Source: a virus. Taken from it: 39,280 nt of DNA. A program made the translations under genes and the position numbers. Under the pieces are notes generated by a model, which ran no database searches, had not been told where the DNA came from, and was given only the letters and a program-made list of their open reading frames with translations. Of this stretch, positions 1 through 39,280 are shown in pieces (the first letter of the stretch is position 1; every line of letters begins with the position of its first letter). The DNA lies in IMG/VR virus record IMGVR_UViG_3300044712_000276, positions 1-39,280 of that record. One strand, given 5' to 3'.

Positions 1-352
1 TTTTAAATTCTTCTGCATGTTCTTTGCTTTCTTCTACTTGATCGGAGAATTCACGTTCTGCTTCGTGTTTCTCCAATGCAGCTTGCGATTGGAATGAAGG
101 ATACATTTCTGTAAACTCATATGTTTCACCTTCAATTGCAAGCTCAAGACACCTTTTCGTATCTGGTTTTCCAATCAATAGTTCTAGATGACCCCAAGCA
201 TGTTTAATTTCTTGATCTGCGGTTTCTTCGAAATGTTTTGCAACATCTTCAAAACCTTGTTCGCGGGCAATCTTGGCAAAATAACGATACTTAATATGTG
301 CCATTGACTCGCCTGCCAATGCACTTTCTAGATTTTTAATCGTAACAGACAT
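1..352 (-). CDS. Rubrerythrin-like diiron protein, C-terminus cut by window edge
   Basis: The first 117 codons are visible; the stop lies beyond the left edge. The start is the ATG at 350-352, preceded by AAGGAG. The N-terminus matches the rubrerythrin/ferritin-like four-helix fold: an AGES motif near residues 13-16, tyrosines in a KYRYF segment, and EETADQEIKHAWGH around residues 43-56, which carries the ExxH iron ligands. Rubrerythrins reduce peroxide at a diiron centre. Whether the C-terminal rubredoxin domain is present cannot be seen. In a phage it would be an auxiliary stress gene protecting the infected cell, which is inference. It follows a terminator and a possible promoter of its own, so it may be transcribed apart from the tRNA gene upstream. 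Confidence 0.8.
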   Translation of the reverse strand, partial: MSVTIKNLESALAGESMAHIKYRYFAKIAREQGFEDVAKHFEETADQEIKHAWGHLELLIGKPDTKRCLELAIEGETYEFTEMYPSFQSQAALEKHEAEREFSDQVEESKEHAEEFK

Positions 353-375
353 AACACTCCTTGAAGTTCTTGTTA

Positions 376-400
376 AAATATATATGATAGTTTATGTCAA
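376..400 (-). promoter_or_regulatory. Possible sigma70-type promoter for rubrerythrin gene
   Basis: On the minus strand a perfect TTGACA (395-400) is followed by a very AT-rich stretch. No good -10 hexamer exists at exactly 17 nt; the best options (TTTTAA, TTTAAC) are poor matches. It lies just downstream of a terminator and upstream of the rubrerythrin start, which makes a promoter plausible. Confidence 0.35.
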
Positions 401-409
401 TAAACAAAG

Positions 410-449
410 AAAGTCTAATTGGAAGTTTCTATCTTCTCAATTAGACTTT
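410..449 (-). terminator. Hairpin terminator after the tRNA gene
   Basis: A perfect 12-bp inverted repeat (410-421 with 438-449, AAAGTCTAATTG and its complement) encloses a 16-nt loop. On the minus strand it comes right after the tRNA 3' end and is followed by the T-rich CTTTGTTTATTG. The plus-strand side also ends in TTTT, so it could act in both directions. Confidence 0.7.
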
Positions 450-455
450 TAAATA

Positions 456-532
456 TGGTGCGCCCACTAGGACTTGAACCTAGGACCAATGGATTATGAG
501 TCCACTGCTCTAACCAACTGAGCTATAGGCGC
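456..532 (-). tRNA. tRNA with CAU anticodon (Ile2 or Met)
   Basis: This 77-nt cloverleaf has a 7-bp acceptor stem (GCGCCTA with TGGGCGC, one G-T pair), a D-arm with TAGCTCAGTTGGTTAGAGCA, the anticodon loop CTCATAA, a T-arm with GGTTCAAGTCC, and an encoded 3' CCA. The CAU anticodon fits elongator Met, or Ile2 if the wobble C is converted to lysidine by host TilS; the sequence alone does not settle this. It is not an initiator type. Its 5' end lies 5 nt from the stop codon of the metallophosphoesterase gene, so it is probably processed from the same transcript. Confidence 0.93.
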
Positions 533-537
533 ACAAA

Positions 538-1437
538 TTAAACTTCAAAATATTGCAGTTTGAAGAAATCAGCTTGATCTTCATAACCCACATATCCACG
601 AGGGTTTGCAAGAATGCGTGTCGAACCAATCATATAATCAAAATTGTTGTGCGTATGACCATGAGTCCAAACTTTGATTTGAGGATGATCCAAAATGAAT
701 TCACTCAAGTCTGAACTGTAAGCACCGTTCACAACCACATCACGTTCATACTGCGGCTTCGTGGACAACTTGCTCGGTGCATGATGACCAACGACAACCC
801 ACTTTTCATTAGGTTTAGATTCTACACGATCCTTGAAAAATTGCAACGTCTTTTTGTGTTCACTGACAGATTTTTCTGGAGAAAACTTAGCATTGCGAGT
901 GTGGAATTCCATACTCACGATGTTCTCATAATCTACAGAACCATCTTCTCTACGTCCATATACGGGCGTTTTGTAATGAACGACTTCAGACGAATCTTCA
1001 ACCAGTCTATAATCATTCATATAACCTTTGATGTGTGAAATCGTAAGCGGATCTTCTTTGTTCATGTCCGTCCAAAGAGTACCACCGACAATATGCACAT
1101 CACCAAATTGAATATAATCTACGTCAAGCACATGTAGATTAGTAAGATAGCGGAAGCGATCACGAATAATTCCAACAGACTTAGAAAAGTCACCATGATA
1201 ATGTTCGTGATTCCCCAATACATACACAACTCTAGGAAATCTTGCACAACATTCCTGGAAGAACGTGTGAACACCATCAGATTTTTTGTTTTGAGAAATC
1301 TCATAAACATCACGTTCCATAATATCTTTTGCAACACAAATGTCGCCAGACAGGATCAAGACATCCGCATTTTCGGTATTTTCAAGAGAAATACCACCAA
1401 ATTCAAGATGCACATCAGAACAAAGAGCAAATTTCAT
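538..1437 (-). CDS. Calcineurin-like metallophosphoesterase
   Basis: The 299-residue protein has the full set of metallophosphoesterase motifs: SDVH (7-10), GDIC (31-34), GNHEHY (75-80), a GHH block near residue 218 and GHTH near 263. These supply the Asp, His and Asn ligands of a two-metal site that hydrolyses phosphomono- or diesters. The substrate cannot be told; phage members include nucleotide phosphatases and RNA or DNA phosphoesterases. It is distinct from gp47, which lies elsewhere in this window. No signal peptide is seen, so it should be cytoplasmic. Its ATG overlaps the stop of the upstream 66-residue gene (ATGA), indicating translational coupling. Confidence 0.88.
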   Translation of the reverse strand: MKFALCSDVHLEFGGISLENTENADVLILSGDICVAKDIMERDVYEISQNKKSDGVHTFFQECCARFPRVVYVLGNHEHYHGDFSKSVGIIRDRFRYLTNLHVLDVDYIQFGDVHIVGGTLWTDMNKEDPLTISHIKGYMNDYRLVEDSSEVVHYKTPVYGRREDGSVDYENIVSMEFHTRNAKFSPEKSVSEHKKTLQFFKDRVESKPNEKWVVVGHHAPSKLSTKPQYERDVVVNGAYSSDLSEFILDHPQIKVWTHGHTHNNFDYMIGSTRILANPRGYVGYEDQADFFKLQYFEV

Positions 1438-1634
1438 TTACATTTTTCCAAAGAGTCTTTACGCATATAATGCAGTTGTTGGGTCCTCACATTAGAAGGA
1501 TCAAATTTATTCACAGCAATAAATTCCACACCGTCAATTTGACGGGAAGGCCAATGTGAAAACGTGTAATAAACTTCCAAAGGAGAAAGTTTATTTCTAA
1601 GTTTGATAGGTTTTTGTGTTACAGCAGTGTTCAT
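1434..1634 (-). CDS. Small hypothetical protein (66 aa)
   Basis: Not recognised. This basic 66-residue protein has no membrane segment. It starts at an ATG with GGAG 9 nt upstream, and that GGAG lies inside a strong hairpin (1641-1673), so its translation may be controlled. It overlaps the metallophosphoesterase start by 4 nt, and control at this gene would pass to that enzyme by coupling. The overlap and the ribosome binding site support a real gene. Confidence 0.7.
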   Translation of the reverse strand: MNTAVTQKPIKLRNKLSPLEVYYTFSHWPSRQIDGVEFIAVNKFDPSNVRTQQLHYMRKDSLEKCK

Positions 1635-1640
1635 TTAAAT

Positions 1641-1673
1641 ATACTCCAGGTGCATTCACCACACCTGAAGTAT
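1641..1673 (-). promoter_or_regulatory. Hairpin sequestering the ribosome binding site of the 66-aa gene
   Basis: A 12-bp stem with one G-U pair (1641-1652 with 1662-1673) and a 9-nt loop sits between the Hsp20 stop and the next start. On the minus strand the 3' arm CACCTGGAGTAT contains the only good Shine-Dalgarno sequence (GGAG, 1644-1647) for the ATG at 1634. There is no T-run after it, so it is not a classical terminator. A translational switch or an mRNA 3'-end stabiliser for hsp20 are both possible. Confidence 0.6.
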
Positions 1674-1686
1674 AACTCATTTTAAA

Positions 1687-2145
1687 TTAACTTGTCAAGA
1701 GACTTGTTGTTTTTTCGCTACCAGAGGTTCCGATAGGAATTTTTCGTGGTTTCTTTTCTTCCGGAATCATATTTTGTAATTTGATAACCAGAAGTCCGTC
1801 CACAATGTCAGCACTCTTAACAATTACGGTGTCTGCAACCGTGTATTTGTGAGAGAAGTTCCTTGTGCCGATTCCTCGGTGCAGATACTGAACTTCAGTT
1901 CTTGCAGTGTTGATTGCTCCGTTCACATACAATTTATTACCTTCAGAAGTGATTTCGATTTCATCACGTTTGAAACCTGAAACGGCAAGTTCAATCGTGT
2001 AATTCGTTTCATCTTCTTTGATGATATTGTATGGAGGATACGTTGGGATTTTGTTTTGCGTTAGCATGGCGTCGAACTCTTCCATTGTGGAAAGAAGTCG
2101 ATCAAAGCCAACAGTTGAAGGAAGTAGTGATCTACCATAGTTCAT
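1687..2145 (-). CDS. hsp20: Small heat shock protein, Hsp20/IbpA class
   Basis: The 152-residue alpha-crystallin-type chaperone holds unfolding proteins in a refoldable state. An IbpA-like N-terminal stretch ends in YPPYNII (37-43). The alpha-crystallin domain covers about 37-130, with GIGTRNFSHKY (91-101) and the conserved GLLVIKL strand (117-123). The C-terminal RKIPI (134-138) is the I-x-I motif that docks subunits into oligomers. Small heat shock proteins of this class are common in marine T4-like phages. AAGGAG precedes the ATG. An unusually long leader with several hairpins and a late-promoter-like octamer lies upstream, so late expression is likely. Confidence 0.93.
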   Translation of the reverse strand: MNYGRSLLPSTVGFDRLLSTMEEFDAMLTQNKIPTYPPYNIIKEDETNYTIELAVSGFKRDEIEITSEGNKLYVNGAINTARTEVQYLHRGIGTRNFSHKYTVADTVIVKSADIVDGLLVIKLQNMIPEEKKPRKIPIGTSGSEKTTSLLTS

Positions 2146-2368
2146 AGTTTTCTCCTTAAAAAGCGAGTTTATTAAAATTGCTACCCTGACGGCGTAACAT
2201 AATCCAGCTTACCTTATACTGGTCCGAACTAACGTGTCGGAGGTGTAATTACACGGACGCCTTTTGCCGTAGCATCAAACAGCCCTAAGGTGGGCAAAAT
2301 TGGCACCCCTGGATATTTTACTACCCTTCAGAGGCATGGTAGTTCCCATCCCGATGGGATATAAGTAT
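2146..2368 (-). promoter_or_regulatory. Structured 223-nt leader of hsp20 or small noncoding RNA
   Basis: No convincing gene lies here; the longest reading frames are under 40 codons and broken by stops. On the minus strand it folds locally into consecutive hairpins: TCCCAT-CGGG-ATGGGA (2344-2359); directly abutting it ACTACC...GGTAGT (2320-2325 with 2338-2343); GGGGTG...CACCTT (2288-2293 with 2304-2309); and the palindrome GTGTAATTACAC (2243-2254). It is GC-richer than other intergenic DNA here. In this compact genome such length implies function: a 5'-stabilised leader, a thermosensor-type element, or an independent RNA. Confidence 0.5.
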
Positions 2369-2373
2369 TTATT
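2366..2373 (-). promoter_or_regulatory. Late-promoter-like octamer upstream of hsp20 leader
   Basis: AATAAATA followed by CTTATATCCC on the minus strand overlaps the last codons of regA. The same AATAAATACT occurs before gp23. If used, the transcript would start about where the first leader hairpin (2344-2359) begins. Confidence 0.5.
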
Positions 2374-2773
2374 TACTTTGTGGCTTTTTACCGATATTAT
2401 ATTTCGGTATTAATTCCCAGTCATTCTTATCTTTGTGCGAGATAATTTTGACCTGAGATAATGAGACCGTAGGCTCTTTTGTTTTAGTTTCATCGACAAT
2501 TTTAACAAGTTCCCAATCCGACAATAAGTTTGCAACTGTATTTCTACGTGCTATGTCGTTCTCGGTAATATCCGTCGGTTTGCCGTCCAAAGAAAACAGT
2601 TCTTTAAAATGAACAATGTAGTATTTACCTTGCTTGTGTAAAATGTGGCAAGACTGATAAAGTATTTTCTCTTTTTTGGAAGCAACACCAATTCGCGTTA
2701 AAGTTTCACGAACTTTCAGGAAATCATCTTTTTCATCCAAGGTTACTTCAACCATATCTTCTATTTTTACCAT
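2369..2773 (-). CDS. regA: RegA translational repressor
   Basis: The 134-residue protein is homologous to T4 RegA (122 residues), which binds AU-rich start regions of early phage mRNAs and blocks ribosome entry. The conserved core is clear: DDFLKVRETLTRIGVA near the N-terminus, then KILYQSCHILHKQGKYYIVHFKEL (described in two parts to keep it short: residues about 36-48 and 49-60), followed by RRNTVANLLSDWELVKI. The C-terminal 40 residues are longer and more polar than in T4. Its start overlaps the gp62 stop by one base (TAATG), as expected in the 45-44-62-regA operon. In T4 the DNA polymerase gene 43 follows; here it does not. Confidence 0.95.
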   Translation of the reverse strand: MVKIEDMVEVTLDEKDDFLKVRETLTRIGVASKKEKILYQSCHILHKQGKYYIVHFKELFSLDGKPTDITENDIARRNTVANLLSDWELVKIVDETKTKEPTVSLSQVKIISHKDKNDWELIPKYNIGKKPQSK

Positions 2774-3153
2774 TATTTTTTCACTCCACCTTTTTCTAGT
2801 TTTTCTTTTATTAAAGTGATTTGTTCATCGGTTAAAATACGTAGGGCTTCTTTTGCTTTCTCGTTGGAGTAACCAAAATATTCTTTAACGCATTCTAAGT
2901 CTTTAACGGCCGACGTTTTTTGCCACGGTTGGAATTTCCGTTTCATCGGTCTGATGGTATTTAGAAGATACTGGTATTGTAGTTTTCCATCCAGATTCGG
3001 GTTCATATTCATCTCGTTTGCATACATGATGCAGTCCACGTGATATGAAAGTGAACGGTTAACTAGAAAAGGTTTATAGTCTTTCTCCTCATCCAAAACA
3101 TCTTTCTTTGTCTGAAGAATGCTTGGAATAATTTCTTTGAAAAGGTCTGCCAT
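2773..3153 (-). CDS. 62: Clamp loader small subunit gp62
   Basis: The 126-residue protein resembles the N-terminal part of T4 gp62 (187 residues). The conserved YKPFLVNRSLSYHVDCIMYANEMN segment spans about residues 26-49. One gp62 joins four gp44 subunits to load the gp45 clamp at primer-template junctions. It is shorter than the T4 protein at the C-terminus, which is usual in distant T4-like phages. One-base stop/start overlaps with both gp44 and regA indicate tight translational coupling. Confidence 0.92.
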   Translation of the reverse strand: MADLFKEIIPSILQTKKDVLDEEKDYKPFLVNRSLSYHVDCIMYANEMNMNPNLDGKLQYQYLLNTIRPMKRKFQPWQKTSAVKDLECVKEYFGYSNEKAKEALRILTDEQITLIKEKLEKGGVKK

Positions 3154-4100
3154 TATTTGAACTCACATTCCACCATGAATTCAGTTAGACAAGCCATCAT
3201 ATTAATCTCTTGATCTGCAACGAAAGCAGACTGATACTGATACTTAGAAAGAATCAATACAGCTTGAGGAATGCTATCAGGCTTCAGAAAATCATACATT
3301 GAATCATAGATAGAACGAATGATAGAATTAGGATCATTGTCCAAGCTGTTAGTAACCCACTTACGTGCGGAACCAAAATCTTTCTCTCTAATAGACTTAA
3401 TCAGCGTAGTCATGTTTGCATCAGAAATTGCTGCCAACAGTCCCTTATCGATTGTGCGATTAGAGTTCGATGCATATCGTTGCAGTTCATTAAGAATGCG
3501 ACGATTATCTGGAAAGTGTTTAGTGATTACAGAAGCAACAACTTCCTTTTCATAAGCAATTTCTTCTTCTTTCAGAATCCATTCGACACGTTTGAAGAAC
3601 TGTGTAGCCATCTTTGCTTTTTGTCCGTTCTGGATTTTGAAGTCCACAACAGAACAACGTGAATGCAAAGGTGCAATGATACGATTCTTGAAGTTACAGG
3701 TCAGAATGAAAGAGCAGTTATGTGCAAACTCTTCCATGAAGTTACGCAGCGCAGGCTGAACAGATTCTGCATTGGTATAATCTGCCTCATCAATAATGAC
3801 GACCTTTCGGCCGCCAGACAGACTCATCGATGATGCGTAGTTTTTAATTTTGGTTCGGAAGGTCTCAATAAGGCGGCCCTCATCCGACCCGTTGATGACG
3901 ATGTAGTCGCATCCGACTTCTTCGCAAAGAGCCTTTGCGATTGTAGTTTTACCGACGCCTGCGGATCCAGCAAGTAGCAAATTTGGGATTTCTTTTCTGT
4001 TAACATATTCCTGAAATGTAGTTTTAAGATTCTCTGGAAGAATACAGTCTTCAACTTTGTGAGGACGATACTTCTCTACCCACAACATTTGGTCGCTCAT
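3153..4100 (-). CDS. 44: Clamp loader ATPase gp44
   Basis: The 315-residue AAA+ ATPase is the RFC-small-subunit-like part of the clamp loader (T4 gp44 is 319 residues). Walker A is GSAGVGKT (45-52), Walker B VVIIDEAD (100-107), and the arginine-finger SRC motif is at 147-149. The N-terminal WVEKYRP box (7-13) is the classical RFC box. The C-terminal third is the helical collar. ATP binding opens gp45 around DNA. It starts the 44-62-regA unit, with a short 32-nt gap from the upstream small gene. Confidence 0.96.
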   Translation of the reverse strand: MSDQMLWVEKYRPHKVEDCILPENLKTTFQEYVNRKEIPNLLLAGSAGVGKTTIAKALCEEVGCDYIVINGSDEGRLIETFRTKIKNYASSMSLSGGRKVVIIDEADYTNAESVQPALRNFMEEFAHNCSFILTCNFKNRIIAPLHSRCSVVDFKIQNGQKAKMATQFFKRVEWILKEEEIAYEKEVVASVITKHFPDNRRILNELQRYASNSNRTIDKGLLAAISDANMTTLIKSIREKDFGSARKWVTNSLDNDPNSIIRSIYDSMYDFLKPDSIPQAVLILSKYQYQSAFVADQEINMMACLTEFMVECEFK

Positions 4101-4132
4101 TCAAAATCTCCATAATATAAAAATTCATTTTA

Positions 4133-4480
4133 TCACACTTTTCGCCAAATGTCATTTTCTTTGACGTATAGTTTGCCGTCAGGACCAGGTACAAGTTTCA
4201 CATCAACCTTTTTTTCCGTACCCTCTTTGTATCTTGGTCCAATACTGAAGACGTAATAGGGATGACCAAGATAGTTTCCTGGTGGCAATTCTTCGCCGTA
4301 TGTTGCAGTCAATTGCAACACCGGCTTAGTGTTCAATTGTTCTTCCAATTCTTTAGTCGGAAGCTCATCTTGTTTGTAAACAATTCTCTCTGTTGCTTCT
4401 TTGTAACCGGCAATACCAGCCAAAAAAAGGCCTGTTAAACCCAGGCCTTTTGCAAACTTTCTACGTGCGTTGTCCGTCAT
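4133..4480 (-). CDS. Hypothetical protein with Tat-like signal sequence
   Basis: The 115-residue protein is not recognised. Its N-terminus carries ARRKFAKGLGLTGLFLAGIAG (starting at residue 5; one residue beyond the RRxFxK core is enough to see the pattern): a twin-arginine RRKFAK motif followed by a short, weakly hydrophobic stretch, as in Tat export signals. The rest is polar, with PGNYLGHPYYVFSIGP (about 67-82) and a lysine-rich tail. It may instead be a membrane-anchored protein. It is read in the clamp operon; its start overlaps the upstream gene by 4 nt (ATGA). Confidence 0.75.
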   Translation of the reverse strand: MTDNARRKFAKGLGLTGLFLAGIAGYKEATERIVYKQDELPTKELEEQLNTKPVLQLTATYGEELPPGNYLGHPYYVFSIGPRYKEGTEKKVDVKLVPGPDGKLYVKENDIWRKV

Positions 4481-4752
4481 TTCGTTTCTGTGACACCAAG
4501 ATATAGCGCCTCAAACTCATTGTCTTCGGATACTTCTTCTTGGAAAGATTGCTTGTGATGTGCTTTGGCCATCCTACGCAGAACTTTTTTAGGAATCTTA
4601 TGAGCATCATACATTGCATCCATAATATCCTTGATTGCTTCTTTATGCGCTTCGATGATTGTCATTTCATTTGAAATTTCAGACAATGAATCACGGATTG
4701 CTTTCAGATCATCTTCAGCAAATGTTCCATAAAGTGTAGTTACAGTGGTCAT
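4477..4752 (-). CDS. DsbA-like phage transcription regulator (tentative)
   Basis: The 91-residue, mainly helical protein has a charged central segment, AHKEAIKDIMDAMYDAHK (35-52), then IPKKVLRRMAKAHHKQSF (53-70) and an acidic tail. This pattern (helix, KIPKKVLRRM, helix) fits my recollection of the T4 DsbA family (PF11126), a double-strand DNA binding protein that aids late transcription. The match is by eye and not certain. It sits between gp45 and gp44, and gp45 is the clamp that activates late promoters, so a transcription role would fit. The stop overlaps the following ATG (ATGA). Confidence 0.6.
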   Translation of the reverse strand: MTTVTTLYGTFAEDDLKAIRDSLSEISNEMTIIEAHKEAIKDIMDAMYDAHKIPKKVLRRMAKAHHKQSFQEEVSEDNEFEALYLGVTETK

Positions 4753-4753
4753 A

Positions 4754-5434
4754 TTATCCTTCGTATTTCGAACCAGTTTCAGACATTACCCAATATTCAA
4801 TAGGCACATTCGTATTTTTAAAATGTGCAATACCTTTGGCAGCAATCTTCACATCATAAGAACCTTCGATGAAACGGAGATTCTCGGTGGCAAAGATCAT
4901 TCGATACTTCTTGCCATCAGGGTTGACATTCAATTCGGTGGTGTTCACATCAGCAGAATCATCTTTGGCATCAAAAGTTTGAATCTTCACTTTCGAACCA
5001 TCAGAAACAAAAGCAATGTTGGGAGAACTCAGTGCAGAAGCCATCTTGGTAACCCAAGTAATTTCTTCAGCAGTCAACGTGAAATTGATTTCAGTTTCAC
5101 CCATATTGATTTTTTTATCTGGCGGAACCAAGATAACATCTTTTGAAGCTTTACGATAATTCGTTTTGCTTCGACCACCAAAAGTTTTGATAATGATATG
5201 CTTGTCATCAAACTCAATTTCAGGTGTATCTTTTTGCAAAGATAGAACACCCAAGAATTTGTTCAAATCATAGATACCAAAATCGTTGTCAAAATTTTCA
5301 GACAACTCGGCACGTGCAAGAATGTTTTTCTGTTTCGAAATGGTTTCGATAACATTACCTTTCTTGACGAAAATACCTTCGTTGATGATAGAAAAGTTTT
5401 TAAGAACGCTTACAGTGTTTGTGGAAAGTTTCAT
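4754..5434 (-). CDS. 45: Sliding clamp gp45
   Basis: The 226-residue protein is collinear with T4 gp45 (228 residues), the trimeric PCNA-like ring that gives the polymerase processivity and activates late promoters with gp55. It has the N-terminal MKLSTNTVSVLKNFSIINEG (1-20), FGIYDLNKFLGVLSL in the first domain, and an AKGIAHFKN-type C-terminal strand. It starts at an ATG with AAGGAG. The stop is one base from the start of the DsbA-like gene. Confidence 0.95.
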   Translation of the reverse strand: MKLSTNTVSVLKNFSIINEGIFVKKGNVIETISKQKNILARAELSENFDNDFGIYDLNKFLGVLSLQKDTPEIEFDDKHIIIKTFGGRSKTNYRKASKDVILVPPDKKINMGETEINFTLTAEEITWVTKMASALSSPNIAFVSDGSKVKIQTFDAKDDSADVNTTELNVNPDGKKYRMIFATENLRFIEGSYDVKIAAKGIAHFKNTNVPIEYWVMSETGSKYEG

Positions 5435-5454
5435 AACAATACTCCTTCAAAATA

Positions 5455-6102
5455 TCACTCAATCATACTTGATCCGAAAGACCGTGTCAAGCATGTAACA
5501 ATTTTCTTTTTCAAATCTTCCTTTGAACCGTTGTTGTCAATCACATAATCGATATGAGATCCAACCCACTTCCATTCGGACTCATGGATATTTTCTTTAT
5601 CCATGAAAGATTTTGCTTTTTCATCGCCGCGGTTGGCTCTAGCGGCAATCGAGTACCAGTGTGGTGGAATACCTCTTTGTACTTCAATCAGAATTCCACC
5701 CTGAGATGAAATCATCTGTACTTCATTGGGGAAACGAACATCAGTGATGACAATATTTTCAATGCCTTTTGCCATCAATGATTGCATCTTCATTTTCAAT
5801 TTGATGACCCATAGATCAGCATGAAAAACATCTCGACCAACTTCCGTTCCCATCAACTGTAATGCTTTTCTTGGCGTGAAATCGAAACCGAATTCTTTGG
5901 ACCAAAAAGGATCAACCTTCTCTCGGAACTGACGAGATTCTTCGGTATCACCTTCCAACAATTCGCGTTTCCAACCAAACATCAAAGACGTAACATCTTT
6001 AACACTTTCGGCGAAACTGATAGGGTGGAATCCTTCTTCACAGAGGATTTCACCCATAGTTCCTTTTCCGGATCCAATAAATCCAAGAACACCAACAATC
6101 AT
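5455..6102 (-). CDS. Deoxynucleoside monophosphate kinase, T4 gp1 type
   Basis: The 215-residue P-loop kinase has GFIGSGKGT at 7-15. The LMGTEVGRD segment and ITDVRFPNE, with the Asp-Arg pair, are typical of the T4 gene 1 dNMP kinase family. T4 gp1 (241 residues) phosphorylates dGMP, dTMP and hydroxymethyl-dCMP; the exact nucleotides used here cannot be told. It supplies dNDPs for replication. The start overlaps the preceding gene's stop by 4 nt (ATGA), and gp45 follows after about 20 nt. Confidence 0.85.
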   Translation of the reverse strand: MIVGVLGFIGSGKGTMGEILCEEGFHPISFAESVKDVTSLMFGWKRELLEGDTEESRQFREKVDPFWSKEFGFDFTPRKALQLMGTEVGRDVFHADLWVIKLKMKMQSLMAKGIENIVITDVRFPNEVQMISSQGGILIEVQRGIPPHWYSIAARANRGDEKAKSFMDKENIHESEWKWVGSHIDYVIDNNGSKEDLKKKIVTCLTRSFGSSMIE

Positions 6103-6338
6103 TTTACTTTCCTGTAAGTACCTTGTTCTTTAGAATTCCAAATTAGGTTACCTTGTGCCATCTGATGCACTTTGTATTTCGCAACAAGGCGGCGATCTTT
6201 GTAATCACTGAACGACTCATTCTCAAGCCGCTGTGGAACAAACAAAGTTTTCAAGTCAACGGTGGACTCAAGTTCATTTTCAACAACATCAACAGGGATA
6301 ACGTCAGCCAAGTTATCCGTGGTAACAACTTCTTGCAT
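6099..6338 (-). CDS. Small hypothetical protein (79 aa)
   Basis: Not recognised. The acidic first half (VIPVDVVENELE) is followed by a basic, aromatic half ending in GTYRKVK. The longest reading frame begins with GTG at 6341, but the ATG at 6338 forms a TGATG junction with the upstream glycosyltransferase stop and has GGAG 7 nt ahead, so I place the start there. The overlaps at both ends support translation within the operon. Confidence 0.65.
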   Translation of the reverse strand: MQEVVTTDNLADVIPVDVVENELESTVDLKTLFVPQRLENESFSDYKDRRLVAKYKVHQMAQGNLIWNSKEQGTYRKVK

Positions 6339-7156
6339 CACATTTCTCCAACAAAATTAGCAACCGCAGGCATATCACCGTGGAAATGATAAGTGCCGAT
6401 ATGTTGTGTTCTCATCCATGGACACAACCAAATTTGACCGCCCAATTTTCTCCAAAGTTGGCAGAACATGTAATCTTCAGAAAGATAACGATCTGAACCG
6501 CCGCCAGTGGCAGAATCTTTTGTATCGATAATCGTATCGAAATATGCATGAATATAACGCGAACCATCGAAGTGTGCTTGACCAACATGGTCGGGTTTAT
6601 AACGAAGTTGCGGGTAAGCTTGTTCCATTTGAGGGAAAACTTCGCGCTTAATCATCATAAAACCAGTACCGATTTCGAGAACTTCTAGTGGATCAGAAAC
6701 TGAAAATTGTGCTGTACCTTTTACTGGGTTGAACACGTAATCACCGGTAACTTTTTCTAGTGTGCCAGCATCGATATCTGGATTCATCTGCACAGCTTTT
6801 TTCACTGAGCGCCATTTGATGGCTTTCTTGGGATAAGGTCCACCGATAACATCTTTATCCAGTGCAAGCATTGCAATAACGTCTTGTGGGTTAAAGTTGA
6901 TATCTGAATCAATGAATAGCATGTGAGTGCAATCGGAACGATGCAAGAACTCATCGACAAGATAGTTTCTTGCGCGTGTAATTAGCGATTCATTGAAAAG
7001 GAATGAGAATTTAATGTTGATTCCATATTGAATACAAACGCCTTGAAGATCAAGGCAAGCTTTCATATAGAGTCCATGATTCATGCCACCATACATTGGC
7101 GTAGCCACAAATAGGCTTTTTTTTCTAAGTTCGTCTGTTTTGATTTGAATTTCCAT
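6338..7156 (-). CDS. Glycosyltransferase-like protein (GT-A fold)
   Basis: The 272-residue protein has the hallmarks of a GT-A nucleotide-sugar glycosyltransferase: VATPMYGG near the N-terminus (18-24), RARN (61-64), the metal-binding FIDSDI with its DxD motif (81-86), GGPYPKK, and a C-terminal SEDYMFC acidic motif. It could modify phage DNA, virion proteins or host glycans; none can be chosen. A GTG at 7162 would extend the frame by two codons, but the GGAG directly upstream is correctly spaced only for the ATG at 7156. A terminator separates it from the HTH gene, so readthrough or an unseen promoter must supply transcription. Confidence 0.82.
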   Translation of the reverse strand: MEIQIKTDELRKKSLFVATPMYGGMNHGLYMKACLDLQGVCIQYGINIKFSFLFNESLITRARNYLVDEFLHRSDCTHMLFIDSDINFNPQDVIAMLALDKDVIGGPYPKKAIKWRSVKKAVQMNPDIDAGTLEKVTGDYVFNPVKGTAQFSVSDPLEVLEIGTGFMMIKREVFPQMEQAYPQLRYKPDHVGQAHFDGSRYIHAYFDTIIDTKDSATGGGSDRYLSEDYMFCQLWRKLGGQIWLCPWMRTQHIGTYHFHGDMPAVANFVGEM

Positions 7157-7167
7157 TTGCACTCCAA

Positions 7168-7204
7168 TAAAAAAAAGAGAGTCTGCCGGTAGGCGAGACT
7201 CTCC
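7168..7204 (-). terminator. Rho-independent terminator after HTH gene
   Basis: On the minus strand, GAGAGTCT (7197-7204), an 11-to-12-nt loop, then AGACTCTC (7177-7184) is followed directly by TTTTTTT (about 7168-7176). This is a textbook terminator just after the 89-residue gene. Confidence 0.92.
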
Positions 7205-7217
7205 TATTCAAGCTAAA

Positions 7218-7487
7218 TTAGATAGCTTGTGGGCGAACACCATTAGAACGGCATTGTGCTTTGAAAGTCTTGGAAGGAGTACCAAGGCGATAAACAGCAA
7301 CTTTGCTACCGTCTGAACGTTGTTTCATGTTTGTGTAAATTGCATAACCCTCTTGACGAAGCTCGGAGATGCGAGCTGAAACATTTTTGATACCGAATCG
7401 GCTTTGTGCCTGAGCGATACTAAAAGTGTTATAACCATCTTTCTTGGCGAGAAAGTTCAAAAGGCGTTGTTTTGCAGTCAGTTTCAT
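7218..7487 (-). CDS. Helix-turn-helix protein (HTH_39-like)
   Basis: The 89-residue basic protein begins MKLTAKQRLLNFLAKKDGYN. The segment from 20 to 47 (TFSIAQAQSRFGIKN then VSARISELRQEG) is a winged-helix HTH, followed by a YRLG wing strand (66-69). This fits the small HTH_39-type proteins found in marine myoviruses. It is the only gene between a strong sigma70-type promoter and a strong terminator, so it forms its own transcription unit, likely early. An inverted repeat at the predicted start point may be its own operator, but that is inference. Confidence 0.8.
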   Translation of the reverse strand: MKLTAKQRLLNFLAKKDGYNTFSIAQAQSRFGIKNVSARISELRQEGYAIYTNMKQRSDGSKVAVYRLGTPSKTFKAQCRSNGVRPQAI

Positions 7488-7517
7488 AATTACTCCATAT
7501 TAAAATTTAAATTACAC

Positions 7518-7530
7518 CTCGTTTAACGAG
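7518..7530. promoter_or_regulatory. Inverted repeat at the HTH gene start point (possible operator)
   Basis: CTCGTTTAACGAG is a 13-nt inverted repeat with 5-nt arms, located right after the predicted transcription start. It could be an operator or the stem of a short 5' hairpin. Confidence 0.4.
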
Positions 7531-7537
7531 TGTTCAT

Positions 7538-7566
7538 ATCATACTACTATGTATCGTCTTTGTCAA
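7538..7566 (-). promoter_or_regulatory. Strong sigma70-type promoter for HTH gene
   Basis: On the minus strand a perfect TTGACA (7561-7566) and TATGAT (7538-7543) are separated by exactly 17 nt. It lies in the 100-nt gap ahead of the HTH gene and would be read by the unmodified host RNA polymerase early in infection. Confidence 0.85.
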
Positions 7567-7587
7567 GAGAAAAAACGGTACACTTGA

Positions 7588-8907
7588 TTATCTACCGACC
7601 TGTGTTAGGTATTTCTGCTTGGTTTCTTCCCAAGACAGGTAGATAAGGTCATCATAAAACAGTGTCTCATAGGAAACATTGTTCTTCTTCTGCAATTGGC
7701 GAATTCGACCTTTGGCATATTTGGCTTTCCAAATATTAGAAAGTGCTTCTTCGCTTGTATCAAAAGACTTGACCAGGTCTTTTTCGGTGATTTCACCGCG
7801 CAGGAATTCACATGTATTGTTATACAGTGGTGAAAAATAGATACCTCGTTGGTGTTCCGTCCGCGTCAGCGTTTTAGGAATACCAAGTTTTGGGTATGCA
7901 AAATGTAGAGAACGATTTTTGTGGTCACGTTTAAAAGGAAGTCCGTTTTCCTTTTTTGCTTCCCACCATTCAAAATATTTTTCGGGATGGTTTTCTTTCA
8001 ACCATTCCCAGATCAGATTGAGAGTTGACTTTCGTGGTTCAAAAGCAACAGAGCCACTAGAGAATCCCATTTTGGACCAGTATTCAAGACCGTCATACTG
8101 TGATAGACCACCGGACTTAGTGTTACCGTATAGAGAAGTTGTAGTAACTCCAGCAAGAACGTCACCATATTTTTCTTTCCATAGTTTTTGAACGGTATCA
8201 GACAAGCAAAGCAGAGCAAGTAGCTTGCCACCCATATAATTAAAACCGAGAGGTTGCAGAGGCACAATCGAAGAACCGATTGCAGTGTAGTTAATCATTG
8301 CACCTTGCGTTTTCTTCTCACGTTCCCAGCCAATGTATTTATCACGTGGCGTCAAATCCAAGAAGTCGGAAGAAATGCAAATCACCCCGAGATATTTACC
8401 TGTAACTTTGTCCGCAACCAAAAAGTTTAGGTTACGACCAATGTTTGAGTTGTTCTTCATCGTGGAGATGAAAGTGCGGACGGTGTTCCACCGCTCAGGC
8501 AAATCTGAACGTTTTGTTTTCTCTTTCGCAGTTGTGTTGAAAAGTGAGACCTTCTCAATATCACGCGAATCGTCCGTGTAAATCATTGTCGGCTGAAGCT
8601 TTTCGAAATCATCAGGAGATTCTGGAATCCAGATGTTCGATTTAACTTCACGAATCATTTTTTCCTGTGCAGGATTATCAAAGGCAGAATCACCGAAAAT
8701 ATCCGTATGCGTAGGGTATTTCTCCTGAACTTCACACCATTTCTGATATAGCGTGTATTCTTTAACATCCATGGCGGATGCATAGGTCAAATCTTCAATA
8801 AGAATCCGCTTTAGTTCGGTTTCGTCAACTGTTTTAACTTGAGGGTTAGCAGCTTTCCACTTTTCCCAATCTTTCTTAACGTATTCTGGCCAGTTGTTTA
8901 GAGACAT
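7588..8907 (-). CDS. DruA/DUF4338-like protein
   Basis: The 439-residue protein shows, from about residue 160, a pattern like DUF4338 (DruA of Druantia): GKYLGVICISS, then RDKYIGW, NYTAIGSSIVPLQP, GGKLLALLCLSD, WKEKYGDVLAGVTTTSLYG, and GLEYWSKMGFSSG. In the known family these positions hold LG.L, RD..IGW, LI.PW, LALA.., W...YG..P.L.ET and Y.A.NW...G.T.G. The N-terminal 150 and C-terminal 130 residues are extra. DruA acts in anti-phage defence in bacteria; its role in a phage is unknown. The assignment is by eye. Its ATG lies inside the deformylase gene (32-nt overlap). Confidence 0.5.
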   Translation of the reverse strand: MSLNNWPEYVKKDWEKWKAANPQVKTVDETELKRILIEDLTYASAMDVKEYTLYQKWCEVQEKYPTHTDIFGDSAFDNPAQEKMIREVKSNIWIPESPDDFEKLQPTMIYTDDSRDIEKVSLFNTTAKEKTKRSDLPERWNTVRTFISTMKNNSNIGRNLNFLVADKVTGKYLGVICISSDFLDLTPRDKYIGWEREKKTQGAMINYTAIGSSIVPLQPLGFNYMGGKLLALLCLSDTVQKLWKEKYGDVLAGVTTTSLYGNTKSGGLSQYDGLEYWSKMGFSSGSVAFEPRKSTLNLIWEWLKENHPEKYFEWWEAKKENGLPFKRDHKNRSLHFAYPKLGIPKTLTRTEHQRGIYFSPLYNNTCEFLRGEITEKDLVKSFDTSEEALSNIWKAKYAKGRIRQLQKKNNVSYETLFYDDLIYLSWEETKQKYLTQVGR

Positions 8908-9529
8908 TTTTCACTTTACTCACAAGTTGTTTTTGAAGCTTTTGTCGTTTATCGGAAAGTTTCTTTTTCTTTTTAAACGCCATCATCAAGGCTAAAGGTT
9001 TAACATGGTGAGTATACACTATTCCGTTCAGGTGGTCAAGCTCATGTTGGAAACAACGTGCGGTTAATCCGGCAAACTTTGCGGTTTTCTTCTCTCCAGT
9101 AAAGTCTTGGTATTCTACCAGAATTTCCGCAGGACGTTCAACAGGAATGAATAGATCCATAAAACTCAAACATCCTTCTTCCATCTTGACAGTATCTTTC
9201 GAACTCTCAATAATCCGAGGATTAAAGAAAGCAACATAATTGTCATCATTCCCCATAACAAATACACGATACTCATAGCCGCATTGATTGGCAGACAAAC
9301 CCAACCCGCGATGTTTTTTACAGGTTTCCACCAATGAACTAGCGAACTTGTTTGGATTGACCGGCGGATTTTCAAAATCAAAAATCGGCAAAGCCTTGCG
9401 TAACGCCGAGTGTGTTTCCGGAACCAAAGGGAATATTTCGATCTGTACATTTTCTACTGCTGTAGTTTCGATATCTTGTCGCCAAGATTCGGTATTAATT
9501 TTAATTATATCTAGATTATCATTGTTCAT
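8876..9529 (-). CDS. Peptide deformylase
   Basis: The 217-residue protein carries all three deformylase motifs: GLGLSANQ (75-82, motif 1), EGCLS (118-122, motif 2, with the Cys metal ligand) and QHELDHLNG (161-169, motif 3, HExxH). It removes formyl groups from new proteins. Phage deformylases are known in marine myoviruses and may speed processing of proteins made in infection. Unlike typical phage forms, it keeps a basic helical C-terminal tail of about 40 residues. It starts 4 nt inside gp46 (ATGA). Confidence 0.93.
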   Translation of the reverse strand: MNNDNLDIIKINTESWRQDIETTAVENVQIEIFPLVPETHSALRKALPIFDFENPPVNPNKFASSLVETCKKHRGLGLSANQCGYEYRVFVMGNDDNYVAFFNPRIIESSKDTVKMEEGCLSFMDLFIPVERPAEILVEYQDFTGEKKTAKFAGLTARCFQHELDHLNGIVYTHHVKPLALMMAFKKKKKLSDKRQKLQKQLVSKVKNVSKQLARIR

Positions 9530-11241
9530 TTTGACACCTGTGAAAAATTACCTTTCTTTTCAAATTTAATAACTGAACGAAACTTGTCAAACAATTGGTC
9601 ACCTTTATGCGAAATCACAAATACGTTGGTATTTTTGTCTAGACTGTTCAACAGTTTCATAAATTCTTCCATGCCAACACCATCCAAAGAAGAATCAAAA
9701 ACTTCATCCAAAATCAACATGTTGGTGTTCGTAGAGTTTTTCATCTTGGCAATTTGTCTCCAAGTGAATAACAGTGCCAAATCGATACGCATCTTTTCAC
9801 CTTCAGAGAATGATGCATAGCTAAACTCATCACGGTGTCTAGATTTAATTGTTTCCTCAAAACTTTCATTCAAGTTAAAATTGACAAAGAAGTCCATTGC
9901 GGTTAAATATTTGTTAATCAACTTGTTCATAATTGGCAAATATTGTTTGATGATTTTGGTTTTGATACCAGAATCTTTCAATAGAGTAGTTGCAAATTCA
10001 TAATATTGTTTATCGTTGGAAAGCTCCTCAGACTGTGCATTGAATGCAACCAATTCTTCGTTCAATAAATTAAGTGTTTCATTATTCGAATCGGAAGATT
10101 CTGTGTGCTTACGCAACTCTTTAATTTCTGCCATCAATCTTGTCGAACGCTTATTGACTTCAAGTAACTGTGTATTCAACCTAACCGTTTCAGAATTGTG
10201 TGACGAAATATGTTTCTGAATCTTTGAGATTTCTTCCAAACGAGTAACAACCTTATTGAGTTCTCCCGTCAATTTGGTACTAGCATCTTCAATTTCAGAA
10301 ATTTTATTTTTCTTTTCAGTAATGTTTTTGTCTTTTGTATCTTGCGTTATTGTTTGACGGCAAGTGGGACAATTATCATTACTTTCGTAGAAAGAAATTT
10401 CTTTGTTAATTTTCTTAACGTTATCACCAAACTTGGATTGTAAAGTCAACAGTTTTGTGTTTTTAGAATTGATTTGATTTTCGTCAGAAATTTGTTTCGT
10501 CAGTGCATCAATGTGCTTTTGTATCAAATTCAAATTAACAAGAGTCTTTTCCACAAACTCCGTATTAGATTTCATTTCAGAAACTTTTTTATCGATTTCT
10601 GCTTGATAGTTCTTTTTATGTTCTTCGATGTTTTTTCTTTGCATCGAAATCTTTTCCGTCGTCAACTTGATTTTATATTCCACATCTTTCTGTTTATCTT
10701 TGATATCAGTGAGTTTTGTTTTCACTACTGAATTCATAGACGAGAAGATACCAATATCCAAGAGTTCTTCAATAATTGTTCGGCGGTCACCCGCAGACAA
10801 TTGCATAAAAGGAACAAATGATGCAGAACCTAAAATCACAACCTGTGTGAAAGATTTGTAATTGAGTTTTAGAATGAATCTTTCCAAATGTTCTTGGTAA
10901 TCTGTTGCTTTAGCATCTTGATTAATCAATTTGCTATCACAATAAATCTCAAACAGATTTGGTTTAATACCACGAACAATTTTATAATTCTTTTTACCGA
11001 TGGAAAATTCAACCTCAACGACACATTTACCATCGTTGATGGAGTTAATCAATTGAGGTTTATTAATCTTTCGATACGGCTTACCAAAAAGACCAAACGT
11101 GAGTGCATCCAAAATGGTTGACTTACCTGCACCGTTATGTCCAACAATAAGTGTATTTGTTGACCGAGTCAGGTCGATTTCGGTAAAACTATTTCCTGTG
11201 GATAGGAAATTTTTCCATCTAACTTTTTTAAAAATTATCAT
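9526..11241 (-). CDS. 46: Recombination endonuclease subunit gp46 (Rad50/SbcC-like)
   Basis: The 571-residue SMC-type ATPase (T4 gp46 is 560) has Walker A GHNGAGKST (34-42), two coiled-coil arms meeting at a zinc hook CPTC (291-294), the signature FSEGEK (478-483) and Walker B LILDEVFD (509-516). It pairs with gp47 to resect double-strand ends for recombination-dependent replication and host DNA breakdown. It overlaps the gp47 stop by 4 nt (ATGA). Confidence 0.97.
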   Translation of the reverse strand: MIIFKKVRWKNFLSTGNSFTEIDLTRSTNTLIVGHNGAGKSTILDALTFGLFGKPYRKINKPQLINSINDGKCVVEVEFSIGKKNYKIVRGIKPNLFEIYCDSKLINQDAKATDYQEHLERFILKLNYKSFTQVVILGSASFVPFMQLSAGDRRTIIEELLDIGIFSSMNSVVKTKLTDIKDKQKDVEYKIKLTTEKISMQRKNIEEHKKNYQAEIDKKVSEMKSNTEFVEKTLVNLNLIQKHIDALTKQISDENQINSKNTKLLTLQSKFGDNVKKINKEISFYESNDNCPTCRQTITQDTKDKNITEKKNKISEIEDASTKLTGELNKVVTRLEEISKIQKHISSHNSETVRLNTQLLEVNKRSTRLMAEIKELRKHTESSDSNNETLNLLNEELVAFNAQSEELSNDKQYYEFATTLLKDSGIKTKIIKQYLPIMNKLINKYLTAMDFFVNFNLNESFEETIKSRHRDEFSYASFSEGEKMRIDLALLFTWRQIAKMKNSTNTNMLILDEVFDSSLDGVGMEEFMKLLNSLDKNTNVFVISHKGDQLFDKFRSVIKFEKKGNFSQVSK

Positions 11242-12296
11242 GCTTCTTCGTGCAGTGCTTCAATATAAAGTTCTTTCATCAAGACTTTAAGTTTATCTTT
11301 ATCCAAGTCGGTTGTCAAGTTTTCAACATATCGATTTAAAATCGTTACCGTATCTTCTGCTTGATCTACAGTATTATCATCTTCCTCAACATCACTAAAA
11401 TCTTCTGCGATACTAATGTCCAACGCACCAACATCATATAGTTTATTGATGAACATATCGAATACATATGGATTAGTTTTGTTTGATACAACGACCTTAA
11501 CATAAGTATTCTTATACTTAGTCAAATCCATATTTGAAATTGTTTTAATGTCGTTGGTCTTATCATCGTATACAATACGATTGAACATCACATTTGGATT
11601 GCGAATGAAACTGAAAAGTCGGCTGGAAAGATCCAACACATGAAAACCTCGGTTGTCATTGTAGTCCTGCCAGGTGAGTTCATACGGGTTTCCTAGATAA
11701 TGAATGTCACCAGAGCTAGACTTATGGTGGTAATGGCCACTAAAAGTAAAATCAAAACGCTTAAAAAGATCCCGATCCAGTCCTTCTTCAGATTTCATTC
11801 CGCGATACATTGCAAAGCCAGCAATTTCAAAATGACCCATGCAAATTTCAGCTTTTGCATTCTTCAGTAAGTCCATCGACTCATCATAATTCTCAGCACA
11901 AATCCAAGGCATCATCAAAATGTTTGTGCCATTTACCGACACAACTCGGGGACTTGAAATGATATCGATATTTCCATAATCTTCAAGAACAAGTTCAGGA
12001 GAATTTACCTCATTTGTGTTCTTGTAATATGTATCATGGTTACCAACCAACATGTGTACTTGAATGTTCTTTGCTGCAAGCGGATCGAAAAACATTTTCT
12101 TTGCTCGTTGCAGAGAATAGAAGTTCACATATTTCCTACGGTCAAACGTATCACCCAGAATAAAAACGTTTTTGATACCTTCTTTCTCTAAGGTAGGAAA
12201 AAAAGTTTCCGAATAAAACTTTTCATAGAAATCCAGGAAATGAATGGAATCATTCCGAGCACCGAAATGTTGGTCGGTAATTAAAGCAATTTTCAT
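11238..12296 (-). CDS. 47: Recombination nuclease subunit gp47 (Mre11/SbcD-like)
   Basis: The 352-residue nuclease (T4 gp47 is 339) has the Mre11-type phosphoesterase motifs TDQHFG (7-12), GDTFDRR (48-54), GNHD (85-88), GHF (154-156) and GHYHH (187-191). It binds two metals and cuts DNA, with gp46 as motor. An acidic stretch, SDVEEDDNTVDQAED (near 300-315), lies in the C-terminal capping region. The start overlaps the cytidylyltransferase stop by 4 nt. Confidence 0.97.
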   Translation of the reverse strand: MKIALITDQHFGARNDSIHFLDFYEKFYSETFFPTLEKEGIKNVFILGDTFDRRKYVNFYSLQRAKKMFFDPLAAKNIQVHMLVGNHDTYYKNTNEVNSPELVLEDYGNIDIISSPRVVSVNGTNILMMPWICAENYDESMDLLKNAKAEICMGHFEIAGFAMYRGMKSEEGLDRDLFKRFDFTFSGHYHHKSSSGDIHYLGNPYELTWQDYNDNRGFHVLDLSSRLFSFIRNPNVMFNRIVYDDKTNDIKTISNMDLTKYKNTYVKVVVSNKTNPYVFDMFINKLYDVGALDISIAEDFSDVEEDDNTVDQAEDTVTILNRYVENLTTDLDKDKLKVLMKELYIEALHEEA

Positions 12297-12778
12297 TCTT
12301 TTAGGCTATTCAACTCATTAATGGTTTTTGGTTTTCTTGGTGCATCCAACACCCGTTGACGCAGTTCTGTGGTAGAGAAACTGTGTTGACGACTATTGAA
12401 ATACACTTCCATAGGAAGGTTATACCCAGTAAATTGTTTATCTCGGTATTCCTCACCGATGATTCTAACATCGATTTTGTAGGATGTCAAGATATCTTTA
12501 AGCTCTTTTTCCGTAGCATACGGTACAATTTCATCCACATACTTGCAAGCTTCCAACTGAACATAACGTTCGAACACCGACTGTATGGGTTTATTTTTGA
12601 AGCTCCTGTCGATTGTAGGATCAGTCTGTAGACCAACAATCAAGTAGTCACATTGATTCTTTGCTTCTTTCAGCATCATAACGTGACCTGCATGAAATAG
12701 GTCGAAACAGGAGCAAGTGAAGCCAACCCTCAAGCCTTGCGCTCCTCTAATTGTACCAAGTTGTGTGTTCATCATCAT
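12293..12778 (-). CDS. Cytidylyltransferase-like nucleotidyltransferase
   Basis: The 161-residue protein is a small cytidylyltransferase fold enzyme: TCSCFDLFHAGHVMMLKEAK (21-40) contains the HAGH motif, and FSTTELRQRV near the C-terminus matches the ISTTxLR motif. Relatives join CTP to glycerol-3-phosphate, ethanolamine phosphate or sugar phosphates; the substrate here is not known. The open frame could begin at 12892, but that part only mirrors the lysine-rich end of gp55. GGAG stands 7 nt before the ATG at 12778, so I start there (two more ATGs follow at once). Confidence 0.85.
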   Translation of the reverse strand: MMMNTQLGTIRGAQGLRVGFTCSCFDLFHAGHVMMLKEAKNQCDYLIVGLQTDPTIDRSFKNKPIQSVFERYVQLEACKYVDEIVPYATEKELKDILTSYKIDVRIIGEEYRDKQFTGYNLPMEVYFNSRQHSFSTTELRQRVLDAPRKPKTINELNSLKE

Positions 12779-12782
12779 TTTT

Positions 12783-13331
12783 TTACTCCAAAAAATTTTC
12801 AATGCCTTTTTTAGCGGCCTTTTCTTCTTTCTTTTTCTTTTTCGTTTCTTCAAAGGTCTCAATGAATTCTGAGATGTTGTCGTACATTTCAAATTGTCTT
12901 CCAGTAGCTTCTTCGAAGCCTAACATCTCTTGTTCATCTAGAATACCAAACTGTTCAGTTGCTTTGTATTTCACATACAGTTGCTTTTTCTCTTTTTGGA
13001 TCCTTCGTAAAAAGGCATAATAGATGATCTGGGTGAAATAGGCAAATGCATTGCTTGATTTTGTGGTATCAAAGTTCTCAAAGTACATGAGACAGTTTTC
13101 GATGCCGTCGGCTACCATTTCTTCACGAAAAGGATAGTTGATGAAGTTCGGTTTGTGGGACAAGCCTTCGGCAATTTTGATGAAACATTCACCAATGTAA
13201 TTTGGAATGTCAGGTTTCGGTTTGTTTTCTTGCTTCGCCTGCTCGACCTGCTCTTTGTACACAGTGAGTGCGGAGCAAAAATCGGCATTGTTAATGTAAT
13301 GTTTTTTGGTACTTGTATTCATATTCACCAT
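12783..13331 (-). CDS. 55: Late-transcription sigma factor gp55
   Basis: The 182-residue protein aligns with T4 gp55 (185 residues). Shared blocks are IAEGLSHKPNF (53-63), EEMVADGIENC (69-79), the NFDTTKSSNAFAYFTQI region (85-101) and RRIQKEKKQ. gp55 replaces the host sigma and reads TATAAATA late promoters. The C-terminus is lysine-rich and ends in IENFLE, comparable to the hydrophobic FL tail that ties T4 gp55 to the gp45 clamp. An alternative ATG lies 9 nt in (13322); neither has a strong ribosome binding site. Confidence 0.93.
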   Translation of the reverse strand: MVNMNTSTKKHYINNADFCSALTVYKEQVEQAKQENKPKPDIPNYIGECFIKIAEGLSHKPNFINYPFREEMVADGIENCLMYFENFDTTKSSNAFAYFTQIIYYAFLRRIQKEKKQLYVKYKATEQFGILDEQEMLGFEEATGRQFEMYDNISEFIETFEETKKKKKEEKAAKKGIENFLE

Positions 13332-13395
13332 TCTATCTATTGACTACCACTTGACAAAGGTCTACACTCCGATATGTAGCCTCTGCATGTTAATT

Positions 13396-13809
13396 TTAAT
13401 GCATTGTCCTTACCTTGGTAGGGTCCATTGCTTCCAAGATTAAATTCATATCCTCTTGAGTAAGAGCATCGTTAGATGCGGCATCGTTAGATGACGCTAC
13501 TCCAGAGTCATCAAACTTCATCTTAGAGTTGTTAATAACATTAACGGCATTGACGTAATATTCCGAAAAGACGGACGAAGGAGTTAGCGTAGCAAGGACA
13601 TCCACGTTCTTGATGTTTGCCTCATTCATCCGAAGAAGCGTAACTGGTAACCAATGGTCCAGTGCTATTGTCTGTTTTCCCGTTTTATTGTCTGTGTACA
13701 ATAGGATTGTCATTGGGTCTCTGACCACAATTTCTTCATCGTCATAATTTTCCATATAACAAATGATATCTTCACCGCTTTTAAGTCTCAGAATGTTGAC
13801 TGCTTCCAT
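13396..13809 (-). CDS. Small protein with possible Sm-like N-terminus
   Basis: The 137-residue protein starts with NILRLKSGEDIICYMEN, then EEIVVRDPMTILL and ALDHWLPV. This strand pattern (LKSGEDI, then V.DPM) resembles Sm/LSM-type beta barrels seen in small marine T4-like phage proteins near uvsW. The second half has a Ser/Asn/Asp-rich linker (around 100-113) and a short C-terminal helix. The function is unknown; RNA binding would be speculation. Its ATG lies inside the uvsW 3' end (29-nt overlap). Confidence 0.75.
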   Translation of the reverse strand: MEAVNILRLKSGEDIICYMENYDDEEIVVRDPMTILLYTDNKTGKQTIALDHWLPVTLLRMNEANIKNVDVLATLTPSSVFSEYYVNAVNVINNSKMKFDDSGVASSNDAASNDALTQEDMNLILEAMDPTKVRTMH

Positions 13810-15310
13810 TTTTTAGTCCTATCTTATAAATTTTGTAGGTGAACTTTTCTTCATTATAGATTTTAGTCCGCTCCACAAAATGTCTTAATGTAAAATTCAT
13901 ATGATTCTTGTAACGTAAATCGTCGGCGATATCGTAAAGTGTAGCTTTTTCTTTGTTCTCACCTAAACGTAAACTTCTACCGATTGATTGCAAGTTGCGA
14001 ACCCTCGATTTAGAAGGCGAGGCAAAGATAATATTGTGCAGATTACGTATGTTAATTCCTGTTGAGAATGTACCATAACTTGCTACAATGATTGCATCGT
14101 TTTGCGTTTCTGTGATCTTTCTAACTTCTTCGCGTATTTCCGTATCCGTTTTACCACTAATAAAAAATATTTTTCTGTCACCAATATTTTTAGTGTTGCG
14201 GATTAGATCATATAATAATTTGCCATGTTTGTCAACATATTGATATAAAATAAGTGAATTTCCCTTCAAAGATACCGCAAGATTTTTAATAAACTTGTTT
14301 CGAGCATCGTTCAAAATCAGGTATTCAATTTCTTCTTGATAAGATTTGCTTTTCAAAAGCTGACAGATTTCGTCGTCATGTTTCAATACCAAACATTTGA
14401 TTGAAAAATCTGCGACCTGTTTATTGTCCATCAACTCTTTAGTTGTGGTGACTTTGTTCACTTGACCAAAAAGACCTTCCAATACCAGTTTGTGCGTCTT
14501 TGTGCCGTCTAGTGTACCAGTAAGACCAATTCTATATTTTGTGTTCAAGCACTGTGTCAGAATTTTTGTTAATGATTGTGCTTTGAAAAGGTGTGCTTCG
14601 TCGCCAATTACAAAATCGAATTGTTCAAAGTATTCTTTGGGTAGGTTGTAGATAGATTGCCAAGTAGATATCGTAATAGGTAAATCGGTGTTCTTATCTT
14701 TACCTTGATATATCTTATGTACGTTTTCTGAAACTTCGAAACCGTTATCCGTAGAGTAATCTCTGAAGTCGTTGTACAATTGTTCCACCAGTGATGTGGT
14801 TGGAACAACAATCAAACCTTTTTTACAGTTCTTGTATTCCAAGAATTGGCGCACCAACAAATAAATGATTAGTGATTTACCAGATGCTGTTGGTGAAAGA
14901 AACAAACCTCGGCGATTACGTATTGCGTGTATGAATGCATTTTTTTGGTAATCTCTAACCTCAATGTTTTGTCCTCTTGACTGTACGTTCATTTCTTTGA
15001 TAAACTTATCAGCAAGATATTCTGAGTAATCATCCGTTAAGTCTGGTCGAGGATCAGAATATTCAAACTTGTAATCTCGTTCTTCACAGAAACTTTCTAT
15101 GTATGGAAGCAGACCGTGATACAGTTCAAAACTCCTTAAATCGAATAGACGAATCTTACCGTCCCATATTTTGTTTCGATATGCAGGAGTAAATTGAAAT
15201 CCAGGTACAAAAAATGTGAAGTAATCAGAAAGCTCCTGTGCGAGGCTTCTGTCACAATTTACCTTTACGTAGACTTCGTTCTTTTTGGTTATAGTTAAAT
15301 CAGCTGCCAC
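13781..15310 (-). CDS. uvsW: UvsW recombination helicase
   Basis: The 509-residue superfamily 2 helicase (T4 UvsW is 503) has Walker A SPTASGKS (139-146), DEAH (237-240), GLTGTLDG as motif III, and QSIGRSLRLG as motif VI. It unwinds R-loops and branched DNA and shifts replication from origin to recombination mode. The N-terminal 100 residues are the small double-strand binding domain. The start is a GTG, as no ATG fits: AAAGG stands 7 nt ahead, and it overlaps the uvsY stop by 11 nt. Confidence 0.96.
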   Translation of the reverse strand: MAADLTITKKNEVYVKVNCDRSLAQELSDYFTFFVPGFQFTPAYRNKIWDGKIRLFDLRSFELYHGLLPYIESFCEERDYKFEYSDPRPDLTDDYSEYLADKFIKEMNVQSRGQNIEVRDYQKNAFIHAIRNRRGLFLSPTASGKSLIIYLLVRQFLEYKNCKKGLIVVPTTSLVEQLYNDFRDYSTDNGFEVSENVHKIYQGKDKNTDLPITISTWQSIYNLPKEYFEQFDFVIGDEAHLFKAQSLTKILTQCLNTKYRIGLTGTLDGTKTHKLVLEGLFGQVNKVTTTKELMDNKQVADFSIKCLVLKHDDEICQLLKSKSYQEEIEYLILNDARNKFIKNLAVSLKGNSLILYQYVDKHGKLLYDLIRNTKNIGDRKIFFISGKTDTEIREEVRKITETQNDAIIVASYGTFSTGINIRNLHNIIFASPSKSRVRNLQSIGRSLRLGENKEKATLYDIADDLRYKNHMNFTLRHFVERTKIYNEEKFTYKIYKIGLKNGSSQHSET

Positions 15311-15740
15311 CTATAAACCTTTCCCATGAAATATAATCACGCAACTGAAAGGTTCTTGATTTCAATTCTTGCATGATAGATTCGCAAACGGATACAGACT
15401 CATCGTGATAAATTTTCTTCTCAAGAATTTTTATCAAGTCTTTATCCGACTCAAGATATTTTTCAACACCCATTTTTGTTTTGACGTTTAACAGAAATGG
15501 TTCCCATCCATATTCTTCAAGTTCATCTTGCGAAAGAGAACCGTTGTAATATTCTTCTTTGATTCTACGCATCTTAGAATATTCAAAGTTCAATCGTTTT
15601 ACCGCAAGCTTGTGTTTGACAAGAACTTTTAGATACTTGTTATGTAGGGTAGGTATTTTTAGAAGTTCTTTACCCGGCTCAGTAGAGTCAATGACCGAAT
15701 CATTGTCCCAATTTTTTATAATATCTTCAAGTGTATCCAT
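15300..15740 (-). CDS. uvsY: UvsY recombination mediator
   Basis: The 146-residue helical protein has the size and position of T4 UvsY (137 residues), which loads the UvsX recombinase onto gp32-coated single strands. Shared features are the VIDSTEPGKELLKIPTLHNKY region (15-35), a KRLNFEYSKMRRIKEEYYNG basic helix, and a C-terminal ESIMQELKSRTFQLRDYI segment. It lies directly before uvsW, as in T4 relatives. Confidence 0.9.
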   Translation of the reverse strand: MDTLEDIIKNWDNDSVIDSTEPGKELLKIPTLHNKYLKVLVKHKLAVKRLNFEYSKMRRIKEEYYNGSLSQDELEEYGWEPFLLNVKTKMGVEKYLESDKDLIKILEKKIYHDESVSVCESIMQELKSRTFQLRDYISWERFIGGS

Positions 15741-15768
15741 AATAAACCCAGTTAAAAACTATATTATA

Positions 15769-16236
15769 TCACAAAACCTCAATATCAAAAAAGTCCACTC
15801 TAAATGAAGCGGTACAAGTAACATGTTCTTCGGCAGACAATGTTGTGTCAAACTCCAAATCGCCCAAAGTAATAGGGAAAACGTTTGAGTATTTTACACG
15901 TATCTTCGGATTGTTTAGATTGGATAAAACAGTTAATGTTGCATCAACGTTTTTATATCTGAATTTTTGATCGAGCGTATTGTTTCGCAACCAATCGTGT
16001 ATGACTTTCCATGAGGACAAGTTTTCGTTTACTAGAAAGGTAATGTCCAATGTGCCATATTGAATTCTTGTTCCGGGTGTGTATATGTCTGCATTAGGCG
16101 ATTGTATCGGCAACTCGGAAGAAGTTACTCCAGGAATATTTACTTTTTGACAGAAGAAAACCGCATCAGTAACCTGAGGGAAAGTCAATATAAACTTTGT
16201 TGGTTGTAAAAAATTGGTATTTTCTGGTTTTGCCAT
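15769..16236 (-). CDS. Tail-tube-fold protein, second gp19-like copy
   Basis: The 155-residue protein has a tail tube fold pattern (T4 gp19 superfamily): FILTFPQVTDAVFFCQKVNIPG (17-38), PGTRIQYGTLDITFLVNENLSSW (54-76) and a C-terminal TCTASFRVDFFDIEV. It differs clearly from the gp19 at 23235-23777, to which it could be paralogous. In marine T4-like phages this slot between gp23 and uvsY holds the tail completion protein gp3, so it may be a tube terminator rather than the main tube subunit. AAGGAG precedes the ATG. Confidence 0.6.
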   Translation of the reverse strand: MAKPENTNFLQPTKFILTFPQVTDAVFFCQKVNIPGVTSSELPIQSPNADIYTPGTRIQYGTLDITFLVNENLSSWKVIHDWLRNNTLDQKFRYKNVDATLTVLSNLNNPKIRVKYSNVFPITLGDLEFDTTLSAEEHVTCTASFRVDFFDIEVL

Positions 16237-16266
16237 GTTGACTCCTTATTTACTATTTAGGAACCA

Positions 16267-16297
16267 TAAAAAAAGAGGAGCATTTCTGCTCCTCTTT
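16267..16297 (-). terminator. Strong terminator after gp23
   Basis: On the minus strand an 11-bp stem (16272-16282 with 16287-16297) with a 4-nt loop is followed by a run of T (about 16267-16276). A second small hairpin, ACCACCGATAAGAGTGGT (16303-16320), lies between it and the gp23 stop. It would end the very abundant gp23 mRNA. Confidence 0.93.
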
Positions 16298-16328
16298 CAA
16301 GTACCACTCTTATCGGTGGTTTCGTCAA

Positions 16329-17675
16329 TTACATCAGGTTAGCAACCTTGAACAGACGGTAGTAAGCGTTACGCTGTGGGTACAGACCGCCCAGATCAAC
16401 GTTAGCACCGCCAGCAAATGGGTTTGCAACCATGCCGTAACGGGTCTTGAAGCCAATCTTAGGTTGGAATGTGAACTGGTCAACAGCACGAACCATTTGC
16501 AGAGGAACGTATGGGCAGTAGAACAGACCAGCGTCATAAGGAGAAGAACCCTTATAACCAACAGTTACCAATTCTTGGTTGCTTGTATAGCCACCGAAGT
16601 ATGGGTCGATGTAAACCTTGATACGACCGTGCAACAGACCGCAGAAGGTGTTGCCTGTGTCATCAACTTGCAGGTCAGCGTTCAGAGCAGGAGTGTACTG
16701 CAATACGCCAGCCATAGCCATAGCAGAAGCAACGTCTGACGAAACGATCAGAACGTTACCCTTACCACGACGGGTTTCTTTAGCGATAACGTTAGCATCG
16801 CGTTCGATTTGGAAAATCAGACCTTTGAAACGCTCAACTGACCAACGACCGTTAGAGTCGGTGTCTAAGTCGAATGTACCAGCAGTTGTTGTACCAAACT
16901 GAGCACCAGGCTTAGCAACGGTGTAGATTGTACGGATAACTTCACGGTTAATTTCGGCAAGAATCTCTGTAGACAGAATGTTAGACAGTTCTGTTTCAGC
17001 ATCAAGACCGTGAATTGCTTTCAAGTCTTGAGCAAGTTCTAGAGAGTATTCAGCTTTCAATGCACGGCTTTGTGCAGTAACAGTAACCTTCTCGATAGAG
17101 AAAGCCATTTGTTGGAATGCTGTATTGCCGTCCGAACCCAGATATTCAGCAGTAGCTGTTGGCATGCCGATACCAGTTGTGAAGCTGTTGGCTGTCAGAG
17201 CCAATGTAGCATTGGTTGTCGTATCAGCAGCTTGGTTACCACGGAAGCCGTATGGGTTGTTCAGAGACTGAATACCCGAATACATTGTGTTAGCTTCGTT
17301 GTAGAAAGCTTCTTTACCGGCAGCTGTGTTGTCTTGACCATACTTAGCGCGCATTGCGAAGATCAGACCGGTAGGTCCAGTCATTGGCTGAACGCCAGCA
17401 ACGTCATAAGCAATCAGGTTAGGCAATGCACGACGAACCAAGCTAATCAAGATTGGGTCGAAGTTCTGAACGCCAGAACCAGTAGCCATTGAAGGACCAC
17501 CAGCAGTAGCTTCGTTTAGAACACCCATTTGAGCGCGGTCAGATGCCATCGCTTGGGCTTGGTTTTCAAGAACCATAGCCGTAACGGCTTTCTTGTATGG
17601 ATCTTTAATCGATTCCAGTTCTGGGTGTTCCAGAATAGGTTGCCATTTTTGTTTTAGTTCTTCAGATAGAAACAT
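16329..17675 (-). CDS. 23: Major capsid protein gp23
   Basis: The 448-residue protein is the HK97-fold major head subunit (T4 gp23 is 521). The conserved N-terminal KQKWQPILEHPELESIKDPY (8-27) is the scaffold-contacting region removed by gp21 in T4. PILISLVRRALPNLIAYDVAGVQPM (73-97) and GLIFAMRAKYG are diagnostic of gp23. The protein is Ala- and Gly-rich, and its codon use is more GC-rich than its neighbours, as expected for the most expressed gene. A late-promoter-like octamer lies 33 nt before the ATG. Confidence 0.97.
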   Translation of the reverse strand: MFLSEELKQKWQPILEHPELESIKDPYKKAVTAMVLENQAQAMASDRAQMGVLNEATAGGPSMATGSGVQNFDPILISLVRRALPNLIAYDVAGVQPMTGPTGLIFAMRAKYGQDNTAAGKEAFYNEANTMYSGIQSLNNPYGFRGNQAADTTTNATLALTANSFTTGIGMPTATAEYLGSDGNTAFQQMAFSIEKVTVTAQSRALKAEYSLELAQDLKAIHGLDAETELSNILSTEILAEINREVIRTIYTVAKPGAQFGTTTAGTFDLDTDSNGRWSVERFKGLIFQIERDANVIAKETRRGKGNVLIVSSDVASAMAMAGVLQYTPALNADLQVDDTGNTFCGLLHGRIKVYIDPYFGGYTSNQELVTVGYKGSSPYDAGLFYCPYVPLQMVRAVDQFTFQPKIGFKTRYGMVANPFAGGANVDLGGLYPQRNAYYRLFKVANLM

Positions 17676-17708
17676 CTAAGTTACTCCTTGTAATTAGTAA
17701 AGTGGTAG

Positions 17709-17716
17709 TATTTATT
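17709..17716 (-). promoter_or_regulatory. Late-promoter-like octamer for gp23
   Basis: AATAAATA on the minus strand, continuing CTACC, 33 nt before the gp23 ATG and overlapping the gp22 stop codon. One mismatch from T4 TATAAATA. Confidence 0.6.
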
Positions 17717-18920
17717 TAACCACAGATTTTGAAATGGATTTAGCAACGGCATCAATCAGAGGATCTTGTGAAATCTTTGTAGGTTTCTGTTCCTCAATCT
17801 CAACACCTTCTTCTAGAACACCTTTATTAGCAGGCTTAACTTGTGCAGTTGGAGCGTATGCTTCTTTTAGTTGTTCCAGTTTTTGTGCAAATTCCTCTTC
17901 AGAAGTAAACTTGACATTCTCTGCGAGTGCCTTTAGTTTTTCTGCTTGAGTTTGCGTTAGGCCTTCACAAGCTGTTTGTACGGCCATAAATTTCTTTTGT
18001 TCTTTAAGCTCTTTTTTAGCTTCTTTGTTCTTGACGATTTCTTCGTTAAGTTTGCCTTCAAGTTCTTCAACTTTAGAGGCTAGTTCTTCAACAACATTAA
18101 CCTTTTCGTCAGGAATATCGATATAGTGTTCTGCGAATAGATCGCGCATTCCACGGATAAAGTCCTCAACGATTTCTGAACGTAGACCGGATTCAATAGC
18201 CAGTTCGTTATCTTTCATCCATTCTTCTACCATGTAATTCAGGTAGTCATCGATCTTGTTTGCGAAATCTTCTTTAACTTCTTCCAATGCTTCTTCGAAT
18301 TGTTCTTGAAGTTGTTTTTCAACTTCTTCAGCAATCGTTTCTACACGTGACATAACGGCAGCTTCAAAGATTGAAGTTGCTTTTGATACAAATTCTTCCG
18401 AAAGGTTTTCACCAGAAAGCAATGCGTCGATATCTTCTTGGATACCTTCTTTCATCATTTTCTTCATCTTCTTTGCTTTCTTTTTGTCGTCTGCGTCCAT
18501 TTTTTCTTCAGCGACAACTTCACCATCATCTTCATATTCTTCATTTTTCTGACCGCCGTAGGATTGGATACCAACGCCGTTCTTGTTCTTCTGCATCAAT
18601 TGTTTGCCTGGCTTACCTTCTGGATCACCTTGATCGGCAGCATTATCTTGGCCTGGCTGATGCGCCAACTTGTGAGCAGCTTCAGCACCAACAGGTGGTG
18701 TTGCACCCGGAGGGGTTGCTGTAGGCGCACCCTTAGTTGCGTCTGGACCTGCATCAGTTGTTTTAGTAACTTCTGTGCCAATGTCGCCAACTTCTTTTTG
18801 ACCAGCAACTACTGATGTTGGTAAGCGAGAAGGGCCGTCTGTTCTCTTAGCCTTGGCTGATGATACGCTCTTGTTAAGAATATCGGCAGCGGCTTCGGAC
18901 AAATTAAACTTTTTAACCAT
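17712..18920 (-). CDS. 22: Prohead core scaffold gp22
   Basis: The 402-residue protein has the length-independent signature of gp22: an acidic, strongly helical coiled-coil body (about 160-340) rich in Glu and Lys, such as EEVEKQLQEQFEEALEEVKED, followed by FMAVQTACEGLTQTQAEKL, the conserved gp22 C-terminal segment. T4 gp22 has only 269 residues. The extra part is a Pro/Gly/Thr/Ala-rich N-terminal linker (about 25-125) of low complexity. It forms the core around which gp23 assembles and is later digested by gp21. Confidence 0.93.
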   Translation of the reverse strand: MVKKFNLSEAAADILNKSVSSAKAKRTDGPSRLPTSVVAGQKEVGDIGTEVTKTTDAGPDATKGAPTATPPGATPPVGAEAAHKLAHQPGQDNAADQGDPEGKPGKQLMQKNKNGVGIQSYGGQKNEEYEDDGEVVAEEKMDADDKKKAKKMKKMMKEGIQEDIDALLSGENLSEEFVSKATSIFEAAVMSRVETIAEEVEKQLQEQFEEALEEVKEDFANKIDDYLNYMVEEWMKDNELAIESGLRSEIVEDFIRGMRDLFAEHYIDIPDEKVNVVEELASKVEELEGKLNEEIVKNKEAKKELKEQKKFMAVQTACEGLTQTQAEKLKALAENVKFTSEEEFAQKLEQLKEAYAPTAQVKPANKGVLEEGVEIEEQKPTKISQDPLIDAVAKSISKSVVK

Positions 18921-18950
18921 TTTGAAAATCTCCTTGGTTTGGTATGTTGG

Positions 18951-18958
18951 TATTTATA
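18951..18958 (-). promoter_or_regulatory. Late promoter for gp22
   Basis: A perfect T4-type TATAAATA, 31 nt before the gp22 ATG, in the 40-nt gap after gp21. Confidence 0.8.
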
Positions 18959-18960
18959 AA

Positions 18961-19605
18961 TTAAAGTTTTTTTAGGAAGTTTTCAAAGATTTGCAAACTT
19001 ACTGTTTCTATCTCTTTACGAGATGCTTTTTGAATCTGCTGTCTAGCTTCTTCATAGTGCATTTCAGTCCATTTGCCATCTACTAACATCCATTCTTTGC
19101 CTTCCATAATACCTTGTACAAAAGCACCTGGCGCGGAAGGGTCAGCTACAATATCTGCCGCTGTGGCTAGATAGAAATCGGGTTGAACAACATTGACGCC
19201 GTTGACCATTTTTAAAGATCCCATACCTCTGGATGAAACGCCCAACTGTGCGCCACCTTCGATGAGACTTCTTGCAATGTTACCCATTGGCGTATCAAGA
19301 ATCTTTGCTTTGCCGATCCATTGGTTACCATCTTCACGTAAACCTGTAATCATGTGTGATACACGATCAAGATTTATTGTTGGTGTGTCTGGATGACCTA
19401 GTTCGCCAAATGCACGATTCTTATTGATATATTCTTGTGTGTAACGGTCCACTTCTTTACGCATTGTATTGAATTCGTAAAGACGACCGTTTTTGTTTTT
19501 TCTTTCGGCAACAAGAAAAGGTCCTTCGATGTGAAGAATCTTTTGACCGTTAGCATCTTCGGTAATGTAATTTACCGTTTCTGTGATTTCTTTGATGAGT
19601 TTCAT
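18961..19605 (-). CDS. 21: Prohead protease gp21
   Basis: The 214-residue serine protease matches T4 gp21 (212 residues) throughout. GPFLVAERKNKNGRLY (28-43), ELGHP with His71, SHMITGLR and GVSSRGMGS (122-130) with the probable catalytic serine are the conserved blocks of the herpes-assemblin-like protease fold. It cleaves scaffold and capsid proteins before packaging. Its ATG overlaps the upstream core gene by 4 nt. Confidence 0.96.
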   Translation of the reverse strand: MKLIKEITETVNYITEDANGQKILHIEGPFLVAERKNKNGRLYEFNTMRKEVDRYTQEYINKNRAFGELGHPDTPTINLDRVSHMITGLREDGNQWIGKAKILDTPMGNIARSLIEGGAQLGVSSRGMGSLKMVNGVNVVQPDFYLATAADIVADPSAPGAFVQGIMEGKEWMLVDGKWTEMHYEEARQQIQKASRKEIETVSLQIFENFLKKL

Positions 19606-20030
19606 CTTAAACCTATTGCCCTTCTTTTTCTAAGAGAAATGTTTCTTTTTCTCATTATTTGGTTGCGTTTTATTCTTATTTTTATTTTAGCTCTACGCGC
19701 ACCACGTTTTCTGTGAATCCTCTCAGCAGGACTCATCCTAACCATTCTACCGCCACGAATTGTGTAACCACTGATCGTAGAAAATTTCTTTCGTCTTTGT
19801 ATCTTTCCTTTTCTGACACGAAGCCTAACCAATTTAACTCTACCCATTTTCTGAATATTTCTGCTATGAGAAATTGTTTCTGGTAAAAATAAATCGGCAT
19901 CATAATTTTCTGCCACGATTTTAAGTTTTAAATTCTGTAATTTTTCCTCAATGATTTCATTAATTCTGGATGCAATTAACTCTCTAGCCTCATCTAGATT
20001 GCCAGAGAGTATTGCATCAACTAATTTCAT
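19602..20030 (-). CDS. Prohead core-like protein with highly basic C-terminal domain
   Basis: The 142-residue protein has two parts. Residues 1-45 (MKLVDAILSGNLDEARELI at the start) form an acidic helix like T4 prohead core proteins gp67/gp68. Residues 62-142 are about 40 percent Arg and Lys (33 of about 80), including KGKIQRRKKF, GYTIRGGRMVRMSPAER and RKRRAIGLR at the end. The C-terminal part could bind DNA or the acidic scaffold; that is inference. It sits just before gp21, where gp68 stands in T4. Confidence 0.7.
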   Translation of the reverse strand: MKLVDAILSGNLDEARELIASRINEIIEEKLQNLKLKIVAENYDADLFLPETISHSRNIQKMGRVKLVRLRVRKGKIQRRKKFSTISGYTIRGGRMVRMSPAERIHRKRGARRAKIKIRIKRNQIMRKRNISLRKRRAIGLR

Positions 20031-20560
20031 GGAGTTAAACCATAAGGCGGATAATTGAACGCTGCTGGATCGTTAAACTGTCCGCGCTGATACATTGCAT
20101 TATCTTTACGCAATTCAAGAACGATTGTGTATGCATCGTTTGCTGCCATACCACGGGAAGTTAATGAAATATCTCCGCGACAATTTGCGGTTCCTCTTGC
20201 ATTATTTGGTATAGAGACCCAATTACCATAGCCATCATAGTCCGTGGTTCCGGTAACATACATGATTGTTTTTGGTGTATCTGCTTGCCATGCTAATTCG
20301 ACTGTACCGTTAATGGAAGAATTAATACCCCATGCGCGGAAAACTGTCAAGTTGTAGTAACCAAGAGTCGTGTTTGCTGCGCCGCCGAAAACGTTTGCAA
20401 CAGGATAACCGTTTGTGGCTAAAGCACCATACAATCCATTCGCTGTAATGCGGGATACGTTAGATTCTTGTTGTGTGCCATCAAATAGCCCCGTTATTTT
20501 TATAACCGCATGTTCTGTGGTATCTTTCAATATTTGAATTGATGTTACTGGTGCTGCCAT
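20027..20560 (-). CDS. Putative virion structural protein (177 aa)
   Basis: Not recognised by family name. The beta-rich, Thr/Asn/Gly-rich composition (ITGLFDGTQQESNVSRITANG, FGGAANTTLGYYNLTVFRAWG) with a C-terminal NYPPYGLTP is typical of small head decoration or accessory structural proteins. No signal peptide or coiled coil is seen. It lies inside the head gene cluster between the EF-hand protein and the core protein (4-nt overlap with the latter). Confidence 0.7.
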   Translation of the reverse strand: MAAPVTSIQILKDTTEHAVIKITGLFDGTQQESNVSRITANGLYGALATNGYPVANVFGGAANTTLGYYNLTVFRAWGINSSINGTVELAWQADTPKTIMYVTGTTDYDGYGNWVSIPNNARGTANCRGDISLTSRGMAANDAYTIVLELRKDNAMYQRGQFNDPAAFNYPPYGLTP

Positions 20561-20562
20561 TT

Positions 20563-21270
20563 TTATTCCTTAGAAAACTTAGCAATAGTTTGAAAGTGTT
20601 TTGAACTGGCTTCAAGCATATCTAACATTTTTGCTTTATTAGCCTCATTGATTTTTTTATAGAGATTAATAATATTCTTAGCCATCTCCGGACTAACTTC
20701 TGTGGATGTTCCATCGAAATGCTCCAATACAACGTTGTCACCGTACTGTGCCGAATAATTTAATTGATCTAAAGTTGTTTCTTCAAAAGTTGCACCCCAT
20801 TGCATATCTTCATATGGAACGGTAACATATTTGTTAATTTTATCGACAAAATATAATGCAACCCTTTGACCATTCGGAAATTGACGAACGGATTTTCTAC
20901 GCATGATTAAAATTGCCGGAGGGTCAGTGTCAGTTGACTGACTGTTTTTACCTTCGACCATTGGTTCTGACGTTGCAACAAGTGTCTTGTTACCTTTTAG
21001 TTTAGCAAAAACCGAATCATCCGGATTTACAACTTCACCGTTTGCGTGCCTGCGTTGAATATCATTAAAATTTTCGGCAGCGTTTGCCAAATATTCTGGA
21101 TGTTTGGCATGAAACATAATATGCGCGGCATAGTCACCAATATCAACCTTGCCACGGTTTTGTATGTCTAAATGTTTATGAAGTTCTTCCGGCGAAAGAT
21201 AGCCATCGTTGTCCATATCAGGACCACAATCGGCATTCTCCTTTTGAAGAAAATCTTTTAGACGTTTCAT
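20563..21270 (-). CDS. EF-hand-containing protein in the head operon
   Basis: The 235-residue protein is not recognised overall. Residues 18-29 (DMDNDGYLSPEE) are a canonical EF-hand calcium loop: Asp at 1, 3 and 5, Gly at 6, Leu at 8, Ser at 9, Glu at 12. A second, degenerate loop may follow at 35-46 (DIQNRGKVDIGD). The middle (about 120-190) looks like a beta domain: AILIMRRKSVRQFPNGQRVALYF. The C-terminus is helical. It overlaps the preceding gene by 4 nt. A calcium-stabilised head or core component is an inference from position. Confidence 0.75.
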   Translation of the reverse strand: MKRLKDFLQKENADCGPDMDNDGYLSPEELHKHLDIQNRGKVDIGDYAAHIMFHAKHPEYLANAAENFNDIQRRHANGEVVNPDDSVFAKLKGNKTLVATSEPMVEGKNSQSTDTDPPAILIMRRKSVRQFPNGQRVALYFVDKINKYVTVPYEDMQWGATFEETTLDQLNYSAQYGDNVVLEHFDGTSTEVSPEMAKNIINLYKKINEANKAKMLDMLEASSKHFQTIAKFSKE

Positions 21271-21452
21271 TCTGCTTCAGTTTCTACTTGTTGTCCGTGA
21301 TGTGCTAACATATTTGCTGCAACTGCAATTTTACGTTGCTCGATAGCTGCAAAAATTTTGTCATTGATTGCATTGTATAATGCCTCTTTCATGTCGGCAG
21401 CATTATCAACTAATGCATGATTAACTACTGCTGTAATGTCTTCTTTACTCAT
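21267..21452 (-). CDS. Small prohead core protein, gp67-like position
   Basis: The 61-residue helical protein has MSKEDITAVVNHALVDNAAD then MKEALYNAINDKIFAAIEQRK, and an acidic end. It lies right after portal gp20, where T4 has the core protein gp67; the helical, charged nature fits. The open frame extends to a TTG at 21464, but GGAG at 21459-21462 fits only the ATG at 21452. A perfect late promoter is directly upstream. Confidence 0.65.
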   Translation of the reverse strand: MSKEDITAVVNHALVDNAADMKEALYNAINDKIFAAIEQRKIAVAANMLAHHGQQVETEAE

Positions 21453-21477
21453 TTGATTCTCCAATTATGCCATAAAA

Positions 21478-21485
21478 TATTTATA
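21478..21485 (-). promoter_or_regulatory. Late promoter for the small core gene
   Basis: A perfect TATAAATA on the minus strand, overlapping the gp20 stop codon and 26 nt before the ATG at 21452. It would drive the small core gene, EF-hand protein, structural protein, basic core protein and gp21. Confidence 0.8.
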
Positions 21486-23178
21486 AGACCCTAGATATCA
21501 TACGTAATGCAGGGTTATATTCGTTGTTTAAACTTAAATCACCTTTGACTTGGCTACCGCTTGATACTGAATCTGAACCAGTTTCATTTGCAGGAACACC
21601 AGCATTAGCACTTGAAGGTGCTGCACCGCCACCTGCATCACCAGTTGCCAACTCTTGTTGTGCTTGTGCCGCCAAATCTTGTGGATTAAGGATCTTACCT
21701 TCAGCCTTTTCTTTATCGATTTCTTTCTCCATCTCTTTGATTTCATCATCAGTAAGATGTAGAACATTTCGTTGAATCCATGCCATCGAATAGTAACGAC
21801 CAACATATGGGTCAACCGAGCCGAGAAGCGACAGACGCTCACGTGTCAACTCTGCTTCTTTTAGTTCAGCAAAGTTATTGTCTTTCAAGAAATCGTAATA
21901 TATATCTTCTTTGAATTCTTCGAATTCTTCTGAAGTACATACACCTTTCAGAACACATTGAATACGTAATGCTTGGTCAAAGATTTCAGCAAACTTTTGA
22001 CGCATACGATCCACAAATTTAGAAAACTTAACTTCGTCACGGGTAATTTCACCAACGCGACCAAGAGAGAATCCTGTAGAATTTGGATCTAAACGTGAAA
22101 CTGGTACGTTCAAAGATTTGTATAATTTCTTTTCGAAATATTTAACGTCTTCCAATTCACCCAAGTTTTGACCGCCTGGTAATGTGGTAATTTCTGTACC
22201 CTTACCACCTTCTCTACGTGGTAGCCAAAAATCTTCCATCATAGAAAGAAACTTGCGGTCATCACGAACTTCACCTGTTTGTGCATCATAGACAAGTTTG
22301 TTTTTATACTTGACCATAATGTCACGCAGGTATTGTTCAGCTTTTAGTTTAGGTAAATTGCCTACGTCAATATAAAAGATTCTGCGTTCAGGTGCTCTGG
22401 AGATACGGTAGATAACCGTAGCATCTTCGATCATACGCAATTGATTCAATGGCTTGATTGCTTTGTGTAGATAGCTCAATACAACAGCGCGGCGTGAATC
22501 CATCAGTCCTGAATTGACGTTGATGATTGCATCTTTAGCAATACGAACACCAACTGGACCATAGTTTGAAGAAGTTCCTGAAACGACCTTATCGTTGTAG
22601 ATATAATATTCGTTTACGGTTTGTACTACGTCAACTGCCGTTGTGCCATCTTTTTCTTTTTTGATTTCACGAACTTTACGAATCTTGCGTGGATCAATAT
22701 ATCGCAGTGCTTTGATACCAGCAGTTGGATTTTCTTCGTCAATGATTACGTGGTAAAATAATCTACCGTCAACATAGTATCTTCTGAAGGTGTCAGCAGC
22801 CATGTTTTGGTAGTTCAGCAACCTTAAAACGATTTTGAATTCATCTTCGATTGCATTTTTAATTTTTTGTGGTTGTTTTAGGTTATCTAGAACAACACTT
22901 ACCGATTTACCATCTTCGTCTTGAATGATTGCCTCATTCACGATATCATCGATTGCGGATTCAATCTCTGGCTGCATAGCCATTTCACGGTAGCGTGAAA
23001 TTAATTCGACTTCATTTTTAGCTGTTCCGTCAAGATCGACGTAAGTACCATAATAAGCGGCAGCAGAGATGGTTAAAGCGCCGTCTTCATTGGAAGGCGG
23101 TGCAAATGTTTTTTCGGATTGCTGAAGTTCAGCATCCTTTTGACGCGATATTTGGAAACCAAATAAATTTAAAGCCAT
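21481..23178 (-). CDS. 20: Portal protein gp20
   Basis: The 565-residue protein is the T4-type portal (T4 gp20 is 524), a dodecamer at the unique head vertex and the docking site of terminase and neck. Diagnostic blocks are YREMAMQPEIESAIDDIVNEA (45-65), LNQLRMIEDATVIYRISRAPERR (mid-protein), IEITTLPGG-like TEITTLPGGQNLGE, and SRLDPNSTGFSLGR near 370. The C-terminal 60 residues are a Gly/Ala/Ser-rich low-complexity tail absent from T4. Confidence 0.97.
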   Translation of the reverse strand: MALNLFGFQISRQKDAELQQSEKTFAPPSNEDGALTISAAAYYGTYVDLDGTAKNEVELISRYREMAMQPEIESAIDDIVNEAIIQDEDGKSVSVVLDNLKQPQKIKNAIEDEFKIVLRLLNYQNMAADTFRRYYVDGRLFYHVIIDEENPTAGIKALRYIDPRKIRKVREIKKEKDGTTAVDVVQTVNEYYIYNDKVVSGTSSNYGPVGVRIAKDAIINVNSGLMDSRRAVVLSYLHKAIKPLNQLRMIEDATVIYRISRAPERRIFYIDVGNLPKLKAEQYLRDIMVKYKNKLVYDAQTGEVRDDRKFLSMMEDFWLPRREGGKGTEITTLPGGQNLGELEDVKYFEKKLYKSLNVPVSRLDPNSTGFSLGRVGEITRDEVKFSKFVDRMRQKFAEIFDQALRIQCVLKGVCTSEEFEEFKEDIYYDFLKDNNFAELKEAELTRERLSLLGSVDPYVGRYYSMAWIQRNVLHLTDDEIKEMEKEIDKEKAEGKILNPQDLAAQAQQELATGDAGGGAAPSSANAGVPANETGSDSVSSGSQVKGDLSLNNEYNPALRMISRVL

Positions 23179-23211
23179 ATTTTTCCTATTTCAAGATAAT
23201 CATTAAACACA

Positions 23212-23233
23212 ATAAGGAGCCGAAGCTCCTTAT
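23212..23233 (-). terminator. UUCG-capped hairpin after gp19
   Basis: ATAAGGAGC and GCTCCTTAT form a perfect 9-bp stem closed by a TTCG loop on the minus strand, directly after the gp19 stop. No strong T-run follows, so it may be an mRNA 3' stabiliser or a partial terminator before gp20. Confidence 0.65.
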
Positions 23234-23234
23234 A

Positions 23235-23777
23235 TTAGGTAGTAGTGTCGGTTTCCCACCACTGATATGCCAGTGTGATTGTGAATTCTTCGATTGTGTC
23301 GTTAGAACCCCAATCCAAATCAATCGGCGATAGATCAACAGGGAAAGCACCAACAAATTTATATGACTTAATTACATTGCCAGCTTTATCATATTGTTTT
23401 ACAACCGCATCAGTTGAATACCCTGCTGGAGATGTTGCTGCATCTGTTCGGATATTTCCTGCATGTGCATTAATACCGTTCATCCATGATTCCAATGCTT
23501 TGCGAACTTTGAAATTTTCGTCATTGATGATTGTGATTGTCCAATCTGCAAAACTTCTGTTACCAACAAATTTCAATTCACGACCGAAATAATACATTGG
23601 CACAGTACCAAGCGTTGAACCTGGTAGCTGTGCTGCTTTTGCCATGAATGAAATTGCCTGTCCGGCACCTACACCATCAGCGGTAAATGTTGGGAAAGTC
23701 ATTGCGACTTGGAACAGATTGGGACGGGCACCGTCCCCTACCAGATTTGATCTGAACTCTGTTACATTAAAAGCCAT
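23235..23777 (-). CDS. 19: Tail tube protein gp19
   Basis: The 180-residue protein aligns with T4 gp19 (163 residues): ARPNLFQVAMTFP (17-29), PGSTLGTVPMYYFGRELKFVGNR, FADWTITIINDENFKVRKALESW, and a C-terminal IDLDWGSNDTIEEFTITLAYQWWE. It stacks in hexameric rings to form the inner tail tube. It follows the sheath gene, as in T4, and has a late-promoter-like octamer upstream. Confidence 0.95.
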   Translation of the reverse strand: MAFNVTEFRSNLVGDGARPNLFQVAMTFPTFTADGVGAGQAISFMAKAAQLPGSTLGTVPMYYFGRELKFVGNRSFADWTITIINDENFKVRKALESWMNGINAHAGNIRTDAATSPAGYSTDAVVKQYDKAGNVIKSYKFVGAFPVDLSPIDLDWGSNDTIEEFTITLAYQWWETDTTT

Positions 23778-23797
23778 CTTTTTCTCCTATTTTGGAT

Positions 23798-23805
23798 TAT
23801 TTATT
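23798..23805 (-). promoter_or_regulatory. Late-promoter-like octamer for gp19
   Basis: AATAAATA on the minus strand, 21 nt before the gp19 ATG and overlapping the gp18 stop. One mismatch from the T4 consensus. Confidence 0.5.
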
Positions 23806-25516
23806 AGACTGCACCAACAATCTCATTGAATGTGACACCGCTTCTAACAGCAACGAAATTCAATTGGATGTAATTGATTGAACGTGCGGGCTTGATGTAG
23901 ATATCACCGACAAACTGGTTCGAGTCAATAACTTGTGACGTATTGTTAGTTGTGTCACAAACGACCTTATAGTCATAAATTCCACGACGACCTTTAACGT
24001 CACGTAGGAATGGCTCAACTAATGCCACAAACTGTGCGCGAGTGAATTCATCATTCAATTCGAACAGTGAGAACTTAGATGCGCTTGCAATGGCTTTTTC
24101 CAGAACAATGAATAGACGACGAACATTGATACGACTGAACGCAGATGGTTGAGTCATAAATGTCTTATCGCCGTACAAGATTGTTCCCATACCAGGCATA
24201 GCTACAACCGGGTTAACACCAATTGAATAGATTGTGTCGCGTTGTGCTTGTGTTGGATTCCAAGCAAGCTTGACAACGTTTTTGATTGCACCGCGTGTAG
24301 CGCCGGCGGGCGAGTACCATGGATCGTTTGTTTCGTCTGTACGTACACATAGACCAGCAATATCAGCATTTAAAGGAATCCAACGATATACGTTGTTGTA
24401 TTTGTCAAACTGATATTTCCAACCAGAGTCTGCAACTGCATATGAAGTGGCGCGACCGATTGTTGATGATGCCCAGGTTGAAACCACGGTATCTGGTGTT
24501 GCTGAAGTTACGACTGTGTTTGGAGGTGAAACGAATGCTACACAATCTTTACGTGTTAGTGCAGTGTCGATTACTTTTTGTTGAACAGTGGTCGATGCAT
24601 CGCCTGAAACAAGCAATGAAACGTCCACAACATCTGGGTTAGAAAGAATATCCCAAGCAGAAGATACGTCACCATCTTGTACCGCAACGGTTGTTCCGCC
24701 TGTTAGTGATGTAGTCGCACCAACTGAAATGCCTTGGAATTGAGTTCCTGTGGCATTAGGACCAGCAGCAGTTTGTCCCCATGTTGCAGAAGTATTTGCA
24801 TAATCGGCAGGACCTAAAGCATAGATATACTTCGACTGGTTGCGAATCACTGTTCTGTAATATGAAGGTGAGCCATCATCATTAACGCCGTCCAGTGCTT
24901 TGGACAAGAATGGGAATGTTTCTAGAACAGTTCCTTTTTGTCCGTTGCTGAACAGACCATCTTCGTCAATAACGACGATGTGAATCTGGTCATTAGCACC
25001 ACCTGAATTGGAAACGTAGCTGCTAGTTCCTGGAGCAGACGAGAAGCTCGACTTGTACTGCCAGTTTGCAAAAGTAGCATTGGCGTTCAACGATGTGTTA
25101 GCACTGTTAATGGAAACTTTTAGCGAGTTGCCTAATGCACCTGGATAGCGCGAAATGAAAGCTATAGTATTCGAATCTGTAGTGTATGTTGTATCATATA
25201 CGTCTTCGTTTGCAATTTGAACTGGTGTTCCAGCATTCGTTGCATTTTTTGAGCCAGTATTAGCGGCACGAACAACTTGGAGATTGTTTCCGTATGCTAA
25301 AAAGTTGGCAGCAGAAAAGAATGAAGTTGCTGTGTTTCCGTCCGGTTTTCCATATACGCTAACCAACTGGGTTTCGCTAGTAATGAGTGTTCTTTTGCCT
25401 GCTGGACCCCATTGAAATTGTCCAGCATAGCCACCGGCTGTAGTTGATACCGCAGGAACGACTGTTGTTAAGTCGACCTCTGATACGCTTACGCCTGGAG
25501 AAATCTGAAATGCCAT
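23804..25516 (-). CDS. 18: Tail sheath protein gp18
   Basis: The 570-residue contractile sheath subunit (T4 gp18 is 659) begins with FQISPGVSVSEVDLTTVVPAVSTTAGGYAG, the standard sheath N-terminus. It has GAINPVVAMPGMGTILYGDKT-like PVVAMPGMGTILYGDKT, and the conserved C-terminal domain FSRINVRRLFIVLEKAI, FEPN-like FLRDVKGRRGIYDYKVVCD, and GDIYIKPARSINYIQLNFVAVRSG. It is shorter than T4 mainly in the protruding domains. GGAG precedes the ATG. Confidence 0.96.
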   Translation of the reverse strand: MAFQISPGVSVSEVDLTTVVPAVSTTAGGYAGQFQWGPAGKRTLITSETQLVSVYGKPDGNTATSFFSAANFLAYGNNLQVVRAANTGSKNATNAGTPVQIANEDVYDTTYTTDSNTIAFISRYPGALGNSLKVSINSANTSLNANATFANWQYKSSFSSAPGTSSYVSNSGGANDQIHIVVIDEDGLFSNGQKGTVLETFPFLSKALDGVNDDGSPSYYRTVIRNQSKYIYALGPADYANTSATWGQTAAGPNATGTQFQGISVGATTSLTGGTTVAVQDGDVSSAWDILSNPDVVDVSLLVSGDASTTVQQKVIDTALTRKDCVAFVSPPNTVVTSATPDTVVSTWASSTIGRATSYAVADSGWKYQFDKYNNVYRWIPLNADIAGLCVRTDETNDPWYSPAGATRGAIKNVVKLAWNPTQAQRDTIYSIGVNPVVAMPGMGTILYGDKTFMTQPSAFSRINVRRLFIVLEKAIASASKFSLFELNDEFTRAQFVALVEPFLRDVKGRRGIYDYKVVCDTTNNTSQVIDSNQFVGDIYIKPARSINYIQLNFVAVRSGVTFNEIVGAV

Positions 25517-25567
25517 GTTTATCTCCTTGTTATAATGTTATTTTTTTGGCAGTAATAACCTATGGTG

Positions 25568-25575
25568 TATTTATG
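25568..25575 (-). promoter_or_regulatory. Late-promoter-like octamer for gp18
   Basis: CATAAATA on the minus strand in the 71-nt gap between gp17 and gp18, 52 nt before the ATG. Confidence 0.5.
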
Positions 25576-25587
25576 AAATGAAGTTTT

Positions 25588-27255
25588 TCAGCCTGTGAAG
25601 AAGCCAAATGTCTTAATTTCTTCTTCTCTGGTCATCCAAACATCTCCAGCTTCAACAATATAATTTTCCGATTTACCATCGTCAAATATACCAAAAGAAG
25701 GCACCTCATCGTCCGATTGATTTAAAAGTTCCAACTGCATCTGTTTTCTCAGATCATGGTTGACAATCTCTTTAAAATATTGATTGGTTGTCATCCATGC
25801 AAAAATGACCAAAGTCATTACGATATCATCGTTTGTACCTTCATCTGCTTTGAAAGTGTTGTTTTTTTGTATAAAAGTTGTTAATTGTGAAATGGTATCA
25901 AAGTCATTGATAATAAGTTTGTTATTTTCGACCAATGTTTTCAGATTCGAACAACCAATCCTTTTAACTTGAGCCGACATTTTCAGACCCATTTGTATAC
26001 CTCGACCAAACCCGGTACCAATTGACTGCGCTTTTTTGTTTCCGGTTTCAATTTTTAATAAGTTTTCGTATTCTAAATCTTGATGCAATGTGTCTGCAAT
26101 TTGAGGAGTATTGTTTATTTCAATTAAAACATATGCGTTGTTATACATCTTAGCTGTGTTATATATCACAGTTGGAAACAACACAGGTGAAATCGATGAT
26201 GAATTGTATTTCGCCACCTGTTTATATGGCATAGATGATACGTCAAACACTGAAAAGGCGGAACCGTCCATGTTCGTGCCTTCGGAAGGATCAACTGTAA
26301 TTGCGTATAGGTGATCTAACCTTGTTTCATCATCATCGCCTTTGATTGGCAGTTCATAAATGTCCAACAATTCATGCTTGAGAATTGGATCCATGTATGC
26401 CAGTTGTGCAAGTTTTGAACCAGAAATCAGTGTGTTTGTTGAACCCAAGAATTCACATTCAAACTCCTGTCTGAACTGTTCTTCAGAGGTGTTCTTAATC
26501 GTTTCTTCTTTCCACTTCTCGTCGCGTCCTGGCACCATAGACCAATGAATTTCAAACGTCTTATATCCATTTCGTTTGTTTAATGAATCCATCCACAGCT
26601 TGTAGAATAGATTCATACCGTTTGGAGTCGAAACAATAATGATCTTTGTCGTTTTACCGGATGAGATAACGGGATAAACTGAGTTAAAGAATTCGTTGGC
26701 GATGTTGTTTGGAACGAACGCAAATTCGTCCAAGAATACGATGTTAAATGCGCCACCTCGAATAGCAGAACTTGATGTTGATGCTGCTACAATTTTCGAA
26801 CCGTTTTCCAGTTCAACGTTACCTTTGTTCCAAACAATAACACCTTGCTGCAACCACATAGGCAAGTTTTCATATGCTAACTGGTATTTCGCAAGAATAT
26901 CTCTAGCCAGAGAACCCTTGTTAGCTAGAACTGCAATGTTCTGATCGTCTGCAAACAATGTGACCCATAATAGATATGCGACGGATGTTGTGGTTTTACC
27001 GACCTGTCGAGGACATTTTGTGATAGAGAATCGATTTTCGTGATATGTGCGAATCATTTCCTTTTGGAAATCCCACATCTCAAACGGCATCAAACCTCTA
27101 TCAACGTTAACAATCTTGATGTAGTTTGCAGCAAAATAAACTGGATCTTTGGAACACTTTATGTATTCGTCTACTTGTTCCTGTGTATATTGTACTTCGA
27201 CGCCAGCACGTTTTAATAAAGGATTGTCGCGGTAACTATCTTTATTTGTCGTCAT
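25588..27255 (-). CDS. 17: Terminase large subunit gp17
   Basis: The 555-residue packaging motor (T4 gp17 is 610) has Walker A CPRQVGKTT (81-89), Walker B IVFLDEFAF (172-180), and the coupling motif VSTPNG (208-213). The RNase H-like nuclease half begins with AITVDPSEG (318-326), which holds the metal-binding Asp, and includes ALIEINN-like VLIEINN and a late DDIVMTLVIFAW. It translocates DNA into the prohead through gp20 and cuts at headfuls. It overlaps the gp16 stop by 14 nt. Confidence 0.97.
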   Translation of the reverse strand: MTTNKDSYRDNPLLKRAGVEVQYTQEQVDEYIKCSKDPVYFAANYIKIVNVDRGLMPFEMWDFQKEMIRTYHENRFSITKCPRQVGKTTTSVAYLLWVTLFADDQNIAVLANKGSLARDILAKYQLAYENLPMWLQQGVIVWNKGNVELENGSKIVAASTSSSAIRGGAFNIVFLDEFAFVPNNIANEFFNSVYPVISSGKTTKIIIVSTPNGMNLFYKLWMDSLNKRNGYKTFEIHWSMVPGRDEKWKEETIKNTSEEQFRQEFECEFLGSTNTLISGSKLAQLAYMDPILKHELLDIYELPIKGDDDETRLDHLYAITVDPSEGTNMDGSAFSVFDVSSMPYKQVAKYNSSSISPVLFPTVIYNTAKMYNNAYVLIEINNTPQIADTLHQDLEYENLLKIETGNKKAQSIGTGFGRGIQMGLKMSAQVKRIGCSNLKTLVENNKLIINDFDTISQLTTFIQKNNTFKADEGTNDDIVMTLVIFAWMTTNQYFKEIVNHDLRKQMQLELLNQSDDEVPSFGIFDDGKSENYIVEAGDVWMTREEEIKTFGFFTG

Positions 27256-27679
27256 TATCTTTCTTGCCCTTTAGCAATTTGTTTAGTTCTGCGGTGGAAC
27301 CAACAAAAATTGCCTTGTCAACATTGACACCAGAATCTTTAGTCTTGATGTTCTTCATATCTCTGACAGCCTTTTGCATTGTTAACAATTTCTCGTTTGC
27401 TTCTGCTGTATTTTTAATCAACGTTGCAACAACTTCGAATGCTCTAGGATGTTCTGTATCCGTTGCTATTGCCAAAAGATGGTCAATAGCATCATTACCT
27501 TTTTTCACCAATTGCTTTAATGTTTGGCGAGATTCTTCATAATCTTTATCTAAATCTTTATCCAGATTTGCTACGTCAGTATTCTTTGCTTCGTCTATGA
27601 CGACAGGTAAAGGTTTCTGTTCTACCTTTTTTACAGGTACATCAAATATTTCGCTCATGCTTTTTTCAAAATTGGACAT
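27242..27679 (-). CDS. 16: Terminase small subunit gp16
   Basis: The 145-residue protein (T4 gp16 is 164) has the central helical hairpin of the family, RQTLKQLVKKGNDAIDHLLAIATDTEHPRAFEVVATLIKNTAEANEKLL (51-99, given in outline), flanked by acidic and lysine-rich tails. It recognises phage DNA and regulates the gp17 motor. Order 15-16-17 agrees with T4. The ATG stands one base from the gp15 stop. Confidence 0.93.
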   Translation of the reverse strand: MSNFEKSMSEIFDVPVKKVEQKPLPVVIDEAKNTDVANLDKDLDKDYEESRQTLKQLVKKGNDAIDHLLAIATDTEHPRAFEVVATLIKNTAEANEKLLTMQKAVRDMKNIKTKDSGVNVDKAIFVGSTAELNKLLKGKKDNDDK

Positions 27680-27680
27680 A

Positions 27681-28673
27681 TTAATTATTTGGGAACTCTG
27701 TTATAACTGTTGTATATGTGTAATTGTTTGGTAGGATTACATCTGAAGGGTTTGGTGTAATACTTATGTTGACCAATTCTGAAGGGGCAAATTGATAATT
27801 GTTTGCGTTCCAAGTAGAATTTGTACTTAAACCAATCACGTTTGCACCAGTTGTAAAGTGACCAGATAAACCCTTAATAGTCAAGCTGCTTGTTGATGGT
27901 GTCCAATCTGTCACTGTTGCGGTTGATGTGGCAGTCTCATAAGAATAACCTTGATACACTGTTTCACCAACTTTGTAGTCACCAAAACCATTTTGCATAT
28001 ACAAGATGATGTTTCGGTCTTTTAGATTTGCATCGTCCAATATGTTGGTTATTGAATTTCTAATTATCTTTGGTTGCGAAATGGGTCCATACAAGTAACC
28101 CTTTACCGTGAACCTTAACGTCCAAATTACAGTTCTGACTTTTGTATCATAATCACCTTCATAGTCTATCTCATGTGATATGTCATTGAGAATGAGTGGT
28201 ATCTGTTTGACGATACCCATTTCAGGAATTAGATTCACCGAGATGGTATAATCTGGAGTGAAATATGGAAGTATTTTTTCCATCAACTGTGCGCCGTCTT
28301 CAATATTTCTCACGTAAGCATACAGTTCAAAATCAAAATTAAATGGCACAGGATTGTATACCGCAAGTGTTGTATTGTCTGCACCACCAGCATGTGTTAT
28401 TTTTTGATTTGTGTTTAGTTTTCTATTAGCATCATAGCTCATATCAGTCATTTCGAATGACATGATTGGTAGAGTTACCTGTACCTTTTTATCCAGATTT
28501 GGATCACCTTGTAAACGTGAAACATATTTTTCTTTGCCACCATATACGATTGGTACAAGGAAATGTTCCTGTTCTATGCCGTTTGCATCATAACGTGCAA
28601 TTGAAATGTTGTTGAAAACGTTTCCGAAAGCTACAACTATCTTTCGGATTATTCTATGATAGCTGTAACTCAT
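27681..28673 (-). CDS. 15: Tail terminator / sheath stabiliser gp15
   Basis: The 330-residue protein (T4 gp15 is 272) forms the ring closing the upper tail end. HRIIRKIVVAFGNVFNNISIAR (6-27), VPIVYGGKEKYVSRLQGDP (40-58), LPIMSFEMTDMSYDANRK and a WTLRFTVKGYLYGP strand (185-199) are conserved. Residues 232-292 are an added beta module (KVGETV, TATVTDW, LTIKGLSGHF, VIGLST) that also occurs in gp14 here. It overlaps gp14 by 4 nt. Confidence 0.95.
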   Translation of the reverse strand: MSYSYHRIIRKIVVAFGNVFNNISIARYDANGIEQEHFLVPIVYGGKEKYVSRLQGDPNLDKKVQVTLPIMSFEMTDMSYDANRKLNTNQKITHAGGADNTTLAVYNPVPFNFDFELYAYVRNIEDGAQLMEKILPYFTPDYTISVNLIPEMGIVKQIPLILNDISHEIDYEGDYDTKVRTVIWTLRFTVKGYLYGPISQPKIIRNSITNILDDANLKDRNIILYMQNGFGDYKVGETVYQGYSYETATSTATVTDWTPSTSSLTIKGLSGHFTTGANVIGLSTNSTWNANNYQFAPSELVNISITPNPSDVILPNNYTYTTVITEFPNN

Positions 28674-29542
28674 GTTGGTAAACCAAATGGATTTGTTTCG
28701 GATAGATCAACGTAGTTGTCTGCTTCTTTCTGTATGACCAAGTTGTCATACATTTCTCTTTCTTGTGGGTCGGTCAACGGATCAACTGCACCTGTGACCA
28801 CAAAGTTTGCTCCGCTGGTATTTCCAGTTACAAGTTGATTGTTTGCAAACGTACCGAGCAAGTCTGTCACCTTGAGTGTGCCACTTGGTCTGTCCCAATA
28901 TGTAACTGTTCCAGAAACATCTGCTGTGTTTGCTGTAACTTTTTCACCAACAATATAGTTATTTGACGCGGTATTTGAAGTCATCATTAAAGTGATGTTG
29001 TATGCATCTTGTGACACGATGTTATCAACTTCAGCAATACCAACGTCGATTGTTTCTTGCGAATATTTGAATTTCTCAAGTTCCAATTTATAGAAATATG
29101 GATACTTGTTGCCTAAAATATAAAATGCTTCTGAGTAGTTAACATATTTGATTTCGTACATCTCACCTTTTTGTGACAGAAATGGCACGTAAATCAAATC
29201 ACCTTCTCTTGGTCTCAAATATGTTTGTGGTACCCAACGAGCAAAAGAACGTTTCGAAACAATAACGGACATATTGTTTCTAATTTCTAAACCAAATTTC
29301 GAAAAGAATTCTCTTTCACCACCATAGCCATCTACATTGGTGACATACATTTCAAGTGGATATGCAGCATCGAACTTCTTCAGAGGATCTTCACCATAAA
29401 GCAAGTCTCTGGCTTCCTCATTTGTGTTCGGAATGTAATAGCAATCTACACCATTAATTTTAATGGTTTCAATCATTAATTCCTCCATGAGCCTTTGCTC
29501 AGGAGTATCGTTGTAATAATTGAAGTATAGATTTGTTGCCAT
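28670..29542 (-). CDS. 14: Neck protein gp14
   Basis: The 290-residue protein (T4 gp14 is 256) is part of the head-tail connector. YFNYYNDTPEQRLMEELMIETIKING (6-31), GVDCYYIPNT and the AFYILGNKYPYFYKLELEKFKYS region (139-161) are conserved. Residues 195-251 are an inserted beta module (YIVGEKVT, GTVTYWD, LKVTDLLGTF, LVTGNTSGA) like the one in gp15. The start overlaps the gp13 stop by one base. Confidence 0.94.
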   Translation of the reverse strand: MATNLYFNYYNDTPEQRLMEELMIETIKINGVDCYYIPNTNEEARDLLYGEDPLKKFDAAYPLEMYVTNVDGYGGEREFFSKFGLEIRNNMSVIVSKRSFARWVPQTYLRPREGDLIYVPFLSQKGEMYEIKYVNYSEAFYILGNKYPYFYKLELEKFKYSQETIDVGIAEVDNIVSQDAYNITLMMTSNTASNNYIVGEKVTANTADVSGTVTYWDRPSGTLKVTDLLGTFANNQLVTGNTSGANFVVTGAVDPLTDPQEREMYDNLVIQKEADNYVDLSETNPFGLPT

Positions 29543-30318
29543 TAGTTCATATACCAGTCAACTGGAAGTTCGTAATTATTGGACATTTCTAGTTCAAGAT
29601 TTTTAATTTCTTCAACCGCTTCGTCATAGATTGTTTGTCCGTTCAACATCACACCACCAGGTAGTTGAACACCTTGGAACTTTTTAAGATTGGCGCCCCA
29701 CGTTCTCTTAATCAATGCAGTGGCATACTCTTTTAACCAACGATCATTCCAAACTTCTGCATAATCTTCTGGTTTAATCGTGGCGTAACATTCGGCAATA
29801 ACAACTGCGCCTTCTTTTATGGCTGAGCCCCAGTTCCAATCAATAAACAATCGATGCATATGTCTCTGGAAACGAATAGGAACCTCTCCAGTGAACATAA
29901 TCTCAAGTGATCTTAGATGTTGCATGGTCAACGTATAGTTGATATATGATGCAGATGTAAAATCATAAAGCTCATTCAAACGCAACTGGTAACGCAAGTC
30001 GAACATGTTTGCAGTTGAGATTGAGTCAGTAATTGGGAAAACTCTTGTCACACCAATGATGTTCACTGTGTTATTTTGTGAGTCTACCGTCACCGATGGA
30101 TCCAAATTAATGTATCGGTTTTGCATGTCGGTAGCATCCAAACGCTTTACATAATAAAGCTTTTGGAGTGCGTCGAAATGGTAGTCTTGCCAATATTGCA
30201 ATGCGTCATCGATTCGATCTTCCACTTGGTCATCATCAACGTTAATATCGATGGTAGGAAAGCCCAATCTACGTAAGCAATAATCTTTGAATGTCTGTCT
30301 ATTTGTTACGGCTGGCAT
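29542..30318 (-). CDS. 13: Neck protein gp13
   Basis: The 258-residue protein (T4 gp13 is 309) joins gp14 in the neck ring. Conserved stretches are TFKDYCLRRLGFPTIDINVDDDQVEDRIDDALQ (9-41, in outline), YWQDYHFDALQKLYY, and the C-terminal MLNGQTIYDEAVEEIKNLELEM. It opens the 13-14-15-16-17-18-19-20 series and has a late-promoter-like octamer 29 nt upstream. Confidence 0.94.
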   Translation of the reverse strand: MPAVTNRQTFKDYCLRRLGFPTIDINVDDDQVEDRIDDALQYWQDYHFDALQKLYYVKRLDATDMQNRYINLDPSVTVDSQNNTVNIIGVTRVFPITDSISTANMFDLRYQLRLNELYDFTSASYINYTLTMQHLRSLEIMFTGEVPIRFQRHMHRLFIDWNWGSAIKEGAVVIAECYATIKPEDYAEVWNDRWLKEYATALIKRTWGANLKKFQGVQLPGGVMLNGQTIYDEAVEEIKNLELEMSNNYELPVDWYMN

Positions 30319-30346
30319 AATTATCCCAGAAAAGAGTTTACTGGTT

Positions 30347-30354
30347 TATTTATG
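30347..30354 (-). promoter_or_regulatory. Late-promoter-like octamer for gp13
   Basis: CATAAATA on the minus strand, 29 nt before the gp13 ATG, in the 55-nt gap after the methyltransferase gene. Spacing is similar to the gp22 and gp23 sites. Confidence 0.6.
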
Positions 30355-30373
30355 TTATGTTGAATTCAATAAT

Positions 30374-30910
30374 TTACCGTTTGATGCCGTAAAAATAAAG
30401 ATCGAAAGAATCGGTATTTTTACTGAATTCATATTCACTGAACAATGAATCGAAATTCATTTTTTGTGTGAAGTCTTCTTCTTCCAAATTTTTGTAATAG
30501 TCCCAACCTAAATTGACAGTTAAGGGTGAACTTTGAGGCTCTTCCTGTTTTGTGCCGTGTATTTTTCTACCGGTTGTGGCGCACGAAAATACAACAAGTC
30601 CTCCAGATTTAGCTAGACGCACCATATTTTCAAATGTTTTTATGTAATAAGGATCATGTTCAAAACACTCACAGGATATGCTCACATCAAACGAATTGTC
30701 CGGCATATGATATTCGTGACCTAAACATACCACATCTACGCCTGGACCTGGACCCACATCTACACCAATGTAGACACACTTCTCGAAAAATTTTCTTACG
30801 GAACCATTAATATTCAGGCTTCCAATTTCTACAACACATTTATCGATAAAGTGTTTTTTGTATTTTTCTTTAACCTTGTGTACAAAATCAAGCTGTTCTT
30901 TATGTGACAT
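30374..30910 (-). CDS. SAM-dependent methyltransferase (class I)
   Basis: The 178-residue protein has a Rossmann SAM-binding site: VVEIGSLNINGS (27-38, motif I), YIGVDVGPGPGVD (47-59) and DNSFDVSISCECFEHD (motif near 71-86), followed by AKSGGLVVFSC. It resembles Methyltransf_11-type enzymes acting on sugars or small molecules rather than DNA methylases. It may modify surface glycans or virion parts together with its neighbours. Its start overlaps the 3' extension of the interrupted gene upstream by 11 nt. Confidence 0.82.
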   Translation of the reverse strand: MSHKEQLDFVHKVKEKYKKHFIDKCVVEIGSLNINGSVRKFFEKCVYIGVDVGPGPGVDVVCLGHEYHMPDNSFDVSISCECFEHDPYYIKTFENMVRLAKSGGLVVFSCATTGRKIHGTKQEEPQSSPLTVNLGWDYYKNLEEEDFTQKMNFDSLFSEYEFSKNTDSFDLYFYGIKR

Positions 30911-31703
30911 TAATGCTATTCCACAGTGGTCGATAATCTAAATGTGGATCTTTTTCCAGATCAGATTGAAGGTGAAAAGCTAAACTATTAATTGGTACAA
31001 GTCCCAATACGCCTCGCCGTGTCAACATATAATTTAACGATCTATTTTCTAAATTATTATTGTTTTCTTTTAGATGATCTATTAGTTAAAAGAACATCAA
31101 ATATAGATCCCAATGCTGTATGAACTGTTCATGTGAAGTCAAAAACGAACATGACATATCGTAATATTGTATCCAATATCCTCGTTTACCGACTATCACT
31201 GTTCTGGGTGTAGAAATGTTTCTATAATGTGTTTGCCACAACCAAGAATCGTTGTAAGGACTTATTAATGGTTGTGTGCCAGTCTCTGCATTGATTGTTT
31301 CATAAACTTCAACCATATCAACAATTGAATTTGTCGAAAAAAGATAATCATCTTGTACCTGATATACTAAATTTTTACCATTATCTCTTAGCCACTCGTA
31401 ACAATGTTTTATGCTTTGCATTATACCAGACTTTTCTAAAAACTGAATTTCAATTTTTACTTTATCTGAAGTGTACAATTCTTTGCTTAGATTTATGAAC
31501 TCCAATAGACTTTGGGAACAACTATCGCATATGATTGCTATATGGTGCTCTGTGTAGTCTTTATCTGTTGAACATTTTGAAACTGCCTCTAAGAAAGACT
31601 TAATGCTCTTTTTTGATATTTCTGTTCTATCTGAACTGGCATATCTTTTTTGGTTTTGATATGATTTTAAATCACATGCTTGCAGAGCATAATGTATAAG
31701 CAT
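30900..31703 (-). pseudogene. Glycosyltransferase-like gene interrupted by an in-frame TAA
   Basis: The first open part (31086-31703) codes for 205 residues and ends at TAA 31086-31088. Past this stop the same frame stays open for 61 sense codons to TAA at 30900-30902 (LENRSLNYMLTRRGVLGLV, PINSLAFHLQSDLEKDPH, DYRPLWNSI). The extension has protein-like composition and ends only as the methyltransferase begins. The first part has QVQDDY (115-120), a DxD-like motif, and SPYNDSWLW. Either a nonsense mutation has split the gene or the TAA is read through. I class it as broken, but the N-terminal product may still be made. Confidence 0.75.
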
Positions 31704-31705
31704 AA

Positions 31706-32320
31706 TTAAAAGTTTGTATTTGTTTTAATCCAATCTGAAAATCTTCCTGGTTTATGCACTTTAATGAAAATATTAACACTCTCTGCAACGTTTGACAATG
31801 TGTTGAGATTGATATCCAGTTGTTTGTTACCTAACATACCTTCATTTTGCTGTTGTAGCCAGTAATTGACAATGTTGTATGACACATCGACAACTTCCAA
31901 ATCAATATCATGGTATAAACCGAAAGTGCTATCGCTTAATTTTTTCGCAATCGATTCGAAGTTTACCTTTTGGTCAAACATCATAAATGTTTTTGGTGTC
32001 AAAATTCTCACATGTGTATAGTCATCCCAATAAACGTCACATCTGTGATGCGGTACATTGATATACCATTCCGCTCCATCTTTACTGACACGATACATTT
32101 CTTTTAGTATGTTTGTGAAAACTTTGGGGTCTTGTCCAAGATGTTCAAGAATGTTGTCAGCAGTAATTTTCTCAAAGAAGTTGTCCTGAAATGGCCACGT
32201 TGGGGTTTCAAAATCAAAAACTTGATCTGGATTACATTTACGTTCAATGTCTACGTTCCAATGGTCGTTTAATTTTTTAAACCCACAACCCATATTGAGT
32301 TTATTGTGTTCTGGTATCAT
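31706..32320 (-). CDS. SAM-dependent methyltransferase-like protein
   Basis: The 204-residue protein begins IPEHNKLNMGCGFKKLND, in which LNMGCG (8-13) is SAM-binding motif I. VDIERKCNPDQVFDFE and FFEKITADNILEHLG follow, as in methyltransferases of polysaccharide clusters, then a YRVSKDGAEWYINVPH strand. The target is unknown. The frame runs to a TTG at 32350, but AAGGAA stands 8 nt before the ATG at 32320, which lies after the sulfotransferase stop, so I use that start. Confidence 0.8.
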   Translation of the reverse strand: MIPEHNKLNMGCGFKKLNDHWNVDIERKCNPDQVFDFETPTWPFQDNFFEKITADNILEHLGQDPKVFTNILKEMYRVSKDGAEWYINVPHHRCDVYWDDYTHVRILTPKTFMMFDQKVNFESIAKKLSDSTFGLYHDIDLEVVDVSYNIVNYWLQQQNEGMLGNKQLDINLNTLSNVAESVNIFIKVHKPGRFSDWIKTNTNF

Positions 32321-32331
32321 AATAAAATTCC

Positions 32332-33129
32332 TTAAATCCAAGGAGTCCAAAAAATTTCTCGATTATATTGTTCGTATAATTCCAACCCAAGATACTCGAC
32401 ACAATTTACAGTCGTTCTGTCTAGACTGGGTTTTATTTTGTGCAAATTTGGTAAACCTACTGCCAAATCATTATATTGTTCAGTCTGTACAATATTTTCA
32501 AAATCATGTTCAAAGTGTGGTAGCTCTAAAAATTCATAGATTCTTTTCGTTTGGCTTTTTGGACTGTTACAGTAACGATTGTAATCAACAAACAACAATC
32601 TATCCAAATAACCCATAGTGACGGCATCTTTTAAATTTCTATGTGAAAGTCCCAACTCACCATCTGGTCCCGCATAATAATATGCTCTAGAAGTTATACT
32701 TGAACCTTCGCGTAAAACTGCATCCGCTCTTGTTTGGAAAAGTGGATTATCTTTACGCAGTCTCTCAAAGGATGCCAAAATCTCTGCTGGATTTCGAACA
32801 CACACAATCATTTTACATTGTCTATCGATAACGGATTCAATTTGTGGAATTAGAGAGATCCATTTTCTATCTCTATCCATAACTATTGGCTTATCGATGT
32901 GTGAATAATATCCTTGCAGCACCGAATTTAGTGTGCCACGTTTAGCACTTTCGTTTGGATATTCTTGATTCGCTTCAATGTTATTCCATGCCGAATTTAT
33001 ATTAGAGAAGATACTCGACAATGAGCTTACAGCTTCGCCGTGTATACTTGGATTTTGTTTCAACACATTAGTGATTAATGTGGAACCGGATCTTGGAAGT
33101 CCAGAAATGAAATGTATATTTTTTCCCAT
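32332..33129 (-). CDS. Sulfotransferase
   Basis: The 265-residue protein starts with FISGLPRSGSTLITNVL (6-22), the PAPS 5'-phosphosulfate loop (PRSGST). VMDRDRKWISLIPQIE and CVRNPAEILASFERL hold the second (3'-phosphate) binding region with its Arg and Ser. The protein should transfer sulfate from PAPS to a sugar or tyrosine, substrate unknown. Sulfotransferases are seen in some marine T4-like phages. It has a late-promoter-like octamer upstream, suggesting that the modification acts on virion components, which is inference. Confidence 0.85.
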   Translation of the reverse strand: MGKNIHFISGLPRSGSTLITNVLKQNPSIHGEAVSSLSSIFSNINSAWNNIEANQEYPNESAKRGTLNSVLQGYYSHIDKPIVMDRDRKWISLIPQIESVIDRQCKMIVCVRNPAEILASFERLRKDNPLFQTRADAVLREGSSITSRAYYYAGPDGELGLSHRNLKDAVTMGYLDRLLFVDYNRYCNSPKSQTKRIYEFLELPHFEHDFENIVQTEQYNDLAVGLPNLHKIKPSLDRTTVNCVEYLGLELYEQYNREIFWTPWI

Positions 33130-33168
33130 AATTATCTTTCAAAAATAAATGATTTTGTCACACTGTTA

Positions 33169-33176
33169 TATTTATG
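33169..33176 (-). promoter_or_regulatory. Late-promoter-like octamer for the sulfotransferase gene
   Basis: CATAAATA on the minus strand in the 54-nt gap between the TPR-glycosyltransferase and sulfotransferase genes, 40 nt before the ATG. Confidence 0.5.
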
Positions 33177-33183
33177 GTGCGTT

Positions 33184-34209
33184 TTATTTTATAAAAAGTT
33201 TTGAAAGTTCTTCTTCCATTTCAACAAAAGTTTCGTCCCAATTGCCAAATTTCTTTTGTCTGAAAACGCGAGTTGTATTTTGGTACCATGGGCTGTGCTT
33301 ATCGCCATATGCCCAAATATGATACGGCAGCAGTGGCACAATAACCCATGTCGGTTTGCCCATAGCCGATGCCAAATGTGCAATGCTTGTGCATGACGTA
33401 ATGACCAAATCTAAATTTTCTATACAAGCCGCAGTATCTTCCCATGACAAAAGAAAATGTTGTAGATCAATAACTTTTTCAGGAAGTTCTATCAAATCAT
33501 TATCTTTTTGTAGAGAATAAAATTGACAGTCTTGAAATTTTTTATGTAAATTTATGAGATTTTTTGGTGGAAAAATTCTAAATTGTTGGTGTTCAAATTG
33601 TGGATTGCCACTCCATCTGATACCTATTTTGAAATTTTCTGCCTTTACTATATTTTTCCATAGTTGTACACTTTCCCTGTTGGGTGTGATATATGGTTCA
33701 TTGGGCATAGTTTCGCATGTATGTCCAAATAACCAACTACAACTAAAACCTGGAATCCAGAAATCATGATGTGTATTGTTTACTTCATTTATGGTGATGC
33801 ATTTTTTTACACCAGGTATTCTCATAAAAAGTGAATGCAACGATTTATCGCAGCATAGTACACATTCGCCTCCTCGATTCCAGACTTCGGTGGCAAATCT
33901 TGCATAGATTATATTGTCGCCGTAACCAGCTTCAAGATTTATAATTACTGTTTTGCCGGTGAGGTCGCTTTGGTCCCATATGGGTTTTGTGGTATTTAAT
34001 TTACCGCTGCCGTACACCTTGAGTGGTCGACCATATTCCAGACATTTGAATCCTTCTTGAAATTTGCCTTGGTTGATTAGAAACCATCCTCTGTTGAACT
34101 TGGCTCTAATGTCGTCTGGCGTGTCTCTTTCTAGTTGCTCTGCTATTTTCCAAGCTTCTTGTATTCTGCCCCGGATCATTAAATTTAATTGCTGGTCAAT
34201 TAAATGCAT
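33184..34209 (-). CDS. TPR-containing glycosyltransferase (GT-B, GT9-like)
   Basis: The 341-residue protein begins with a TPR-like helical pair (about 1-60: GRIQEAWKIAEQLERD, FNRGWFLINQGKFQEGFKCLE). A GT-B domain follows: TVIINLEAGYGDNIIYARFA (about 87-106), IGIRWSGNPQFEHQQFR, SLQKD, and a C-terminal DLVITSCTSIAHLASAMGKPTWVIVPL, the nucleotide-sugar site of heptosyltransferase-like enzymes. It may glycosylate the adjacent fibre. The frame could begin at TTG 34212, but GAGG is spaced for the ATG at 34209. Confidence 0.85.
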   Translation of the reverse strand: MHLIDQQLNLMIRGRIQEAWKIAEQLERDTPDDIRAKFNRGWFLINQGKFQEGFKCLEYGRPLKVYGSGKLNTTKPIWDQSDLTGKTVIINLEAGYGDNIIYARFATEVWNRGGECVLCCDKSLHSLFMRIPGVKKCITINEVNNTHHDFWIPGFSCSWLFGHTCETMPNEPYITPNRESVQLWKNIVKAENFKIGIRWSGNPQFEHQQFRIFPPKNLINLHKKFQDCQFYSLQKDNDLIELPEKVIDLQHFLLSWEDTAACIENLDLVITSCTSIAHLASAMGKPTWVIVPLLPYHIWAYGDKHSPWYQNTTRVFRQKKFGNWDETFVEMEEELSKLFIK

Positions 34210-34237
34210 CAATATACCTCACGAAATAATTAAACGT

Positions 34238-37200
34238 TTATATTATAAATCCCAAAGAATGCTGGTTTCCTGCTGAAACTACAGTCCAACTTGCGGAACC
34301 AATCTGAACAGGACTACTTTTATTTATTGTGGTTCCATCACCAAGTTGTCCCGATACATTGCTACCCCAAGAGAACGTCAATTTGTCGGTTCTAATACCT
34401 AAAGTGTGTAAGCCTCCAGAAGATACTGCCGTCCAACTGCTGGCGCCAACCTGAACTGGGCTTGAAGTATTCGTGATAGTTCCATTGCCGAGTTGTCCAG
34501 AAGTGTTTAATCCCCATGCAAATAGAAGTCCGTCTGATCGAATTGCGGATGTGTGTGTACCTCCAGCGGAAACTTTTGACCAGGTGTTGCTGCCGACCAG
34601 AACAGGTGTATTTTTATTTACTGTAGTGCCGTCGCCGATTTGCCCCACACTGTTTAATCCCCAACCAAATAACAGTCCATCTGATCTAATGCCTGTTGTG
34701 TGGTTATATCCCGCCGACACTGCTGTCCAACTGCTTGTACCGATCTGAACTGGACTGCTTCTGTTCGTGATAGTGCCGTCACCCACTCGACCATTAGTGT
34801 TGAATCCCCAACCAAACAATAGTCTATCTGTTCGAATTGCCATTGTGTGTGTTCCACCCGTTGATATGGCAGACCAACTGCTGGCACCAATTTGAACTGG
34901 ACTACTCTTGGAAATTGTGGTACCGTCCCCGAGTTCACCCGAAGAATTTAATCCCCAAGTAAATAATAAATTGTCTGACCTCAACGCTGAAGTGTGATTA
35001 GCACCTGATGACACCGCAGTCCAACTGCTTGCACCAATCTGTACTGGGCTAAACTTGGCGATAGTTGTTCCGTCTCCGAGTTGTCCTGATGAATTTAACC
35101 CCCAAGTGAATAACAACTTATCGGATCTTATCGCTGAGGTGTAACTTTGTCCTGCTGAAACCATTGACCAACTTAATGTTCCTACTTGAACAGGACTCAA
35201 AGGAGAAATTGCAGAATTTCCAATAATGACTGGACTGCTTCTGTTTGACAGGGAGGAATCACCAAGTTGTCCAACGTTGTTTATACCCCATGCATATAAC
35301 ATGCCTGTTGTATCGATAGCTTCAGCAAAATAAACGTTACTTCGTTTTATTGAAGACCATGTATTCGAACCAATTTGAACTGGACTGCTTTTATCTATAG
35401 TGGTGCCGTCTCCGAGTTGACCGAAAGCGTTATAACCCCAACTGAAAAGTATGCCATCTGATCTTATTGCCGACATTTCGAAAAAGCCGGCGCTTACGTC
35501 TGACCATGTACTTGGACCAATTTGAGTCGGTCTACTTTTGTCTATAGTGGTGCCGTCTCCGAGTTGACCATTGCTGTTGTATCCCCAAGTGTAAAGTAAT
35601 CCGTCCGATCTTATACCACCCGATAAAGATGAGCCTGCTGTTACTTTATTCCAAGTCGAAGTTCCAACTTGCACCGGAGATGACACAGTTAAGTTTGGAA
35701 TGTTATCACCAACTGAGACCGGACTGCTCTTGCTGATTGTGGTGCCGTCACCTAGACGACCAGATGCATTATTACCCCATGCAAATAGAATGCCGTCTGA
35801 TCGAATTGCTGCACCATATATTGTTTTGCTTGCAGATATCGCCGCAGTCCAACTGCTGGAACCAACTTGAACTGGACTGCTTTTATCGACTGTTGTTCCG
35901 TCGCCGAGTTGACCTGATGAATTTAATCCCCATGCAAATAATCCTCCGTCCGATCTAGTTGCAAGAGTGAAAGATGCTCCCGCTGACACCGCAGTCCAAC
36001 TGCTGGAACCAATCTGTACCGGACTGCTCTTGCTGATTGTGGTGCCGTCGCCTAATCCTCCTGACGTACCTGCGCCCCATGCAAATAATTTTCCATCTAC
36101 GGTGATTGCTAATTTGTGTGAAAACCCTGAAGTTAATGCAGTCCAACTGCTTGTGCCAATTTGTACCGGACTGCTCTTGCTGAGTGCTGTTCCATCACCA
36201 ATCAGACCACTTGTGCCTAGACCCCAAGAAAACAATGCGCCGTCTGATCTGATTGCTAGTCCACTTGTTGCACCAGCCGACACCGCAGTCCAACTGCTGG
36301 AACCAATCTGAACGGGACTACTTTTGTTGACTGTGGTGCCGTCACCTAAAATTCCCGCTATGTTATTACCCCAAGAAAACAACAAACCATCAGAACGAAT
36401 TGCTGAAGCATGTGTTGATCCAAAAGAAACTGCCGTCCATGTGCTGCTGCCTATTTGTACCGGACTTGATCTAACCGTTATTGTTCCGTCACCTAATTGA
36501 CCGCTACCATTGGCACCCCAGGTGAATATTCGACCATCGGATCTGAGACCTATTGTGGAAGTTAGTCCTGCGGACACCGCAGTCCAACTGCTGGCACCAA
36601 TCTGAACAGGACTACTTTTACTTACTGCTGTTCCGTCACCTAATGCACCAGATGTTCCCACACCCCATGTGAACAGTAAACCATCCGAACGTATTGCTGC
36701 CGTGTGACTTAATCCGGCAGAAATTACAGACCAGCTATAAAGGTCTGTTACCTGTCCAAGTTCTCCTAAAGAACCTGCACCCCAAGTGTATAAATTGCCA
36801 CCAAGTCTTATTGCCACGGTATGTGTTCCGCCAGCAGCTACTGCTGTCCAACTGCTTGTGCCGATCTGCACCGGACTACTTTTAGTGGTGATAGAACTAT
36901 CGCCTAATTGTCCTCTTGCATTTGAACCCCATGCAAACAATGCACCGTCTGCACGTATTGCCGTCGTATGTGTTCCACCCATTGACACCGCAGTCCAACT
37001 GCTTGTGCCAATTTGAACTGGGCTACTTTTATTTACTGCTGTTCCATCACCCAAAACACCTGAGATTCCTGCACCCCAAGTAAACAAAGCACCGTCCGAA
37101 CGTATTGCGGAGGTCGATGAGTTGCCCGCTGACACCGCAGTCCAACTGCTGGAACCAATCTGAACAGGACTACTTTTGTTGACTGTGGTGCCGTCACCAA

Positions 37201-37588
37201 TTTGACCGGTCAAATTCAGTCCCCAACCAAATAATAAACCGTCGGACCTAATTGCTACAGTGTGACTGTAGCCTGCTGAAATAGCTGTCCAACTTTTGGG
37301 TGACTCAATAATACCTATTTGACCGCTTGAGCCTAAACCCCAAGCATATAAGAAATAATAAGATGGAGACAGAGAACCTAATGATGCAAACAGTTGACCA
37401 ATATCAGTCGAATTACTTCGAAACCCTGTTGTGCCATATGGTGTACCCAATGAAGCATTGGCATAAAAATTAGAAATGTCCACACCCGAAACGTCAAAGT
37501 TGACGTCCGATATTTTTGTGGTTGTGCCTATTGGCTCAAATAAGGTATCTAAATCAACAGAATTCGAAAGAAAATTCGACGTTGGCAT
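34238..37588 (-). CDS. Giant RCC1-repeat tail fibre/adhesin
   Basis: The 1116-residue protein has an N-terminal region (1-78) with three related short motifs (VDLDTLFEPIG, VDISNFYANASLGT, TDIGQLFASLGS), as in marine phage fibre anchors. From about residue 79 to the end are 21 RCC1-type repeats of roughly 50 residues, each with a LF.WG.N..GQLGDGTT core, then KSSPVQIG, SSWTAVSAG and H..AIRSDG. Twenty-one equals three seven-bladed propellers. Repeats 1 and 5 are shortened. RCC1 propellers bind partners through loops; here a receptor-binding role is inferred from position beside a tail fibre. Confidence 0.85.
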   Translation of the reverse strand: MPTSNFLSNSVDLDTLFEPIGTTTKISDVNFDVSGVDISNFYANASLGTPYGTTGFRSNSTDIGQLFASLGSLSPSYYFLYAWGLGSSGQIGIIESPKSWTAISAGYSHTVAIRSDGLLFGWGLNLTGQIGDGTTVNKSSPVQIGSSSWTAVSAGNSSTSAIRSDGALFTWGAGISGVLGDGTAVNKSSPVQIGTSSWTAVSMGGTHTTAIRADGALFAWGSNARGQLGDSSITTKSSPVQIGTSSWTAVAAGGTHTVAIRLGGNLYTWGAGSLGELGQVTDLYSWSVISAGLSHTAAIRSDGLLFTWGVGTSGALGDGTAVSKSSPVQIGASSWTAVSAGLTSTIGLRSDGRIFTWGANGSGQLGDGTITVRSSPVQIGSSTWTAVSFGSTHASAIRSDGLLFSWGNNIAGILGDGTTVNKSSPVQIGSSSWTAVSAGATSGLAIRSDGALFSWGLGTSGLIGDGTALSKSSPVQIGTSSWTALTSGFSHKLAITVDGKLFAWGAGTSGGLGDGTTISKSSPVQIGSSSWTAVSAGASFTLATRSDGGLFAWGLNSSGQLGDGTTVDKSSPVQVGSSSWTAAISASKTIYGAAIRSDGILFAWGNNASGRLGDGTTISKSSPVSVGDNIPNLTVSSPVQVGTSTWNKVTAGSSLSGGIRSDGLLYTWGYNSNGQLGDGTTIDKSRPTQIGPSTWSDVSAGFFEMSAIRSDGILFSWGYNAFGQLGDGTTIDKSSPVQIGSNTWSSIKRSNVYFAEAIDTTGMLYAWGINNVGQLGDSSLSNRSSPVIIGNSAISPLSPVQVGTLSWSMVSAGQSYTSAIRSDKLLFTWGLNSSGQLGDGTTIAKFSPVQIGASSWTAVSSGANHTSALRSDNLLFTWGLNSSGELGDGTTISKSSPVQIGASSWSAISTGGTHTMAIRTDRLLFGWGFNTNGRVGDGTITNRSSPVQIGTSSWTAVSAGYNHTTGIRSDGLLFGWGLNSVGQIGDGTTVNKNTPVLVGSNTWSKVSAGGTHTSAIRSDGLLFAWGLNTSGQLGNGTITNTSSPVQVGASSWTAVSSGGLHTLGIRTDKLTFSWGSNVSGQLGDGTTINKSSPVQIGSASWTVVSAGNQHSLGFII
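34320..37330 (-). repeat. Approximately 150-bp tandem coding repeats (RCC1)
   Basis: Twenty-one imperfect units of about 150 bp within the adhesin gene. The block CCAACTGC(T/G)...CCAATCTGAACTGGACT, in plus-strand view, recurs nearly unchanged, so copies could recombine with each other. Some junctions are nearly identical at the DNA level, which points to recent duplication or gene conversion. Confidence 0.8.
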
Positions 37589-37599
37589 GTTTTATTTTA

Positions 37600-37869
37600 T
37601 TATTCGGAAACCGGATTTAAAGGTAATATATCTCTATGTTCAATCACTTCACCATTCTCAACAGTGTACCAGGGAAAATCGGACATACGATGTGTGTTGC
37701 TGTCAAATTCGGTGGTGTCTCTGATGATTTTAACGAAACCATTTTCCCTCATAAAATTTTCATCTAACTTTGCACGTATATCAAATTTATCAATTCCATT
37801 CCAAGTTTTTGGAAGCAAATCATAAACGCCTTTGATATCCGATCCAACTAAATTTGCATAAACTGTCAT
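37600..37869 (-). CDS. Small protein beside tail fibre (89 aa)
   Basis: Not recognised with confidence. [20 protein letters not shown] is followed by [10 protein letters not shown] and [20 protein letters not shown]. The phrase LPKTW..I..FDI and the aromatic second half resemble small proteins that follow fibre genes in marine phages and may help fibre assembly. Its ATG overlaps the stop of the collagen-like fibre by 4 nt, so the two are coupled. Confidence 0.65.
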
Positions 37870-39280
37870 TCTTTTCCTCCTAATGAGTCATTATTGTCAA
37901 TCAATATATTTATTTTGTGGTTCAAAACATCAATTGTTTTCTGTTGTTCTTTTATCGCTTCTATCAATAAACCAACAATACTGTCATAAGAAACAGATTT
38001 TATTCCTTTTTCATTCGTATCAACAATTTCCGGTATAATGCTTTCAACTTCTTGTGCAATTATACCCATCGATTTATTTTTGTTGTCTTTCCATTGGAAA
38101 GTAACACCTCTCATTTGTAAAACTTTATTCAGAGGATTAGATATAGTTTCAATGTTTTCTTTTGTGTTAGCATCCGAAAGCGTATTGAATGTTGTTGCAT
38201 TAAATAAGCCCGTTCCCGGATTGAAATAAAGTCTTGTCGTTGTTACTTTTGGTGTCTGATTGGAACCAGCAGCAGCAACAAATACAGGATAATGATTTGA
38301 GTTTGTTGTAGTATCATCTGTCGCATTTACTGCCGTAGATGGTCCTGTTGGTCCAGATGGTCCGATTGGGCCGATTGGTCCGATAGGTCCTTGTGGACCC
38401 GACGGACCAATGGGTCCGATTGGACCTTGTGGTCCTGAGGGACCGATTGGTCCGATAGGTCCTTGTGGTCCTGTTGGTCCAGATGGTCCAGATGGTCCGA
38501 TTGGACCGATTGGACCGATTGGGCCGATTGGTCCGATAGGTCCTTGTGGACCCGACGGACCAATGGGACCGATTGGGCCTTGTGGTCCTGTTGGTCCAGA
38601 TGGTCCGATTGGACCTTGTGGTCCCGACGGACCAATGGGTCCGATAGGTCCTGAGGGACCGATTGGACCGATAGGTCCTTGTGGACCCGACGGTCCAATG
38701 GGTCCGATAGGCCCGATTGGACCAATGGGTCCTTGTGGTCCTGAGGGTCCGATTGGACCAATGGGACCGATAGGTCCTTGTGGTCCTGAGGGTCCGATTG
38801 GACCGATAGGTCCTTGTGGTCCTGTTGGTCCAGATGAACCAATGGGTCCTTGTGGACCCGACGGACCAATGGGACCGATAGGTCCGATTGGACCGATAGG
38901 TCCTTGTGGTCCTGAGGGACCGATTGGTCCGATAGGTCCTTGTGGTCCAGATGGTCCGATTGGACCGATAGGTCCTTGTGGTCCAGATGGTCCGATTGGA
39001 CCTTGTGGTCCAATCGGACCTGATGTACCGATGGGTCCAATCGGACCAATGGGACCGATTGGGCCTTGTGGTCCTGTTGGTCCAGATGGTCCGATTGGAC
39101 CTTGTGGTCCCGACGGACCAATGGGTCCGATAGGTCCCTGAGGTCCTGTTGGGCCTGATGTGCCGGGTGTTCCTGTTGGACCTTGTGGTCCTGTTGGTCC
39201 GGATGTGCCTGAAGGTCCAGCTGGACCGGATGGACCAATGGGACCTTGTGGTCCTGAGGGTCCGATTGGACCAATGGGAC
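37866..39280 (-). CDS. Collagen-like tail fibre with C-terminal S74 chaperone, N-terminus cut by window edge
   Basis: About 471 codons are visible; the start lies beyond the right edge. From the edge down to about 38339 the protein is a continuous Gly-Pro-X collagen-like repeat (X mostly Ile, Gln, Ser, Thr) of about 104 triplets. Then come [29 protein letters not shown] and the S74 endosialidase-type chaperone: [14 protein letters not shown], whose Ser (38175-38177) and Lys match the self-cleavage dyad, then [23 protein letters not shown] and [10 protein letters not shown]. The chaperone should trimerise the fibre and then cleave itself off. Confidence 0.9.
38339..39280 (-). repeat. 9-bp-periodic collagen-like coding repeat
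   Basis: About 940 bp of GGNCCNATN-type units (9 bp per Gly-Pro-X), reaching the window edge. Because GGNCC reads as GGNCC on both strands, the opposite strand is also open and Gly-Pro-rich. Array length is expected to vary by slippage and recombination. Confidence 0.9.

Follow-up and report, generated by a model that had tools for sequence, protein, structure and literature searches.

A predicted glycosyltransferase gene in the surface-chemistry cassette of a phage genome, very probably interrupted by a recent private nonsense codon or a one-base sequence error

In pelagimyophages and cyanomyophages, a hypervariable host recognition cluster that carries tail fibres and glycosyltransferases borders gp14, and these glycosyltransferases have been proposed to modify the surface of the host and to block coinfection (PMC7029224). 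The window analysed here, that is, the whole stretch of 39,280 bases, is an IMG/VR virus contig with T4-like gp13, gp14 and gp15 as well as terminase, head and sigma genes. The nearest named relatives of its terminase are cyanophages, with approximately 55-56% identity. Genes for surface chemistry (glycosyltransferase-like, sulfotransferase and methyltransferases) form a cassette between the tail-fibre/RCC1-repeat region and gp13. The closest gp13-gp15 relatives gave no match to the interrupted gene in the stretches searched, several of their contigs being short, and neither did the nearest gp15 relatives, so gain and loss of the cassette genes is to be expected.

Several other genes of the window are worth recording. 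A protein of 1116 residues, composed largely of RCC1-type repeats, is encoded at 34238-37588 (minus strand) between the tail-fibre-like and the glycosyltransferase-like genes, and it is possibly a receptor-binding or fibre protein. The sulfotransferase-domain gene (32332-33129, minus strand; PF00685, E = 2.5e-16), whose PHROG family is marked as of unknown function, is kept beside the glycosyltransferase cassette in many relatives. Between a heptose-kinase/adenylyltransferase-like gene with a mechanically assigned TTG start and the late sigma factor gene there is an overlap of 110 nt (12293-12892 and 12783-13331, minus strand); family matches of the former begin at residue 56 and its true start is probably placed further downstream.

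The interrupted gene and its surroundings consist of the following features, in the order of transcription:

31706..32350, minus strand: upstream methyltransferase-like gene, ending 2 nt before the ATG of the interrupted gene; several relatives have it in the same cassette.
30900..31703, minus strand: predicted GT-A/GT2 glycosyltransferase-like gene of 267 codons, interrupted by TAA at codon 206 (direct reading of the frame, homologues, model and PDB matches).
31086..31088, minus strand: premature in-frame TAA at codon 206 (translation; no homologue with a stop at the aligned site).
30903..31085, minus strand: 61 codons after the TAA, the conserved C-terminal part of the enzyme (26-sequence alignment and conservation).
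30900..30902, minus strand: second TAA, the gene end of the family itself (C-terminus of L041 and conserved junction).
30374..30910, minus strand: downstream SAM-dependent methyltransferase (phrog_32762), with its ATG inside the interrupted gene and an overlap of 11 nt.

Translation of the minus-strand frame from 31703 to 30900 gives 205 residues, a TAA, 61 residues and a second TAA, all in frame, and thus bears out the preliminary description, in which the frame was said to be kept past the first TAA up to the second. The read-through stretch of 61 codons is the longest among the 44 genes of the window, the runner-up having 38 codons. It had also been claimed that the extension ends where the next gene begins, with the spacing usual for the operon. 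The methyltransferase ATG lies at 30910, which gives an overlap of 11 nt with the second stop; the distance from the first stop to this gene (175 nt) is large for the cassette.

The joined protein produced chance-level matches only, both with tblastn against phages and plasmids and against Pfam, PHROG, NCBIfam and PDB. Three weak initial matches, once translated, appear unrelated, and a single-sequence scan of viral contigs revealed no homologue. The family was reached by a DNA pattern for VYxx[EQ]DDY, with third positions fixed, applied to viral contigs and followed by tblastn. The motif-based scan and its follow-up provided 171 distinct homologous stretches, 166 of which cover residues 150-255, and an alignment-based scan provided 50 loci, with a top identity of 64% over residues 3-266. 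The best homologues are 59-64% identical at full length. Distant members, chiefly from Pelagibacteraceae and Mycobacterium, came from a scan of bacterial genomes; these DDY-motif, glycosyltransferase-like sequences (L201-L280, including Rhodospira and others) are 20-29% identical to the window protein. A different architecture is met in several relatives (L035:47-1435, and also L036, L077, L083, L098, L131 and L136), which have open frames of about 450-484 residues where another domain follows the glycosyltransferase domain on the C-terminal side. In L035 this additional domain matches Pfam Methyltransf_11, whereas in the window and in several close relatives the methyltransferase is a separate, overlapping downstream gene.

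At the column of codon 206, 134 of the 171 stretches have a sense codon, 34 have an alignment gap and not one has a stop, and residue 206 is a variable position in the family. The sole stop inside any aligned stretch belongs to L089 and is found near the C-terminus. The preliminary description had weighed an interruption (nonsense mutation or sequence error) against regulated readthrough, with full-length homologues carrying a sense codon at residue 206 as the sign of interruption; such homologues exist in numbers, none has a stop at the site, and interruption is the option supported. Since every homologue covering the site aligns on both sides of the window's stop, the 61 codons are more than a chance frame. 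Short open stretches may indeed arise by chance after stops, and searched on its own the extension matched nothing in Pfam, PHROG or NCBIfam, but its 61 codons correspond in the alignments to the C-terminus of full-length homologues and hold five family-invariant residues. It is exceedingly improbable that the 205-residue protein is complete and that the frame after it arose by chance or is a small gene of its own, and this reading is refuted by the alignments across the stop.

The end of the gene is also shared with the relatives. The C-terminus of L041 (SIDVT, followed by its stop) aligns exactly with that of the window (SINVT) at the second TAA. In the window, L041, L158 and L160, the methyltransferase starts within the 3′ end of the glycosyltransferase gene with an overlap of 11 nt, and the corresponding overlap is 23 nt in L038, L081 and L103. 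Because both the homologue ends and the methyltransferase overlap are conserved, the second TAA is, as judged by sequence comparison, the ancestral gene end, and a protein of 205 residues is not a form of the family.

The alignment of 26 sequences contains 10 invariant columns, and five of them lie after the stop (E219, P237, H244, D252 and W261). Against 39 homologues, the window averages an identity of 0.54 over the extension and 0.48 over the body, and a gap of this size falls well within the range seen among intact homologues; for instance, identity to L151 is 72% in the extension against 64% in the body. The extension deviates at none of the 12 columns conserved at ≥90%, and its differences amount to 0.08-0.18 at the second codon position versus 0.37-0.63 at the third. 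By these measures the extension is as conserved as in intact relatives and has not drifted, which argues for a stop that is either recent or a base error. When a near-identical strain or contig was sought none was found, and the stop is seen in a single record. On a rough estimate, a real recent mutation would be somewhat more probable than a one-base error of the sequence.

An intact extension, conserved as in the relatives, would also fit efficient readthrough, though in the window lineage only. The C that follows the stop, noted in the preliminary description as a weaker termination context, was confirmed and is found as the +4 base at only one of the 29 TAA ends in the window, which is weak evidence by itself. 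Several observations speak against regulated or leaky readthrough with two products of the enzyme gene, one short and one long. The stop is private to the window genome and absent from all homologues; the short form would end within a predicted helix and lack invariant residues, and so is no natural domain; the RNA downstream of the stop shows no better folding than shuffled versions of it (z = 0.56); and TAA is the usual terminator (29 of the 44 window genes). The readthrough option raised beforehand is thus left unsupported, with a stop that is not conserved, no RNA structure downstream and an ordinary terminator, and is considered very improbable. It is hardly more probable that the window lineage alone doses a surface-modifying glycosyltransferase by TAA readthrough or suppression, or that the stop is a population on/off polymorphism of the enzyme and the coupled methyltransferase.

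Phages with reassigned stop codons exist, and TAA could in principle stand for an amino acid in this phage. However, a genome-wide change would place TAA within many genes, whereas here TAA ends 29 of the 44 genes and the other read-through stretches do not exceed 38 codons. Reassignment is accordingly given next to no credence. The only tRNA gene found in the window, which covers part of the genome, is a tRNA-Met. Regarding the remaining terminators, 15 genes end in TGA and none in TAG, and for nine window genes the first in-frame stop met upstream is TAG.

The identity of the enzyme is supported by relatives and by modelling. The window protein itself has no match to Pfam Glycos_transf_2 (PF00535), and 13 of the 26 aligned relatives match it (best E = 3.1e-8). 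Single-sequence structure prediction was uninformative (pLDDT 41), and the alignment-based model of the read-through protein reached a pLDDT of 91.4 and a pTM of 0.91, with values mostly of 85-95 in the extension. In this model the stop interrupts a predicted helix of residues 198-209. GT-A enzymes are among the best PDB fold matches (E about 1e-6, TM-scores of about 0.5), and nucleotidyltransferases of the same superfold are likewise among the matches. Within the motif VYQVQDDY, residues V113, Y114, D118, D119 and Y120 are invariant in the 26 sequences, and its position suggests a DxD-type acidic metal-binding motif. Taken together, sequence and model support a predicted glycosyltransferase of GT-A fold, similar to GT2, and the initial naming of the product as glycosyltransferase-like is upheld by the Glycos_transf_2 matches of the relatives and the GT-A fold matches.

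The most plausible account, held with high confidence on sequence grounds, is that of a glycosyltransferase gene with a nonsense codon that is either recent and private or due to an error of one base in the sequence. One codon would have turned into TAA, either in the genome of this aquatic T4-like phage or in its consensus sequence. The resulting product of 205 residues would be deprived of the C-terminal quarter, including five of the 10 family-invariant residues, and would presumably be inactive. Termination about 175 nt early would probably also lower the translation of the downstream methyltransferase, because its start overlaps the natural stop and the coupling between the two genes would be broken.

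What looks like a short and a long gene is one enzyme with a premature stop, and the annotation should show one glycosyltransferase gene with an interruption. A real stop would make this an instance of a phage that has lost, from a fast-changing cassette, an enzyme for modifying the host surface. An otherwise uncharacterised GT2-like family, present in many phages and in genomes of Pelagibacteraceae and Mycobacterium, is now placed in this cassette. The finding is an ordinary one, namely the loss of one enzyme from a variable cassette, possibly together with lower translation of the coupled methyltransferase.

Among characterised enzymes, SpsA of Bacillus subtilis and N-acetylglucosaminyltransferase I (GnT I), both of GT-A fold, are found within the best PDB fold matches, and a profile search likewise ranked SpsA first (E = 0.002); nevertheless, their identity to the window protein is 9-11%, at TM-scores of about 0.4-0.5. 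The uncharacterised GT2-like proteins of phages and bacteria with VYxx[EQ]DDY (e.g., in the IMG/VR loci L151, L041 and L158) are homologous to the window protein over the full length, and several of them share its neighbours and the methyltransferase overlap, but their frames are intact and the stop occurs in the window copy only. With respect to the gene neighborhood, the window phage is not assigned to the pelagimyophages or the cyanomyophages, and the terms sulfotransferase, methyltransferase and RCC1, all three of them represented in the window, are absent from the paper on the host recognition cluster (PMC7029224). Like that cluster, the cassette of the window is a variable region by the neck genes, and it fits the picture drawn for those phages (PMC7029224).
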